Assembly: GCF_024580145.1 (NCBI RefSeq)
Contig: NZ_JANINI010000003.1
Coordinates: 124,001-188,000 of the forward strand
Reading direction: 5' to 3'
Length of the DNA stretch: 64,000 bases
From: Methyloversatilis sp. XJ19-49
GTDB lineage: Bacteria; Pseudomonadota; Gammaproteobacteria; Burkholderiales; Rhodocyclaceae
The position numbers and the translations under genes were made by a program. Below, piece by piece: positions 1 to 64,000 of the stretch. Every line of letters starts with the position of its first letter. Position 1 is the stretch's first letter. A model generated the notes under the pieces. It was given only the letters and a program-made list of their open reading frames with translations, did not search any database and had not been told where the DNA came from.

Positions 1-1
1 C

Positions 2-277
2 GAATCCGGCGACTGGAACAGCCGCTGCGACCGCGTACTGGTGGTCGATTGTCCGGTCGAATTGCAGCGCGAACGGGTGCGTGCGCGCAGCGCCCTCCCG
101 GCCGACGAGATCGACCGCATCATCGCCGCGCAGGCGTCGCGCGAAGCCCGTCTCGCGGTGGCCGACGATGTCATCGACAACGCAGGCGAGCGCGCTGCGC
201 TGGTGCCACAGGTCGATGTGCTCCATGCGCGCTACATGACGCTCGCGAAACGTGAAAAACCGGCGTCGGCGTTGTGA
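2..277 (+). CDS. coaE: Dephospho-CoA kinase CoaE, C-terminal part (5' end outside window)
   Basis: This open frame enters from the left edge and ends at a TGA. Dephospho-CoA kinase catalyses the last step of coenzyme A synthesis, phosphorylating the 3'-OH of dephospho-CoA in the cytoplasm. The visible part has the family's C-terminal features: a strand reading VDCPVELQRERV, followed by an arginine-rich LID-type helix (RARSALPADEIDRIIAAQ), R-E-A-R, and the closing A-D-D-V-I-D-N-A-G. The P-loop lies upstream and cannot be seen. The following genes zapD and yacG are the usual partners of coaE in beta- and gammaproteobacteria, which supports the call. About half of the protein, roughly 90 residues, is present. 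Confidence 0.9.
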   Translation, partial: ESGDWNSRCDRVLVVDCPVELQRERVRARSALPADEIDRIIAAQASREARLAVADDVIDNAGERAALVPQVDVLHARYMTLAKREKPASAL

Positions 278-338
278 CTCAAGGGGTTTTCCGTCAGAAT
301 CATGAGAATTTGCTTGAACAAGTCCCGGACAAGCCCCT

Positions 339-1094
339 GTGATTACATACGAATATCCTCTGAACGAGCGCATCCGCACGCTGCTGCGCCTGGAGGACCT
401 GTTCGAACGCACGCAGCATTTCATGCGTGCCGAAGGCGCGCATGAACATCACGTTGCACTGGTCGGCCTGTTCGAGATTCTCGAAGTCGCGTCGCGTGCC
501 GACCTGAAGGTCGACCTGGTGCAGGAACTGGAGCGGCAGCGCCAGACGCTGATGTCCTTCCGCAACAACCCCGACATTTCCGAAGAAGCCCTGTCCGGTG
601 CGCTGTACGAGATAGAGCAGGCCAGCGCGGCGCTGCTGTCGATGGCCGGCAAGATCGGCCAGTACCTGCGCGAGAACGACTGGCTCATGAGCATCAAGAG
701 CCGCACTGCGATCCCGGGCGGCCTGTGCGAATTCGACCTGCCGTCGTATCACTACTGGTGTCACCGTGATCCATCGCTGCGCCAGGCCGATCTGGTCGGC
801 TGGCTGACGCCGATGCTGCCGATCCGCGACGGCCTGACCATCGTGCTGCGTCTGCTGCGCGCCAGCGGCCGGCCGGAGCGTCACATTGCGGGCAGCGGTG
901 CGTTCCAGCAGATGATGGGCGGCAAGTCGGCGCAGATGCTGCGTCTGCGCGTGTCGATGGAAGAAGCGGTCACGCCGGAAATCAGTGCCAACAAGTACGC
1001 GCTCAACATCCGCTTCGTGGCGCCCGGCGGTCACGCCCGCCCGCGCGTGACCGAAACCGACGTCGGCTTCGAACTGACCTTCTGCAATCTGTGA
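339..1094 (+). CDS. zapD: Cell division protein ZapD
   Basis: The product is 251 residues, the usual size of ZapD (YacF, DUF1342). This cytoplasmic factor binds the FtsZ C-terminus and bundles FtsZ protofilaments at the Z ring. The N-terminus (ITYEYPLNERIRTLLRLEDL) and the internal segments LREND-WLMSIKSR and GG-CEFDLPSYHYW are characteristic of the family. The start used is GTG at 339, because the family pattern begins immediately after it and no better-placed ATG exists upstream. The gene lies 61 bp behind coaE and its last bases overlap the GTG of yacG, so the three are likely co-transcribed. Confidence 0.93.
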   Translation: MITYEYPLNERIRTLLRLEDLFERTQHFMRAEGAHEHHVALVGLFEILEVASRADLKVDLVQELERQRQTLMSFRNNPDISEEALSGALYEIEQASAALLSMAGKIGQYLRENDWLMSIKSRTAIPGGLCEFDLPSYHYWCHRDPSLRQADLVGWLTPMLPIRDGLTIVLRLLRASGRPERHIAGSGAFQQMMGGKSAQMLRLRVSMEEAVTPEISANKYALNIRFVAPGGHARPRVTETDVGFELTFCNL

Positions 1095-1288
1095 GCACTC
1101 CGGGCACCGGCGGTCGCATCGTCACCTGTCCGCGCTGCGGCCAGCCCGCCGTCTATGCGCCGTCGAATCCGGCACGGCCGTTCTGCAGCCCGCGCTGCAA
1201 GAATTCCGATTTCGTCGCCTGGGCGAACGAGGAGTATCGCGTGCCCGATGCGTCGCCCGAACTGCCGCCGGACGAAGATATTTCATAG
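1091..1288 (+). CDS. yacG: DNA gyrase inhibitor / zinc protein YacG
   Basis: This 65-residue protein has the YacG zinc-binding pattern CPRCG near residue 13 and CSPRCK near residue 32, that is C-x2-C and C-x3-C. An acidic C-terminus (PPDEDIS) follows. E. coli YacG binds GyrB and inhibits gyrase. The GTG start overlaps the zapD stop in a GTGA arrangement, indicating translational coupling. The order coaE-zapD-yacG is the standard one and is often found downstream of pilD. Length and motif agree with the family. Function in this organism is inferred. Confidence 0.92.
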   Translation: MSTPGTGGRIVTCPRCGQPAVYAPSNPARPFCSPRCKNSDFVAWANEEYRVPDASPELPPDEDIS

Positions 1289-1369
1289 GTCGGTCTGGCC
1301 GAACGAATCCGGGTGCCTCGCCGCGATTGGCACCGGTCCTGTGGGAGCTGTGATCGGCACCGGCCCCCT

Positions 1370-1576
1370 GTGGGAGCGGCGGCCTCGCCGCGATCAGTGC
1401 TGCGATGGTCGCAGTGCAACGTGCACATGTGGGAGCGGCGGCCTCGCCGCGATCGTGCCGTGACCGTCGTTGTGCAGAGTGCGTATCGCGGCGAGGCCGC
1501 CGCTCCCACAGGGCCAGCTCCCACAGGGCCAGCTCCCACAGGGCCAGCTCCCACAGGGCCAGCTCCCACAGGGCCG
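1370..1576. repeat. REPIN-like inverted repeats plus 15-bp tandem array
   Basis: Two direct copies of an element beginning GTGGGAGCGGCGGCC and ending GCCGCGAT lie at 1370-1394 and 1429-1453. An inverted copy lies at 1485-1510. They are followed by four units of GGGCCAGCTCCCACA at 1511-1570, which is the arm's inner half amplified in tandem. The spacer of the second pair carries GTGCAGAGTGCGTATC, which recurs at the 28 kb locus. No gene is supported in 1289-1635. Apparent reading frames here are products of the repeats. Confidence 0.85.
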
Positions 1577-1635
1577 TCGCTTCTGTTGTTGTCCTGGGCT
1601 GGCGGGTATCTTTGCCGTGTCGACTCGGCGCCGCG

Positions 1636-2178
1636 TCAATCCAGCCTGAACACCACCGGCAGCAGCATTTCGCGTGCGCCGCCAGCGTCGATGCGGCCGA
1701 TCTGGCGTGCGGCGTCGAGCGCTGCCCGGTCCAGCAGTGCGTGACCGCTGCCGGCCAGCACGGCGGCGTCGATGACCCGGCCCGACACATCGAGCAGCAG
1801 GCGCAGCGTCACTTCCCCCTCCAGTTCCTGCTCGATCGCCTCCGGCGGGTAGAACACATGACGGTTCAGCTTCTGTTGCGCCTGCTCACGCGCCGCGGCG
1901 GTGGCCGTCGCGTCACGTGGTGCGTGGACGACCGCCGGCGGTCGCGGTGCCGGTGCCGGCTCCGTCCGTTCGCTGCGCGTGTCCTTCAGCAGCGGTTCAG
2001 CCGGCTCGGGCTCCGCTGCGCGCGGGACCGCTGCCGCAGGCGCGGTCTGCAGCCGGGCCTGCAGTGCCGGCGCCGGCGCGGCGCGCGGCGCTTCGGCCGT
2101 GCGTTCGGGCCACAGCAGGAACAGGGCGTGCGTCAGCGCGGACAGTGCAAGTGCGAAATGAAGTTTCAGGCGGGACAA
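1636..2178 (-). CDS. TonB-family C-terminal domain protein
   Basis: This 180-residue protein has the layout of an energy transducer. It has a short cytoplasmic start, one membrane span (about residues 8-22, ALALSALTHALFLLWP), a proline/alanine-rich periplasmic stretch with P-E-P and A-P-A-P-R-P segments, and a C-terminal TonB fold (about 105-180, FYPPEAIEQELEGEVTLRLL, then SGRVIDAAVLAGSG). TonB proteins couple the ExbB-ExbD proton gradient to outer-membrane transport. No exbB, exbD or receptor gene is adjacent, so the partner is unknown, and the linker is shorter than in classical TonB. The start is TTG (2178), placing MSRLKLHF directly before the membrane span. Confidence 0.75.
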   Translation of the reverse strand: MSRLKLHFALALSALTHALFLLWPERTAEAPRAAPAPALQARLQTAPAAAVPRAAEPEPAEPLLKDTRSERTEPAPAPRPPAVVHAPRDATATAAAREQAQQKLNRHVFYPPEAIEQELEGEVTLRLLLDVSGRVIDAAVLAGSGHALLDRAALDAARQIGRIDAGGAREMLLPVVFRLD

Positions 2179-2252
2179 ACCGGCGGACGGGATCGTTAGA
2201 CTGGCGACCTCTATTGTGCCCGACCCACCGGGCTGCCTTGACGGGGACGCAC

Positions 2253-3329
2253 TTGATCCAGACTTTCCGATGTTTTGCCGCGCTGCTGCTGGCGCTCTGC
2301 CTGACCCCGCCCGCGTGGGCGCAACTGCCCGATCCGGCGCGCTTCGGTCGCGCGATGGAGATGGGCGACATCCGCTCGGCGACCCGCTGGCTGGACGAAG
2401 GCCTGCCGCCGGATTTCGAAGCCGACACGGTGGGCAGCGGCATGATGATCGCGGCCTGGGACGGCAACATCGAACTGATGCAGCTGTTTCTCGAACGCGG
2501 CGCCAATATCGATTACATCAGCCGCATCGGCGAACAGGCGATCGCGCTGGCGGCGTGGCGCGGCCATCAGAAGGCGGTTGAATGGCTGATCGAGCGCGGT
2601 GCGTCGCTCGACCCGCCGGACAAGACCTGGGGCGCGCTGCATTACGCCGCGTTCGCCGGTCACCGGCGCATCGCAGACCTGCTGATCGCGCGTGGCGCGA
2701 AACTCGACGCGCGCGCGCCTAATCTGTCGACGCCGTTGATGATGGCGGTGCGCGAAGGCCACGAAACCATCGTGCGCGCGCTGGTCGAGGCCGGCGCCAG
2801 CACGAATGCGGTGTCCGATCGCGGTGAAAATGCGCTGGCCTGGGCGCTGCGCTACAACCGTCTGAGCATCGCCGGGCTGGTCGCTCCCACGGAAGAGGTG
2901 GCGGCGGCCGTCAAGGCGCAGCCGGTGCCGGCTGTACCGCCACCGCCACCGCAGGCGTCCGTGCCGGCGCCGCCCGATGTGGCCGCCCTGCTGAAGAAGC
3001 TGCGCGAGGCCGAGGCGCGTGGCCAACCCACGGCCGCGCTGCGCAAGCAATTCCTCGCTGCGGTCGACAGCCATCGCAACAGCGCGACCCGGCAGACGGT
3101 GAAGGCCGCGCCCTCGGCGCTGGTCATTTCCGCCAAGCGAGGCAAGCCGGGCGCCGAGCGGGCCGAACTGGTGTCCGGCGCCGCGACGCCGGCTGCGCAG
3201 ACGCTCGCGGCCGATGCCGGTGCGCTGGACATCCTGCGCGCCATCGAGGCGGCACAGGCGGCCGGCCAGCCGACCGAAGAACTGCGCAAGCGCTTCAGGG
3301 CAGCGGTCGAGAGGCTCCGGGCGCCGTGA
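2253..3329 (+). CDS. Secreted ankyrin-repeat protein with duplicated C-terminal motif
   Basis: Translation from TTG at 2253 gives 358 residues. A signal peptide (FAALLLALCLTPPAWAQ) is followed by about five ankyrin repeats, recognisable from G-N-I-E-L-M-Q-L-F-L-E-R-G-A, LHYAAFAGHRRIADLLIARG, and TPLMMAVREGHETIVRALVE. A proline-rich linker follows. The C-terminus holds two related 30-residue segments (about 2980-3075 and 3226-3326), each of the form L-x-x-L/I-R-x-x-E-A-x-x-x-G-Q-P-T-x-x-L-R-K-x-F-x-A-A-V. Frames further upstream overlap the opposite gene and lack a signal, so the TTG preceded by GGGGA was preferred. The 3' end overlaps the convergent SulP gene by 35 bp. A periplasmic protein-binding role is inferred; no enzyme motif was seen. 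Confidence 0.8.
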   Translation: MIQTFRCFAALLLALCLTPPAWAQLPDPARFGRAMEMGDIRSATRWLDEGLPPDFEADTVGSGMMIAAWDGNIELMQLFLERGANIDYISRIGEQAIALAAWRGHQKAVEWLIERGASLDPPDKTWGALHYAAFAGHRRIADLLIARGAKLDARAPNLSTPLMMAVREGHETIVRALVEAGASTNAVSDRGENALAWALRYNRLSIAGLVAPTEEVAAAVKAQPVPAVPPPPPQASVPAPPDVAALLKKLREAEARGQPTAALRKQFLAAVDSHRNSATRQTVKAAPSALVISAKRGKPGAERAELVSGAATPAAQTLAADAGALDILRAIEAAQAAGQPTEELRKRFRAAVERLRAP

Positions 3330-5058
3330 GCGTCGTGACCGCTTCGTGATGTGACAGGAACACCCGGCCGCCGAGCTGCGCCAGCAGGTCGGTGCGCTCG
3401 AGCTTGTCCATCACCGGCCCCTTCACCTCCGACAGGTGCAGCAGCACGCCCATGTCGCGCAGCCGGTGTGCCACGCTTTCGAGCATTTCGAGCGCACTGG
3501 CGTCGATGTCATTCACCGCCGAGCACTGCAGCACCACGTGCTGCGCAGCGGGCTGGGCGGTGACCAGCGCTAGCATGCGGTCCTCGACCTGACGCGCATT
3601 CATGAAGTTCAGGCCTTCGTCCACCCGCAGCCCGATCAGCGACGGATCGGTTTCGACCCGATGACGTTCCACGTTCCGGTAGTGCTCGGTACCCGGCACG
3701 CGCCCGACCACCGCCATGTGCGGCCGGCTGGCGTGCCACAGCAGCGTGAGCAGCGTGAGCAGCACGCCGGCGCCGACTCCGGTTTCGACGCCAGCCAGCA
3801 AGGTGACGACCAACGTGGTGACCACCGCCGCGAAATCGGTGCGCGAACTGCGCCAGGTACGGTGTAGCGTGTCGGTGTCGACCAGCGTCATGATGGCCAC
3901 GACGATGGTCGCCGCCAGCGTGGCCTGCGGCAGGTAGTGCAGCAGTGGCGTCAGCGCCAGCGCGGCCAGCGCGATGCCGACAGCGGTGAAGGCGCCGGCG
4001 GCGGGGGTCGCGGCGCCGGCGTCGAAATTCACCACCGAGCGCGAAAAGCCGCCGGTCACCGGGTAGCCGCCGGTGAAGGCGGCCGCGAGATTGGACGCGC
4101 CGAGACCGACCAGTTCCTGGTCCGGCTCGATGCGCAGCCGGCGCTTGGCGGCGAAGGTCTGCGCCACCGATACCGACTCGACGAAGCCGATGATGCTGAT
4201 CAGCAGCGCCGGCAGCAGCAGTTGCGACAGCAGCGCGGGGTCGAAGGAGGGCAGGGTCAGCGGCGGCAGTCCGGCCGGTATGTCGCCGACCTTGCGCACG
4301 CCGATCTGGTCGAGCCGCAAGGCCCATACCAGCGCCGTACTGCCGAGTACGGCCACCACCGGGCCGGCCTTGGCGCAGGTGTCGGCTGCGCGGGCCGACA
4401 GGCCGAGCCGGATCAGCAGCGGCTTGAGCCGGCTGCGTGTCCAGTACAGGAAGATCAGCACGCCGGCGCCCAGTGCCGCGGTGGGCAGGTGGGTGTCGGG
4501 CAGGTTGGCGATCAGGCCGGGCAGCAGATCGGGCAGCGTGTCGCCACTGGCCTGTATGCCGAGCAGATGCTTGAGCTGGCTCAGCGCGATCAGCAGCGAC
4601 GACGCGGTGACAAAGCCTGATACCACCGGGTGGCTGAGGAAGCTGGCCAGAAAGCCCAGCCTGAGTGCGCCCATCACGGTAAGCATGACACCGGACACGA
4701 AAGCCAGCGTCAGCGCGGCCTGAAGTCGTGCCGTCTCATCCACCAGGCCGAGCGAACCGACCGCCGCGGCGGTCATCAGCGACACGACGGCCACCGGTCC
4801 GACCGACAGCGCGTGGCTGCTGCCGAACAATGCGTAGGCGAACAGCGGCGCGATGCTGGCATACAGCCCGACCTGTGGCGGCAGCCCGGCCAGCTGCGCG
4901 TAGGCCAGGCTCTGCGGGATCAGCATCAGCGTGACGATGAGCGAGGCCAGCAGGTCGGCGCCGAAGGTCGGACGGTCATAGCGCGGCGCCCAGCCGAGCA
5001 CCGGCAGCCAGCGCGCCCACGCGCCGGACGTCGAGACCGGATGCGTCGGCCGGCTCAC
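3295..5058 (-). CDS. SulP family anion (sulfate-type) transporter with STAS domain
   Basis: This 587-residue inner-membrane protein has the SulP signature near its N-terminus (LIVTLMLIPQSLAYAQLAGLPPQVGLYASIAPLF) and about 10-12 hydrophobic spans. A C-terminal STAS domain (about 440-570) contains VNDIDASALEMLESVAHRL. SulP proteins carry sulfate, bicarbonate or other anions. The GTG start overlaps the stop of the upstream MBL hydrolase (GTGA), so the two are translationally coupled. That partner belongs to a family often linked to sulfur oxidation, which makes sulfate or sulfite the most likely substrate, but the substrate is an inference. The 3' end overlaps the ankyrin gene on the other strand. 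Confidence 0.88.
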   Translation of the reverse strand: MSRPTHPVSTSGAWARWLPVLGWAPRYDRPTFGADLLASLIVTLMLIPQSLAYAQLAGLPPQVGLYASIAPLFAYALFGSSHALSVGPVAVVSLMTAAAVGSLGLVDETARLQAALTLAFVSGVMLTVMGALRLGFLASFLSHPVVSGFVTASSLLIALSQLKHLLGIQASGDTLPDLLPGLIANLPDTHLPTAALGAGVLIFLYWTRSRLKPLLIRLGLSARAADTCAKAGPVVAVLGSTALVWALRLDQIGVRKVGDIPAGLPPLTLPSFDPALLSQLLLPALLISIIGFVESVSVAQTFAAKRRLRIEPDQELVGLGASNLAAAFTGGYPVTGGFSRSVVNFDAGAATPAAGAFTAVGIALAALALTPLLHYLPQATLAATIVVAIMTLVDTDTLHRTWRSSRTDFAAVVTTLVVTLLAGVETGVGAGVLLTLLTLLWHASRPHMAVVGRVPGTEHYRNVERHRVETDPSLIGLRVDEGLNFMNARQVEDRMLALVTAQPAAQHVVLQCSAVNDIDASALEMLESVAHRLRDMGVLLHLSEVKGPVMDKLERTDLLAQLGGRVFLSHHEAVTTLTAPGASRPLP

Positions 5059-5924
5059 AGCACGTCGAGCGGAATCTTGAGGTAACGCGTGCCGTTGTCT
5101 TCCGGCTCGGGCAGGTGGCCGGCGCGCATGTTGACCTGTACCGACGGCAGGATCAGCACCGGCATGTCGAGCGTGGCGTCGCGCGCCGTGCGCATGGCGA
5201 CGAAATCGTCTTCGGCGATGCCGTCATGCACGTGGATGTTGTGCGCGCGTTGCTCGGCCACCGTGCTTTCCCACGCGGGGGAGCGGCCGCCCGGCGGGTA
5301 GTCGTGGCACATGAACAGCCGCGTGGCCGGCGGCAGGGACAGCAACCGGCGCACCGAGCGGTACAGCGTGCGCGCGTCGCCGCCGGGGAAGTCGCAGCGC
5401 GCGGTACCGTAGTCTGGCATGAATAGCGTGTCGCCGACGAACACCGCGTCCTCGATCACATAGCTCATGCAGGCCGGCGTGTGACCCGGCGTGTGCAGCG
5501 CGCGCGCGGTCAGCGAGCCGATGGTGAAACTGTCGCCGTCAGCGAACAGCCGGTCGAACTGGCGGCCGTCGCGCGCGAAGTCGTCGCCTGCGTTGAACAG
5601 GCTTCCGAACACCTTCTGCACAGTGACGATGTGGGCACCGATGCCCAGCTGTCCGCCGAGCTGTGCGCGCAGATGCGGCGCAGCCGACAGGTGGTCGGCG
5701 TGCACGTGGGTTTCCAGTATCCACTCGAGCCGGGCGCCCAGCTCGCGCACCCGCGCGATCAGGCGGTCGGCGGACTGTGTCGAGGTGCGGCCTGCCTTGG
5801 GATCGTAGTCGAGCACACTGTCGACGATGGCGCACGCCTGCGTGCTGCGGTCGAGCACGATGTAGCTCACCGTGCTGGTTGCTTCATCGAAGAAGGCTTC
5901 GATCTGCATCGAACTGCTGGACAT
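5055..5924 (-). CDS. MBL-fold hydrolase, persulfide-dioxygenase/Blh-like
   Basis: This 289-residue metallo-beta-lactamase-fold protein has the metal motif T-H-V-H-A-D-H near residue 92, the second histidine in HTPGHTPACMSYVIED, the aspartate in VGDTLF, and a late histidine in MCHDYPPGG. This arrangement matches the glyoxalase II-like, ETHE1/Blh-type sulfur hydrolases and dioxygenases. ETHE1 relatives oxidise glutathione persulfide to sulfite. The ATG is preceded by GGGAGC. It is coupled by a 4-nt overlap to the SulP transporter, suggesting sulfur oxidation coupled to anion export. Exact substrate is not proven, and other MBL hydrolase activities remain possible. Confidence 0.82.
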   Translation of the reverse strand: MSSSSMQIEAFFDEATSTVSYIVLDRSTQACAIVDSVLDYDPKAGRTSTQSADRLIARVRELGARLEWILETHVHADHLSAAPHLRAQLGGQLGIGAHIVTVQKVFGSLFNAGDDFARDGRQFDRLFADGDSFTIGSLTARALHTPGHTPACMSYVIEDAVFVGDTLFMPDYGTARCDFPGGDARTLYRSVRRLLSLPPATRLFMCHDYPPGGRSPAWESTVAEQRAHNIHVHDGIAEDDFVAMRTARDATLDMPVLILPSVQVNMRAGHLPEPEDNGTRYLKIPLDVL

Positions 5925-6013
5925 GAATGCTCCCTTGAATCGGATGGGAACACCTTATATCGCTTGCTGCGCCGCGTCAGTAACTGCAGTCACCTTCGTA
6001 TGCGGCGTCACCC

Positions 6014-6047
6014 ATGAAAAACGGCGGGAGTGCCCGCCGTTTTTTTC
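6014..6047 (-). terminator. Rho-independent terminator downstream of pqqA
   Basis: A perfect 8-bp stem ACGGCGGG/CCCGCCGT with loop AGTG (6021-6040) is flanked by A5 on the left and T7 on the right. It can therefore work on both strands. It sits 22 nt beyond the pqqA stop and isolates that gene from the downstream MBL/SulP genes. Confidence 0.88.
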
Positions 6048-6068
6048 CTGCCCGTACTGCCGCGCCGT

Positions 6069-6143
6069 TCAGCGGTTGGCGATGTACATCGTGATTTCAA
6101 AGCCAAAACGCAGATCGGTCGCCTTCGGGGTTTGCCAGTTCAT
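6069..6143 (-). CDS. pqqA: PqqA, pyrroloquinoline quinone precursor peptide (orphan)
   Basis: This is a 24-codon gene. PqqA is the ribosomal peptide whose conserved glutamate and tyrosine are cross-linked by the radical SAM enzyme PqqE (with PqqD) and processed into the redox cofactor PQQ, used by periplasmic methanol and glucose dehydrogenases. The sequence shows W3, the core LRFGFEITMYIANR from residue 11, the cross-link pair E16 and Y20 with the required E-x3-Y spacing, and the typical C-terminal ANR. The ATG at 6143 is preceded by AAGGAG at good spacing, and a strong terminator follows. No pqqB, C, D or E lies nearby, so it stands as a single-gene unit. Confidence 0.93.
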   Translation of the reverse strand: MNWQTPKATDLRFGFEITMYIANR

Positions 6144-6354
6144 GTCAGTCTCCTTGGTAAGTGCTGCGTACTGCATCAGGTCGTTCGCGCTGCATCGGCG
6201 TCTGCCATGCATGGATTGAATGATGGACCCGGCTGCGTTGGCGCACCTGATGATGCACACGAAAGAAGGCCCATGATTTTCATGATCGCGGCCGATTGAC
6301 GCTGCCACCGGCCGGCCGCCATACTCCGCGCGCAAAATAACGGACCACCCGAAC

Positions 6355-7890
6355 ATGACGCAGGAAAACCTGTTCTGCGCACTGCGCGCAGCCTTCCCGG
6401 ACGATGTCGATGCAATCGCCATCGAAACCGCCGATACGCCCGACCCGCTGTATTACACCTGGCGCGACCTCGAACGCGGCACGGCCGTGCTGGCCAACCT
6501 GATCGATTCGCTCGCGCTGCCGCCGGAAAGCCGCATCGCGGTGCAGACGGAAAAGAGCGTCGAGGCGTTGATGCTCTACCTCGCCGTGCTGCGCGCGGGC
6601 CATATCTATCTGCCGCTGAACACCGCCTATCAGGCGGGTGAGGTCGAGTACTTCATCGGCAACGCGGAACCGGCGGTGGTCGTGTGCACCGAGAAGAACG
6701 TCCGATGGGTGAGCGATCTCGCCGCGCGTCTGGGTACGCCGTATGTGTTCACGCTGGAAGACGACCGCAGCGGCAGTCTGCTCGACGCCGCCGCGCCGCA
6801 CAGCGACCGCCACACGCCGGCGCTGCGCGCCGCCGATGATCTGGCGGCAATCCTGTATACCAGCGGCACGACCGGCCGCAGCAAGGGCGCCATGCTGACG
6901 CATGGCAACCTGCTGTCGAATGCCCAGGTGCTGAAGCAGGTGTGGGGCTGGCAAGCGGGCGATGTGCTGCTGCATGCGCTGCCGATCTTCCATGTGCATG
7001 GCCTGTTCGTCGCCTCGCACGGCGCGTTGCTCAATGGCAGCTGCATGATCTGGTTCAGCCGGTTCGATCCGCGTGCGGTGGCGGCGCGCCTGCCCGAAGC
7101 CACGGTATTCATGGGCGTGCCGACGCTGTACGTGCGTCTGCTGGCCGAACCCGGCTTCACGAAGGAGGCCTGCCGCAGCATGCGGCTGTTCATCAGCGGT
7201 TCGGCGCCGCTGCTGATCGAAACCTTCCGCGAATTCCGTCAGCGCACCGGTCACACGATACTGGAGCGTTACGGCATGAGCGAAACCGCGATGCTCACGT
7301 CCAACCCCTACCGGCCGGAAGACCAGCGCCGCGGTGGCACGGTCGGGCCGGCGCTGCCGGGGGTGAGCCTGCGGGTGCGCGATGACCGCGGACAATCGCT
7401 GCCGGCGGGCGACATCGGCGGCATCGAGGTGCGCGGGCCGAACGTGTTCAAGGGCTACTGGCGCATGCCGGAAAAGACTGCCGCCGAATTCACCGCCGAT
7501 GGCTGGTTCATGACCGGCGACGTCGGCCATCTCAGCGAGGATGGCTACGTGACCATCGTCGGCCGCAGCAAGGACCTGATCATCAGCGGCGGCTACAACG
7601 TGTATCCGGCCGAGATCGAAAGTGTCATCAACGACATGCCGGGCGTGGCCGAATCGGCGGTGGTCGGTGTGCCGCACGCGGATTTCGGCGAGGCGGTGGT
7701 CGCCATCGTGGTCGCCAAGCCGGGCAGCACGCTCGACGCCGCCGCGATGACGGCACGGCTGAAGGCGCAGATCGCCAACTTCAAGGTGCCCAAGCGGCTG
7801 TTCATCGTGTCCGAACTGCCGCGCAACACGATGGGCAAGGTGCAGAAGAACCTGCTGCGCGACGCGCATCGCGCACTGTTCGCCGGATGA
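6355..7890 (+). CDS. matB: Malonyl-CoA synthetase (MatB-type acyl-CoA ligase)
   Basis: This 511-residue ANL-superfamily adenylating enzyme carries the AMP-binding motif ILYTSGTTGRSKGAMLTH (about 165-183), the core ERYGMSETAM (about 303), TGDVGHLSEDGYVTIVGRSKD (about 385), and the C-terminal catalytic lysine region NTMGKVQKN. PIFHVHGLFVA and the overall pattern are those of MatB, which activates malonate (or methylmalonate) with ATP and CoA in the cytoplasm. No matA or matC is adjacent, so malonate is inferred from similarity. The stop overlaps the next ATG in ATGA form, so the small CWC gene is coupled to it. Confidence 0.87.
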   Translation: MTQENLFCALRAAFPDDVDAIAIETADTPDPLYYTWRDLERGTAVLANLIDSLALPPESRIAVQTEKSVEALMLYLAVLRAGHIYLPLNTAYQAGEVEYFIGNAEPAVVVCTEKNVRWVSDLAARLGTPYVFTLEDDRSGSLLDAAAPHSDRHTPALRAADDLAAILYTSGTTGRSKGAMLTHGNLLSNAQVLKQVWGWQAGDVLLHALPIFHVHGLFVASHGALLNGSCMIWFSRFDPRAVAARLPEATVFMGVPTLYVRLLAEPGFTKEACRSMRLFISGSAPLLIETFREFRQRTGHTILERYGMSETAMLTSNPYRPEDQRRGGTVGPALPGVSLRVRDDRGQSLPAGDIGGIEVRGPNVFKGYWRMPEKTAAEFTADGWFMTGDVGHLSEDGYVTIVGRSKDLIISGGYNVYPAEIESVINDMPGVAESAVVGVPHADFGEAVVAIVVAKPGSTLDAAAMTARLKAQIANFKVPKRLFIVSELPRNTMGKVQKNLLRDAHRALFAG

Positions 7891-8108
7891 ACGCGGCACC
7901 CGCTTGCGAGCCGGATCGCTGTCCGCGCTGCGGTGGCCATTTCACCTGCGGCGCAGCCGGACCGGCGCCCTGCGACTGCTTCACCTTGACGCTCGATCCC
8001 GGGCTGCTGGCCGACCTGCGCGAACGCTACGTCGGCTGCCTGTGTCTCGCCTGCCTGCGCGAAGTCACGGACGCGCAGACCGATGTGCCGGCGGCGGGCC
8101 CCGCCTGA
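7887..8108 (+). CDS. Cysteine-rich CWC-family protein
   Basis: This 73-residue protein has nine cysteines: CEPDRCPRCG at the start, then FTCG, PCDC, and a final YVGCLCLACLRE. The C-W/x-C pattern matches the small Cys_rich_CWC family (often listed as a domain of unknown function in proteobacteria). Metal binding is likely given the C-x2-C pairs. The ATG overlaps the matB stop, a sign of translational coupling, although no functional link with malonate is known. It converges on lptA, with nine bases between the two stop codons. Confidence 0.8.
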   Translation: MNAAPACEPDRCPRCGGHFTCGAAGPAPCDCFTLTLDPGLLADLRERYVGCLCLACLREVTDAQTDVPAAGPA

Positions 8109-8122
8109 CGCACGGCGTCAGG
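8104..8122. terminator. Hairpin spanning both convergent stop codons
   Basis: CCTGACGC and GCGTCAGG form a perfect 8-bp stem with loop ACG. The stem contains the TGA of the CWC gene on the plus strand and the TGA of lptA on the minus strand. There is no T tract, so a factor-independent terminator role is uncertain. Confidence 0.4.
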
Positions 8123-8699
8123 GCCTGGGTGCCGCCTCGGGCGTCGCGGCCGGTGCGCTCTTGGGCTGGATGATGGCACGCACCCGTTTCGACTGGTCGC
8201 CACCCGACGGCACCGCCTTCGCGTCGCTCGAATTGGTCACCGTGTAGTTTTCGCTGATCGAGTTGTATTCGATGTACTGGCCGCGCACCTCGTCGCCGCC
8301 GCTCTTCACGTGAGCACGCACGTAGAAGCGGGTGATTTCGGTCTTGGCGTCGTGCTCGATGCGCTCCGCCTCGCCTTCCATCCACAGGTCCTGACCTTCG
8401 CGCTTCTGCCGGAAGCGCGCCAGACCGTTTTCGCCGCCGGTGGCCACGCCCTTCTGGTAGCCGGTCCCATCCTGCGTCACGACGACCTTGTTGGCCTTGA
8501 TGGTCAGCGTGCCCTGCGTGAACACGACATTGCCTTCGAAGTTATGCGTTTTCGTGCGGTCGTCCACCGTCACCTTGTCGGCCTCGAGATTGACCGGCTT
8601 GTCGCGGTCGGCGCGCTCGGCGCGGGCGGTGGCGGGCAGGCCGGCTGCGAGCAGCAGGGCCAGGGTGGTCAATGCGGCAGTGATCTGACGCGAAATCAT
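8118..8699 (-). CDS. lptA: LptA, periplasmic LPS transport protein
   Basis: LptA polymerises across the periplasm as the bridge that carries LPS from LptC to LptD. This 193-residue protein has a signal peptide (residues 1-27, ending ATARAE) and the OstA/LptA beta-jellyroll: KPVNLEADKVTVDDRTKTHNFEG near residue 36, VVFTQGTLTIKANKVVV, and later AERIEHDAKTEITRFY and VRGQYIEYNSISENYTV. It is the last gene of kdsD-kdsC-lptC-lptA and overlaps lptC by 4 nt. The C-terminal tail is alanine/proline-rich. lptB does not follow, unlike the usual arrangement. Confidence 0.92.
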   Translation of the reverse strand: MISRQITAALTTLALLLAAGLPATARAERADRDKPVNLEADKVTVDDRTKTHNFEGNVVFTQGTLTIKANKVVVTQDGTGYQKGVATGGENGLARFRQKREGQDLWMEGEAERIEHDAKTEITRFYVRAHVKSGGDEVRGQYIEYNSISENYTVTNSSDAKAVPSGGDQSKRVRAIIQPKSAPAATPEAAPRP

Positions 8700-9271
8700 G
8701 GGCGGCGGGCTCTTTCTATGGTGGCTTTGACGCGCGATTCGAGTACGTACTTTTCCTTGATGCGGTCAGCGACCATGCCAACGCCGGTCGCCACCGACTT
8801 GCCCTGCGTCATGCGCACCGGCTGATCGGTGCGCGCGATTTCCTCTTCCGGATACACATACAGCAGGCTGGTCGCCAGCGTCATTTCGGCCCGGCCCGGA
8901 CTGGCTTCGCGCAGCACGCGCACATTGTCGCGCAGGATGGCTTCCTTGCCATCCTTGGTCAGCAGGGCGCGTTCGGACGTGATGTGGGTCGGCGCCAGCT
9001 TGCCTTCGTAGCGCAGTGTCGGGTGGTCGAGTTCGGCCGAGTCGTCGTCCGGGTAGTGACGCATCTGCCGGGCGGTCAGCGTGTGCTGTATCGCGCCGGT
9101 CTCGTCGTAGCGGTACAGCGTGAAGTTGTCGATGATCACATCGGGGTCGTGACGCAGGCTGCCGCTCGACGGCTGGTCGTCGATGCGCGTCGTGCGCTCG
9201 AGCCAGATCGTCATGCCGGCGAGCGCGATCAGGATGAGCAGCGGCAGCGCCTGCTGGATGCGTCGGTTCAA
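8696..9271 (-). CDS. lptC: LptC, LPS export system inner-membrane protein
   Basis: LptC is a bitopic inner-membrane protein that receives LPS from LptB2FG and hands it to LptA. The start chosen is TTG at 9271, which overlaps the kdsC stop as TTGA and gives 190 residues, the normal family size. The longer reading would run 20 basic residues back into kdsC. One membrane span (ALPLLILIALAGMTIWL) is followed by a periplasmic LptC fold with PDVIIDNFTLYRYDETGAIQHTLTA and PEEEIARTDQPVRMTQGKSVATGVGM. It is coupled to kdsC and lptA. Confidence 0.9.
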   Translation of the reverse strand: MNRRIQQALPLLILIALAGMTIWLERTTRIDDQPSSGSLRHDPDVIIDNFTLYRYDETGAIQHTLTARQMRHYPDDDSAELDHPTLRYEGKLAPTHITSERALLTKDGKEAILRDNVRVLREASPGRAEMTLATSLLYVYPEEEIARTDQPVRMTQGKSVATGVGMVADRIKEKYVLESRVKATIERARRP

Positions 9272-9798
9272 CGCAGGCAGTCCTGCAGCAGTACGTCGAG
9301 CGCGCCGCGTGCGTCGAGCAGGTATTCGCACACCTCGCGCACCGCGCCGCGGCCGCCGTCGGCTTCGGCGATCCAGCGCGCGTGCTGACGCACGAAGAAG
9401 TGGGCGTTGGCCGGCGCCGCCGAAAAGCCGCAGGCGCGCATCACCGGCAGGTCGACGATGTCATCGCCCATGTAGCCGCAGTGTTCCAGCGCAATGCCGC
9501 GTTCGGCCGCCAGTTCGCGCATCGCGTCGCGCTTGTTCTCGACGCCGAGCAGCGCGGTCGTGATGCCGAGATTGGCCGCGCGGTGGCGCACCGCCGCTGA
9601 CGAGCGGCCGGAAATGATGACGATTTCGACGCCCGCGCCGGCCAGCATCTTCAGCCCGTGTCCGTCCAGCGTGTTGAAGCCCTTCATCAGGTCGCCGTCC
9701 GGACCGAACCAGATCGTGCCGTCGGTCATGACGCCGTCGACATCGAAACCCATCAGGCGGACCTTGCCCGCCACGTCGCGTACTGCGTTGCCGTCCAT
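9268..9798 (-). CDS. kdsC: KdsC, Kdo-8-phosphate phosphatase
   Basis: This 176-residue HAD-superfamily phosphatase releases free Kdo (3-deoxy-D-manno-octulosonate) for LPS core synthesis. Visible motifs are the catalytic DVDGVMTDGTIWFG (about residues 20-33), the threonine/serine motif in VEIVIISGRSS, a conserved lysine in ENKRDAM, and the closing GYMGDDIVDLPVM. KdsC is tetrameric and needs magnesium. It begins 2 nt after the kdsD stop and overlaps lptC, so it is part of the Kdo/LPS-transport operon. Confidence 0.93.
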   Translation of the reverse strand: MDGNAVRDVAGKVRLMGFDVDGVMTDGTIWFGPDGDLMKGFNTLDGHGLKMLAGAGVEIVIISGRSSAAVRHRAANLGITTALLGVENKRDAMRELAAERGIALEHCGYMGDDIVDLPVMRACGFSAAPANAHFFVRQHARWIAEADGGRGAVREVCEYLLDARGALDVLLQDCLR

Positions 9799-9800
9799 GT

Positions 9801-10790
9801 TCAGATCACCTTGGCCAGCATCAGGTCGTGCATCGTCAGCGCGCCGGCCAGTGCGCCGTGTTCGTCGGTCACCAGCAACTGGTTGACCCGGTTGCGTTCC
9901 ATCACCTCGGCCGCTTCGGCGGCCAGCTTCGCCTCGCTGATCGAGCGCGGCTGACGGCTCATCACTGCTGCCACCGGCACCGTGCGCACGTCGCCCAGGC
10001 GGTCGATCGCACGCCGCAGGTCGCCGTCGGTGAATACCCCGGCCACGCTCCCTGCCGCATCCAGCACCACAGTCATGCCCATGCCGCCGCGCGTCACCTG
10101 CAGCAGCGCTTCGGTGACCGTGCTGTCGACCGCCACCGTCGGCACGTCGGCGCGCGCGCGCATCACGTCGCGCACATGGGTCAGCAGGCGCCGGCCGAGC
10201 GCACCGCCCGGGTGGCTGCGCGCGAAATCGTCCTCGCGGAAGCCGCGGGCGTCGAGCAGCGCGACCGCCAGCGCATCACCGAGCGCCAGCGCGCAGGTGG
10301 TGCTGGCGGTCGGGGCAAGATTCAGCGAGCAGGCTTCCATCGCAACGCCGGCGTCCAGATGCACGTCGGCCAGCCGGGCCAGCGTCGAATCAGGCTTGCC
10401 GGTCATCGCGATCGTACGGCCGCCCTGCCGGCGCACCAGCGGCACCACTGCCAGCAGCTCGGCGGTTTCACCTGAATTGGACAGCGCGATCAGCACGTCG
10501 TCGCGATGGATCATGCCGAGATCGCCGTGCAGCGCCTCGGCGGCATGGACGAAATAGGCCGGCGTGCCGGTGCTGGCCATCGTCGCGGCGATCTTGCGCG
10601 CGATGTGGCCCGACTTGCCCAGACCGCTGACGATGACGCGGCCGGTGCTGTCGAGCACCAGCCGCACCGCGCGGGCGAAGTCTTCGCCCAGGCGCCCGGA
10701 CAGCGCGTCGAGCGCGCGGGCTTCGATGTCGAGCACGCGACGGGCCGCGGCGACGATGTCTTCGGTGACCGGCGGGGGACTGTGTGTCAT
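9801..10790 (-). CDS. kdsD: KdsD, D-arabinose-5-phosphate isomerase
   Basis: This 329-residue enzyme interconverts ribulose-5-phosphate and arabinose-5-phosphate, the first step towards Kdo. The N-terminal SIS domain shows VIVSGLGKSGHIARKIAATMASTGTPAYFVHAAEALHGDLGM and LSNSGETAELL. Two C-terminal CBS domains follow, with VMRARADVPTV and VAGVFTDGDLRRAIDR, then NQLLVTDEHGALAGALTMHDLM. The start is ATG at 10790, because the longer reading extends through the intergenic region into the opposite gene. It is the first gene of the operon and divergent from the Kef-type antiporter. Confidence 0.94.
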   Translation of the reverse strand: MTHSPPPVTEDIVAAARRVLDIEARALDALSGRLGEDFARAVRLVLDSTGRVIVSGLGKSGHIARKIAATMASTGTPAYFVHAAEALHGDLGMIHRDDVLIALSNSGETAELLAVVPLVRRQGGRTIAMTGKPDSTLARLADVHLDAGVAMEACSLNLAPTASTTCALALGDALAVALLDARGFREDDFARSHPGGALGRRLLTHVRDVMRARADVPTVAVDSTVTEALLQVTRGGMGMTVVLDAAGSVAGVFTDGDLRRAIDRLGDVRTVPVAAVMSRQPRSISEAKLAAEAAEVMERNRVNQLLVTDEHGALAGALTMHDLMLAKVI

Positions 10791-10872
10791 GCGTCTGGCG
10801 GGGGAAGGTCCGGTTGATCCGGCAGGTGCCCGCAGCGCGGGCGTTCGGGTGGATCGGTTATGATCGACGTGG

Positions 10873-10878
10873 ATTATA
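10873..10878 (-). promoter_or_regulatory. Candidate -10 box for the kdsD operon
   Basis: Read on the minus strand, TATAAT occurs in the 152-bp divergent intergenic region, about 82 nt before the kdsD start. No good -35 box is visible at the correct distance, so this is only a candidate. Confidence 0.3.
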
Positions 10879-10942
10879 ACAACCTGCCCACGGCCGGCGG
10901 CCGGCCATCCGCTCATGGCCCTGCCGCCCCTTCTTGCCCACC

Positions 10943-12913
10943 ATGTCCGCACTCGAGCTGGTCCTGCTGTTGCTCGCCGCTTCGGTGCTGGTGGTCGGCC
11001 TTTTCCGCAGCATCGGACTGCCGCCCATACTGGGTTACCTGCTGGTCGGTGCACTGGCCGGCCCGCACGCGCTGGCGTTCATTCCGGATACCGAAGAGGC
11101 GCGCCAGTTCGCCGAATACGGCATCGTGTTCCTGATGTTTTCGATCGGGCTCGAATTCTCGCTGCCCAAGCTGTTTTCGATGAAGCGCGTGGTGTTCGGC
11201 CTGGGCGGCACGCAGGTCGCGCTTTCGGTGGTGGGCGTCGTCACCTTCGCCTGGCTGTTCGGGCTGAACCTCAAGGGCGCGATTGCCGTCGGCGCGGCCA
11301 TCGCCATGTCGTCCACCGCGGTGCTGATCAAGCTGCTGGTCGAGCGTCTGGAACTCGATTCCGCGCACGGCCGGCAGGTGATCGGCGTGCTGCTGTTCCA
11401 GGATCTGGCCGTCGTGCCCTTCCTGGTGGTGATTCCGGTGCTGTCGCTCGGCGCCGAGGAAAGCATGGAGGCGCTGGCGCTGGCCGGCGTGAAGGCGGCC
11501 GTGGCGCTGACCCTCATCCTGTATCTGGGCCCGCGCCTGATGCAGCGCTGGTTCTTCGTCGTGGCGCAGCGCAAGTCGCCCGAGCTGTTCATGCTCAACG
11601 TGCTGCTGGTGACGCTGGGCATGGCGTTCGCGACCGAGCACGCCGGGCTGTCGCTGGCCCTCGGTGCCTTCCTGGCCGGCATGCTGATTTCGGAAACGCA
11701 GTACCGCTATCAGGTGGAAGAAGACATCAAGCCGTTCCGTGACGTGCTGCTCGGCCTGTTCTTCGTCACCATCGGCATGAAGCTCAATCTGGCGCTGGTG
11801 CTGTCGGAGCTGTTCTTCGTGCTGGTGACGGTGCTGTTCATCCTGATCGGCAAGTTCGTGGTCGCCGCGGCGGCGTCGCGCTTCTTCGGCTCGTCGCCCG
11901 GCACGGCGCTGCGCGTCGGTCTGTGGCTGTGCGCCGGCGGCGAATTCGGCTTCGTGCTGATGGCGCTGGCCGATGCCGCCAACCTGCTGCCCGACCGCAT
12001 CCTGCAGATCGTGCTCGCGTCGCTGCTGCTGACCTTGCTCACCGCACCCATCCTCGCCCACTACGCCGACCGCATCGTGCTGCGGCTGGTGCCGTCGGAA
12101 TGGCTGATGCGCTCGATGCAGCTGACGTCGATCGCCGCCCAGTCGCTGGCCACCGACGGTCACGCCATCGTCTGCGGCTACGGCCGCAACGGCCAGTACC
12201 TGGGGCGCTTCCTGGAAAACGAGGGCATTTCGTTCATCGCGCTCGACCTCGATCCGGAGCGGGTGCGCGAGGCGGCGGCGGCCGGTGAAACGGTGGTGTT
12301 CGGTGACGCCGGCAAGCGCGAAACGCTGATCGCGGCCGGGCTGACGCGGGCGTCCATCGTCGTCATCACGTTTGTCGACACCGAGGCGGCGCTGCGCGTG
12401 ATCCATCTGGTCAATGAGCTGCATGCCGAAGTGCCGGTGGTCGTGCGCACCTTCGACGAGCGCGACTACGACAAGCTGTCGGCCGCCGGGGCCACCGAGG
12501 TGGTGCCGGAATCGCTCGAATCGTCACTGATGCTGGCCACCCACGCGCTGGTGCTGCTGGGCATTCCGCTGCATCGCGTGCTCAAGCGCATCCGCCAGTT
12601 CCGCGGCGACCGCTATCACCTGCTGCGCGGGCTGTACCGCGGTGCCGAACACCTGGCGGAGGAGGCGGCGACCGATCAGCAGCACACGCGCCTGCATTCG
12701 GTGCCGCTGGCGCCGGGCGCCTGGGCGATCGGACACCGCATCGATGAATTCCACTTCAACGACATCCGCGTCGAGGTGAGTGCGATCCGCCGGCGCGGCA
12801 TCCGGGCGCTGGAGCCCAGTTCCGACCTGGCGTTCGAAAGCGGCGATGTGGTGGTGCTGCTGGGCGCGCCGGCCGAACTGGCTCAGGCCGAATCGCGCCT
12901 GCTCAAGGGCTGA
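10943..12913 (+). CDS. Kef-type cation:proton antiporter (CPA2) with RCK domain
   Basis: This 656-residue membrane protein starts at ATG 10943; a TTG three codons earlier is less likely. The N-terminal half has about 12 spans with the CPA2 pattern, including GLPPILGYLLVGALAGPHAL, EYGIVFLMFSIGLEFSLPKL and LLFQDLAVVPFLV. A cytoplasmic Rossmann RCK/TrkA-N domain starts near residue 410 (AIVCGYGRNGQYLGRFL) and a TrkA-C domain ends the protein (FNDIRVEVSAIRRRGIRA). KefB/KefC relatives export potassium in exchange for protons and are gated by glutathione or nucleotides. No KefF/KefG partner is present, so the gating ligand is open. Confidence 0.88.
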   Translation: MSALELVLLLLAASVLVVGLFRSIGLPPILGYLLVGALAGPHALAFIPDTEEARQFAEYGIVFLMFSIGLEFSLPKLFSMKRVVFGLGGTQVALSVVGVVTFAWLFGLNLKGAIAVGAAIAMSSTAVLIKLLVERLELDSAHGRQVIGVLLFQDLAVVPFLVVIPVLSLGAEESMEALALAGVKAAVALTLILYLGPRLMQRWFFVVAQRKSPELFMLNVLLVTLGMAFATEHAGLSLALGAFLAGMLISETQYRYQVEEDIKPFRDVLLGLFFVTIGMKLNLALVLSELFFVLVTVLFILIGKFVVAAAASRFFGSSPGTALRVGLWLCAGGEFGFVLMALADAANLLPDRILQIVLASLLLTLLTAPILAHYADRIVLRLVPSEWLMRSMQLTSIAAQSLATDGHAIVCGYGRNGQYLGRFLENEGISFIALDLDPERVREAAAAGETVVFGDAGKRETLIAAGLTRASIVVITFVDTEAALRVIHLVNELHAEVPVVVRTFDERDYDKLSAAGATEVVPESLESSLMLATHALVLLGIPLHRVLKRIRQFRGDRYHLLRGLYRGAEHLAEEAATDQQHTRLHSVPLAPGAWAIGHRIDEFHFNDIRVEVSAIRRRGIRALEPSSDLAFESGDVVVLLGAPAELAQAESRLLKG

Positions 12914-12937
12914 GCGGCCATTCCTGCGAACCCGACG

Positions 12938-13630
12938 TCAGAACGCCACGCACACCGTGTAGCGATCGGCCGCGGTTTCGGCCGCGGCGTCGATGTTGGA
13001 CGCGGTCGAGGTGGCCGACGGCGTGCCATTGACGTCGATCATTGCGCGCACGTTGCCGGTGTTGGTGACGCCGTCGTCCATGGTCGAATCGACCTGACGC
13101 GCGAGGCGGGCGGTGATGCCGGACGAACAGATGAAGAAGGCGCCGGTCATCGGCCGCGAATCCGGACCGCTGCCGGTGGCCGGCGTGATCGGCGAGGTGC
13201 TGGTGATGCCGATGGTGCCGTTGTCGGCATTGCGCGGCAGGTAGGCCGGGTCGCTTTCGACGGTCGGGCCGGTCAGCAGGTTGGCCAGCCGCAGGTGCTG
13301 CCACACCAGACGCGATTCGTCGGTCGCGGTGGTCGAGTTCCAGTTGCCGCCGATGCGACCGTTGCCCTGGGTTTCCGGCGTGCCCGGGGTGGTCGCCAGC
13401 GTGCCGGCCACGTGCTGCACCACGGCCGGATCGTCGCCCGGCATGAAGCGGAAGCGGTCCTGGTAGGCGTACACGGCGGTCGACATCGTGCGGAAGTCAT
13501 TCACCAGACTTTTCGCCTTGGCGCTGTTGATCAGTTCCTGCCCCTTGAGCACGCCGCCCAGCAGCAGACCGATAATGACGAGCACGATGGCGATTTCGAC
13601 CAGCGTGAACCCTTGTTGATTGGCTTTCAT
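12938..13630 (-). CDS. Type IV prepilin-like protein, orphan
   Basis: This 230-residue protein has a class III signal: a short basic leader MKANQQG, the processing site G-F-T-L-V-E with the essential glutamate at mature position 5, and the hydrophobic helix IAIVLVIIGLLLGGVLKGQELI. The PilD peptidase would cut and methylate after the glycine. The globular part is rich in threonine, serine and glycine and contains VYAYQDRFRFMPGDDPA, found in many pseudopilin-like minor pilins. C-F-I-C and a late cysteine could pair. No pilus assembly genes are near, so the machine it belongs to is unknown. Confidence 0.83.
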   Translation of the reverse strand: MKANQQGFTLVEIAIVLVIIGLLLGGVLKGQELINSAKAKSLVNDFRTMSTAVYAYQDRFRFMPGDDPAVVQHVAGTLATTPGTPETQGNGRIGGNWNSTTATDESRLVWQHLRLANLLTGPTVESDPAYLPRNADNGTIGITSTSPITPATGSGPDSRPMTGAFFICSSGITARLARQVDSTMDDGVTNTGNVRAMIDVNGTPSATSTASNIDAAAETAADRYTVCVAF

Positions 13631-13791
13631 GTGAATCCTCCGTATGCGTCCCGACGATGCAGATTCCGTGCCCGAACGGACGATACCGGGAGTGTTTCCT
13701 TGATTGCGCTGATTTGGAAACGATTTTTTTCATTGGCGATGGTGGACGACCGTTCACAACCGGGGTGTTCCGGGGTGAATGCCATGCAATA

Positions 13792-13827
13792 TGACCGGAT
13801 CCGGACAGTTCTGTCACGATCCGGTCA
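13792..13827. promoter_or_regulatory. Large symmetric dyad upstream of the histidine kinase
   Basis: Outer arms TGACCGGATC (13792-13801) and GATCCGGTCA (13818-13827) share their exact centre with inner arms GACAG and CTGTC around a TT. This gives 15 matched positions of 17 per side. It lies 48 nt before the kinase start and 160 nt before the prepilin start, so it may be an operator for either gene. Confidence 0.5.
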
Positions 13828-13875
13828 CCTTTCGCGGTGGCGCGCCCCGACCAATGAAAGCAGGGCGACACCGTG

Positions 13876-15612
13876 ATGAGACGCCCTGCCGTGCCGCGCC
13901 GCACGCGTGTCAGGTGGCTGACGCGGGCTCAGCCCTGGCTGCTGCTGGGCGTGCTGACCAGCCTGCATCTGCTGCTGTGGCTGGACGACGACCTGCTGTT
14001 CGGCCGCGCGCTGCTGCTGCCCCACCTCGGCCTGCTGCTGCTGTGGCAACCCCTGCTGCGCGCGCAGTCCCGCATCGAATGGCCGGTGCTGGCGGCGCTG
14101 TGCGCGCTGGTCGGCGTATTCCTGTGGTTCTACGGGCCGCTGGCGCTCAGCCTGTGGCTGCTGCTGCTGGCCGGTCTGGTCGGCGGCAAGGTGTTCTTTT
14201 CGCGTTCGCGCGGGCCGCGCATCTACTACCTCGGCGCACTGGCCTACCTGATCACCGCGCTGCTGACGATCGCACTGCCGCGGGCGCTGCCGCCCGGCCT
14301 GCCGATGCCGTCCGGCATCGATGCGCTCGGACTGCAGATGGCGCCGCTCGCCTTGACCGTCATGCTGCTGGTGCCCGGCCGCGAGCGGGTCGACCGCGAC
14401 CGCGAAGTGCTCGACTTCGTGTCCGGCACCTTCGTGCTGTTGCTGCTCGCCGTACTCGTGCTGGGCACGCTGGCGGCGATGCAGCTGGCCGGTGTCGATT
14501 ACCTGCGCGCGCTGCTCGCCACGCTGGGCGTGCTGGCCAGCGCGCTGATGGTGATGGGCTGGGCGTGGAATCCGCGCGCCGGTTTCGGCGGCGTCAGCGT
14601 CGCCTTCACCCGCTACGTGCTGTCGCTGGCACTGCCTTATGAGCGCTGGCTGGAAAGTCTGGCGTTGCTGTCGCAGGAAGAAAGCCGGCCGGAGGAATTC
14701 GTCGCCCGCGCGGCCAACCGCCTGCTCGCCCTGCCGCTGATCAGCGGCGGAGAGTGGCGCACCCGCAGCGGTGCGAACGCCACGCCACCGCGTCGCTTCG
14801 GCGAGGTTGCCGCGCACCGGCAGGATTTCGAACACCCGCTGCTGGACCTGACGCTCTATACCGCGCGCCCGCTGTCCGGCGGCCTGCTGTGGCACTTCAA
14901 CCTGCTGGTGCAGCTGCTCGGCCAGTTCTACCAGGCCCAGCTGCGCACCGAAGAACTGCGCCGCCTGTCCTATCTGTCGGCGATCCACGACACCGGTGCG
15001 CGTCTGACGCACGACGTGAAGAACCTGCTGCAGTCGCTCAACACCCTGTGTTTTGCCGCCCGCGAAGCCACTGACCCGGACAGCGCCGCCCGCGCCAACG
15101 CGCTGCTGGCGCGCCAGCTGCCGGTCATCAGCGCCCGGCTCGAAGCAACGCTGGACAAGCTGCGCCGCCCGCAGCCGGTCGACGGCGAATGGACGCCGGC
15201 CCCGGAATGGCTGCAGGCCACCGCGGCCCATTTCGCCGGGCAGGGCGTGACGGTCGAAGGCATGACCGAACCCGACCAGCGCTTGCCCGGCGCGCTGTAC
15301 ACGACAGTGGCGGAAAACCTGGTCGGCAACGCGCTGCAGAAGAGGCTTGCCGAACCGGGCATCGCCATCGTGCTGCGCCTCGGCGGTGACCGGCTGTCGG
15401 TCGAAGACAGCGGCAGCGCCATCGCCGCCGATCTGGCCGGAAACCTGCTGCAGGCACCGGTCGCCTCCGCCAGCGGCCTGGGTGTCGGGCTGTACCAGTC
15501 GGCACTGCTCGCCCGCGCCAGCGGCTTCCGCCTGCAGCTCGATCACAACCGCGAAGGCTGCGTCCGCTTCGTGCTGGCGCCGGAAGCGGAAAGCGAGCCT
15601 GCCCCGGGCTGA
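13876..15612 (+). CDS. Membrane sensor histidine kinase (orphan)
   Basis: About 578 residues. The first half is hydrophobic with seven or eight membrane spans (for example WLLLGVLTSLHLLLWL, LSLWLLLLAGLVGG, LALTVMLLVPG). A cytoplasmic segment follows, then a dimerisation helix with the phospho-acceptor motif LTHDVKNLLQSLN (histidine near residue 378), and an ATP-binding domain: N box ENLVGNALQKRL, G1 SVEDSGSAIA, and G2 ASGLGVGLYQSAL. A GTG immediately precedes the chosen ATG and either could serve. No response regulator is adjacent; a REPIN array follows. The signal sensed is unknown. Confidence 0.8.
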   Translation: MRRPAVPRRTRVRWLTRAQPWLLLGVLTSLHLLLWLDDDLLFGRALLLPHLGLLLLWQPLLRAQSRIEWPVLAALCALVGVFLWFYGPLALSLWLLLLAGLVGGKVFFSRSRGPRIYYLGALAYLITALLTIALPRALPPGLPMPSGIDALGLQMAPLALTVMLLVPGRERVDRDREVLDFVSGTFVLLLLAVLVLGTLAAMQLAGVDYLRALLATLGVLASALMVMGWAWNPRAGFGGVSVAFTRYVLSLALPYERWLESLALLSQEESRPEEFVARAANRLLALPLISGGEWRTRSGANATPPRRFGEVAAHRQDFEHPLLDLTLYTARPLSGGLLWHFNLLVQLLGQFYQAQLRTEELRRLSYLSAIHDTGARLTHDVKNLLQSLNTLCFAAREATDPDSAARANALLARQLPVISARLEATLDKLRRPQPVDGEWTPAPEWLQATAAHFAGQGVTVEGMTEPDQRLPGALYTTVAENLVGNALQKRLAEPGIAIVLRLGGDRLSVEDSGSAIAADLAGNLLQAPVASASGLGVGLYQSALLARASGFRLQLDHNREGCVRFVLAPEAESEPAPG

Positions 15613-15643
15613 AGAGCGGGGCTGCGGAAGCGGCGATGGTTTT

Positions 15644-15823
15644 GTGGGAGCGGCGGCCAGTGAGTGGGAGGGGCCTATGGGAGCGGCGGCCAGTGGGAGC
15701 GGCGGCCAGTGGGAGCGGCGGCCAGTGGGAGCGGCGGCCAGTGGGAGCGGCGGCCTCGCCGCGATTGATGCCGCGATGATCGTTGATCAACGCGCCGATC
15801 GCGGCGAGGCCGCCGCTCCCACA
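15644..15823. repeat. REPIN with tandemly expanded half-arm
   Basis: A 16-bp unit, GTGGGAGCGGCGGCCA, is repeated at 15644, 15678 (one base short), 15693, 15709 and 15725. It then runs without interruption into a full arm at 15741-15765, which ends TCGCCGCGAT. The inverted arm is at 15798-15823. The tandem part shows that the half-arm has been duplicated by itself. Confidence 0.87.
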
Positions 15824-15856
15824 GAGAGCTCCCACAGAGACCGCTCCCTTGGGCGC

Positions 15857-16279
15857 CTACTTCGCCTCGGCGAAGCCTTTCGCCAGCGTTTCCATGCGCG
15901 AGCGGTTCACGCCGAAATCGGAGTAACCCGTGCGCGCGCCGGAGCGGTAATGGATGACCGACGCACCGGCGTCGATGGCGAACTCTGCGGCATCGACGAA
16001 GCGAAAGATGCGCGAGCGGAATTCGGCGGCGATGAAGCCGGGCTCTTCGCGGGTAATGGTGGCGCGCGGCTGGGCGAGGATGACCTGCTTGAGTCGCGCC
16101 TGCGCGGCGGCGGCGTCGCCGCTGAAGGGAATCGGCGTCATCTTCGCCGCGCTGTCCGACTGGGTCGACACGCAGTTGGGCGAGTCGGGGCAGGGGGTCA
16201 GCATGCGCGGGGCGGCATCGGCGGCGAGGGCGGTGGCGGCGCAGGCAGCGAGGGCCAGCGCGGTGTCGCGGGTTTTCAT
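15857..16279 (-). CDS. Nested DUF1499 protein with its own start and signal peptide
   Basis: An internal ATG at 16279, in the same frame as the peroxiredoxin, is preceded by CAAGGAG with a 6-nt spacer, a near-ideal ribosome site. From it the product begins MKTRDTALALAACAATALA followed by ADAAP, a typical cleavable signal peptide. The DUF1499 body then has CPDSPNCVSTQSDSAAKMTPIPF and the end VNRSRMETLAKGF. This 140-residue reading is the normal size of a secreted DUF1499 protein. Its function is unknown. Independent translation is inferred from the ribosome site and signal. Confidence 0.7.
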   Translation of the reverse strand: MKTRDTALALAACAATALAADAAPRMLTPCPDSPNCVSTQSDSAAKMTPIPFSGDAAAAQARLKQVILAQPRATITREEPGFIAAEFRSRIFRFVDAAEFAIDAGASVIHYRSGARTGYSDFGVNRSRMETLAKGFAEAK

Positions 16280-16837
16280 GGTGTGCTCCTTGAGCCACGC
16301 CAGTACGTCGGCGGCATTGCGATCGGGCGGAAACACCGGGTAGAACACCTTGACGATGCGTGCGTCGTCGGTGATCAGGGTGAGCCGCCGGTAGAGCTCG
16401 AGGCCAGCGGCGGTGAAGGTGGGCAGGCGCAACGCGGCCTTGAGCTGCAGGCCGTCGTCGCTCAGCAGCGGAAAGGGCAGGTGCAGGCGCGCCGCCGCTT
16501 CCTGCTGGTAGTCGCCGTCCTGGCTGCTCAGCCCGAACACGCCGGCGCCCAGCGCGGCCAGTTCGGCATGGTGGTCGCGGAAGGCGCACGACTGCGGCGT
16601 GCAGCCGCGTGCGCCGGGTATCGCGTCCCAGCCGTCGGGCAGCGGCACATCCGGCCGGCCGGTCATCGGATAGACATAGATCACCTGCAGGCCGCGCAGC
16701 GTCGCGAGATCGGTTGTGCCGCCGTCGGTGCGCGGCAGCGCCAGCGCGGGCAGAGGCATCCCTTCGAGATGGGCAGCCGCGCCGTCGTCGAGCGGCACCG
16801 GCAGGTCGTCGGGCAGGGTGGTGAGCGATGTCGCCAT
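15857..16837 (-). CDS. Peroxiredoxin (PrxQ/Bcp-like) fused in frame to DUF1499
   Basis: One open frame of 326 residues holds two proteins. Residues 1-186 are an AhpC/TSA thioredoxin-fold peroxiredoxin with VIYVYPMTGRP and the peroxidatic-type motif GCTPQSCAFRD (C79 and C84), followed by SSQDGDYQQEAAARLHLPFPLLSD. Residues 187-326 are a DUF1499 protein with CPDSPNCVSTQ. The join holds a complete signal peptide that makes no sense inside a cytoplasmic fusion (see the nested entry). Either the peroxiredoxin stop codon has been lost, or both a fused and a short product are made. The gene lies 54 nt after the secreted DsrE protein gene. Confidence 0.8.
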   Translation of the reverse strand: MATSLTTLPDDLPVPLDDGAAAHLEGMPLPALALPRTDGGTTDLATLRGLQVIYVYPMTGRPDVPLPDGWDAIPGARGCTPQSCAFRDHHAELAALGAGVFGLSSQDGDYQQEAAARLHLPFPLLSDDGLQLKAALRLPTFTAAGLELYRRLTLITDDARIVKVFYPVFPPDRNAADVLAWLKEHTMKTRDTALALAACAATALAADAAPRMLTPCPDSPNCVSTQSDSAAKMTPIPFSGDAAAAQARLKQVILAQPRATITREEPGFIAAEFRSRIFRFVDAAEFAIDAGASVIHYRSGARTGYSDFGVNRSRMETLAKGFAEAK

Positions 16838-16891
16838 ATATATACGCAGGGTCCGTCCGGCACGCTCATCCGCAGCGCGTGTCCGAAGTGG

Positions 16892-17302
16892 CTACCAGGT
16901 GAGCGTGCGCGTGTTGTCGCGGAACAGCGCTTCGCCCACCCGCTCGGGGTCGTCGAGCAGCATGCCCTGCATCAGACTGGCTTCGGTTACGCCGTAATGA
17001 CGCATGCAGACGCGGCACACCAGCACGACCGCGCCCTTGCCCATCAGGTCGCGCAGCAGCTTCTGCTGGGTGACGAAGTTGCGAAGGTTGCTGCTGCTGC
17101 CCATGCGCACGGCCTGATCGTTCAGGAACACCGTCAGCGCGTGGCCGCGCGCCATCTGGTCCCGCGCGAAGATGAGCCCGGTTTCCGAGCGCTGCGAGTT
17201 GTCGCTGGTCAGGTTGAGGAACAGCGACGGTCGATCCGCCGCTTGCGCCGCAGCGCAGACGATGAGTGCGAAAAAGGCGGTCAGGACGGACCTGAGTGAC
17301 AT
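16892..17302 (-). CDS. Secreted DsrE/DsrF-like protein
   Basis: This 136-residue protein starts at ATG 17302, preceded by GGAAGGAA. Upstream in-frame codons would add 29 residues before a clear signal peptide, SLRSVLTAFFALIVCAAAQAA. The mature part follows the DsrE fold: PSLFLNLTSDNSQRSETGLIFARDQM, LTVFLNDQAVRMGS, then VLVCRVCMRHYGV with C-x2-C, where sulfur-carrier relatives hold their active cysteine. DsrE-like proteins move or bind sulfur as persulfides, but many periplasmic versions have no known role. The adjoining peroxiredoxin suggests thiol or sulfur stress. Confidence 0.78.
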   Translation of the reverse strand: MSLRSVLTAFFALIVCAAAQAADRPSLFLNLTSDNSQRSETGLIFARDQMARGHALTVFLNDQAVRMGSSSNLRNFVTQQKLLRDLMGKGAVVLVCRVCMRHYGVTEASLMQGMLLDDPERVGEALFRDNTRTLTW

Positions 17303-17473
17303 GCGGGTTTCCTTCCGGGGCGTAGCGGGTAGCGGGATGGGGCGGGCGACATGATGGCACGTTGATGTGCCGTGCCCGGCGACTCGCATCTTTGCACAAG
17401 ACGCGACCTTCGTTCGAACGCGTCGGGTACCGGGCGTTCAGTGCGGCGTGTCATCGGCAGTGCGCGGACGCGT

Positions 17474-18070
17474 CTACCAGTCGATCTCGAACATGCAGGC
17501 GGTCGCACCCATGGCTTCGCAGGCGGTTTCGCGCACCCGCGCGCGCGGATGCACGAGCACCCGGAACAGGTGCTCGAAGGTGGCGGCGTAGTAGTCGCAG
17601 GCGGGCGCGTCGAGTACCACGCCACGGCACAGCGGGTTGTCCTGCAGCGTCATCACGACCGGCTTGCCGGCGCGCGCGCTGAAGTGCCCGCTGCCGGCAA
17701 AGGTCCAGGCGTGGCGCCGGATCGCCGCCAGCAGCACGCGCGCCGCGAGCGGTGCCGGCAGGTGGCGCAGCAGCGCCTGTACCGGACGCGGAATGCGCCG
17801 GGCCAGCAGGTAGTCGGCGGTGCGCCGGCCGGCGTCGCGCGCCACCGCGCTTGCGTCGACCGGGCCGACGCTGGCGCGGAGCACCCTGTGCAGGCGCATC
17901 ACCTCGGCTTCGTCCACCATCGATTGCGGCGGCTGCCCCAGATAGCGCAGCAGTCCGGCCCGGCCGAAGATCAGTGCCGTGAAGGCCTCGCCATTGCGCT
18001 GCTGCAGGGCTTCGGCCACGCGGGTGATGGCGTTCGGACCGATGCGGTTCGTTGCGTTCGACGCATTCAT
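17474..18070 (-). CDS. bchJ: BchJ-like protein (V4R domain, bacteriochlorophyll synthesis)
   Basis: This 198-residue protein has the BchJ pattern: N-terminal RIGPNAITRVAEAL, AGRRTADYLLARRIPRPVQALLRHLPAPLAARVLLAAIRRHAWTFAGSG in the middle, and a C-terminal V4R-type domain with DNPLCRG, E-H-L-F-R-V-L-V and ETACEAMGATACMFEI. BchJ was first proposed as the 4-vinyl reductase and now appears to be an accessory, possibly substrate-presenting, protein for chlorophyllide synthesis. The start is 13 nt after the bchE stop, so the pair forms one operon. No other photosynthesis gene is in the window. Confidence 0.85.
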   Translation of the reverse strand: MNASNATNRIGPNAITRVAEALQQRNGEAFTALIFGRAGLLRYLGQPPQSMVDEAEVMRLHRVLRASVGPVDASAVARDAGRRTADYLLARRIPRPVQALLRHLPAPLAARVLLAAIRRHAWTFAGSGHFSARAGKPVVMTLQDNPLCRGVVLDAPACDYYAATFEHLFRVLVHPRARVRETACEAMGATACMFEIDW

Positions 18071-18083
18071 GGTCGGCAGCCGG

Positions 18084-19790
18084 TCAGACGGTGCTGGCGT
18101 GGGCCGCTTCGTTCGCCGCAGCGGTGCGGGCCGCGTGGGCGGCCAGTGCGCGGTCGGCTTCTTCGTCGCTCAGCTGGTCATGCCCGCCGCCGCACGCGGC
18201 GATCGCAGCCGCGGCCAGTTCTTCGCCCTTCTTGCGCCGCATTTCGATCTTCGGGCCGTGCATGGTGACCCAGCCTTCGTCGGCGGCGGCGATCGCCGCG
18301 CCATCCGGTCGGGCATGCACGCGCTCGTCGGCGAAGGCGAAGTCCACTTTCTTTTTGCTTTGCGGGCCCCAGTAGCCGACCCGGCCGAGATCGTAGAACG
18401 TGCGTTCGAAGCCGCTCTTCAGGAAGGCCTTCAGGCAGCCCAGCAGGTATTTGCGCCGCTGCTTGTCCTTCTCCCACGGGTACTGGAAGAAGGTCTTGTT
18501 CATGAAGAAGCGACGGTAGTTGTTCATCACCCGGTCGAGCAGCTCGGCGCGGTCCATGGCGTCGGGCTTCATGATCGGGGTGACGAAGTTGTACTTTTCG
18601 TAGTCGAACACCTCGACCTTGTCGCCCAGTTCCTGGAACAGATCCGAGAACGGCCACGGCGTGTACATCGCCCAGTTGGCCATGTCGGGGTTCCAGTCGC
18701 GCGCCATGCGGTAGGTTTCTTCCAGCGTTTCGGCGGTTTCGTTTTCCAGGCCGACGATGAACTGCGCCTCGGTCACGATGCCGGCTTCGCGCAGCAGCGC
18801 GATCGCCTTCTTGTTCTGCGCGATCGTCGTTTCCTTGTTGAAGCGGTCGAGCTTCAGCTGCGCCGCCGCCTCGGTGCCCAGGCTCACGTGCACCAGACCG
18901 GCCCTGCGGAACAGCGGCAGCAGCTTTTCGTCGCGCAGGATGTCGGTCACGCGCGTGTTGATGCCCCACAGCACGCCCAGGTCGCGTGCGATCAGTTCTT
19001 CGCAGAACTGGATGAACTTCTTGCGGTGGATCGTCGGTTCCTCGTCTGCCAGGATGAAGAAGCCGATGCCGTGGTTCTTCACCAGGTCTTCGATCTCGTC
19101 GACCACCTTCTTTGGATCGCGGATGCGGTAGTCGCGCCAGAACTTCCACTGGCTGCAGAAGCTGCAGGTGAAGGGGCAGCCGCGCGCGAAGTTCGGGATC
19201 GCCACGCGCACGCCCATCGGAATGTAGATGTACTTGTCCCATTCCAGAATGCCCCAGTCCGGCGTGATGCGGTCCAGGTCCTGGATCGGCGGCTCGGCCG
19301 GCGTGGCCACCACCTGCGCGTCGGCGTCGAGAAACGCCACGCCGCGCACGCTCACCGGGTCGCGCGCCCACTGGCCGTCATCAACCGCGCGCACCAGGTT
19401 CAGGAACACCTGCTCGCCTTCGCCGCGCACCACGCAATCGATCCACGGCGCTTCCTTCAGCACCTGCGGATACATGAAGGTGCCGTGAATGCCGCCCAGC
19501 ACCGTCACCACCGACGGCTTCAGATCCTTGGCCAGCTTCAGCAGTTCTTCCGCCTTGTAGATCGACGGCGTGATCGCCGTGCAGCCGACGATGTCCGGAT
19601 CCAGTTCGATCAGCCGCGCCCGCACCTGATCGTCCGTCAGGTGATGCGTCATCGCGTCGATGAAGGTCACCTCATCGTAGCCGCCGGCCTTCAGGTAACC
19701 GGTGAGGTAGGCGACCCAGGCCGGCGGCCAGTTGCCCGCAATCTCGGCGCCGCCGGAGTGGTAATTCGGGTGGATCAGGACGATGCGCAT
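18084..19790 (-). CDS. bchE: BchE, anaerobic Mg-protoporphyrin IX monomethyl ester cyclase
   Basis: This 568-residue radical SAM enzyme uses a B12 cofactor to form the isocyclic ring E of bacteriochlorophyll without oxygen. The N-terminal cobalamin-binding part begins [20 protein letters not shown], the BchE hallmark, and includes [17 protein letters not shown] and [12 protein letters not shown]. The [4Fe-4S] motif is [10 protein letters not shown] (C205, C209, C212), followed by [12 protein letters not shown] and [12 protein letters not shown]. The C-terminal part has [25 protein letters not shown]. The start at 19790 matches the family. Two PpsR/CrtJ-type sites lie directly upstream. Co-occurrence with bchJ makes a generic B12 radical SAM annotation unlikely. 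Confidence 0.93.
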
Positions 19791-19814
19791 GACAGGTGCC
19801 CTCGTGACGTGATG

Positions 19815-19832
19815 TGTCACGCAAAGCGTACA
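19815..19832. promoter_or_regulatory. PpsR/CrtJ-type site 1 (TGT-N12-ACA)
   Basis: TGTCACGCAAAGCGTACA matches the TGT-N12-ACA palindrome bound by the photosynthesis repressor PpsR/CrtJ in purple bacteria. Its near edge lies 24 nt upstream of the bchE start codon. Confidence 0.68.
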
Positions 19833-19839
19833 AATCACC

Positions 19840-19857
19840 TGTCCGTAAAAATTGACA
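19840..19857. promoter_or_regulatory. PpsR/CrtJ-type site 2 (TGT-N12-ACA)
   Basis: TGTCCGTAAAAATTGACA is a second exact TGT-N12-ACA, with 7 bp between it and site 1 (25 bp start to start). On the minus strand it reads TGTCAA at its left edge. Paired sites separated by 7-8 bp are the classical cooperative CrtJ/PpsR arrangement. Confidence 0.68.
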
Positions 19858-19917
19858 CAAGACAAGGTTTGGGCGGAGGGGCAACCTGCCGGGCCTTGCG
19901 CCGGTCCTTCTGGAACG

Positions 19918-19956
19918 TCCCTGCCATGGACCGCCCGGGCCGGTCCATGGCAGGGA
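19918..19956. repeat. Perfect 16-bp inverted repeat upstream of bchE
   Basis: TCCCTGCCATGGACCG and CGGTCCATGGCAGGGA surround a 7-base centre, CCCGGGC. The element lies between the bchE operator sites and the 3' end of the DUF3592-like gene. It lacks a T tract. It could be a factor-dependent terminator for that gene, a mobile hairpin, or an operator. Confidence 0.6.
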
Positions 19957-19982
19957 ATGGTGCTCCGTCCCCATATCGTTGG

Positions 19983-20417
19983 TTATCTCTCAACGAACAG
20001 GCACTTGACGATCGCCCGACGCGGCTTCTTCGCGTCGTAAAGCACGTCCACCCGGTCGCCACGGGCCAGCGACAGCACATCACGCGTCTTGTGTATCGGC
20101 ATCCATGTTCGAACCCGCGTGCCGACGGCTTCGAATTCGAACACCAACTGCCCGCGATCCTTCGCAATCATCAGGTCGGTGATCGTGCCGCTCACCGCCA
20201 CCCCGCGCGCGAACAGATCGGCGACACGCTTGATGCGCCAGAGGAGCACGGCGACGAGCGTGACGGACACCCCGACCGGAAGCACCAGCGGCAAGGCCGC
20301 GGCGCCACCGTACAGGTGCGGGAAGCCGAAATGGATCGCCCAGGTGATCGGCATCGCCACCCATGACGCCAGCGCGGGCCAGTCGTTCCACATGATTCTG
20401 ATCGGGCTGAAGTTCAT
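19983..20417 (-). CDS. Membrane protein, DUF3592-like
   Basis: This 144-residue protein has two membrane spans near the N-terminus (WPALASWVAMPITWAIHF and LPLVLPVGVSVTLVAVLLW). A cytoplasmic beta-rich part follows: GVAVSGTITDLMIAKDRGQLVFEFEAVGTRVRTW, then SLARGDRVDVLYDAKKPRRAIVKC. The G-T-I-T-D...V-x-F-E-F...G-D-x-V-x-V-L-Y-D pattern resembles the DUF3592 family, whose function is unknown. It opens a run of small, poorly conserved genes on the same strand. Similar-type but unrelated small membrane proteins follow at 20.6 and 21.9 kb. Confidence 0.6.
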   Translation of the reverse strand: MNFSPIRIMWNDWPALASWVAMPITWAIHFGFPHLYGGAAALPLVLPVGVSVTLVAVLLWRIKRVADLFARGVAVSGTITDLMIAKDRGQLVFEFEAVGTRVRTWMPIHKTRDVLSLARGDRVDVLYDAKKPRRAIVKCLFVER

Positions 20418-20466
20418 GGTGTCGGGAGTTGCGGCTAACTCATTCGGGTCTGACCCCTATTCTCTA

Positions 20467-20619
20467 TTAGCTCGGCGCATAGTTGATCGGCATGGGCGCG
20501 CTTGCGCAGCCGACAAGTGTCGACGCAAGAACGACAAAGGCAAGGATGCGTGCGAAGCCTGCTGCTTTTTTTCCTGTCGTGCCGACTGTTTTTTCAGACT
20601 CCCCATTGGTAAAAAATCG
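20467..20619 (-). pseudogene. Lipoprotein N-terminal remnant
   Basis: In one minus-strand frame between the flanking stops, this stretch reads KKAAGFARILAFVVLASTL then VGCASAPMPINYAPS and stops. That is a lipoprotein signal peptide with lipobox L-V-G-C and the first residues of a mature part. No ATG, GTG or TTG start is available in frame, and the body is missing. The stop is followed by GGGGTCAGACCC, a short palindrome. The piece looks like the remainder of a longer lipoprotein gene. Confidence 0.45.
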
Positions 20620-20627
20620 TTATCTGG

Positions 20628-20972
20628 TCAAGGCCTTTCGTCCTTTTTCTGCATGAACCTCTGCATCGCAGGAGAGAGGAAATAGTTGCATGAGGCCGCA
20701 TAGACAAGCGCGGTGAACAAGAGCGCAAGGTTCCTCGGTGAATCGATGTAGGCAAACACGCCCACCGTGCTCAAGGCGCCAAAGGCCGCCGCGGAAACGT
20801 ACGTGGCTATCCGGTTTCCAGTCAGAACCAGATACAGCGCGCCGAAGTTGATCAAGGCCGCGCCCGATGCGCTCACGGTCGGATTCCGCACGAATTCATC
20901 CAGATAGATGATCGACAGCAGGGCGCACAGGATGAGCAGCGTTCTCGGGAAGTGTTCGGCTTCGCGCGACAT
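20628..20972 (-). CDS. Small four-span membrane protein, unknown function
   Basis: This 114-residue protein starts MSREAEHFPRTLLILCALLS; a longer in-frame reading upstream has no hydrophobic or family support. Four hydrophobic segments are visible: LLILCALLSIIYL, ALINFGALYLVLTG, YVSAAAFGALSTVGVFAYI and LALLFTALVYAASCNYFL. A short basic tail (MQRFMQKKDERP) ends it. I do not recognise the family. It sits in the accessory patch beside lipoprotein debris. Confidence 0.5.
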   Translation of the reverse strand: MSREAEHFPRTLLILCALLSIIYLDEFVRNPTVSASGAALINFGALYLVLTGNRIATYVSAAAFGALSTVGVFAYIDSPRNLALLFTALVYAASCNYFLSPAMQRFMQKKDERP

Positions 20973-21275
20973 GATGTCTCGGGCATGGACGGGCGACGGG
21001 TGTACCGGGGATGGATGCCGGACGTCCGGGCAGCGTGACGGACCGGCCAAACGCCCCCTGAAATGCTCGCGCGAACGTTTTGCGGGCGGGTGATTACATC
21101 GGGCGGCGCGCAGTTCACCACGCATCCGTTCACTCCGGAATCAGCCTTTTGACGGGTTGCAGAAGCCGGGCGGATCACACCCGAGGTGCGCAATCGAACG
21201 GGATAAGCGCCCGACCGAAGCCGGATGGATGGACTCGCCACGGAGCAGGGCGCGTGTCCAGCGACAGGTCGGGCG
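20973..21275. other. Gene-free stretch
   Basis: About 300 bp with no convincing gene on either strand, no REPIN element and no clear hairpin. Overlapping frames here have no recognisable features. Confidence 0.5.
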
Positions 21276-21793
21276 TCAGCGCACGCCCTTTAGGGACTGA
21301 CCATCGCCGCTGCGCGTGACCGGGCAGTTGACGACGATGTCGGTGACTTCGAGCGAAACCTCCTGCCTTTCTTCGGCGGCCAGAAGCGCCTCTTCCGACT
21401 TGAGTTCGCGTTTCGGCGCAGCCGTGTTCCACCGCACCATGACGACCCGCCACAAAGGGCTGTAGCTTCGATCCTGGCTTTCCGGGCCCACCGGATCGGG
21501 GGCCGACTGGAAAATGCTGATCTGTTCCTCGTCGGGGAACTTGTAGACGCGCTCGATCAGCGACTGCCCGGTGCGGAGTCGAGCGCAAAGGCCAGGCTGG
21601 GCACGTAGTTCGTGCCCGTCATTCTGGCCATGGCCAGATCGGACACGTCGGTCACGATGTACTCGACGATCCTGCCATCGACCCATGCCCGGCTGACCGG
21701 CAGCACGGTTTCGCTTCGACCCACGTCGAAGAACGGCAAAGCGCAGGCGGTCAGCAGGGAAAGGCAAACAGCGGTGAGGCACAAGAGGCGCAT
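21276..21793 (-). pseudogene. Lipoprotein gene broken by a one-base frameshift
   Basis: From ATG 21793 the product begins MRLLCLTAVCLSLLTACALP, a lipoprotein signal with lipobox L-T-A-C, and continues to AMARMTGTNYVPSLAFALDS. That frame stops at 21557. The next frame carries the natural continuation, GQSLIERVYKFPDEEQISIF through SYSPLWRVVMVRWNT and LEVTDIVVNCPVT to a stop at 21276. One extra base at about 21567-21571 (a run of C and G) would join them into about 172 residues. Either the gene is inactive or the base is a sequencing error. Function is unknown. Confidence 0.65.
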
Positions 21794-21908
21794 GGCGGTG
21801 GTCTCCGATGGCAATTCGCGTGGGTGGCCGATCGCACTGCGGGCCGATCATACGGGTGGCCTGCGGTCGCCCGATCCGGCCGAGCCGCTTTCCGACGCAT
21901 GCATTCGG

Positions 21909-22364
21909 CTATGGAAGCCGCGGTATGTAATCCTTCTTACACATACGCCTTAACACACGGTTGACGGTGATTTCTTTCCGGAGGTGAAAGGTGGCAATCC
22001 CACCAGTCAACAGTAGAAATATGGTGGTTGGCCAAGAGCTCACATCGTTAAGGAATAGCATCACAAGGAAGAAGATTGAAAATACTGTAATGGCCGCTGA
22101 GACTGATGCATGATTTCGTGCAACCTCACCCGTTTCTAAATTTATCCACCCCTCAATGCTTTGCCAATTGTTTTGGCTTTTCAAGACTATCGCATAGGAC
22201 GTGTCCGGCGTTATTGCGGGCCAGCCAGGAACCTTCACGCCACATTGACGCATCTTCGAATTCTGGAACCCAAAGAGGGTATGCCGATGAGTTCCATCAC
22301 CAGCCTCGATACGAACTACATCAAAAACTCTGTCAAAGCGCGTGATCACTTCGTGCATGGGCAA
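21909..22364 (-). CDS. Hypothetical membrane protein of lower GC
   Basis: This 151-residue protein has a soluble N-terminal half (RFDRVFDVVRIEAGDGT, QNNWQSIEGWINLETGEVAR) and two C-terminal membrane spans (AAITVFSIFFLVMLFLNDV and TIFLLLTGGIATFHL), then a basic tail. Codons are visibly more AT-rich than in neighbouring genes, suggesting acquisition from elsewhere. I do not recognise the family. It lies between the frameshifted lipoprotein and the toxin-antitoxin locus. Confidence 0.55.
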   Translation of the reverse strand: MPMHEVITRFDRVFDVVRIEAGDGTHRHTLFGFQNSKMRQCGVKVPGWPAITPDTSYAIVLKSQNNWQSIEGWINLETGEVARNHASVSAAITVFSIFFLVMLFLNDVSSWPTTIFLLLTGGIATFHLRKEITVNRVLRRMCKKDYIPRLP

Positions 22365-22560
22365 CGTCTAACTTTTTCGGGATGCGCTTCCGTATCAACG
22401 ATTTGCGTGGAACGCTGCTGAATACTCAGTCCTTAAAACTCGCGCGAAAAACCTCACCTCACGCCGCCTGCATTATGACAAGGCCCTTCCCAACTTCAAC
22501 TGAAATTTCCGGAAGAGCTGCTGCCGACGGCGCAGGGTTTTCCTCGCGGAAGCAAACAGA

Positions 22561-22878
22561 TCACATTGCCTCCGCACGCAACTTCAGCCCCAGCGCCCGC
22601 GCCACCTTGAGCACGGTGCCGAAGCTCGGGTTGCCGTTTTCGCTCAGCGCTCTGTAAAGGCTTTCACGGCTCAGTCCGGTGTCCCGCGCGACCTGGCTCA
22701 TGCCCTTGGCGCGGGCGAGATCGCCGAGCGCGCGCGCGATGCCTGAGATGTCGTCGGCCGCGTCTTCAAGCCAGGCGTCGAGGTAGGCCGCCATGTCTTC
22801 CGGTGTGCGGAGGTGATCCGCAACGTCATAGGGCGACGTGTTCGCCTTTGGCGGTGAGAGGGTCTTTTCTGTGGTCAT
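22561..22878 (-). CDS. Addiction-module antidote protein (HTH, HigA-type)
   Basis: This 105-residue antitoxin starts at ATG 22878, which overlaps the toxin stop as ATGA. The N-terminal part reads YDVADHLRTPEDMAAYLDAWLEDA, typical of the 'putative addiction module antidote' family. The C-terminal half is a Cro/C1-like helix-turn-helix: RAKGMSQVARDTGLSRESLYRALSENGNPSFGTVLKVARALGLKL. It would bind the toxin and repress the operon. The antitoxin is intact while its partner toxin is frameshifted. Confidence 0.88.
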   Translation of the reverse strand: MTTEKTLSPPKANTSPYDVADHLRTPEDMAAYLDAWLEDAADDISGIARALGDLARAKGMSQVARDTGLSRESLYRALSENGNPSFGTVLKVARALGLKLRAEAM

Positions 22879-23173
22879 GTTTCTTCTCCCCAGGTTCGGG
22901 CCAGACGGATCGTGCGTGCAATGTCGTTCTCCTGCGTCGACTTGTCGCCGCCGACCAGCAGCAGAAGCAGCACGTTGCCGCGCTGGGTGTAATACACACG
23001 GTAACCGGGTCCAACATCGATCTTCAGTTCGGACACGCCGTGCGTCAGATTGCGATGCGTGCCCGGGTTGCCGTGGATCAGCCTGTCGACGCACATCAGT
23101 ATCCGCGCGCGACGGTCACGTCCTTGAGGCCATCGATCCAGTCGCGATACTCGTCGGTCTTTTCGACGCGCAT
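22875..23173 (-). pseudogene. RelE/HigB-type toxin gene, frameshifted
   Basis: ATG 23173 begins MRVEKTDEYRDWIDGLKD, the normal start of a Gp49/HigB-like toxin of the RelE superfamily, but this frame ends after 25 codons. The rest, RRARILMCVDRLIHGNPGT then ELKIDVGPGYRVYYTQRGN and VGGDKSTQENDIARTIRLA, lies in another frame. The shift is at about 23115-23122, where one base is missing (or two extra), and the total of 299 nt is one base short of 100 codons. The joined protein would have the usual length of about 99 residues. A sequencing error cannot be excluded. Confidence 0.75.
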
Positions 23174-23343
23174 GATCACACGAGAGAAGCGTAGCCGTTG
23201 GGCTACAGATGGGCAATTGAGGGATGGCGGTCTGGCGAAAGGGGCGACGCGACCGACGATCAGGTGAAGACAGCCGGATGGTCAGGTGCAAGGCCGCCGG
23301 CCGACATCGTCCGAAATGCCGATGTACTCGGGACGGGGCCGCC

Positions 23344-26300
23344 TCACTCCGCCAACGGCTCGAACAGTGCCGCCAGATCCGTCTCCCCGAACTTCTCCAG
23401 TGCCGCTTCGTCGTTGCCGAGGATGCCTTCGGCCAGGGCGGCCTTCTTTTCCTGCAGGGCGACAATGCGTTCTTCTATGCTGCCGGCGACGATGAGCTTG
23501 TAGACGAACACCGGCTTGTCCTGGCCGATGCGGTGGGCGCGGTCGCTGGCCTGGTTTTCGGCGGCGGGGTTCCACCAGGGGTCGTAGTGGATGACGGTGT
23601 CGGCGTGGGTGAGGTTGAGGCCGACGCCGCCGGCTTTCAGGCTGATCAGGAACACCGGCACGGTGCCTTCCTGGAAGCGGCGCACGACGGCTTCGCGGTG
23701 GGTGGTGTCGCCGGTCAGCATGACCGAGCCGATGCCGGCGTCGTCCAGTTCGGTCTTGATCAGATCGAGCATGGCGGTGAATTGCGAGAACACCAGCACC
23801 TTGCGGCCTTCGGCCAGCAGGTTTTCCAGCATGTCCATCAGGAGGTCGAGCTTGGCGCGTTCCTTCACGCGCAGCGCGGCGTCGGTCTTCAGCAGGCGCG
23901 GGTCGCAGCACACCTGACGCAGCTTGAGCAGCGCGTCGAGGATGACGATGCGGCTGCGCGCGAAGCCGCGGCTGGCGACTTCTTCGCGCACCCGCTTGTC
24001 CATCGCGACACGCACGGTTTCGTATAGGTCGCGCTGGCGGCCGGTCAGTTCGACCGTGCGCAGCACTTCGGTCTTGGGCGGCAGTTCCTTCGCGACGTCG
24101 TCCTTGCGCCGCCGCAGGATGAAGGGCGCTACGCGCCGCGCCAGCAGTTCGCGTCGGATGAGGTCGCCGTGCTTTTCGATCGGTGTGCGCCAGCTGCGCG
24201 TGAAATCCTTCGATTCGCCGAGAAAGCCGGGCAGCAGGAAGTCGAACTGCGCCCACAGCTCGCCCAGATGGTTTTCCATCGGCGTGCCGGTGAGGCACAG
24301 CCGATGACGTGCGCGCAGCAGGCGCACCGCCTTTGCCGCTTGGCTGCCGGTGTTCTTAACCGTCTGCGCCTCGTCGAGGATGAGCAGGTGGTAGTCGTGC
24401 GCGGCCAGCTTTTCGTGGTCCCGCCACAGCAGCGGGTAGGTGGTGAGGCACACGTCGTGCTGCGGGATCCGGTCGAACAGCGTGCTGCGGTCGGCGCCGT
24501 GCAGCTTGAGCACGCTCAGCTGCGGTGCGAAGCGCTCGGCTTCGCGCTGCCAGTTGAACACCAGCGAAGTCGGCAGCACGACCAGCGCCGGGCGGTCGAG
24601 CCGGCCGGCGAGCTTTTCGGTCAGCAGGTGGGCCAGCGCCTGGGCGGTCTTGCCCAGCCCCATGTCGTCGGCCAGGATGCCACCCAGATCGTGCGCCCGC
24701 AGATGCTGCAGCCAGGCCAGCCCTTCGCGCTGGTAGGGGCGCAGTTCGATGCCGAAGCCGGCAGGCTCGGCGACCGGCGCGATGCCCTTCATGCCGCGCA
24801 GCCGCTCGACCCATTGCTCCAGCGACTGGAAGCCGGCGCGCGTCCACTTCGCATCGAGCGCCTCGGTCAGGCGCGGGGCGTCCATGCGCGACACGCGCAG
24901 CGCGCCGTCGGTCGGGCTGTCGAACAGGTCGACCAGGGTGCGCGCCAGCGGCTTGATGCGCCCGGCCGGCACGATGATGCGCTCGCCTTCCGGCGTACTC
25001 AGTTCGGTCGCGTCTTCGTCGCGCATGCGGTCGAGCGCGACCGGGTCGAGCCAGCGGCCGTCGCGCTTGAACAGGGCGTACAGAAGCGGCGCCAGGTCGA
25101 GCCTGCGGCCGCCGACGTCGATGCCGAGCGACAGTTCGAGCCAGCCGTTCTCGTTTTCGTCGAGATCCGCGTACCACTCGTCGACCACCAGCACGCGGTG
25201 GCGGAAGTCGGGCGGGCAGTCGATCTGCCAGCCGGCGCGGGTCAGCACGCCGGCTTCGGCGGAAAAGAAGCGCGCCCAGGCGGCTTCGCTCTCCAGCCCG
25301 AGTGCGCCGACCGGCAGCGGGTCGAACATCTGCAGCCAGCGTGCCTGCAGCGGCGCGAAGCCGACCTCGCTCAACAGCGCGAGCGCGCGGCCTTCGGCCG
25401 CCAGGTCGCGCTTGACGCGCACCGCGCGCCCGCTGGGCAGGGTGGCGAGATCGGACGCATCGGTGGCGGCGAAGCGCGCCTGGCCGTAGTGCAGCGACAC
25501 GGTGGCGAGGTCGTATAGCGTGTGGCCGAGCGCCTTGTCGTAGCGGCGATGTGGCTTCACATGCCACACGGCGAGGCTCTGCAGTTGCAGCACCGGGCGC
25601 AGCGGCTCGGTCAGCAGCGGCAGGTTGGCGGCGTCGCGACCAAGCGGCGACGGCAGGGCGGGCGCCACTTCGGCCAGTGCACCGGCGATCAGCGGCAGTT
25701 CGGCCGGCGACAGAAGCGGCAGTTCCAGTACCGCCATCAGCGCGGCGCGGTCGGGGTGCAGCACTTCGCCGGCCTGACCGCGTGCGGCGTCGACATACCA
25801 CGGCGGTTCAGTCGGCAGAACCGTATCGGCCGGCGGCGTGCAGGCGAGCAGGGCGCGCACGCCGAGCTTTTCGGTCTGCCATTCGAGCTGGCCGGGGCGC
25901 GGCTCGCCGGCCGCCAGCAGATGGGCGGTGCCGTCGGCGCCGCTGTCCAGCACATAGGTGCGGCCGGTGTCGAGCGCACTGCGCAGCACGCCCAGCCCGT
26001 CGCTGCCACGCAGTTCGAACGGCACGAAGGTGCTGCTGTGGCGCTTGCGGATGGCGTCGCGCAGCACGCGGAACACCGGCAGATCGCTTTCGTGCACGAA
26101 AGAGGGCGGCTTGAGCAGCGCCTGCTCGTAGTTGAACCAGGGCTGGCCGTCGCCGCTGAAGGCGCCGTCGCGGGTCAGACGCGCCTTGAGCAGCCGGAAC
26201 TCGGGCGCCTGCGCGCCGCGCAGCGCCACCAGAAAGATGATGGCGTCGCGCACCGGGTTGCTGCGCTTCTTCGTTTCGGTGCTGTTGTCCCGGGCCAGGC

Positions 26301-26661
26301 GCTGACCCAGGGTTTGCGCCCAGCGCAGGATTTCGGCGCGCGGCTTTTCGATCAGCTCGCCCTGCTGTTTCGCCGCCAGCAGCAGGCCGACCGCGTGCTT
26401 GCAGCGGTTGCCGACCGGGCAACTGCAGCGCGACGCCACTTCAAGCGTGCGTTCGCCGAAGTATTCGCGCCGTTCCAGCCGCACCGACACCTGATACGGC
26501 TGCGGCCGCGAGCCGCGCACCAGCGCGCGCAGCGTCGGGCCATTGACCTCGATGTCGCCCACCCGCGACACATAGCCGCTGCCGCGCACGATGGTCTCTT
26601 CCGAGAACAGTTCGCCGAGCATGCGGTCGTCGAGCTGCGAAAGCAGGCGGGTCAATTCCAT
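23344..26661 (-). CDS. SNF2-family helicase with SWIM zinc finger
   Basis: This 1105-residue cytoplasmic ATPase has an N-terminal SWIM motif near residue 80 (CSCPVGNRCKHAVG) and a long middle region. The SNF2 motor starts near residue 640 with LADDMGLGKTAQAL (Walker A, about 665), LLILDEAQTVKN (about 763) and LCLTGTPMENHLGELW. The helicase C domain shows KVLVFSQFTAMLDLI, DPWWNPAAENQASDRAHRIGQDKPV (about 1044), and VYKLIVAGSIEERI. SNF2 proteins translocate on double-stranded DNA and remodel bound proteins; bacterial HepA-like members act with RNA polymerase. The gene stands alone. The specific role is unknown. Confidence 0.9.
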   Translation of the reverse strand: MELTRLLSQLDDRMLGELFSEETIVRGSGYVSRVGDIEVNGPTLRALVRGSRPQPYQVSVRLERREYFGERTLEVASRCSCPVGNRCKHAVGLLLAAKQQGELIEKPRAEILRWAQTLGQRLARDNSTETKKRSNPVRDAIIFLVALRGAQAPEFRLLKARLTRDGAFSGDGQPWFNYEQALLKPPSFVHESDLPVFRVLRDAIRKRHSSTFVPFELRGSDGLGVLRSALDTGRTYVLDSGADGTAHLLAAGEPRPGQLEWQTEKLGVRALLACTPPADTVLPTEPPWYVDAARGQAGEVLHPDRAALMAVLELPLLSPAELPLIAGALAEVAPALPSPLGRDAANLPLLTEPLRPVLQLQSLAVWHVKPHRRYDKALGHTLYDLATVSLHYGQARFAATDASDLATLPSGRAVRVKRDLAAEGRALALLSEVGFAPLQARWLQMFDPLPVGALGLESEAAWARFFSAEAGVLTRAGWQIDCPPDFRHRVLVVDEWYADLDENENGWLELSLGIDVGGRRLDLAPLLYALFKRDGRWLDPVALDRMRDEDATELSTPEGERIIVPAGRIKPLARTLVDLFDSPTDGALRVSRMDAPRLTEALDAKWTRAGFQSLEQWVERLRGMKGIAPVAEPAGFGIELRPYQREGLAWLQHLRAHDLGGILADDMGLGKTAQALAHLLTEKLAGRLDRPALVVLPTSLVFNWQREAERFAPQLSVLKLHGADRSTLFDRIPQHDVCLTTYPLLWRDHEKLAAHDYHLLILDEAQTVKNTGSQAAKAVRLLRARHRLCLTGTPMENHLGELWAQFDFLLPGFLGESKDFTRSWRTPIEKHGDLIRRELLARRVAPFILRRRKDDVAKELPPKTEVLRTVELTGRQRDLYETVRVAMDKRVREEVASRGFARSRIVILDALLKLRQVCCDPRLLKTDAALRVKERAKLDLLMDMLENLLAEGRKVLVFSQFTAMLDLIKTELDDAGIGSVMLTGDTTHREAVVRRFQEGTVPVFLISLKAGGVGLNLTHADTVIHYDPWWNPAAENQASDRAHRIGQDKPVFVYKLIVAGSIEERIVALQEKKAALAEGILGNDEAALEKFGETDLAALFEPLAE

Positions 26662-26742
26662 TGCGAAACGGCGCGCACAAGGCGAAAAAAAACGGACGCA
26701 GGATTGTAAGCCCTGCGTCCGCCGCTCGCATTACAGTTGGGT

Positions 26743-27495
26743 TCAGGTGCGCGGCCGCTCGGCGCCTTCGCGCTGGGTCAGCGTGTCGGCGCGCCCCCAG
26801 CTGACGTGCCGGTGCAGCATGCCGGCCGCGGCACGGGCCTGTTCCTCGTCGCCGGCCACCACGGCAAACATGCCCTGGCCGCCCGGCTCGACATGCACGC
26901 CCATGCCGCCGTACGAGGCAGTCAGCACGCGCGCCTTCTTTGCCGTGTTCTGCGGCAGCAGCAGCAGGGTGGCCGGGCCCTTATCGGTGTCGAACACGAT
27001 GTGCCAGCCGGTGCCGCCCGGCACCGGGCACAGCTTCACGTAGCGCACCGACGACAGCGGCACCCGCACTTCGGCGCCGAAGCTTTCGAACACCTGCGCC
27101 ACGCGTTCCGGTTCGATCAACCGCGTGCTCATCAGCGCCTGCGGCTCGTGCATCACGTGGTCGACCGCCAGCGCGATGCGGTCGCGGTCGGGTGCGGCGT
27201 GCCAGTACTGCGCGCCCATGCCCAGGCTCAGCACCAGGCTGGCCGCCAGCGCCCACAGCTTGAACGGCGCGCGCGTCTGGCTGCGGCCGGCCACGATGAT
27301 GCGTTCGGCCAGACCGTCGGGAACGTCGATGCTCACCGCCTGCTGCAGCGCGCGCTCCTGCGCATTGACCCGGCGCGAAAAGCTCTGGCAGCCGGCGCAG
27401 GCGATCAGGTGCTCTTCCGCCGCTTCGGTCAGACGGCGCGGATCGGCCATCTTTTCGCGCCGGAAGTCGATGCAGTTGAAGCCGTCGGCGCTCAC
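26743..27495 (-). CDS. Anti-sigma factor, DUF3379-like, membrane-bound
   Basis: GTG at 27495 overlaps the sigma factor stop (GTGA) and gives 250 residues. The cytoplasmic N-terminus has a zinc anti-sigma pattern: C near residue 8, then H-L-I-A-C-A-G-C (H-x3-C-x2-C). One membrane span follows (LWALAASLVLSLGMGAQYW). The periplasmic part ends with VRYVKLCPVPGGTGWHIVFDT and YGGMGVHVEPGGQGMFAVVAGD, as in DUF3379 proteins. It should hold the upstream ECF sigma inactive until an envelope signal arrives. The signal is not known. Confidence 0.85.
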   Translation of the reverse strand: MSADGFNCIDFRREKMADPRRLTEAAEEHLIACAGCQSFSRRVNAQERALQQAVSIDVPDGLAERIIVAGRSQTRAPFKLWALAASLVLSLGMGAQYWHAAPDRDRIALAVDHVMHEPQALMSTRLIEPERVAQVFESFGAEVRVPLSSVRYVKLCPVPGGTGWHIVFDTDKGPATLLLLPQNTAKKARVLTASYGGMGVHVEPGGQGMFAVVAGDEEQARAAAGMLHRHVSWGRADTLTQREGAERPRT

Positions 27496-28010
27496 GATTC
27501 GGCCCTCCGGCTGGCGCTGCCCGGTTGGGCGGTGAGCGTACTGCGCAGCGCCTGCCGGGCGCGGGTCAGCCGGGTCATGATGGCGCCTTCGGTGGTATCG
27601 AGCATGGTGGCGATTTCGGCACATGAAAATCCGCCGAGTGCCTGCAGCACCAGCGGTTCGCGCAAGGTCAGCGGCAGGCTGCCCAGCAGGTTTTCCATTT
27701 CAAACAGTTCCATCGGTTCGTGATCGGCGGCGATCTGCAGGTCTTCCAGTTCGACATCGACGTAATCGAACTGCTTTCGTTCGTACAGCCGGGCGTGCTC
27801 GCGCCGCACGATGGTGATCAGCCAGCTTTTCGTGGCGTTGGAATCCTTGATGTCGTCCCACGCCTTCCAGGCGCGGACAAACGTTTCCTGCACCAGGTCT
27901 TCGGCCACGAACTTGTCGCGGCACAGCCACCAGGCGAACCGGTAAAGGTCCGGGCTGAAGGCCCGTACCGCCTGTTCGAAGCTTTTGCGTTTGCTGAATC
28001 CGAGTATCAC
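27492..28010 (-). CDS. ECF-family RNA polymerase sigma factor
   Basis: From GTG 28010 the product is 172 residues, the normal ECF size. Region 2 reads FSPDLYRFAWWLCRDKFVAEDLVQETFVRAWKAWDD (DNA melting and -10 contact) and region 4 reads LTLREPLVLQALGGFSCAEIATMLDTTEGAIMTRLTRARQAL (-35 contact by helix-turn-helix). It directs RNA polymerase to a small regulon and is coupled by a 4-nt overlap to its cognate anti-sigma gene. No ATG is present at the start; the frame upstream runs into REPIN repeats, so GTG was chosen. The exact ECF subgroup was not determined. Confidence 0.9.
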   Translation of the reverse strand: MILGFSKRKSFEQAVRAFSPDLYRFAWWLCRDKFVAEDLVQETFVRAWKAWDDIKDSNATKSWLITIVRREHARLYERKQFDYVDVELEDLQIAADHEPMELFEMENLLGSLPLTLREPLVLQALGGFSCAEIATMLDTTEGAIMTRLTRARQALRSTLTAQPGSASRRAES

Positions 28011-28117
28011 GACGTCGTCCGGGGATGAGCTGACAAGCCTACAGACCCGTGCAGGGAGCGCAACCTTACATCGTGTTTCAGGCAGGGTAGCCCGTCCTGG
28101 AGCGGGGGGCGGCGGCC

Positions 28118-28310
28118 CCGGTGGAAGCAGGCCCTGTGGAAGCAGTATCTGTAAGAGCAGTTTCTGTGGGAGCAGGCCATTTTTGGGGCAAGTCCAGTGA
28201 GAGCAGGACCTGTGGGAGCGGCGGCCTCGCCGCGATAGTGCCGTGACCAGCGTAGTGCAGAGTGCGTATCGCGGCGAGGCCGCCGCTCCCACGGGGGCCG
28301 CTCCCACAAA
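28118..28310. repeat. REPIN with degenerate 15-bp tandem units
   Basis: Full inverted arms lie at 28212-28236 and 28268-28292. They are preceded by four or five decayed 15-bp units of the type TGTGGAAGCAGTATC and TGTGGGAGCAGGCCA at about 28118-28200. No gene is seen in 28011-28448 apart from the leader of crcB. Confidence 0.82.
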
Positions 28311-28448
28311 ACCATCGCCGCTCTCCCGCAGGTCGGTACTGGTCGCAGCCCGCAAACCCGGCAGGCCATGCAGGTCCGGCCGTGGAGGGCTCCTGCAGGG
28401 ACTTGCCTGTCTCTACAATGGCGCCTTCGATGATTCCGGCGGCGCGAC

Positions 28449-28826
28449 ATGCAGAATTTCCTTGCCGTGGGCGGCGGTGCGGCGCTCGGTGCCTGGCTGC
28501 GCTGGGGGCTGGGCCTGACGCTGAATCCACTGTTTGCCGGTTTCCCGCTCGGCACCTGGGTGGCCAATATGGTTGGCGGCTTGCTGATGGGCGTCGCGCT
28601 GGCGGTGTTCCAGGCGGTGCCGGATGTGCCACCGCACGTGAAGCTGCTGTGTACAACGGGGTTTCTCGGCGGACTGACCACCTTTTCGAGCTTTTCCGGA
28701 GAAGTGTTTTCGCTCTTCCAGCGTGGCGACACGATGTGGGCCTTCGTCGCCGTGGCCGCGCACGTGATCGGTTCGCTCGCCATGACCGCACTCGGTTGGT
28801 GGATGTGGAAGAACGTGGCGGGCTAG
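28449..28826 (+). CDS. crcB: CrcB/Fluc fluoride ion channel
   Basis: This 125-residue membrane protein has four spans and the Fluc motifs: VGGGAALGAWLRWG at the N-terminus, GTWVANMVGGLLMGVAL with the conserved asparagine, and TGFLGGLTTFSSFSGE with the T-T-F-S-S-F pore stretch. Fluc dimers allow fluoride to leave the cell. The product starts MQNFLAVGGG and its length is typical. No fluoride riboswitch was recognisable in the leader, which is largely occupied by a REPIN. A second repeat family follows the gene. Confidence 0.92.
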   Translation: MQNFLAVGGGAALGAWLRWGLGLTLNPLFAGFPLGTWVANMVGGLLMGVALAVFQAVPDVPPHVKLLCTTGFLGGLTTFSSFSGEVFSLFQRGDTMWAFVAVAAHVIGSLAMTALGWWMWKNVAG

Positions 28827-28876
28827 CCGTGTCGGGGGGGCGTCTGGTATGGGCGTGTCGAGGGTGACAGGCCGCT

Positions 28877-29192
28877 GTTGGGCATCGCTGCGCTCACCCC
28901 AACCTACGGGGGTGCGGGGCGGGGGATGTGGATGCTGGGCATCGCCTTTGGCTCCCCCCAACCTACAACCACAACGGCGTGAGGCGTCCGTAGGTTGGGG
29001 TGAGCGCAGCGATGCCCAACATCCAGCCCCCCGCAGCCGCCCCGTTCGTGTAAGCAGGCGCAGTCCGGTAGGTTGGGGGGAGCCAAGGGCGATGCCCACC
29101 ACCCCCCGTAGGTTGGGGTGAGCGCAGCGATGCCCAACACCCATCCCCCGCAGCCGTCGCGTTCGTTGAAGTCAGCGCAGCGATTCCCAACC
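28877..29192. repeat. Array of GTAGGTTGGGG...GATGCCCAAC elements, two subtypes
   Basis: Five clear copies and one partial copy of a roughly 31-33 bp element occur at 28877-28907 (inverted), 28934-28966 (inverted), 28990-29020, 29068-29099, 29108-29138 and 29171-29192 (partial). Subtype A has GTGAGCGCAGCGATGCCCA; subtype B has GAGCCAAGGGCGATGCCCA or a close form. Some copies share downstream sequence (CCCCGCAGCCG then CGTTCGT), so the duplicated unit is longer than the core. No gene is seen in 28827-29275. Confidence 0.85.
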
Positions 29193-29275
29193 CCACCGAT
29201 CCGAACCGCCCGCCCGGTGCACCTTTCAACGACAATGTCGCCCTTTCCGCCGAAGGCGGATCGCTGTCCCGACCG

Positions 29276-32200
29276 ATGACTGTGCCGCGCCCCGATCTGA
29301 ACGCCCTCCTCGAAAGCTGCATGAGCCGTGACGCGGCGGCGATCGGCCGTGCGTTGCGCGAACTGCCGCCGGGGCAGCGCACGCCCGACAAGTGGCCGGC
29401 AAAGCTGGCTGAACGCGTCGCGGCGTCGCAGGCGAAGGTCGCGGCGCGTCGTGCGTCGGCGCCCAGGATCGAGTACCCGGAAGAGCTGCCGGTGTCCGCG
29501 CGGCGCGACGAGATCGCCGCCGCGCTGGCCGCGCACCAGGTCATCATCGTGTGCGGCGAAACCGGCTCCGGCAAGACCACGCAACTGCCCAAGCTGTGCC
29601 TCGAACTGGGCCGCGGCGCGCGCGGGCTCATCGGCCACACGCAGCCGCGCCGCATCGCGGCGCGCGCCACCGCCGATCGCGTTGCCAAGGAACTGAACGT
29701 GTCGCTCGGCCGCGAAGTCGGTTTCGCGATCCGCTTCACCGACCGCACGTCGGAAGACAGCCGCATCAAGCTGATGACCGACGGCATATTGCTGGCGGAG
29801 ACGCAGCGCGACCGCTGGCTGGCCGCCTACGACACGCTGATCATCGACGAGGCGCACGAGCGCAGCCTGAACATCGACTTCCTGCTCGGCTATCTGCGCG
29901 AGGTGCTGCCGCGCCGGCCCGACCTGAAAGTGATCGTCACCTCCGCCACGCTGGACGCCGAGCGCTTCGCCAACCACTTCGCGCACGGCGACACGCCGGC
30001 GCCGGTGATCGAGGTCAGCGGCCGGCTGTACCCGATCGAAATGCGCTGGCGGCCGTTCGAGGCGCAGAAGGACCGCGACCTGTATGACGCCGTATGCGAT
30101 GCGGTGGACGAGGCGTTCTCGACCGGCCCGGGCGACGTGCTGGTGTTCATGCCGGGCGAGCGTGAAATCCGCGAAGGAACCGAGGCGCTGCGCAAGCACC
30201 ACACGCGGCTGGCCGGCGTGAAGCCGGAAGTGCTGGCGCTGTACGCCCGCCAGTCGGCGCAGGAACAGGCACGCGTGTTCCAGGGCTCGAACGGCCGGCG
30301 CGTCATTCTCGCCACCAATGTGGCGGAAACCTCGCTCACCGTGCCGGGCATCCGCTACGTCATCGACACCGGTCTGGCGCGCGTCAAGCGCTACAGCTAC
30401 CGCAACAAGGTCGAGCAGCTGCAGGTCGAGCCGATCGCGCAGTCGGCGGCCAAGCAGCGCGCCGGCCGCTGCGGCCGGGTGTCGAGCGGCGTGTGCTTCC
30501 GGCTGTACGACGAAGAGGATTTCAACCAGCGGCCGGCGCACACCGACCCGGAAATCCTGCGCTCGTCGCTGGCCGGCGTCATCCTGCGCATGAAGTCGCT
30601 GAGTCTGGCCGACGTCGAGGAATTCCCGTTCATCGACCGCCCGGCGCCGCGCGCCATCGCCGACGGCTATCAATTGCTGCAGGAACTGGGCGCGGTGGAC
30701 GAGGCGCGCGATCTGACCACGCTCGGCCGCGAACTGGCCAAGCTGCCGGTCGACCCGCGCGTGGCGCGGATGATTCTGGCGGCGCGCGATCACGGCGCCC
30801 TGAAGGAAGTGCTGGTGATCACCGCCGGCCTGTCGGTGCAGGACCCGCGCGACCGGCCCGAAGAACGGGCCGGCGCCGCCGATCAGGCGCACGCGAAGTT
30901 CGCCGACGAGCGCAGCGAATTCCTGTGGTATCTGAAGGCCTGGGCGGCGTTCGACGAGGTGTGGCATCACCAGTCGCAATCGAAGCAGCGCGAGTGGTGC
31001 CGCGCCAACTTCCTGAACTGGATGCGCATGCGCGAGTGGCGCGACGTGCACACCCAGCTGCACACCTTGTGTGCCGAACACGAATGGAAGGAGAACGAGC
31101 AGCCGGCCGAACTCGACGCGCTGCACCGCGCGTTGCTGACCGGCCTGCTCGGCAATCTCGGACTGCGCATCGAGGACGCGCGCGCCGGCGAGCCGCCGTA
31201 TCTCGGCGCGCGCGGCATCAAGTTCTGGCCGCATCCGGGCTCGGCGCTGGCGAAGAAGGGCGGCAAGTGGATCATGACCGCCGAACTGGTCGAAACCACG
31301 CGGCTGTTCGCGCGCTGCATCGCGCGCATCGAGCCGGAATGGGTGGAGGAGGTGGGCGCCCATCTGCTGCGCCGCTCGACCTACGAGCCGCACTGGTCGA
31401 AAAGCCGCGGCGAGACGGTCGCCTGGGAGCGCGGCGTCATCCACGGCATCACGCTGTATGCCAAGCGGGCGGTGCAGTACGGCAAGACCGATCCGGTGCT
31501 GGCGCGCGAACTGCTGATCCGCGAAGGACTGGTCAATGGCGACGTGACCGACATCGCGCTGAAGCAGATGAAATTCCTGCAGCACAACCTCGACCTTATC
31601 GCGCAGATCGAGCGGCTGGAAGAGAAGCAGCGGCGGCAGGACCTGCTGGTGGACGAATCGCTGATCCACGCCTTTTACGATTCAATCGTGCCCGCGGACG
31701 TGATCGACCTGCGCGGCTTCGAGCGCTGGCGCCGCGACGCCGAACGCGAAAACCCGAAGCTGCTGTATCTCACGCGCGAACAGCTGATGCGCCACGAGGC
31801 GGCCGGCGTCAGCAGCGAGCGCTTTCCGGCGAAGATGGATCTGCTGGGTCAGCGGCTGAAACTCGAATACCGGCACGAGCCGAGTGCCGCCGACGACGGC
31901 GTCACGCTGACGGTGCCGCTGACGCTGCTGAACCAGATTCCGGCGGCCAGGCTCGACTGGCTGGTGCCCGGCCTGATCGAAGAGAAGGTGCTGCAGCTGG
32001 CCAAGACCATCCCGCCGAAGCTGCGCCACCGGCTGCAGCCGGTAGCGGGTTTCGTCGCCGATTTCATCGCGCAGGAACACGACCAGGCCGAACCGCTGGT
32101 GAAGGCGCTGGCGCGCGCGATCGAACTGAAGGTGAGCCTGAAGCTGCCGTCCGATGCCATCCGCGCGGAAAACCTGCCGGCGCATCTGATGATGAATGTG

Positions 32201-33430
32201 CGCGTGGTCGACGAGCACGGCCGGGTGCTCGGCCAGTCGCGCAATCTGGCCGAACTGCGCACTCGGCTGAAGGACGAGGTGGCGCGTCGCTTCGAGTCGG
32301 CACGCATCGCGCTGCCGCCGGCCGCATCCGTGGCCGATGCGTCGCGAGTGTTGGCCAGTGAGCTTGCCAGTGCGCAGGCAAACGCACCGGCCGCGGCGCA
32401 CAACGACGCGGTGACCGCGAAGGCGGCGACGGCGCGCGGCAGCATGGCCGACGCATTGTCTGCGCTGGGCGCGCGCGACGTCGTGGCCAAGGCGCCGGTA
32501 CCGCAGCCGACGAGGAAGGGCCGCGCTGCAGCCGAACCGGCCGCCCCGGCGGTCGCCGAGCAGACCGCCGGCGACGAACGCTACCGCGCATGGACCTTCG
32601 GGCCGCTGCCCGAACTGATGGAAGTCGAAGTGGCCGGTCGCCGGGTGATCGGGTTTCCGGCGCTGCAGGACGAAGGCGAGTCGGTCAGCCTGCGCGTGCT
32701 CGACACGCCGGAGGCCGCACTCGAAGTGCACCGGCGCGGCCTGCGCCGGCTGTTCGCGCTCGAGCTGCGCGATCAGGTGAAGTACATCGAAAAGAGCCTG
32801 CCCGGCCTGCGCGACATGGCGATGCAGTACATGAACCTGGGCACCGAACCGGAACTGCGCGCCCAGCTGGTGGCCGCCACGATGGACCGCTGCTGCATGA
32901 TGGAACCCTGGCCGCAGGATGCCGCGAGCTTCGCCGCGCGTCGGGACGAAGCCCGGCCGCGCATTTCGCTGGTGGCGCAGGAAATCGGCCGCCTCGCCGG
33001 CCGCGTGCTGACCGAATACGCCGCACTGAACAAGAAGCTCATCGCGCTGAAGGCGCATCCGGACGCCGGCGCCGACATGCGCGCCCAGCTCGATGCGCTG
33101 GTCGGCAAGCACTTCATCGAACGTACGCCATTCGAGCGGCTGACCCACTACCCGCGCTATCTGAAGGCGATCGCCCTGCGCATCGACAAGCTGCGCACCG
33201 ACCCGGAACGCGACGCCCGCGCGCTTGCCGACTGGCAGTCGCTGGCCACACTGTGGGACCGCGAACGCATCTTGCGTGCCCGTGCCGGCGTGGCCGATCC
33301 CTTCATCGATGAATTCCGCTGGCTGCTCGAAGAGCTGCGCGTGAATCTGTTCGCCCAGGAACTGCGCACCCCGGTACCGGTGTCGGTGAAGCGGCTGCAG
33401 AAGATATGGGAGTCGCGCGCGCGGGCGTGA
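29276..33430 (+). CDS. hrpA: ATP-dependent RNA helicase HrpA
   Basis: This 1384-residue DEAH-box helicase is slightly longer than E. coli HrpA. Motif I is GETGSGKTTQLPK (about residue 95), motif II DEAHERSLN (about 193), motif III TSATLDAERF, motif V ATNVAETSLTVPG, and motif VI QRAGRCGR. These are followed by HA2 and OB-type domains and the long HrpA-specific C-terminus (DUF3418). E. coli HrpA resolves stalled ribosomes and affects mRNA processing. The length and the C-terminal extension separate it from HrpB. An alanine-rich, probably flexible, insertion lies at about residues 1010-1100. The ATG follows the repeat array. Confidence 0.94.
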   Translation: MTVPRPDLNALLESCMSRDAAAIGRALRELPPGQRTPDKWPAKLAERVAASQAKVAARRASAPRIEYPEELPVSARRDEIAAALAAHQVIIVCGETGSGKTTQLPKLCLELGRGARGLIGHTQPRRIAARATADRVAKELNVSLGREVGFAIRFTDRTSEDSRIKLMTDGILLAETQRDRWLAAYDTLIIDEAHERSLNIDFLLGYLREVLPRRPDLKVIVTSATLDAERFANHFAHGDTPAPVIEVSGRLYPIEMRWRPFEAQKDRDLYDAVCDAVDEAFSTGPGDVLVFMPGEREIREGTEALRKHHTRLAGVKPEVLALYARQSAQEQARVFQGSNGRRVILATNVAETSLTVPGIRYVIDTGLARVKRYSYRNKVEQLQVEPIAQSAAKQRAGRCGRVSSGVCFRLYDEEDFNQRPAHTDPEILRSSLAGVILRMKSLSLADVEEFPFIDRPAPRAIADGYQLLQELGAVDEARDLTTLGRELAKLPVDPRVARMILAARDHGALKEVLVITAGLSVQDPRDRPEERAGAADQAHAKFADERSEFLWYLKAWAAFDEVWHHQSQSKQREWCRANFLNWMRMREWRDVHTQLHTLCAEHEWKENEQPAELDALHRALLTGLLGNLGLRIEDARAGEPPYLGARGIKFWPHPGSALAKKGGKWIMTAELVETTRLFARCIARIEPEWVEEVGAHLLRRSTYEPHWSKSRGETVAWERGVIHGITLYAKRAVQYGKTDPVLARELLIREGLVNGDVTDIALKQMKFLQHNLDLIAQIERLEEKQRRQDLLVDESLIHAFYDSIVPADVIDLRGFERWRRDAERENPKLLYLTREQLMRHEAAGVSSERFPAKMDLLGQRLKLEYRHEPSAADDGVTLTVPLTLLNQIPAARLDWLVPGLIEEKVLQLAKTIPPKLRHRLQPVAGFVADFIAQEHDQAEPLVKALARAIELKVSLKLPSDAIRAENLPAHLMMNVRVVDEHGRVLGQSRNLAELRTRLKDEVARRFESARIALPPAASVADASRVLASELASAQANAPAAAHNDAVTAKAATARGSMADALSALGARDVVAKAPVPQPTRKGRAAAEPAAPAVAEQTAGDERYRAWTFGPLPELMEVEVAGRRVIGFPALQDEGESVSLRVLDTPEAALEVHRRGLRRLFALELRDQVKYIEKSLPGLRDMAMQYMNLGTEPELRAQLVAATMDRCCMMEPWPQDAASFAARRDEARPRISLVAQEIGRLAGRVLTEYAALNKKLIALKAHPDAGADMRAQLDALVGKHFIERTPFERLTHYPRYLKAIALRIDKLRTDPERDARALADWQSLATLWDRERILRARAGVADPFIDEFRWLLEELRVNLFAQELRTPVPVSVKRLQKIWESRARA

Positions 33431-33469
33431 CCGGCCTTCCCAGCGGCAGCCCCTGTGAGCGGCGGCTAT

Positions 33470-33760
33470 GGGAGTGGCATCTTTGGGAGTGGCACCTGTG
33501 GGAGCGGCCCCTGTGGGAGCGGCGGCCTCGCCGCGATCAGTGCCGCGATGGTCGCTGTGCAACGTGCGTATCGCGGCGAGGCCGCCGCTCCCACAGCCCT
33601 CCGGTCGGTTGTCGCCGCGGTTGTCGAGCAGCGATCTTTTTGTGGGCGTGGCGGCCTGTGGGAGCGGCCCCTGTGGGGGCGGCGGTCCCGCCGCGATCTT
33701 CACTTCGATCAGCGACCATCGCCGCACGATCGCGGCGGTCCCGCCGCTCCCACAAGGGCC
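33470..33760. repeat. Two adjacent REPIN elements
   Basis: The first pair of arms is at 33513-33537 and 33570-33594. The second pair, at 33673-33697 and 33728-33752, is a variant with GGCGGTCCCGCCGCGAT in place of GGCGGCCTCGCCGCGAT. Both sides carry the compensating change, so the inverted symmetry is retained. Short half-arm units such as GTGGGAGCGGCCCCT precede each. Confidence 0.83.
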
Positions 33761-33836
33761 GCCCATACCCACAAATGCACCCCACGGTCACTCTCTGCAA
33801 GAATGGCCGATGGGAAAGATTCCGGAATGACACGAC

Positions 33837-34274
33837 ATGTCTGCTGACACCGAACTGCGACTGCGCACGCTGATCACGGCGTTCGAATCCTTGACGCCGG
33901 ACACCGTGGACGCGCTCGCGGCGCTGTATGCGGCCGACGCGCGCTTCCGCGATCCGTTCAACGACGTACGCGGTCGGGCTGCCGTGGTGCGCATCTTCAG
34001 CCACATGTTCGAGCAGGTCGGCGCGCCGCGCTTCGAGGTGCACTCGGCGATGAGCGAAGGCGATGCCGCGTGGCTGGACTGGACGATGCACTTGACGATG
34101 CGCGGGCAGGCGCTGCAGATCGTGGGCGCGACGCGGTTGCGCTTCGACGACGCGGGGTGCGTCGTCGAGCATCGCGATTACTGGGATGCCGCGCAGGAGC
34201 TGTACGAAAAGCTGCCGGTGATCGGCGGCGCGATGCGCTGGCTGCGCCGCAGGCTTGCGGTGCCGGGCCTCTGA
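33837..34274 (+). CDS. NTF2/SnoaL-like protein
   Basis: This 145-residue protein has an NTF2-like cone fold pattern: LRTLITAFESLTPDTVDALAALYAADARFRDPFNDVRGRAAVVRIF, then WLDWTMHLTMRGQALQIVGATRLRFDDAGCVVEHRDYWDAAQELYEKLP. The F-x-D-P-F-x-x-V-x-G and Y-W-D patterns are common in SnoaL-like proteins found next to sterol or ketosteroid-like enzymes. No such partner is near, so the substrate is unknown. It converges on the dolP-like gene, 25 bp away. Confidence 0.75.
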   Translation: MSADTELRLRTLITAFESLTPDTVDALAALYAADARFRDPFNDVRGRAAVVRIFSHMFEQVGAPRFEVHSAMSEGDAAWLDWTMHLTMRGQALQIVGATRLRFDDAGCVVEHRDYWDAAQELYEKLPVIGGAMRWLRRRLAVPGL

Positions 34275-34299
34275 CGACGCCCGGCGACCGGCGGTGCGC

Positions 34300-35570
<1,271 letters not shown>

Positions 35571-35626
35571 TTATCAATATCCCCCGTGTTGCCCCGTTTT
35601 CTTACAGCCGGAAACGAAGCCGCCCT

Positions 35627-36004
35627 TCATCGTGCGGGCGCCAGTTCGACATAGACTTCGATGCGCACGCGCCGCCACGGGTCCGGGTCGTCGGACAGCC
35701 GGCCGATGCGCGCGCTCAGCCGCTGTCCGGCGTCCATTTCGGCGGCCGCCTCGAAATTGTCGGCGCGCGGCAGGTAGCCCAGCATGTGGCCGCGCCACAG
35801 CACGCGGATGGCGTGCCGGTCATGGCGGTTGCCGGGTTCGCGTTCAAGTGTCAGCGCATCGCCTTCGCGCAGGCCCTGGCGCACCGCGTACAGCTGGTGA
35901 AACTGTGCGCCGGCCAGTGGCGAGCGCTGCGCCAGCAGGCGAAGGCTCTGTGCGCACGAGACGTCGGCGGCGAGCAGGGTCAGTGCGCTACAGGCCGAAC
36001 GCAT
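35627..36004 (-). CDS. HIRAN-domain protein with signal-like N-terminus
   Basis: The 125-residue product from ATG 36004 starts MRSACSALTLLAADVSCAQS, which looks like a short signal sequence. A HIRAN domain follows: FHQLYAVRQGLREGDALTLEREPGNRHDRHAIRVLWRGHMLGYLPRADN. HIRAN domains bind DNA 3' ends in HLTF-type remodellers, but single-domain bacterial members have no settled role. The gene overlaps the yraN 3' end by 17 nt and precedes gmhA/diaA. Whether it is exported is an inference from the N-terminus. Confidence 0.78.
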   Translation of the reverse strand: MRSACSALTLLAADVSCAQSLRLLAQRSPLAGAQFHQLYAVRQGLREGDALTLEREPGNRHDRHAIRVLWRGHMLGYLPRADNFEAAAEMDAGQRLSARIGRLSDDPDPWRRVRIEVYVELAPAR

Positions 36005-36350
36005 CGCGTATCCATTCGATCTGCCTGCCGTCCAGACCCGACAGCGCCACCACATCGAAGCGTGCCGGTCGCCGGCGCGCACGCTGGCCCTGTTCGGCAA
36101 GGTAGTGCTGGGCGGCGCGGATCAGCCGCGCCTGCTTGGTCGGGCCGACACTGGCCGCGGCGCCGCCGAAGCGGGCATCGCGACGCAGGCGCACTTCGAC
36201 GAACACGAGGCTGTCGCCGTGTTCGCACACCAGATCGAGTTCGCCGTCCGGCCAGCGCAGGTTGCGGCCGATCACCCGCAGGCCGTGCGCTTCGAGATGA
36301 CGTGCAGCGAGCGCTTCGGCCGCTGCGCCGTGCGCGGCGCGCACCGTCAT
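35988..36350 (-). CDS. yraN: YraN (UPF0102) nuclease-fold protein
   Basis: This 120-residue protein has the UPF0102 pattern: GAAAEALAARHLEAHGLRVIGRNLRWPDGELDLVCEHGDSLVFVEVRLR. The D-x-x-G-E-L-D-L-V...V-F-V-E-V-R core is shared with the endonuclease/Holliday-junction resolvase fold. YraN's biochemical role is still unclear. It is divergent from rsmI, 62 bp away, the ordinary context in proteobacteria, and heads the yraN-HIRAN-gmhA/diaA-dolP unit. Confidence 0.92.
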   Translation of the reverse strand: MTVRAAHGAAAEALAARHLEAHGLRVIGRNLRWPDGELDLVCEHGDSLVFVEVRLRRDARFGGAAASVGPTKQARLIRAAQHYLAEQGQRARRRPARFDVVALSGLDGRQIEWIRDAFGL

Positions 36351-36412
36351 GCCGGCTTGTGGCGGACCGCTGCCACGCTCAGAATGGCGGCCCGCCCGCA
36401 GGAAAGCACCCG

Positions 36413-37315
36413 ATGACCGATGCCGTGACGCCCCATGATGACCTCGCGCTAGAATTTACGACATCGGCATTGTATGTCGTCGGCACGCCGATCGGCCATC
36501 TGGGCGAACTGTCGGCGCGCGCCATCGCGGCGCTGCGTGCCGCCGACCTGATCGCCTGCGAGGACACGCGGGAAACGTCGCGCCTCGCCCGTCACCTCGG
36601 CCTGAACGCGCAACTGGTGGCGGTGCATGAACACAACGAGCGCAGCGGCGCCGAGCGCCTGATCGCGGCGCTGCGCGATGGCCGTCGTGTGGCGCTGGTG
36701 TCCGATGCAGGCACGCCGGCGGTGTCCGACCCCGGTGCGCGGGTAGTGCGCGCGGTGCAGGACGCCGGCTTTCGCGTAATACCGATCAGCGGCCCGAGTG
36801 CCGTCGTGGTGGCGCTGTCGGCCAGCGGTCTGCGCGACGCACAGTTCCGATTCGTCGGTTTCCTGCCGGTCAAGTCGGCGGCGCGGCGCAAGGTGCTGGA
36901 ATCGCTGCGCGGGCAGGATTGCGCGCTGGTGTTCTACGAAGCGCCGCACCGCATCGTCGAATGCGTCGACGATATCGCCGCGGTGATCCAGCCGGAGCGC
37001 GAACTGGTGATCGCCCGCGAACTGACCAAGCTGTTCGAGCAGATCGTGCGCCTGCCGGTATCGGAGGCTGCCGCCTGGCTGGCGGCAGACCCCAACCGCC
37101 AGCGCGGCGAATTCGTGCTGCTGCTCGCGGCCGCGCAGCCCGAAGAAGGTCTGGATGCGTCGGCGCGCCGCGCGCTGGACCTGCTGCTCGACGAACTGCC
37201 GCCGAGCCGCGCCGTGAAGGTGGCCCAGGCCATCACCGGCGCACCGCGCAAGCTGCTGTACGACCACGCGATGACGCACGGCACGGATGCGCTGCAGGAC
37301 GAGGATGCGGGATAA
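36413..37315 (+). CDS. rsmI: RsmI, 16S rRNA C1402 2'-O-methyltransferase
   Basis: This 300-residue SAM-dependent enzyme methylates the ribose of C1402 in the 30S decoding centre. Motifs: LYVVGTPIGHLGELSARAIAALRAADLIACEDTR, VALVSDAGTPAVSDPGARVVRAVQDAGFRVIPISGPSA, FVGFLPVKSAARRKVLESL, and YEAPHRIVECVDDI. The ATG is at 36413, preceded by AGGAAAG; the longer frame upstream overlaps yraN antisense. The gene is divergent from yraN and followed by a REPIN. Confidence 0.95.
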   Translation: MTDAVTPHDDLALEFTTSALYVVGTPIGHLGELSARAIAALRAADLIACEDTRETSRLARHLGLNAQLVAVHEHNERSGAERLIAALRDGRRVALVSDAGTPAVSDPGARVVRAVQDAGFRVIPISGPSAVVVALSASGLRDAQFRFVGFLPVKSAARRKVLESLRGQDCALVFYEAPHRIVECVDDIAAVIQPERELVIARELTKLFEQIVRLPVSEAAAWLAADPNRQRGEFVLLLAAAQPEEGLDASARRALDLLLDELPPSRAVKVAQAITGAPRKLLYDHAMTHGTDALQDEDAG

Positions 37316-37344
37316 TCAACCGATAGGTCGCGCCGCATGGGGGC

Positions 37345-37460
37345 TCTGTGGGAGCGGTCCCTGTGGAACCGGCCCCTGTGGGAGCGGCGGCCTCGCCGCG
37401 ATAGCGCCGTGAGCATCGCTGTGCGGAGTGCGTATCGCGGCGGCCCCACCGCTCCCACAG
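37345..37460. repeat. REPIN element upstream of pyrC
   Basis: Arms lie at 37378-37402 and 37434-37459; the second has lost perfect symmetry (CGGCCCCACCGCTCCCACA). Half-arm units (GTGGGAGCGGTCCCT) precede. The rest of 37316-37573 shows no gene. Confidence 0.8.
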
Positions 37461-37573
37461 GTGAGCGACCCACAGGCGTCGCCCTGCCGATGAAGCGTCC
37501 GCGGGCAGGGCAAGCCGGCAAGACATACTGAACGCGTATCGCGACCCACATCGCAGAAAGAACAGGAACGCTC

Positions 37574-38632
37574 TTGAACAGACTGACGCTCACCCGCCCC
37601 GACGACTGGCATCTGCACCTGCGCGACGGCGCTGCGCTCAAGGCGGTGCTGCCTGATACGGCGCGCCGTTTCGGGCGCGCCATCGTCATGCCCAACCTGC
37701 GTCCGCCGGTCACCACGGTGGCGCTGGCGGCGGCCTATCGCGACCGCATCATGGCGGCGCATGCCGTCACGCCTGGCCTGCCGCCCTTCGAGCCGTTGAT
37801 GGTGCTTTACCTGACCGACAACACGCCGGCCGACGAGATCGGCCGCGCCTGCGACAGCGGCTTCGTGCACGCGGTGAAGCTCTACCCGGCCGGGGCCACC
37901 ACCAATTCCGACTCCGGCGTGACCGACGTGGCGCGTTGCGACGCGGCGCTGGCACGCATGGCCGAGCGCGGCCTGCCGCTCCTGATCCACGGCGAAGTGA
38001 CCGACGCCGAGGTGGATGTGTTCGATCGCGAGGCGGTGTTCATCGAGCGCGTGCTGCGTCCGCTGCTGGCGCGCCACCCGACGCTGCGCGTGGTGTTCGA
38101 ACACATCACGACCAGGGACGCAGCGGAGTTCGTGGCGGCGGGCGGCGACAACATTGCCGCCACCATTACGGCCCATCATCTGCTGATGAACCGCAATGCG
38201 ATCTTCGCCGGCGGCGTGCGGCCGCATCACTATTGCCTGCCGGTATTGAAGCGCGAGGTGCATCGCGTTGCGCTGGTGGCCGCCGCGACATCCGGCAACC
38301 GCCGCTTCTTTCTCGGCACCGACTCGGCGCCGCATGCGAAAGGCACGAAGGAGACAGCGTGCGGCTGTGCCGGCTGCTACACCTCACATGCCGGCATCGA
38401 ACTGTATGCCGAAGCCTTCGATGCCGCGGGCGCGCTGGACCGGCTCGAGGCCTTCGCCAGCTTCAATGGCCCGGACTGGTACGGTCTGCCGCGCAATACG
38501 TCGCGCATCACGCTGCTGCGCGAGTCGTGGGAGGTCAAGGCGGAGCAGGAATTTGCCGATGGTGATGTGCTGGTGCCATTGCGCGCGGGAGAGCGTGTCG
38601 CGTGGCGCATCGAACCTGAAAAGGTTGAATGA
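37574..38632 (+). CDS. pyrC: Dihydroorotase PyrC
   Basis: This 352-residue class II dihydroorotase closes carbamoyl-aspartate to dihydroorotate in pyrimidine synthesis. Zinc ligands are visible in DWHLHLRDG (residues 12-20), the carboxylated lysine in [15 protein letters not shown] (about 98-112), H in [21 protein letters not shown], and TAHHLLMN, then [22 protein letters not shown] near the end. It starts with TTG ([11 protein letters not shown]), in agreement with family length. The stop overlaps the following lipoprotein ATG. Confidence 0.95.
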
Positions 38633-39066
38633 GTGATCCCATGACACGACTGACCTTGCTGATGCTGCCGCTCGCCGTCCTGCTGGCCGGATGCGATATC
38701 GAGAACGCCGCCTTCATGATCGAGAACAAGGATCACGCCCTGACGCTCAATCGTGAGAAGCCCTATTTCTGGAGTGGCGAATACAAGCTGGCCATCATCG
38801 TGTCGCGCATGCCGACCTGCCAGCGCCGTTACGTGATGAAGCCGGCGCGATTGACCGCCGCCAATGTCAGCGTGTTCGACGGTGGCGAGCCGAACCGCTA
38901 CCTGCTGCGTCAGGGCAGCCGCTGGTATGCCGTCAACACCACCGACTGCGCTTTCGCGGTGGTCGAAAAGCCGGCCGAAGTGCCGGGGGCGATCGGTGTG
39001 TTCCGCCGCAAGGATGACGCGCTCACCTTCGTCAAGAGCACGACGGCCGAGGCGGAGCAGCGCTGA
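38629..39066 (+). CDS. Small lipoprotein, unknown function
   Basis: This 145-residue protein overlaps the pyrC stop as ATGA. The signal peptide [18 protein letters not shown] carries lipobox L-A-G-C (an internal ATG at residue 5 is equally plausible). The mature part reads [44 protein letters not shown] and later [23 protein letters not shown], with two cysteines that could pair. I do not recognise the family beyond a betaproteobacterial hypothetical lipoprotein. The coupling to pyrC looks positional only. Confidence 0.75.
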
Positions 39067-39107
39067 GCCTTGCTGCTGCATGGCCGGCCGGTCCGCTGCA
39101 TGCAGGC

Positions 39108-39866
39108 GTGCGAACGCTGCTGGATGCGCTGCTGCCTGATCTGACGGCACCCGCCGCCGCCTGGCTGGACGCGCAGGCAGAACGCATCGGCCGCCCGCGA
39201 ACAGGCACCGGACACGCGCTGACGTTCCGCGCATCGCCACCCGACGATCAGCCGTACGAGGCAAGAATCGCCGGCAGCGGCTGCGTGTCGACGCGCGATC
39301 ACAACTGGCATGACACCTTCAATGCGCTTGTGTGGCTGACCTTTCCGCTGACGAAGGCGGCGATGAACCGGTGCCATGTCGGGCATCTCCTGCATGCTTC
39401 GGACGGGGCGGGGACGCGCGGACCGGTGCGCGATGCGCTGACCCAGTTCGATGAGGACGGGCTGGTACTGGTATCTGACGACAGCAGCCTGCTGGAGGCC
39501 ATCCGCCATCACCGCTGGCGCGAGGCGATGTTCGATCAGCGGCCTGCGCTCGAATCCGCCCGGGTATTCGTGATCGGTCATGCGCTGCTCGACAAGGCGC
39601 GCGTGCCGCACGTCGGGCTGTGCGCACGCTCACTGCTCGTGTGCAGCAGCGAACTGGGCTGCGAAGCGGCGGCCGTGTCTGCCGCGCAGGTCGACGCCTG
39701 GCTTGCGGCGCGGATGGCGCGGGGTGACTGGCCCCGTTCGCCGCGCGACCTGCAGCCGCTGCCGGTGCTCGGTCTGCCCGGCATGACGACGGACAATACC
39801 TGCGCCACCTACTTCGACGACACGCGCCAGTTCAGATCCGTGCCACGCTGGCGGACTGCTCAATGA
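39108..39866 (+). CDS. DUF3025-family protein
   Basis: This 252-residue protein has the DUF3025 signature: YEARIAGSGCVSTRDHNWHDTFNALVWLTFPLTKAAMNRCH, then DGAGTRGPVRDALTQFDEDGLVLVSDD, and the C-terminus with PRDLQPLPVLGLPGM. The family is common in beta- and gammaproteobacteria and has no known function. GTG 39108 is used, but the real start may lie a few codons upstream since the frame stays open. It converges on secA with a terminator between. Confidence 0.8.
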   Translation: MRTLLDALLPDLTAPAAAWLDAQAERIGRPRTGTGHALTFRASPPDDQPYEARIAGSGCVSTRDHNWHDTFNALVWLTFPLTKAAMNRCHVGHLLHASDGAGTRGPVRDALTQFDEDGLVLVSDDSSLLEAIRHHRWREAMFDQRPALESARVFVIGHALLDKARVPHVGLCARSLLVCSSELGCEAAAVSAAQVDAWLAARMARGDWPRSPRDLQPLPVLGLPGMTTDNTCATYFDDTRQFRSVPRWRTAQ

Positions 39867-39893
39867 AAAAGGGCGACCCCTCGGGTCGCCCTC
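39866..39893 (-). terminator. Rho-independent terminator of secA
   Basis: On the minus strand AGGGCGACCC, loop GAG and GGGTCGCCCT form a near-perfect 10-bp stem, followed by TTTT and then CATT. It lies 22 nt past the secA stop, as expected for the end of that unit. Confidence 0.82.
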
Positions 39894-39914
39894 TCGACTT
39901 CTGATCGCCGTCGT

Positions 39915-42653
<2,739 letters not shown>

Positions 42654-42782
42654 CGAAGACTGGGGCCCGTTTCGGGCAAACCGAAGGCGGAAAAGGGTGC
42701 GATTCTAGCATGCGGCCGCGCGGCCTCCAGCCGGGGCTGCTGTACGTGCGCACGCGGGGGAGGCGGGCGCCGCAGGGCGCGC

Positions 42783-43751
42783 TCAGTGCCTGTGGCTGCC
42801 TGCTTTTGCCTGCTGCAGACCGGCCGGCTGGGCTTTGCGCGCCAGCTCGAGGAAGCGGTTGGGGTTCTGTGCCACGTCCTTCACCCGGACCTCGAAATGC
42901 AGGTGCGGACCGGTGGAGCGCCCGGTACTGCCGACTTCCGCGATCTTCTGCCCGCGTTTGACGATCATGCCGGCACTGACCGTGAGCTTGCTCGCGTGTG
43001 CGTAGCGCGTGCTCAGGTCGCGTCCATGGTCGATTTCGACCATGTTGCCGTACTGCGGATGGTAGGACGCAGAGGTGACCACGCCGGCCGCGGCGGCGAT
43101 GATGGGCGTACCGACGTCCGCAACGAAATCGACGCCCTCATGCATGGCGCGCGAACCATTGAAGGGATCGATGCGCCAGCCGAAGCCCGACGCGTTCCAG
43201 GCGCCGCCGATCACAGGCAGCGTGGAGGGCACGAGGGAGAGGCTGGCCTGATCCAGCAGCAGTTCGGACTCGATCACTCCAAGGTAGTCGTCCTGCTGCG
43301 ACAGCAGATCGGCAAAGTGCTTCATCTGTGCTTCGAGTTCGATCGCAGACAGTGCATTTTCGTTCACCAGCGGACCGCCCTGGCCGGGCGGTGGCGATGT
43401 GCGCACCGGCTCTGGCGCCTTGACGCCGGCAAACTTTGCAAGTCTGGAACCGAGTGTATCGAGCTGGATCAGCTGGGCCTGCATCTGCCCCAACTTGACT
43501 GCCATGGTGTTCAGATTCTCGCGCACGAACTGTTCGCTACGCTGGATTTCCTCGTTGCGGGCAGTCGCGATCATGTCGTCGATCAGCGGCAGCTTCCATT
43601 CGCTGGCGTGCTTGAGAGTGATGAAGGAGAAGGCCGAAGCGAGGGAAAAAACCAGCACCGTGAAGGCAACGAGCGCACTGACGAGGTGCCAGGGCTGGAC
43701 CGTGATGGCCTTTGCTGTTGTCAGGCGACTGGAAACAAGAATAATCTGCAC
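42783..43751 (-). CDS. M23 (LytM) family metallopeptidase, membrane-anchored
   Basis: This 322-residue protein has one N-terminal span (LVSALVAFTVLVFSLASAFSFITL), a coiled-coil-like region with EEIQRSEQFVRENLNTMAVKLGQMQAQL, and a C-terminal LytM domain with zinc ligands in MHEGVDFVADVGTP and HLHFEVRV plus GNMVEIDHGRDLSTRYAHASKL. Such endopeptidases cut peptidoglycan cross-links. The ligands H...D and H-x-H are present, so it is probably active rather than a NlpD-like activator. Start is GTG (MQIILVSSRL). It is divergent from the DUF721 gene, 22 bp away, and precedes secA. Confidence 0.9.
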   Translation of the reverse strand: MQIILVSSRLTTAKAITVQPWHLVSALVAFTVLVFSLASAFSFITLKHASEWKLPLIDDMIATARNEEIQRSEQFVRENLNTMAVKLGQMQAQLIQLDTLGSRLAKFAGVKAPEPVRTSPPPGQGGPLVNENALSAIELEAQMKHFADLLSQQDDYLGVIESELLLDQASLSLVPSTLPVIGGAWNASGFGWRIDPFNGSRAMHEGVDFVADVGTPIIAAAAGVVTSASYHPQYGNMVEIDHGRDLSTRYAHASKLTVSAGMIVKRGQKIAEVGSTGRSTGPHLHFEVRVKDVAQNPNRFLELARKAQPAGLQQAKAGSHRH

Positions 43752-43773
43752 GCTCGCTCCCGAGTTCTTGTCT

Positions 43774-44202
43774 ATGTCAGCCCGCCGTCTGCACGATCAC
43801 CTTACAACGCAGGACAGCCTGGCTCAACTTGCCCTGCACGCCAGAACCATCGGGCGCGTGCAGCGGGCTTATGAAAAATTCCTGCCACCGGAACTGGCGA
43901 ACATCAGCCGCGTATTGAACGTGAAGCAGGGAGTGGTGGTTGTCAGTGCGCCTTCGGGTGCCGTTGCCAACCGACTCAGGCAAGTGTTACCGAGCGTACT
44001 GACAGCCCTCCGGGAAAGTTGCAGCGAGGTTACCGAAGTCAGGGTCAAGGTGCAAGCCCATGAAGGACAACAGCTTCCGGCGCGCGCACCCCGTCGTGAG
44101 GTCAGTCAGCAGGCGCGCGCGAAGCTGGCCGAAGGCAACGCCGTGCTTGCGCCGGACAGCGAGCTGCGCCGTGCATTGCAGAAGCTGATCGACGGGAACT
44201 GA
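43774..44202 (+). CDS. DUF721 (DciA-like) protein
   Basis: This 142-residue protein begins MSARRLHDHLTTQDSLAQL and contains RVQRAYEKFLPPELANISRVLNVKQGVVVVSAPSGAVANRLRQVLPSVL, the DUF721 pattern. DciA, the characterised member of this family, loads or regulates the replicative helicase DnaB in bacteria lacking DnaC. The start is ATG 43774; longer readings run into the M23 gene on the other strand. The placement between lpxC and secA is typical of betaproteobacteria. Helicase function is inferred. Confidence 0.82.
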   Translation: MSARRLHDHLTTQDSLAQLALHARTIGRVQRAYEKFLPPELANISRVLNVKQGVVVVSAPSGAVANRLRQVLPSVLTALRESCSEVTEVRVKVQAHEGQQLPARAPRREVSQQARAKLAEGNAVLAPDSELRRALQKLIDGN

Positions 44203-44217
44203 TGCGGAGAACGGACC

Positions 44218-44400
44218 CTAGATAATCAGGACCCGTTCGAGTACGAACAGCGCGCCGATCAGCAGTGCCGCGATGATCGAATACTTCAGCAGCAGCCCGG
44301 CCAGTGTCAGGTAGCGCCTGTTGCGCGTGATGACATAGGTGATGAAGCAGGCTGCGATCGAAATGATCAGCAGGATGCCGATCAGGCGCAGGATGAGCAC
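44218..44400 (-). CDS. Small two-span membrane protein between lpxC and DUF721
   Basis: This 60-residue product starts at GTG (MLILRLIGILLIISIAACF) and is almost wholly hydrophobic. A first span covers residues 1-22, a short basic loop R-N-R-R-Y follows, and a second span reads LLLKYSIIAALLIGALFVLERVL. It starts 9 nt after the lpxC stop on the same strand, in an otherwise tightly packed cluster. No function is known to me. Conservation of composition and position suggest a real gene. Confidence 0.68.
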   Translation of the reverse strand: MLILRLIGILLIISIAACFITYVITRNRRYLTLAGLLLKYSIIAALLIGALFVLERVLII

Positions 44401-44409
44401 AGGCGGGAC

Positions 44410-45354
44410 TCAGGCGAAGGCCGGCAGCGACGGGCCGTTGTCCGGCAGTGGCATGAACTGGTTCGACACGGCAGCGGGAGCAGGGCGCGAGGCCGCGAAA
44501 TCCGCCCATTCCCAGGCGTCCTGACGCGCCAGCAGTGCATGCAGCAACTGATTGTTCAACGCGTGTCCCGACTTGTGCGCGCTGAAGGCAGCCAGCAGCG
44601 GGTGGCCGATGATGTACAGGTCGCCGATCGCGTCGAGCACCTTGTGCTTCACGAACTCGTCGGCGTAGCGGAGGCCGTCGCTGTTCAGCACCCGGTACTC
44701 ATCCATCACGATCGCGTTGTCGAGACTGCCCCCCTGTGCAAGACCATTCTGGCGCAGATACTCGACTTCGTGCATGAAGCCGAAGGTGCGCGCGCGTGCC
44801 ACGTCATTGACATAGGACTGGTGCGCGAAATCGATCTTGACCTTGGTGCCGGTACGTTCGATCGCCGGATGCCGGAACTCGATCGAAAATTCGAGGCTGA
44901 ACCCCTCATAGGGTTCGAGCTTCGCCCACTTGTCGCCGTCTTTGACTTCGATGGTATCGAGTACGCGGATGAATTTCTTCGGTGCGGCCTGCTCGACCAC
45001 GCCGGCCTGCTGGATCAGGTAGACGAAGGTGGATGCCGAACCATCCATGATGGGTAACTCGGAGGCGTCGACGTCGACGAACAGATTGTCCACGCCGAGG
45101 CCGGCGAGCGCCGACATCAGGTGCTCGACGGTCGATATCGTCGCGCCGCCGCTGCTCAGGCAGGACGCGAGGCGCGTGTCGCCCACCGCGCGTGCATCGG
45201 CGCGTATTTCAACCGGCGGTTCAAGGTCGGTGCGGCGAAAGACGATGCCCGTGTCGACGGGCGCCGGGCGCAGGTCGAGGTTCACCTTCAGTCCCGAATG
45301 CAGACCTACGCCTGTCGCGTGGCTGATTGAGCGGATCGTGCGTTGCCTGATCAT
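44410..45354 (-). CDS. lpxC: LpxC, UDP-3-O-acyl-GlcNAc deacetylase
   Basis: This 314-residue zinc amidase performs the committed step of lipid A synthesis. Motifs: [35 protein letters not shown] with the first zinc histidine, [22 protein letters not shown] with the second histidine and the aspartate, and [12 protein letters not shown] with the catalytic histidine. The start is ATG 45354, as the family expects; the longer frame reaches the ftsZ 3' region. It follows ftsZ, the usual order, with a hairpin in between. Confidence 0.96.
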
Positions 45355-45427
45355 GGCGTGTGGGGATGACCGATTCGAAAACCGGATTTTATCCCAGCTC
45401 GGTGTAATACCCGTGTAACACGACGTT

Positions 45428-45455
45428 TCCGGGCTGCAGCAAGGCTGAGCCCGGA
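45428..45455 (-). terminator. Hairpin between ftsZ and lpxC
   Basis: Arms TCCGGGCT and AGCCCGGA with an inner CAGC/GCTG extension give a stem of about 12 bp and a tiny AAG loop. No T run follows on the minus strand, so it could attenuate, protect the ftsZ 3' end, or act as a factor-dependent terminator rather than end transcription fully. Confidence 0.45.
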
Positions 45456-45469
45456 CTGAAGTCGTCGGT

Positions 45470-46630
45470 TCAGTCTGCCTGCTTGCGCAGGAAGGCCGGG
45501 ATGTCGAGCGTTTCGACGCCGTTGGCGCGCATCGCTTCGACCGCACTGGATGCCGTGCGGCCGCCGCGCCCGCGCATCACGGCCGGGATGTCGAGGTGCG
45601 AGTAATCGGTGCCGTTGCCGGATGCCATGACCATGTCGTCGGTGCCGGTGCGGATGATGGTCATCGGCGGCTTGCTGCTCATCGCGCGCGGTGCGCCGAG
45701 CCCGGTTGCCACGACGGTGACGCGCAGGCGGTCATCCATCGTTTCGTCGAACACGGTGCCGAAGATCACGTGCGCACCTTCGGCCGCGAAGGCGCGCACG
45801 GTTTCCATCGCGTCCTTCACTTCCTTCATCTTCAGCGAGCGGCTGGCGGTGATGTTGACCAGCACGCCACGGGCACCCGACAGCTCGACGCCTTCGAGCA
45901 GCGGGCTGGCGACGGCCTGTTCGGCGGCGATGCGCGCGCGGTCCATGCCGGCCGCTTCGGCCGAACCCATCATGGCGCGACCCATTTCGCCCATCACGGT
46001 GCGCACGTCCTGGAAGTCGACGTTCACCAGACCCGGAATGTTGATGATTTCGGCGATGCCGCCGACGGCGTTGCGCAGCACGTTGTCGGCCGCCTTGAAA
46101 CCATCTTCGAGACTGGCGTCCTCGCCGAGCACTTCCATCAGTTTCTCGTTCAGCACGACGATCAGCGAATCGACATTCTTCGCCAGTTCGTCGATGCCGG
46201 TTTCGGCCGCACGCATGCGGTTCTCGTAATCGAAGGGCTTGGTCACGACAGCGACCGTCAGGATGCCCATTTCCTTCGCGACTTCGGCCACGATCGGCGC
46301 CGCGCCGGTGCCTGTGCCGCCGCCCATGCCGGCGGTGATGAACACCATTTCGGCGCCACGCAGCTGGTCGGCGATGTATTCGCGGTATTCGTCGGCCGCA
46401 CTGCGGCCCACTTCCGGCTTGGCGCCTGCGCCGCGGCCGTTCTTGCCGAGCTGGATCTTGATCGGGGCGAGGCTGCGGTTCAGTGCCATGCCGTCGGTGT
46501 TGGCGGCAATGAATTCAACGCCATTCACACCTTCCCGGATCATGTGGTCGACCGCATTGCCGCCTGCTCCGCCGACGCCGATGACCTTGATCACTGCCCC
46601 CACGGGTTCCTTGTCGAGAATCTCGAACAT
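45470..46630 (-). CDS. ftsZ: Cell division GTPase FtsZ
   Basis: This 386-residue tubulin homologue forms the Z ring. It has [16 protein letters not shown] at the N-terminus, the tubulin signature [48 protein letters not shown], and the T7 loop [11 protein letters not shown]. The variable linker is followed by the conserved C-terminal peptide [12 protein letters not shown], which binds FtsA, ZipA and ZapD. zapD is also encoded in this window. It is the last dcw gene, separated from ftsA by a 158-bp AT-rich region with a dyad. Confidence 0.97.
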
Positions 46631-46690
46631 ACCGCCTCCTGTCTATACAAAGATGCCTCGAAGCCCGAGGGCTCGCGAGCAGCGAAAAGC

Positions 46691-46740
46691 CGTATACTTG
46701 TGGTGAACCACTACATTTAGTGATTTTTAACAAGTATACG
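46691..46740. promoter_or_regulatory. AT-rich dyad between ftsA and ftsZ
   Basis: A perfect 11-bp inverted repeat, CGTATACTTGT (46691-46701) and ACAAGTATACG (46730-46740), encloses a second small pair, CACTA and TAGTG. It is 60-110 nt before the ftsZ start, within the only long gap of the cluster. An operator or RNA structure controlling ftsZ is plausible. Confidence 0.6.
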
Positions 46741-46788
46741 ACTAAACTTAGTGCAACGCATGACGTAGATGCCGTTTGAGTCGCATTT

Positions 46789-48018
46789 TCAGAAATTTCT
46801 TTCGAACCATGAGCGCATGTTCGCCAGCACCTGGCGAACGTTGCGTCCGTCGCGTGCAACCTGTCCGCGGCGGCGCTGTGAAGCCCCTTCCATGACCAGC
46901 CCGATCGCCGTCGCGTAACGCGGATGGCGCACGACGTCGGCGAGGTTTCCGCTGTACTCGGGCACCCCGATGCGAGCCGGCAGGTGGAACACGTCTTCGG
47001 CCAGATCCGCCATGCCGCGCATGGTCGCGCTGCCGCCGGTCAGCACGATGCCGGATGACAGCAGTTCCTCGTAGCCGCTTCGCCGCAGCTCGGCCTGCAC
47101 CAGTTCGAACAACTCGGATACGCGCGGCTCGATCACGTCGGCGAGCGCCTGTCGCGACATGCGGCGCGGGCCGCGATCGCCGATGCCCGGCACCTCGATC
47201 ATGTCCTCCGCGTCGGCCAGTGCAGACATCGCGACGCCGAAGTGCAGCTTGATGTCTTCGGCTTCGGCCGTCGGGGTGCGCATCGCCATCGCGATGTCGT
47301 TGGTGATCTGGTCGCCGGCGATCGGGATGACCGCCGTGTGGCGGATCGCACCCTGCGTGAAGATGGCGATATCCGTGGTGCCGCCGCCGATGTCGACCAG
47401 ACAGACACCCAGATCCTTTTCGTCCTCGGACAGCGTGGCCTGGCTCGAAGCGAGTGGCTGCAGCACCAGATCGACGACTTCGAGGCCGCAGCGGCGCACG
47501 CACTTGATGATGTTCTGCGCCGCCGACACCGCACCGGTCACGATGTGCACGCGCACTTCGAGTCGCTTGCCGCTCATGCCTATCGGCTCGCGTACGCCGT
47601 CCTGACCGTCGATGATGAATTCCTGGGTCAGCGTATGCAGGATTTCCTGATCGGCCGGTATCGGCATGGCGCGCGCGGTTTCGACCACCCGCTCCAGGTC
47701 CAGCCGGGTCACTTCCTTGTCCTTGATCGCGACGACGCCGTTCGAATTGAAGCTGCGGATGTGGCTGCCGGCGATGCCCGTGAACACTTCGCGCACCTTG
47801 CATTCGGCCATCAGTTCGACTTCCTGGATGACGCGCGAAATCGAATCCACGGTGGCTTCGATATTGACCACTACACCCTTTTTCAGGCCCTGCGATTCCT
47901 GCGAGGCAAGGCCGAGTATGTCGAGTCGGCCATCGGCGCCCAGCTGGGCGATGACGGCCGTGATCTTCGACGTGCCGATGTCGAGTCCGACGATGAGGTC
48001 CTTGCTGTCTCGTGTCAT
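46789..48018 (-). CDS. ftsA: Cell division protein FtsA
   Basis: This 409-residue actin-like ATPase anchors FtsZ to the membrane. The N-terminus LIVGLDIGTSKITAVIAQ is the phosphate-1 motif; FIDGQDGVREPIGMSGKRLEVRVHIVTG lies in domain 1C, the site special to FtsA; VCLVDIGGGTTDIAIFTQGAIRHTAVIPIAGDQITNDIA is phosphate-2; SGIVLTGGSATM is the adenosine motif. The C-terminus carries the short amphipathic membrane helix NMRSWFERNF. It overlaps the ftsQ stop as ATGA. Confidence 0.96.
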   Translation of the reverse strand: MTRDSKDLIVGLDIGTSKITAVIAQLGADGRLDILGLASQESQGLKKGVVVNIEATVDSISRVIQEVELMAECKVREVFTGIAGSHIRSFNSNGVVAIKDKEVTRLDLERVVETARAMPIPADQEILHTLTQEFIIDGQDGVREPIGMSGKRLEVRVHIVTGAVSAAQNIIKCVRRCGLEVVDLVLQPLASSQATLSEDEKDLGVCLVDIGGGTTDIAIFTQGAIRHTAVIPIAGDQITNDIAMAMRTPTAEAEDIKLHFGVAMSALADAEDMIEVPGIGDRGPRRMSRQALADVIEPRVSELFELVQAELRRSGYEELLSSGIVLTGGSATMRGMADLAEDVFHLPARIGVPEYSGNLADVVRHPRYATAIGLVMEGASQRRRGQVARDGRNVRQVLANMRSWFERNF

Positions 48019-48815
48019 GGTCTTTCCTGGGTGGCTGTGCTGCCGGTACGTATTGCGTAGCCGTTGGGGTAACGCAGGTCGGCGTATAGGATCTTCTGGG
48101 CGCCTTCGCGCGACACGGCTGGCTGGGTCGTGACGTAGCGCGTGAGGCGTGTGGCGATCGGCGTCTTGTCGTCATCGCGACCCAGTTCGATGCGCGAGCC
48201 GTCATCGAGCAACAACTGCCAGGCTTCGCGGCGGGTCAGGGCCATCTTGTCGATCCGGCGCTGCAGCGGTGACAGCGTTGCGCTCCATTCGAGGTGCCGT
48301 TGCAACATCGTCGATGCCTGTTCGTCCGGGCCGATGAACAGTGGCAGCGTGCGGTCGTGATCAGCCGCGAACAGTTCGCCCTGCGTATTCACCATGCGCG
48401 CTGGCGTGTTGTCCGGCACCCACCAGCGTGCGACCGCCCGGTGCTCTTCGAGCTCGACCTCGATGAAGCCGGGCCAGACGCGTCGCACCGCTGCGTTGCG
48501 CACCCAGGGCAGCTGTTCGAACACCTCGCGCGCGCGCTCGATGTCGGTGGTCAGGAAATTGCCGTTCACCGCGCGCCGTGCTGCATCCTCGATCTGGGCA
48601 GTGGTCAGGTGAGCGGGCGCACGGTCCAGCGTGACGGCCTGCAGCGGCAGCAGCGGCAGTCGGGTGACACCGAGCACCAGCGCGTAGATCAGCGCCGCTC
48701 CGGCCAGCAGGAGTATGCAGTCGGCAATCATCGTGAGCGCGCGCGGACTGTCCCACAGCCCGCCCTCGTCGGCCGGAGCGCCGGGTTTGCGTCGCGCGGG
48801 GGCTCCTCTAGCCAA
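48015..48815 (-). CDS. ftsQ: Divisome protein FtsQ
   Basis: The product is about 266 residues if the start is TTG 48815, which overlaps the ddlB stop; upstream in-frame codons run further into ddlB and are less likely. A cytoplasmic tail precedes one membrane span ([23 protein letters not shown]). A POTRA-type domain follows ([79 protein letters not shown]), and then the FtsQ beta domain. FtsQ recruits FtsL-FtsB. Start assignment is the main uncertainty. Confidence 0.9.
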
Positions 48816-49734
48816 GACGTGCCGACTCCAGGATGCGCAGGCACAGTTCACCGAACTCGATGCCGACGGCCCGCGCAGCCATCGGCACCAGCGAATGCGA
48901 TGTCATGCCGGGCGAGGTGTTGATTTCGAGCAGCCAGGGCTTGCCGTCCTGTCCCAGCATCAGATCCGCACGGCCCCAGCCGCGGCAGTCGATGAGGCGC
49001 GCTGCGCGCATCACCAGCGCCTGTATGTCCTGTTCGAGCTCCTCGCCCAGTCCGCTCGGGCAGTGGTACTTCACTTCATCGGTGAAGTACTTGTTCTGGT
49101 AGTCGTAGTTGCCGCGCGGCGCTTCGATGCGGATCAGCGGCAGCGCCAGTTCGCCGAGAAAGGGTGCGGTCAGCTCCTGGCCGGAGATGAACTGCTCGGC
49201 CAGCACCAGCGGGTCGCAGCGGGCGGCGGTTTCATAGGCGGCGGGCAGTTCCGCCAGCGTGTTCACGCGGGTCGCTCCGACACTCGATCCTTCGCGCGCC
49301 GGCTTGACGAACAGCGGCAGCCCGAGCTCGGCCGCGACGGCTGCAAAGTCGCTGCCGGCGTGCAGCAGCTTGTAGCGCGGTGTCGGCAAACCGGCCGACA
49401 GCCACACCATCTTGGTGCGCCACTTGTCCATGCCGATGGCGGACGCCATCACGCCGCTGCCGGTGTATGGAATGCCGAGGCATTCGAGCGCGCCCTGGAT
49501 CGTGCCGTCCTCGCCGCCGCGGCCGTGCAGCGCGATGAATGCGCGTTGGAAGCCATCGCGCTTCAGTTCCCACAGATCGCGTTCGGCCGGGTCGAAGGCG
49601 TGCGCATCCACGCCCTGCTCGCACAGCGCCGCGAGCACTGCACTGCCGGACATGATGGAAATGTCGCGTTCGGCGGAACGTCCGCCGAACAGCACGGCGA
49701 CCTTGCCGAGCGACTGTGGAGTGGGGGTACTCAT
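48808..49734 (-). CDS. ddlB: D-alanine--D-alanine ligase DdlB
   Basis: This 308-residue ATP-grasp ligase makes D-Ala-D-Ala for the murein stem peptide. Motifs: [85 protein letters not shown], and the C-terminal [31 protein letters not shown]. The gene overlaps murC by 4 nt and ftsQ by 8 nt. The order murC-ddlB-ftsQ without murB is the common betaproteobacterial arrangement. Confidence 0.96.
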
Positions 49735-51131
49735 GTGCGGTTCTGATCCTGTGCAAATTTGGAGGGCAATTGCCCGATTGAGCCGGCGCCCATGCCGACC
49801 ACGACATCGCCGTCGCGCACCGTGTCGAGCAGCGTCTGCGGCAGTTCGGCGATGTCCTCGACGAACACCGGCTCGACCTTGCCGGCGACGCGCAGCGCGC
49901 GCGCCAGCGCACGGCCGTCGGCAGCGACGATGGGAGATTCACCTGCGGCGTACACCTCCGTCAGCACCACCGCGTCGGCACCCGACAGCACGCGCACGAA
50001 GTCCTCGAAGCAGTCGCGGGTGCGTGTATAGCGGTGCGGCTGGAAGGCCAGCACGATGCGCCGGCCGGGATAGGCGCCGCGCGCGGCGTCCAGTGTTGCG
50101 GCCATCTCGACCGGGTGATGGCCGTAGTCGTCCACCAGCGTGAAGTGACCACCGGCAGGCAATGCGATTTCGCCATGACGCGTGAAGCGACGGCCAACGC
50201 CCTTGAATTCCGACAGTGCGCGTGCGATGTCTTCATCCGGCACGCCGACTTCGTTTGCCACGGCGATTGCCGCGAGGGCGTTGCGCACGTTGTGCAGGCC
50301 GGGCAGGTTCAGTTCGACCGGAATGCGCGTCGTCGTGCCATTGATGCGCACCGCGTCGAACAGCATCCGCGTGCCGTCGGCGCGCACGTTTTCGGCGCGC
50401 ACCTGGGCGGCCGGATCGAGGCCGTAGCGGATGATCTGCTTGGGCACCTGCGGCATGATTTCGCGCACATTCGCGTCGTCCACGCAGAGCACGGCCACGC
50501 CGTAGAAGGGCAGCCGGTTGAGAAAATCGACGAAGGCCTGCTTCAGTTTCGAGAAGTCGTGGCCATAGGTGTCCATGTGATCGGCATCGATATTGGTGAC
50601 CACCGACACCACCGGCGAAAGGAACAGGAAGGACGCATCCGATTCGTCGGCTTCGGCGACCAGGAATTCGCCGGTGCCGAGCCGGGCGTTGGCACCGGCC
50701 GAATTCAGGCGGCCGCCGATGACGAAGGTCGGGTCCAGTCCGCCTTCTGCCAGACAGCTTGCGATCAGCGATGTGGTGGTGGTCTTGCCGTGCGTGCCGG
50801 CCACCGCAACGCCCTGCTTGATGCGCATCAGCTCGGCCAGCATCTGCGCGCGCGGCACCACCGGAATGCGCCGTTCGCGCGCGCTGACCACCTCAGGGTT
50901 GTCGGCGCTGACAGCGGTCGAGGTGACTACCGCGTCAGCGCCGGTGATGTTGTGCGCCGCATGGCCCTGCACCACCCGGGCACCCAGGCTGGCCAGCCGG
51001 CGCGTCACCGCGTTGTCGGCCAGGTCCGAGCCGCTGACGACATAGCCCTGATTGAGCAGCACTTCGGCGATGCCGCTCATCCCGGAGCCACCGATGCCGA
51101 TGAAATGGATGTGACTGATCTTGTGTTTCAT
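49731..51131 (-). CDS. murC: UDP-MurNAc--L-alanine ligase MurC
   Basis: This 466-residue Mur ligase adds L-alanine to UDP-MurNAc. The start ATG 51131 gives [30 protein letters not shown], the UDP-binding glycine loop. [19 protein letters not shown] is the P-loop, [32 protein letters not shown] the metal region, and [16 protein letters not shown] the catalytic HHP region. The longer in-frame reading before the start is the antisense of murG and was rejected. It overlaps murG and ddlB by 4 nt each. Confidence 0.96.
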
Positions 51132-52201
51132 GTCGGGTCCTTGCGCGCGATGGCGGCGCAGATGTCGGCCACTTCGGCTGCCGCGCCGGGGCGCGCCAGC
51201 GCGCGCGCGCGCTGCGCCATGTCGAGCAGTCGCGTGCGATCGAGCGAGCCGAGCAGGGCGGCCAGCGATGTCGCGTCGAGTTCGGTCTGCGGCAGCAGCA
51301 GCGCTGCGCCCGCGTCGGCGAGGAATCGGGCGTTGCCGGTCTGGTGATCGTCGACGGCGTGCGGGAAGGGCACCAGCACCGACGCAACACCGGCAGCGGC
51401 GAGTTCGGCCACGGTCAATGCGCCGGCACGACAGATGACCAGATCGGCGCCGGCGTAGGCAGCGGCCATGTCCTGGATGAAAGGCGCGAGCGTGCCGGTC
51501 ACGCCCGCCTTTTCGTACGCGGCTTCGAGTGCCGGCATGTTCTTCTCGCCCGCCTGATGCACGACCTGCGGTCGCGCGACTTCGGACAGCAGCGCCAACG
51601 CCTGCGGCACGGCGTCGTTCAGCGCCTGCGCCCCCAGACTGCCGCCGACGACCAGCAGCTTCAGCGGGCCGCGGCGAGTGGCGAATCGCACGGCCGGATC
51701 GGGCAGGGCGGCGATGTCCGCACGCACCGGATTGCCGGTCCAGTCGGCGCCCGACAGCGCCTTCGGAAAACCTGCGAGCACGCGGTCGGCCACTTTCGCG
51801 AGCACGCGATTGGCCAGTCCGGCGACTGAATTCTGTTCGTGCAGCACGAGGGGCGTGCCGCGCAGCGCGGCCATCATGCCGCCGGGAAAGCTGACGTACC
51901 CGCCGAGGCCCAGCACGACCTGCGGCCTGACGCGACCGAGCACGCCGAGCGCCTGCCAGAAGCCGCGCAGCAGATTGAGCGGCAGCAACAGCTTGCGCAG
52001 CACGCCCTTGCCGCGCAGTGCGCCGAAGCGGATCGACTGCAGTTCGTAGCCGCGCGGCGGCACGATGCGGCCCTCCATGCCGTCGGCGTTGCCCAGCCAC
52101 ACGACACGCCAGCCGCGGCTGCGCAATTCGTCCGCCACCGCCAGACCGGGGTAGATGTGGCCGCCGGTGCCGCCCGCCATGATGAGTGCCGTGCTGCTCA
52201 T
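51128..52201 (-). CDS. murG: Lipid II synthase MurG
   Basis: This 357-residue GT-B glycosyltransferase adds GlcNAc to lipid I on the inner face of the membrane. Start ATG 52201 gives [30 protein letters not shown] with the glycine-rich G-G-T-G-G-H motif. [42 protein letters not shown] is next, then [21 protein letters not shown], and [12 protein letters not shown] with [21 protein letters not shown] in the donor site. The longer reading overlaps ftsW and was rejected. Confidence 0.96.
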
Positions 52202-53361
52202 CGCCGGTTCTCCCAGTCGATGCGCAGCAGGATGGCCAGCGCGATGCAATTGACCAGGATGCCCGAGCCGCCGTAGCTCATCAGCGGCAGCGTCAGGCCC
52301 TTGGTCGGCAGGATGCCGACGTTCACGCCCATGTTGATGAAGGCCTGCACGCCGAACCAGATGCCCACACCCTGCGCGACCAGGCCGGCGTAGGCGCGCT
52401 CGAGCAGCAGTGCGCGCCGGCCGATCGCGAAGGCGCGATGCACCACGAGGGCGAACAATGCGATCACCGTCGCCACGCCGACGAGCCCGAGTTCTTCGCC
52501 GATCACCGCCAGCAGGAAGTCGGTATGCGCCTCCGGCAGGTAGAACAGTTTTTCGACGCTGCCGCCCAGCCCGACGCCGAACCACTCGCCGCGGCCGAAG
52601 GCTATCAACGAATGCGTGAGCTGATAGCCCTTGCCCAGCGGGTCGTTGTTGAACGGATCGAGGAAGGCGATGAAGCGCCCCCAGCGAAGCTCGTTGAAGC
52701 GGATCAGCGTCGCGAAGCCGATGATCGCCACCAGTCCGAGCGAAAAGAACAGCTTGCCATTGATGCCGCCGAGGAAAAGCATGCCGAAGGCGATCAGCAC
52801 GATGACCACGAAGGCGCCGTAATCCGGCTCGGCGACCAGCAGCGCGCCGACCAGCAGGATGACCAGCGCCATCGGCACGAAGGCGCGCCGGAACGAGCCC
52901 ATCTCGGGCAGCCGGCGCACGATGTAGCTGGCGGCATACAGCACGGTGAACAGCTTCACCAGCTCGGAAGGCTGGATGTTCACCGGGCCGAGATTGATCC
53001 AGCGACGCGAATTGTTCACCACACTGCCGATGCCGGGGATCAGCACCAGCACCAGCAGCACGATGCCGCCGAGAAACAGCCACATCGACCATGCCTGCCA
53101 GGTGCGCACCGGTACCTGAAAGGCCATCAGCGCCGCCACGCCACCGATGGCGAGGAATACCGCCTGGCGGATCAGGAAGAAGTCAGACCGGTTGCCGGTG
53201 AAGCGGCTGCTGTCGGCGACCGCGATCGACGCCGAATACACCATGACGAGACCGATCAGCAGCAGCGCGACCGCCGGCCACAGCAGCCACGGGTCGAGTT
53301 CGGCCGGGCGCGGTCCGCTGCCCGGCAGGCGGTGCCCGTCGAGTCGCATGCTGCTGCTCAT
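52198..53361 (-). CDS. ftsW: Septal lipid II polymerase FtsW
   Basis: This 387-residue SEDS protein polymerises glycan at the septum with FtsI. About ten spans are visible. The ATG ([10 protein letters not shown]) is followed by [21 protein letters not shown]. Conserved pieces are [28 protein letters not shown]-type [76 protein letters not shown], and [23 protein letters not shown]. Overlaps murD and murG by 4 nt each. Confidence 0.95.
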
Positions 53362-54752
53362 GAATGCACTCCCTGCCGCGTGGCGAGGCGGCGTGCTTCA
53401 GCGATGAATACCTCGGCGCGATGCGCGTAATTGCGGAACATGTCGAGGCTGGCGCAGGCCGGCGACAGCAGCACGGCGTCGCCCGGTTGTGCAGCGTCGA
53501 AGGCGGCGCGGGTAGCTTCCTCCAGCGTGGCGAAAGCGTGGTGCGCCACCGCATGTGCCGCCAGCACCGATGCGATGGCGGGCGCGTCGCGGCCGATCAG
53601 CGCGCAGAACCTTGCGTGGCGCGCGCATACCGGCCCAAGCGGCGCGAAGTCCTGCCCTTTGCCGTCGCCGCCGAGAATGATGTTCAGCGGACGGCCCAGT
53701 CCTTCGATCGCAGCGACCGTGGCGCCGACATTGGTGCCCTTGGAATCGTCGATGAAGCGGATGCCGTCGATGTCCAGTACCGTTTCAACGCGGTGCGGCA
53801 GGCCGGCGAAATCCTTCAGCGCTGCGATGCAGCGGTCGGTCGGCAGGCCGATCGCTTCGCACAGCGCAAGCGCGGCCAGCGCGTTGTGTGCGTTGTGGCG
53901 ACCGGAAAGTTTCATCTCGTCGAGGGCCAGCAGTGGCCGGGTGCCGCGCATCAGACGCACGCTGCCGTCGAGGGCGCTCAACCCGTAGTCTTCGCCCGCG
54001 GGGGCGCCGTCGCCGAAGTGGATCGAACGCGCGTCGTCGCGTTGCATCGCGCCGACATGACTGTCGTCGCGGTTCAGCACCTGCACTGTGTGCGTACCGA
54101 AGATGCGTGCCTTGGCCGCAGCGTAGGCGGCCATGCCCTCGGGGTGACGATCGAGGTGGTCCTGCGTCACGTTGAGCACGGTGGCCGCGTCGGCATCCAG
54201 CGTGTCGGTGGTTTCGAGCTGGAAGCTCGACAGCTCGAGCACCCACACGTCGGGCACGATGCCCTCGTCGAGCACACGCATCAGCGCGTCGAGCGCCGCC
54301 GGGGAAATGTTGCCGGCCACCTCGGTGCGCAGGCCGCAGGCGCGGCACAGCGCGCCGGTCAGCGCGGTGGTGGTCGTCTTGCCATTGGTGCCGGTGATCG
54401 CGATCACCTTCGTGCGTTCGCGCCAGCCCAGCGCGCGCAGCGCGCGCGCGAACAGCTCGATTTCGCCGACCACCTCGATGCCGCGGCGGGTCGCCTCCAG
54501 CACCAGCGGTTCGTGCGGCGCCAGCCCGGGCGACAGGGCGAGCAGCGCGATGTCGTCGAGCAGGCTGTCATCGAACGGGCCGCAATGCAGTTCGGCACCC
54601 GGGATGTCGCGTGCCAGCGCATCCATGCCGGGCGGCGCGGCGCGGCTGTCGGCCACGCGCAGCACGGCGCCCTGGCGCCCGCACCAGCGCGCCATGGCCA
54701 GCCCGGATTCACCGAGGCCGAGGACGAGGATGTGGGTTCCGAGAAGGCTCAT
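53358..54752 (-). CDS. murD: UDP-MurNAc-L-Ala--D-glutamate ligase MurD
   Basis: This 464-residue Mur ligase adds D-glutamate. From ATG 54752: [28 protein letters not shown], the UDP-site glycine loop; [26 protein letters not shown], the P-loop; [47 protein letters not shown]; and [37 protein letters not shown]. The chosen start overlaps the mraY stop (ATGA). The in-frame extension upstream is mraY read in another frame. Confidence 0.96.
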
Positions 54753-55840
54753 CAGCGCAGCTTCAGGGTCGAGAGGCCGAACAGCACGAGCATCAATGTG
54801 ATGATCCAGAAGCGCACGACCACCTGCGTTTCCTTCCATCCGCCCAGTTCGTAATGGTGGTGCAGCGGTGCCATGCGGAAGATGCGCTTGCCGCCGGACC
54901 ACTTGAAGTACAGCACCTGGATCATCACCGACAGCGTTTCGGCGACGAACAGGCCGCCCATGATGAACAGCACGATTTCCTGCCGCACGACCACGGCCAC
55001 GGTGCCGAGCGCGGCACCCAGCGCCAGTGCGCCGACGTCGCCCATGAACACTTCCGCCGGATAGGCGTTGAACCACAGGAAGCCCAGGCCGGCGCCGCAC
55101 AGCGCGCCGCAGAAGATGGCCAGTTCGCCGGCGCCAGGGATGAAGGGCACCCCGAGGTAGCGCGAAAACACTGCGTTGCCGGCGACGTAGGCGAAGATGG
55201 CCAGCGCGCCGCTGACCATGACGGCCGGCATCGTGGCCAGTCCGTCGAGGCCGTCGGTCAGGTTCACCGCATGGCTGGTACCGACGATGACCAGATAGGT
55301 CAGCACCATGAACCCGAAGGCGCCCAGAGGGTAGGCGACCGATTTGAAGAACGGCACGATGAGGTCGAGCTGGGCCGGAACCTGCGGCGTCAGCCCGAGG
55401 TAGACCGCGGCACCGGCGGCGAAGATGGACGACCAGAAGAACTTGGCGCGCGCCGACAGGCCCTTGGGATTGCGATGCACCACCTTGCGCCAGTCATCCA
55501 CCCAGCCGACGGCGCCGAAGCCCAGCGTGACGATGAGCACCACCCAGATGTAGCGGTTAGACAGGTCGGCCCACAGCAACGTGGTCAGGCCGAGCGAAAT
55601 CAGGATCAGTGCGCCGCCCATGGTGGGCGTGCCGGCCTTGGTCAGGTGCGACTTCGGTCCGTCGTCGCGCACCGACTGGCCGATCTTGTATTCGGTCAGC
55701 TTGCGGATGAGCAGCGGACCGAAAGTCCAGCAGATCGCCAGCGAGGTCATCATGGCCAGCACCGCGCGCAACGTGATGTAGTTAAACACGTTGAAGGCGC
55801 GGATGTCCTGGGCCAGCCAGCGGGTCAGTTCAAGCAGCAT
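54752..55840 (-). CDS. mraY: MraY, phospho-MurNAc-pentapeptide transferase
   Basis: This 362-residue, ten-span enzyme makes lipid I from undecaprenyl phosphate. Marker segments: [51 protein letters not shown] with the catalytic [23 protein letters not shown] with [29 protein letters not shown], and the histidine-rich [22 protein letters not shown]. Start ATG 55840 overlaps the murF 3' end by 11 nt, so it is coupled. Confidence 0.96.
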
Positions 55841-57224
55841 GGGGATCCTGTCCGGAAGGGGCGACGAGCGCTTCGGCGATGCGCTCCATGCGCATGAAGC
55901 GCGAGCCTTTCACCAGCACCGTCGTGGTGGCATCGAGTTGCGGATGCAGCGCGGCGGCGATGGCGGCGTGATCGGTGTAGTGCAGGGCGCCCGGACCGAA
56001 GGCGGCGACCGCGTCGATACTGGCTTCACCCAGCGCATGCAGCGCATGGATGCCGTGCTCGCGCGCGTAGGCACCGGCTTCGCGATGGAAAGCCGGACCC
56101 TGATTGCCGACTTCGCCCATGTCGCCAAGTACGAGGACGCGCCGGCCGGTTGCCGTGGCGAGCACGTCGATGGCGGCGCGCACCGAATCCGGATTCGCGT
56201 TGTAACTGTCGTCGATGACCGTGCTGCCGGCCGCGCCGCGCCTGACCTGCTGGCGTCCCTTGACGCCTTCGAAGTGGTTAAGCGCCCATACCACGGCCGC
56301 CATGTCGGCACCCGCGGCGAGGCTGGCGGTGGCGGCGCAGAGCGCGTTGCGCGCGTTGTGCAGGCCGGGCACGCGCAGCATGATCTGCGCCGTGCCGAAT
56401 ACGCCGTGCAGGTCGAGCCGGTAACCGAGTCCCGTCGGCGTCGCGGTGGCGCCGACGTCGGCGTCCGGCGAAAAGCCGAAACGCAGCGTGTGGCGTCCGC
56501 TGTTCCGGCCGGCCCAGTAATCGGCGAATTCGTCATCGGCGTTGATGACCGCGACCCCATCGGCGCCGAGCGCATCGAACACGTCGCCGTTCTCGCTTGC
56601 CACTTCGGCGACGCTGTTCATGAATTCGAGGTGTTCGCGCTGGGCATTGTTCACCAGTGCGACGGTCGGCTTCGCGATGCCGGCCAGCCAGGCGATTTCG
56701 CCCGGGTGGTTCATGCCCATTTCGATCACTGCCAGCCGGTGCGTGTCGCGCAGGCCGAACAGCATCAGCGGTACGCCGATGTCGTTGTTCAGGTTGCCGC
56801 GCGTTGCCAGCACCGATCCGGTCGGCCAGCCGACGCTCAGCGCATGCGCGCGCAGGATGGCGGCAATCATTTCCTTCACGGTCGTCTTGCCGTTGCTGCC
56901 GGTGACGCCGATCAACGGCAGCGTGAAGCGGCTGCGCCAGGCGCGCGCGATGTCGCCCAGCGCGAGGCGCGTGTCGCTCACGCGGATCAGCGAGCCGCCC
57001 TCATGCGGGCAGTCGTTCGCGATCACGACTGCGGCAGCGCCTGCCGTCTGCACGTCGGCGATGAAGTCATGGGCGTCGAAGCGATCGCCGCGCAGCGCGA
57101 CGAACAGGTCTCCCGTCTTCACGGTGCGGCTGTCGGTCGAAAAGCCGCCCAGTGCGACGTCCGGCCCGATCAGTGTGCCGGCACAGGCTCGAGCCACATC
57201 CGACGCGGTCCATAGCGAAATCAT
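55830..57224 (-). CDS. murF: UDP-MurNAc-tripeptide--D-Ala-D-Ala ligase MurF
   Basis: This 464-residue ligase finishes the UDP-MurNAc-pentapeptide. The start is ATG 57224 ([16 protein letters not shown]), overlapping the murE stop as ATGA; the in-frame upstream extension is murE sequence. The P-loop is [78 protein letters not shown] and [38 protein letters not shown] are typical MurF segments. Confidence 0.96.
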
Positions 57225-58717
57225 GCGGACACTCCCCAGGCAGCCAGCGCGGCATGTGCCTGTTCGATGTCCGACCACGGCGTGCGCCGTCCGTTGCGTT
57301 CCTGATAGCTCTCGTGACCCTTTCCGGCCAGCAGCACGACATCGGCCGCGACCGCTTCGGCGACCGCCTGCCGGATCGCTTGCGCGCGGTCGGCGATGCG
57401 ATGGACGCGTCGGCCTTCGACTGTGCCGCGGGCGATGTCATCGAGGATGGCGTCCGGGTCTTCTCCGCGCGGATTGTCCGAGGTCAGCCAGACCTGATGC
57501 GCCTGTTCGCACGCCACGGTGCCCATCAGCGGTCGCTTGCCGGCATCGCGCTCACCGCCGCAACCGAAGATGCACACCAGCCTTCCGCCGCGGGCTGCGG
57601 CGACCGGCTGCAGCGCGATCAAGGCCTGTTCGAGTGCGTCCGGCGTGTGCGCGTAGTCGACCACGACCAGCGGCGCGCCCTGACCGCCAATGCCCTGCAT
57701 GCGTCCGGGGGGGGGCTTCAGGCCGGCGAGTGCGTGCGCCGCGTCATTCAGCGACACGCCGGCATGCAGCAGGCTGCCGGCCACTGCCATCAGGTTCTGC
57801 ACGTTGAAACGCCCGATCAGCGCGGTGCTGATGTGCGCCGAGTGCTGGTCCAGGCCATGCACGAGGTCGAACGACACGCCGTGCGACAGCTCCGCACCAC
57901 GCGCGCGCAGCCCGGTCGTACCCGCCGGAGGCGCGTGGTCGAAGGCGCAAGTCGTCACGTCGAGCTGCCCGGCGCACTGCTGCGCCAGCGTGCGGCCGAA
58001 GGCGTCATCGGTATTGATCACCGCGGCCTGCAGCCCGGGCTGGGCAAAAAGCGCAGCCTTGGCGTCGGCGTAGTGCTGCATGTCGTGGTGATAGTCGAGA
58101 TGGTCGCGCGTCAGATTGGTGAATACTGCGGTATGCAGTCGTACGCCATCGATGCGATGCTGGTGCAGGCCGATCGACGACACCTCCATCGCGCAGGCGG
58201 TGGCGCCGGCGCGCCGCAGGTCGGCCAGGGTCTGATGTACGCTCACCACGTCGGGCGTGGTGTTGGCGGACTCGGTCAGCCGGCCCGGCAGGCCGTTGCC
58301 CAGGGTGCCGATGACGCCGCATTCGCGACCGAGTGCATGCAGCGCCTGGGCGATCCACTGGCTGACCGAAGTCTTGCCATTGGTGCCGGTGATGCCGATC
58401 ACGTGCAGATGCGCCGACGGCTGATCAAGCAGCGCATCGGCAAGCGCGCCGGCATGGCGGTGCAGGTCGTCGATGCCGATCACGGGCACCAACGGGTTCG
58501 TGGTGGTTATGGGGGTGCTGCCGGCCTCGCACAGCACGGCGGCCGCGCCGCGATCGATCGCGGCGTCGATGAAGCGGCGGCCATCGGTGCGCTCGCCCGG
58601 CAGCGCGAAAAAGATGTCGCCGGGCGAAATATGGCGCGAGTCGGCGCGCAGTGTGCGCGGCTCGACCCCGTGCCTGGACAACTCGGCGCGAACCTGTGCG
58701 ATCACGGCCGCGCTCAC
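57221..58717 (-). CDS. murE: UDP-MurNAc-tripeptide synthetase MurE (meso-DAP type)
   Basis: This 498-residue ligase adds meso-diaminopimelate as third residue. The DAP-specific motif D-N-P-R is present in VWLTSDNPRGEDPDAILDDI, indicating a DAP-containing wall rather than lysine. [22 protein letters not shown] is the P-loop; SANTTPDVVSVHQTLADLRRAGATACAMEVSSIGLHQHRIDG and TNLTRDHLDYHHDMQHYADAKAALF are core segments. The start is GTG, in GTGA overlap with ftsI. Confidence 0.96.
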   Translation of the reverse strand: MSAAVIAQVRAELSRHGVEPRTLRADSRHISPGDIFFALPGERTDGRRFIDAAIDRGAAAVLCEAGSTPITTTNPLVPVIGIDDLHRHAGALADALLDQPSAHLHVIGITGTNGKTSVSQWIAQALHALGRECGVIGTLGNGLPGRLTESANTTPDVVSVHQTLADLRRAGATACAMEVSSIGLHQHRIDGVRLHTAVFTNLTRDHLDYHHDMQHYADAKAALFAQPGLQAAVINTDDAFGRTLAQQCAGQLDVTTCAFDHAPPAGTTGLRARGAELSHGVSFDLVHGLDQHSAHISTALIGRFNVQNLMAVAGSLLHAGVSLNDAAHALAGLKPPPGRMQGIGGQGAPLVVVDYAHTPDALEQALIALQPVAAARGGRLVCIFGCGGERDAGKRPLMGTVACEQAHQVWLTSDNPRGEDPDAILDDIARGTVEGRRVHRIADRAQAIRQAVAEAVAADVVLLAGKGHESYQERNGRRTPWSDIEQAHAALAAWGVSA

Positions 58718-60486
58718 GGGGCACCCTTCAACGGAACGCTGACACGCGCCATCTGCAGCGGCGGCATGGCTGCGTCGGGCGCCACGCCGGTTGCGCGCAA
58801 AGTGGCGTTCATGATGTCGGAGAACACCGGCGCAGCCACCTGGCCACCGTAGTGCATGCCGTTGGACGGCTCGTCGATCATCACCGCGACGATGTAGCGC
58901 GGGTCGGACACCGGCGCGAAGCCGACGAACGATGCGATGTACTTGTTCGCGTAGGTGCCGCCTTCTAGCTTGTGCGCAGTGCCGGTCTTGCCCGCGACAC
59001 GGTAGCCCGGAATCTGCGCCTTCGGTGCCGTGCCGCCCGGGCCGGCGGCCAGTTCGAGCATGCGACGCACTTCGCGCGCGGTCTGTGCCGAAAAAACCTG
59101 CAGGCCGTTGATCGGCGGCGTGTCGACGCGGGTCAGCGACAGCGGGATCAGGTCGCCGTCGCGGGCGAACACCAGATAGGCGCGCGCCATCTGCATCAGC
59201 GTTACCGACATGCCGTGACCGTAGGACATGGTGGCCTGCTCGACCGGCTTCCAGCCCGCCGGGTTGCGCAGTCGGCCGGCGGCCTCGCCCGGAAAGCCCA
59301 GCTTGAGCGGACTGCCGAAGCCGACCTGGTCATAGACGCGCCACATTTCATCCGGCGTGAACTGCGCGGCAATCTTGGCCACGCCCACGTTCGACGATTT
59401 CTGGATCACCTCGGCGACGCTCAGCACACCGTGCGGATGTGCGTCGCCGATCGCGTAGCGGCCGAAGTGCAGCTTGCCGGTGCAATCGATCGGCGTTTCG
59501 AAACTGTAGCGTCCGGCGTCCAGCGCCATGGCGGCGACGAAGGGCTTGATCGTCGAGCCCGGTTCGTAGGTGTCGGTGAAGGCGCGGTTGCGCAGCGGCG
59601 GGCCGGACAGCTGGGTGCGGTTGTTCGGGTTGTAGGTCGGCCAGTTGGCCAGCGCCAGCACCTCGCCGGTACGCGAGTCGAGTACCACGGCGCTGCCGGC
59701 CCGTGCCTTGTGTTCGGCCACCGCCTGCTTCAGGCGGCTGTGGGCGAGAAACTGCAACCGGGTGTCGATGGACAGGCGCACGTCGCCCCCGTCGCGCGGC
59801 GGCTTGAGCGTTTCGACGTCCTCGACGACGTTGCGGCGCGCGTCGGTGATGACTCGGCGCGAGCCCTCCTGCCCGGTCAGCGGACGGTTCATTGCCAGTT
59901 CGATGCCTTCGAGACCCTTGTCGTCCATGCCGGTGAAGCCGACGACGTGCGCGCTGACCTCGCCATGCGGGTAGTAGCGGCGGTACTCCGGCTCGGCACG
60001 GATACCCGGCAGCTTCAGGGCGAGGATGCGCTCGGCGACGTCGGGCGCGACCTGACGCTTCAGGTAGCCGCGACCGCGCTGCTCGGGAATCTTGCGCGCG
60101 ACCTCGCGATGGTCCATGTCGAGCAGGTCGGCCAACTGGCGGATCTGTGCGGCCGACAGCTTTTCCGCACCGATGTCGCGCGGATTCGCCCTGGCCTTTG
60201 CTTCGGTGCGGCTCGGACGCGCCTCGGCGACGATCGCCGACACCTGGGTGCTCATCGCCAGCACCTGTTCATTGCGGTCGAGCACACGGCCGCGCGACGC
60301 CGGCGTCGGCAGTACCTTCGAGAAGCGTTCCTCGCCCTTGCGCTGGTAGAAGTCATTGTCGATCGCCTGCAGCCAGAAGGCGCGCACGAACAGACCGCCG
60401 AACAGCACCATCATGACGATGAGCATGGCGCGCGCACGCCAGGCCGGCAGCAGTTCGGCCAGCAGCGGGTTGTGTGCGAGCTTCAT
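58714..60486 (-). CDS. ftsI: Septal transpeptidase FtsI (PBP3)
   Basis: This 590-residue class B PBP cross-links septal murein. A cytoplasmic tail and one span (ARAMLIVMMVLFGGLFVRAFWLQAI) precede the pedestal (SRGRVLDRNEQVLAMSTQVSAIVAEARPS). The transpeptidase motifs are YEPGSTIKPFVAAMAL (S-T-I-K), KSSNVGVAKIA (S-S-N) and VAGKTGTAHKLEGG (K-T-G-T). The start ATG 60486 overlaps the ftsL stop. Upstream in-frame residues are ftsL sequence. Length is as in E. coli. Confidence 0.96.
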   Translation of the reverse strand: MKLAHNPLLAELLPAWRARAMLIVMMVLFGGLFVRAFWLQAIDNDFYQRKGEERFSKVLPTPASRGRVLDRNEQVLAMSTQVSAIVAEARPSRTEAKARANPRDIGAEKLSAAQIRQLADLLDMDHREVARKIPEQRGRGYLKRQVAPDVAERILALKLPGIRAEPEYRRYYPHGEVSAHVVGFTGMDDKGLEGIELAMNRPLTGQEGSRRVITDARRNVVEDVETLKPPRDGGDVRLSIDTRLQFLAHSRLKQAVAEHKARAGSAVVLDSRTGEVLALANWPTYNPNNRTQLSGPPLRNRAFTDTYEPGSTIKPFVAAMALDAGRYSFETPIDCTGKLHFGRYAIGDAHPHGVLSVAEVIQKSSNVGVAKIAAQFTPDEMWRVYDQVGFGSPLKLGFPGEAAGRLRNPAGWKPVEQATMSYGHGMSVTLMQMARAYLVFARDGDLIPLSLTRVDTPPINGLQVFSAQTAREVRRMLELAAGPGGTAPKAQIPGYRVAGKTGTAHKLEGGTYANKYIASFVGFAPVSDPRYIVAVMIDEPSNGMHYGGQVAAPVFSDIMNATLRATGVAPDAAMPPLQMARVSVPLKGAP

Positions 60487-60758
60487 TGCACGGCCTCCGG
60501 GCTGTCGAGCACGATGACCTGATTGCGGGCGGGTGCATGCATCTTCAGCTTTGTTTCGGCGAGATCGGAAATCCGCGCATGAGCAGCCAGCGTGCCCTGT
60601 TCGATCTGCAGTTGCCCCCACTCGGTTTCCAGCATGCGCATGCGCTGGTGTTCGCGTTCGAGCTGCGTGTGCAGGCTGCGCGAGCGATGTTGCGCGGACA
60701 CCAGTGAAATGGCGCTGGCAAGCAGCAGCAGGATCAGAACGACATGAAGGCGCAGCAT
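60483..60758 (-). CDS. ftsL: Divisome protein FtsL
   Basis: This 91-residue bitopic protein starts at ATG 60758 with one membrane span (LRLHVVLILLLLASAISLVSA) and a periplasmic coiled coil (HRSRSLHTQLEREHQRMRMLETEWGQLQIEQGTLAAHARISDLAETKLKMHAP). FtsL joins FtsB and FtsQ and activates FtsWI. It begins 1 nt after rsmH and overlaps ftsI by 4 nt. The A-x-x-K-L-x-M-x-x-P end is typical of the family. Confidence 0.93.
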   Translation of the reverse strand: MLRLHVVLILLLLASAISLVSAQHRSRSLHTQLEREHQRMRMLETEWGQLQIEQGTLAAHARISDLAETKLKMHAPARNQVIVLDSPEAVQ

Positions 60759-60759
60759 G

Positions 60760-61674
60760 TCAGGCCACCTTCTCGGCCACGCGCAGCGTGGCACTGCGCG
60801 CGCGCGGGTTGGCCGCCACTTCTTCGCTGCCGGCGCGGATGCGTGCGATCAGGGTCATCGTCGGCCGGGGCAGCTGGTCGGCGCGCAGCGGCAGGCCGCG
60901 CGGGGGCTGCGGCGGATTGGCCTGATCGGCCATGAAGCGCTTGACGATGCGGTCTTCCAGCGAATGGAAGCAGATCACCGCCAGCCGACCGGCGGGCTTC
61001 AGCACAGCCAGCGCCTGCGGCAGCACTAGCGAAAGCTCTTCAAGCTCCTTATTGATGAAAATCCGTAGAGCTTGAAAGCTCCGCGTCGCCGGATGCTGGC
61101 CCGCCTCCCGCGTACGGACAGCGGACGCCACGATCTGGGCAAGCTGGTTTGTGGTGTCGACAGGCCGCTCGCTCCGAGCAGCAACAATCGCCTTTGCAAT
61201 CGCTGAAGCAAACCGTTCTTCGCCATAGTCCCTGATGACCTCCCTGATGTCTGCTTCGTCTGCCCGCGCCAACCACTGCGCCACTGTTTCGCCCCGGCTG
61301 GTGTCCATACGCATGTCCAGCGGTGCGTCCTGCCTGAAACTCATGCCCCGTTCCGCGTCGTCGAGCTGCGGTGACGACACGCCGATGTCCAGCAGCACGC
61401 CGTCGACCGCAGTCACGTCGAGCTCGTCCAGCACGTCGGCCAGTTCGGCGAAGCGCGCATGCACCAGCGTGAAGCGTTCATCGGTAATGGCTTGCCCGGC
61501 TGCGATGGCGCTCGGGTCGCGATCAAGCGCGATCAGCCGGCCGTTCGCGCCCAGCCGGGCGAGCAGCCCGCGGCTGTGGCCGCCACGACCGAAGGTGCCG
61601 TCGACGTAGACGCCGTCGGGGCGCACCGCCAGCGCATCGAGTGCTTCGGTGAGCAGTACCGGGATGTGCGCCAT
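60760..61674 (-). CDS. rsmH: RsmH (MraW), 16S rRNA C1402 N4-methyltransferase
   Basis: This 304-residue SAM methyltransferase modifies the base of the same nucleotide, C1402, whose ribose RsmI modifies; rsmI is in this window too. Motifs: [91 protein letters not shown], and [55 protein letters not shown]. Coordinates 61020-61330 are visibly less GC-rich than the rest of the gene. Start ATG 61674 is next to the mraZ stop. Confidence 0.95.
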
Positions 61675-61675
61675 G

Positions 61676-62128
61676 TCAGAACCTGAAGTTGCCGACGACG
61701 TCGGGTGGCAGTTCCGCCGCCTGTTCGCGCTCGTCGCGTGCCCGGGACTCTTCGTTCCAGCGCGCCTCATCCCAGATTTCGAAGCGGTTGCCGCGGCCCA
61801 CCAGCATCACGCTCTTGTTCAGGCCGACACGTTCGCGCAGGTCGCTGCACAGCAGAAGCCGGCCGGCGCGATCGATGGTTTCGTTGCGCGCATTGGCGGT
61901 GAAGCTGCGTTTGAAATCGTCACTGGCCTGGTCGAGATCGGGCATGACTTCGAGCCGGCTCATCAGCGCCAGGAATTCAGGCTCGGGATAGAGCAGTACG
62001 AAGTCCCGGGTACGCGCCGTCATCACGACCTCGCCGCCGCACAGATCCAACAGCTTCTTGCGCGGACGAGCGGGGACAACAAGCCGGTGCTTGTCGTCCA
62101 TCGTGAGCCGGGTTGTCCCGTAGAACAT
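61676..62128 (-). CDS. mraZ: MraZ, transcriptional regulator of the dcw cluster
   Basis: This 150-residue AbrB-like regulator forms a ring and represses its own dcw promoter. The two repeats are recognisable: [27 protein letters not shown], and the second copy [50 protein letters not shown]. It is the first protein gene of the cluster. Its probable binding repeats lie 95-130 nt upstream. The extended C-terminus after E-E-S-R-A-R-D is short and acidic. Confidence 0.94.
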
Positions 62129-62222
62129 TCGTATGCCCGAGAAAGTGAATCGAATACTGTGGATATATACAGCTGATTGCAGGATGGTTCGGAAATGCAG
62201 CCTGGCCGGCGATTCACCGTAT

Positions 62223-62260
62223 TCCCACTTTCAATCCACTATATATCCAATATTGCTCCA
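62223..62260 (-). promoter_or_regulatory. MraZ box: four TGG repeats at 11-bp spacing
   Basis: On the minus strand TGGAG, TGGAT, TGGAT and TGGGA start at 62260, 62249, 62238 and 62227, exactly 11 bp apart. Direct GTGG-type repeats at one helical turn upstream of mraZ are the known MraZ operator. Confidence 0.7.
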
Positions 62261-62328
62261 CTTTAGCTTTCGACTGCGCCAGGGTCAATAGACGGATGTA
62301 AGCAAAACTGTTGTCGCAACAATGACTT

Positions 62329-62347
62329 AGCGTGAATTTTTCACGCT
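62329..62347. other. Small hairpin in the rnpB-mraZ spacer
   Basis: AGCGTGAA and TTCACGCT form an 8-bp stem with a TTT loop. No T run follows on the minus strand. The surrounding 62129-62584 is AT-rich and gene-free, holding the MraZ box and presumably the dcw promoter. Confidence 0.4.
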
Positions 62348-62584
62348 GTTTCAGGTAAAAACCTTTTGTTTTTAATGGGATAGAAAATGAATTGAATGTG
62401 CTTGGTGAGAAGCTGCGTGCAGGCCAGACTGCGGTGGGGCGAAGTGGGGCGGAAGTGGAGCGGAATGCCGCGCCAGCCGATGCAAACCGGTGTGGGGAAC
62501 AGCAGGGGCCGGGCAGGGAATCGAGCGGATGGAGGCGAGTGGAATGCGGGGGGGGGGCAAAAAGGGGAATTGCGCCGGGAGGGA

Positions 62585-62990
62585 GTGGAAGTCCGCCTGT
62601 AAGCCGGGTTCTGTTGTGCGCGAACGCACTGGCAACCATTCATCTGGGCGACGTGTTGCCACGTCGCTCGAGCAGCCTACCCGGAAGCGACGCGAGCCGC
62701 GTCATCGCTTCCCTATTTGGCCTTGCCCCGGATGGGGTTTTGCGTGCCGTGCACGTTGCCGCGCACGCGGTGGGCTCTTACCCGGCGTTGCCGCCCGCCC
62801 GCAGGCGCACCATTTCAACCTTGCCTGATCCTTGCGGCCATCGGCGGTATGTTTTCTGTTCCACTTTCCGTCGCCTTGGGCCGCGCTTTCGCGCGGCTTG
62901 CTGCGCCCGGCCGTTAGCCGGCATCCTGCTCTGCGGGGCCCGGACTTTCCTCCGCGCTTGCGCGCCGCGGTTGCCCGGCGGACTTCCGGC
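62585..62990 (-). ncRNA. rnpB: RNase P RNA (type A)
   Basis: On the minus strand the 5' end reads GGAAGTCCGCC and the 3' end GGCGGACTTCC, pairing as helix P1. The universal GAGGAAAGTCCGGGC lies about 45 nt after the start, and ACAGAACCCGGCTTACAGG lies at the 3' end. The length of about 400 nt fits bacterial type A. RNase P RNA is the catalytic part that matures tRNA 5' ends. The position just upstream of mraZ is common in betaproteobacteria. Exact ends are estimated from P1. Confidence 0.93.
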
Positions 62991-63109
62991 ATGGATTCTA
63001 CCCGTTCGTCGGTGTGCCGCCCGAAACATCGTCTGCGGCACTCAAGAACCCGCGTCGCCGGCCGTTCAGAGGGGTCAGAACGTCTGCCTTGAAGGCCTTT
63101 TTCCCGCTC

Positions 63110-64000
63110 ATGAACCTGTCGCTGCAGTCTGCCCGACATCTTGCCCGTCACTGGCTGGCGTACTTGCTGGCCGCGCTGGTGATCGGTCTGCTGGTGGCCG
63201 AACTGGCCGGTGCGACCGGACTGGCGGGCGCGGGTCGCCTGTCCCGCCTCGGTCTGGCGCCGCTGCTGGTACCTGTGCTGATCGTCTGTCTGGTGCTCTG
63301 GGCGGTCGGTGTGCGGCTTGATGCCGCGCGACAGGAACTTGAACAGCTGCACGTCGAACTGGAGCGGGCGCACACGCTCGGCCGCACCGGCAACTGGTCA
63401 TACGCGCACGGTGTGTTCGAATGGTCGGGCCGCGCGCGGCGGATACTTGGCATCGACGGCGCTGCGCTGGCGTCCTTCGAACAGCTTCTCGCCCATGTCG
63501 CGGCAGACGATCGTCTGCCGCTCGAACGTGCCTGGCGTGCTGCGCAGGCCGGAGCGCATTACCGCACCGAGTTCTGCGTCAGCCACCCGGACGGCGAACG
63601 GCGCGTGCTGTTCGAAGGTCGTGTCGAGTCCGCCGGCGCGGCGTCAGCAGGGGGTTACGGCACCGATGCGCCGGTGCTGGCCGGCATCGTGCAGGACATG
63701 ACCGACCGCTGGCGCATGGAGCGCGAGCTGCACCGCGCGATGCGCTATCAGCGCGCGCTGCTCGACAATTTTCCGTTCATGGTGTGGCTGAAGGATCGCG
63801 ACCTGCGTTTTCTGGCGGTCAACAAGCCGCTCGCACTCGCCGGCGGGTTGAACGATCCCGACGAAGCCTGTGGCCTGCAGGATCATGACCTGTGGCCGAC
63901 TGACTGCGCCGACGCCTACCGGGCCGACGATATCGAAGTACTGAACAGTCGCCTGCCGCGCTGCTCGGAGTCCTTCGTCGCATCCGGTACGGGATCGATC
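63110..64000 (+). CDS. PAS-domain membrane sensor, truncated by the window end
   Basis: From ATG 63110 the frame is open to the right edge (297 codons). The N-terminus has two spans (WLAYLLAALVIGLLVAELAGA and LAPLLVPVLIVCLVLWAVGV), a short coiled coil (LDAARQELEQLHVELERAHTLG), and then a PAS domain: GNWSYAHGVFEWSGRARRILGI, H-V-A-A-D-D-R, a PAC-like VLAGIVQDMTDRWRMERELHRA. A second PAS starts at QRALLDNFPFMVWLKDRDLRFLAVNK. The output domain (kinase or cyclic-di-GMP) lies outside the window. The gene is divergent from rnpB, 119 bp away. Confidence 0.85.
   Translation, partial: MNLSLQSARHLARHWLAYLLAALVIGLLVAELAGATGLAGAGRLSRLGLAPLLVPVLIVCLVLWAVGVRLDAARQELEQLHVELERAHTLGRTGNWSYAHGVFEWSGRARRILGIDGAALASFEQLLAHVAADDRLPLERAWRAAQAGAHYRTEFCVSHPDGERRVLFEGRVESAGAASAGGYGTDAPVLAGIVQDMTDRWRMERELHRAMRYQRALLDNFPFMVWLKDRDLRFLAVNKPLALAGGLNDPDEACGLQDHDLWPTDCADAYRADDIEVLNSRLPRCSESFVASGTGSI

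Follow-up and report, generated by a model that had tools for sequence, protein, structure and literature searches.

Two cyclases are described for the formation of ring E of bacteriochlorophyll: BchE, which works without O2 and uses water and cobalamin, and AcsF, which works with O2 (PMC7242693, PMC4944227). The partner of BchE, BchJ, is reported to be no longer regarded as a vinyl reductase; its loss leaves vinyl reduction in Chlorobaculum, and the protein may be a chaperone (PMC7242693). Many aerobic phototrophs are described as devoid of bchEJ (PMC12654162), and the photosynthesis clusters of Bradyrhizobium are reported to differ in these two genes (PMC10569730).

Separation of the pair from the rest of the photosynthesis genes has been described in several groups. 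Rhodoferax antarcticus ANT.BR, a betaproteobacterium with two cyclases, carries bchE and bchJ next to each other and far from the cluster that holds acsF (PMC5374385). In Dinoroseobacter shibae and Roseobacter litoralis bchEJ also lie away from the cluster and are absent in some relatives (PMC6052148, PMC12654162), and in Myxococcota some genomes, though not all, combine acsF with a bchE outside the cluster (PMC10576062). In Skermanella mucosa (NZ_CP086107.1) no other photosynthesis gene is listed within 20 kb of bchE-bchJ, in a gene table that is incomplete. Finally, Rubrivivax gelatinosus is a betaproteobacterium reported to use both AcsF and BchE, for different O2 levels (PMC4944227).

The detached bchEJ pair of the Methyloversatilis genome studied here follows an arrangement for which several precedents exist among other phototrophic bacteria. 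The first-pass annotation, made from the DNA letters, had treated its isolation as highly surprising, which goes too far, since papers on several phototrophs already place bchE or bchEJ outside the cluster; the pattern would be no surprise to a specialist. Each of these systems nevertheless differs from the present one in some respect. In R. antarcticus crtI is next to bchEJ (PMC5374385; L032), whereas here it is found on another contig (C9), near crtD and bchI. D. shibae and R. litoralis are Alphaproteobacteria, and R. litoralis has the rest of the cluster on a plasmid (PMC6052148, PMC12654162). In S. mucosa it is bchEJ that reside on a plasmid, with a BLUF-domain gene upstream. The Myxococcota belong to another phylum, and the text seen from that report speaks of bchE and not of bchJ (PMC10576062). 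In R. gelatinosus the use of two cyclases is reported from experiments (PMC4944227), whereas here we only infer it.

The bchE-bchJ operon

The window, that is, the whole stretch of DNA that was analysed (64,000 nucleotides), corresponds to positions 124001-188000 of contig C23 (357,546 bases) in a genome assembly of 4,095,485 bases, 45 contigs, and 99.97% completeness. The two genes of the operon are:

bchE, 18084-19790, minus strand: oxygen-independent Mg-protoporphyrin IX monomethyl ester cyclase (TIGR02026, PF02310, PF04055, CxxxCxxC)
bchJ, 17474-18070, minus strand: V4R-domain protein (TIGR02019, PF02830), 13 nt after bchE

BchE is a protein of 568 aa with a single CxxxCxxC motif (C205/C209/C212), a B12-binding domain (PF02310), and a Radical_SAM domain (PF04055; both Pfam). 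Its score against TIGR02026 is 789.4 bits (NCBIfam; cut-off 481.35), with model positions 1-492 of 497 covered, the query used for this score having one additional codon ahead of the ATG. BchJ, of 198 aa, carries the V4R domain PF02830 (Pfam) and reaches 196 bits against TIGR02019 (NCBIfam; cut-off 74.3). Both reading frames are intact and 13 nt separate the stop of bchE from the start of bchJ, so that the full BchE, its cysteine motif, and the closely following BchJ are just as the first-pass annotation had described them. The gene bchJ comes after bchE in 73 of the 81 relative loci; the closest BchE relative with a name belongs to a Methyloversatilis MAG (98%; L005). Two comparisons among Methyloversatilis copies gave dN/dS values of 0.040 and 0.107 (bchE) and of 0.179 and 0.075 (bchJ), comparable to the 0.05-0.17 obtained in the same comparisons for the DsrE, peroxiredoxin, histidine kinase, and kefB genes. 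bchE is evolving under purifying selection.

We consider it very probable that bchEJ is a working operon for ring closure at low oxygen, in a bacterium that is probably phototrophic, though perhaps cryptically so, and that it is detached from the near-complete purple-type photosynthesis gene cluster yet included in its regulon. By analogy with the characterised families, BchE, with its radical SAM and cobalamin chemistry, would close ring E of Mg-protoporphyrin monomethyl ester when O2 is scarce, the oxygen coming from water, and the cluster-encoded AcsF would perform the same ring closure when O2 is present. From what is published on its family, BchJ probably holds or passes on the divinyl-protochlorophyllide intermediate. 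This Methyloversatilis has, accompanying its phototrophy genes, both an oxygen-dependent and an oxygen-independent cyclase.

A riboswitch at bchE was also considered and rejected: at gathering thresholds, the sole Rfam match in the window is the RNase P RNA at 62584-62986.

The variable slot and its occupants in Methyloversatilis

Three further genes delimit the operon:

DsrE-like gene, 16892-17302, minus strand: downstream of bchJ, PF02635; backbone, probably outside the bchEJ unit
Peroxiredoxin-DUF1499 fusion, 15857-16837, minus strand: PF08534 and PF07386 in one ORF; backbone, probably outside the bchEJ unit
Gene upstream of bchE, 19983-20417, minus strand: unassigned to any family; bounds the variable slot on the opposite side

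The DsrE protein and the peroxiredoxin that the first-pass annotation had listed as neighbours are present, with the refinement that the peroxiredoxin is a single ORF joined to DUF1499. In five genomes of the genus (G001, G002, G003, G007, and G008) the peroxiredoxin and DUF1499 halves match separate stretches, and the fusion therefore seems limited to part of the genus.

The sequences of kefB, a pilin, the histidine kinase, and peroxiredoxin/DUF1499 are found together in 11/11 genomes compared; G011 and G012, with no close peroxiredoxin-DUF1499 homologue found, were excluded from this synteny and backbone comparison. Beyond this backbone the content of the slot varies. It holds bchEJ in three genomes: the own genome (G000), G004, and G005. 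G009 has in their place a HipB/HipA-like pair (L141 5856-7438), G010 has a XylR-like regulator among other genes beyond DsrE, and in G006 a helicase adjoins DsrE, the helicase match beginning 170 bases away from that of DsrE. A search at E<=1 of eight 20-kb loci lacking bchE found no remnant of either bchE or bchJ. At the other edge of the slot, the gene at 19983-20417, which matches neither NCBIfam nor Pfam models at E<=0.001, is loosely constrained (dN/dS 0.42-0.63); it is present in G009 without bchEJ, and G004 has a diverged fragment only.

The occupancy of the slot bears on the functional limits of the operon. Given that bchEJ, DsrE, and the peroxiredoxin gene stand in a row on one strand, in an order kept in G004 and G005, all of them could be regarded as a single functional unit that shields the oxygen-sensitive cyclase. 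Such a unit is improbable because DsrE and the peroxiredoxin gene stay paired in genomes where bchEJ are absent (G006, G007, G009, and G010); in addition, 171 bases lie between bchJ and DsrE.

Of the 13 genomes of the genus, 10 have pufC, and acsF occurs in exactly these ten; bchE and bchJ are both above cut-off in the same three, all of them among the pufC-positive ones. As the pair is missing from seven of these ten genomes, it is dispensable there. On a tree of three backbone genes (11 of the 13 genomes), which does not resolve the branching of G000, G004, G005, G009, and G010, the presence of bchEJ needs at least two changes of state, be they gains or losses; close genomes with and without the pair share 94-96% DNA identity in these backbone genes. 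Tentatively, and with rather less confidence than in the function of the operon, bchEJ could be viewed as an exchangeable add-on in a variable slot, making an AcsF-only phototroph capable of oxygen-free bacteriochlorophyll synthesis. The pair would bring its own PpsR-type boxes and hence be under the resident regulator from the start, and the close genomes with and without it would constitute a natural experiment. The patchy occurrence of bchEJ among acsF-bearing close relatives provides a simple system for asking how a phototroph that has AcsF benefits from the anaerobic cyclase and BchJ. For Methyloversatilis, photosynthesis genes or a cluster are already in print (PMC12654162, PMC5810265, PMC5017807, PMC10576062), and among the papers listed in the library searched, the titles and abstract openings make no mention of bchE in the genus. 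The occurrence of bchEJ in three of ten pufC-positive Methyloversatilis, at a site whose content changes between close relatives, is apparently unreported.

In the same region, the stretch at 15644-15848 of the window consists of a 16-base unit that recurs as an array, with some copies inverted. Across the own genome it matches 106 times, frequently with the two strands matching at the same place (40/159 candidates scored), and it represents a REP-like palindromic repeat family.

Promoter boxes and the photosynthesis genes of the same genome

Two boxes of the form TGT-N12-ACA are found ahead of bchE, 25 bases apart from start to start:

Upper PpsR/CrtJ-type box TGTCAATTTTTACGGACA, 19840-19857, minus strand: at -67 to -50 relative to the bchE start
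Lower PpsR/CrtJ-type box TGTACGCTTTGCGTGACA, 19815-19832, minus strand: at -42 to -25 relative to the bchE start

This motif is reported to be bound by CrtJ (PpsR) of R. capsulatus, whose bchC promoter has two sites 26 bases from start to start; CrtJ ChIP-seq peaks are described upstream of both bchC and bchE (PMC5362033). In the three bchE genomes of the genus the half-sites of the boxes are invariant in 12/12 columns, being kept in G004 and G005, and within the 120 bases upstream of bchE 34/36 box columns are invariant vs 56/84 of the others. The motif also precedes crtB, crtC/crtE, bchC, and bchI in the own genome, and is missing from the 300 bases examined for bchF and the aerR-like gene. 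As palindromes the bchE boxes are weak (5 and 3 of nine pairs); the values are 9 for crtB, 8 for crtE, 8 for bchI, and 4 for bchC. The motif is short, and across the entire window it occurs more often than chance predicts (16 observed vs 6.66 expected). Among 81 relatives (80 BchE relatives and G004), the 300 bases upstream of bchE contain at least one box in 45, including two in 5, and none in 36; against these 45, the expectation is 2.5 from stretches drawn at random in these loci and 2.4 (maximum 7) from shuffling of the upstream regions, in statistics that ignore kinship.

The own genome has, together with the paired promoter boxes, a PpsR of 520.7 bits (cut-off 275.4), the two features by which membership of a PpsR/CrtJ regulon was judged, binding being predicted. 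The PpsR encoded by the cluster probably controls bchEJ through these two adjacent boxes, and this would place the operon in the photosynthesis regulon despite its detachment. The most likely role of the operon is to allow pigment synthesis at low O2 as well, under the control of this regulator. Control by FNR was rejected, there being no FNR-like box with up to two mismatches within 13042-35331, around bchE. A second PpsR-like protein is encoded near the cluster (C10:38305-39579; L003 18305-19579) and scores 286 bits against the same cut-off of 275.4; the G004 stretch matching its gene is split into two ORFs.

The photosynthesis genes of the genome are distributed as follows:

Photosynthesis gene cluster, C9 end and C10: pufLMC, puhABCE, bchFNBHLM, bchCXYZ, bchIDO, bchGP, crt genes, ppsR, and acsF
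Suspect joins: crtI, C9:81582 (L135 6582), and bchO, C10:2675 (L002)

pufC, on C10, scores 464.7 bits, and pufL, pufM, acsF, bchI, crtD, and ppsR are above cut-off (NCBIfam). The genes bchX, bchY, bchZ, bchL, bchN, bchB, bchM, bchG, bchP, and bchF are above the cut-off of at least one NCBIfam model, several of them passing one listed model and failing others. An annotated Roseinatronobacter cluster (L089) supplied 36 protein queries for tblastn, a set that does not include pufLMC and bchZ; with these queries the genes bchC, bchH, puhABCE, lhaA, and crtB/C/E/F were identified. On C10, 28 of the 36 queries have a match; those without are hemA, bchE, bchJ, idi, crtI, crtA, bchI, and crtD. The end of C9 carries bchI, crtD, crtI, and the first part of bchD, which is divided between the C9 and C10 ends, and with this one query set hemA, idi, and crtA have no match on C10 or on the C9 end. 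A total of 49 ORFs picked from a 60-kb stretch of G004 map to C9 and C10 with their order kept. crtI and bchO look broken, each holding one N with at least 60 bases duplicated on both sides, and these breaks therefore look like scaffold joins, not mutations. An annotator could mistake them for pseudogenes.

All the genes that the first-pass annotation had proposed to look for elsewhere in the genome (bchXYZ, bchLNB, bchM, bchD/H/I, pufLM, acsF, and ppsR) have thus been found. Of the two options it had left standing, the first, in which a phototroph has its bch genes scattered, holds at the gene level, given the cluster in the same genome. The other, a relic or a repurposed cyclase, conflicts with the intact frames, the bchE dN/dS of 0.04-0.11, the paired boxes, and the tree described below. 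That bchEJ are a decaying remnant of lost photosynthesis is very unlikely in particular. The pair is apart from the cluster and absent from 10 of the 13 genus genomes, and according to a review the use of the cluster by Methyloversatilis is unproven, as is pigment formation in the genus (PMC12654162); however, the own genome does possess the cluster, both frames are intact with dN/dS of 0.04-0.18, the boxes have been kept while their flanks drift, and the crtI and bchO breaks point to assembly joins. The relic was rejected on the presence of the cluster, the frames, the low dN/dS, and the conserved boxes.

Descent of BchE and distance from the cluster

In a first tree of 74 BchE rows (73 relatives and the window, 8 of the 81 loci having been dropped for a stop in the aligned span), the three Methyloversatilis proteins fall within 30 mostly Burkholderiales rows (100/99). 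A second tree, built with 23 of those rows and eight family genomes, puts the window BchE inside a 27-row clade (100/96) that takes in every pufC-positive genome of the family, and not outside the cyclase clade, a placement that the first-pass annotation had named as a possible refutation. Within this clade it is nested in 14 mostly Burkholderiales rows (100/99), a group that also includes G067, a family genome whose BchE is 80% identical. By branching, the nearest row outside the genus is Ideonella alba (98/90), and three BchE proteins of another family genus (g59, 64-65% identical) branch well apart. These placements suggest a horizontal descent of bchE in Methyloversatilis. PufLM of M. universalis is reported likewise to group with Burkholderiales (PMC5810265).

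Among 150 family genomes, TIGR02026 has a match at E<=1e-100 in ten. Six of these BchE proteins score at least 785 bits and belong to exactly the six genomes with pufC at E<=1e-30. The other four, at 400-526 bits, are weaker BchE-like proteins from outside those six genomes (G054, G155, G020, and G055; L155, L156, L157, and L158); the pufC survey gives G020 explicitly as without a match, and G054, G155, and G055 fall in its unlisted remainder. They are 30-40% identical to the window BchE and lie outside the 27-row clade, two of them on very long branches, and may represent a non-photosynthetic relative. The G054 protein exceeds the curated TIGR02026 cut-off, and automatic annotation could therefore name it bchE.

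The existence of such proteins in family genomes with no pufC found gives some room to the idea that the window BchE is itself a paralogue repurposed for a different substrate, with no role in bacteriochlorophyll. This is hardly credible, since the four proteins are so distant in identity and branching, whereas the window BchE is 63-99% identical to the BchE of pufC-positive genomes and is paired with BchJ and with PpsR-type boxes; the repurposed cyclase was rejected on tree placement, identity, BchJ pairing, and boxes.

That the operon is detached from the cluster is also what its position indicates. The bchE match is at C23:142306-143787, at least 142 kb from both ends of the contig as its coordinates imply, and the cluster is on C9 and C10, so that by position bchEJ are not members of it. 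In 124 kb of C23 (104001-228000, comprising the window and three 20-kb stretches), the 36 cluster proteins, a set without pufLMC and bchZ, matched bchE and bchJ only, in agreement with the isolation claimed by the first-pass annotation. G004, a genome in one contig, has 1.56 Mb between bchE (1.06 Mb) and pufC (2.63 Mb), and its bchEJ are flanked by the same downstream neighbours as in the window. Although the assembly has 45 contigs and two suspect joins inside the cluster, an artefact in which the pair is part of the cluster and appears isolated by assembly or window limits, the other refutation foreseen at first, can be dismissed with near certainty and was rejected on the distance from the C23 ends and the arrangement in G004. 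A further gene of the query set is present in the flank of 33 of the 81 relative loci and missing from that of the other 48, for flanks of up to 10 kb, some of them short, and with pufLMC and bchZ outside the query set.

Elsewhere in the assembly, C15 and C16 (L086, L087) each contain a radical SAM gene with an equal score at a nearly equal offset; they are perhaps a duplicated contig.
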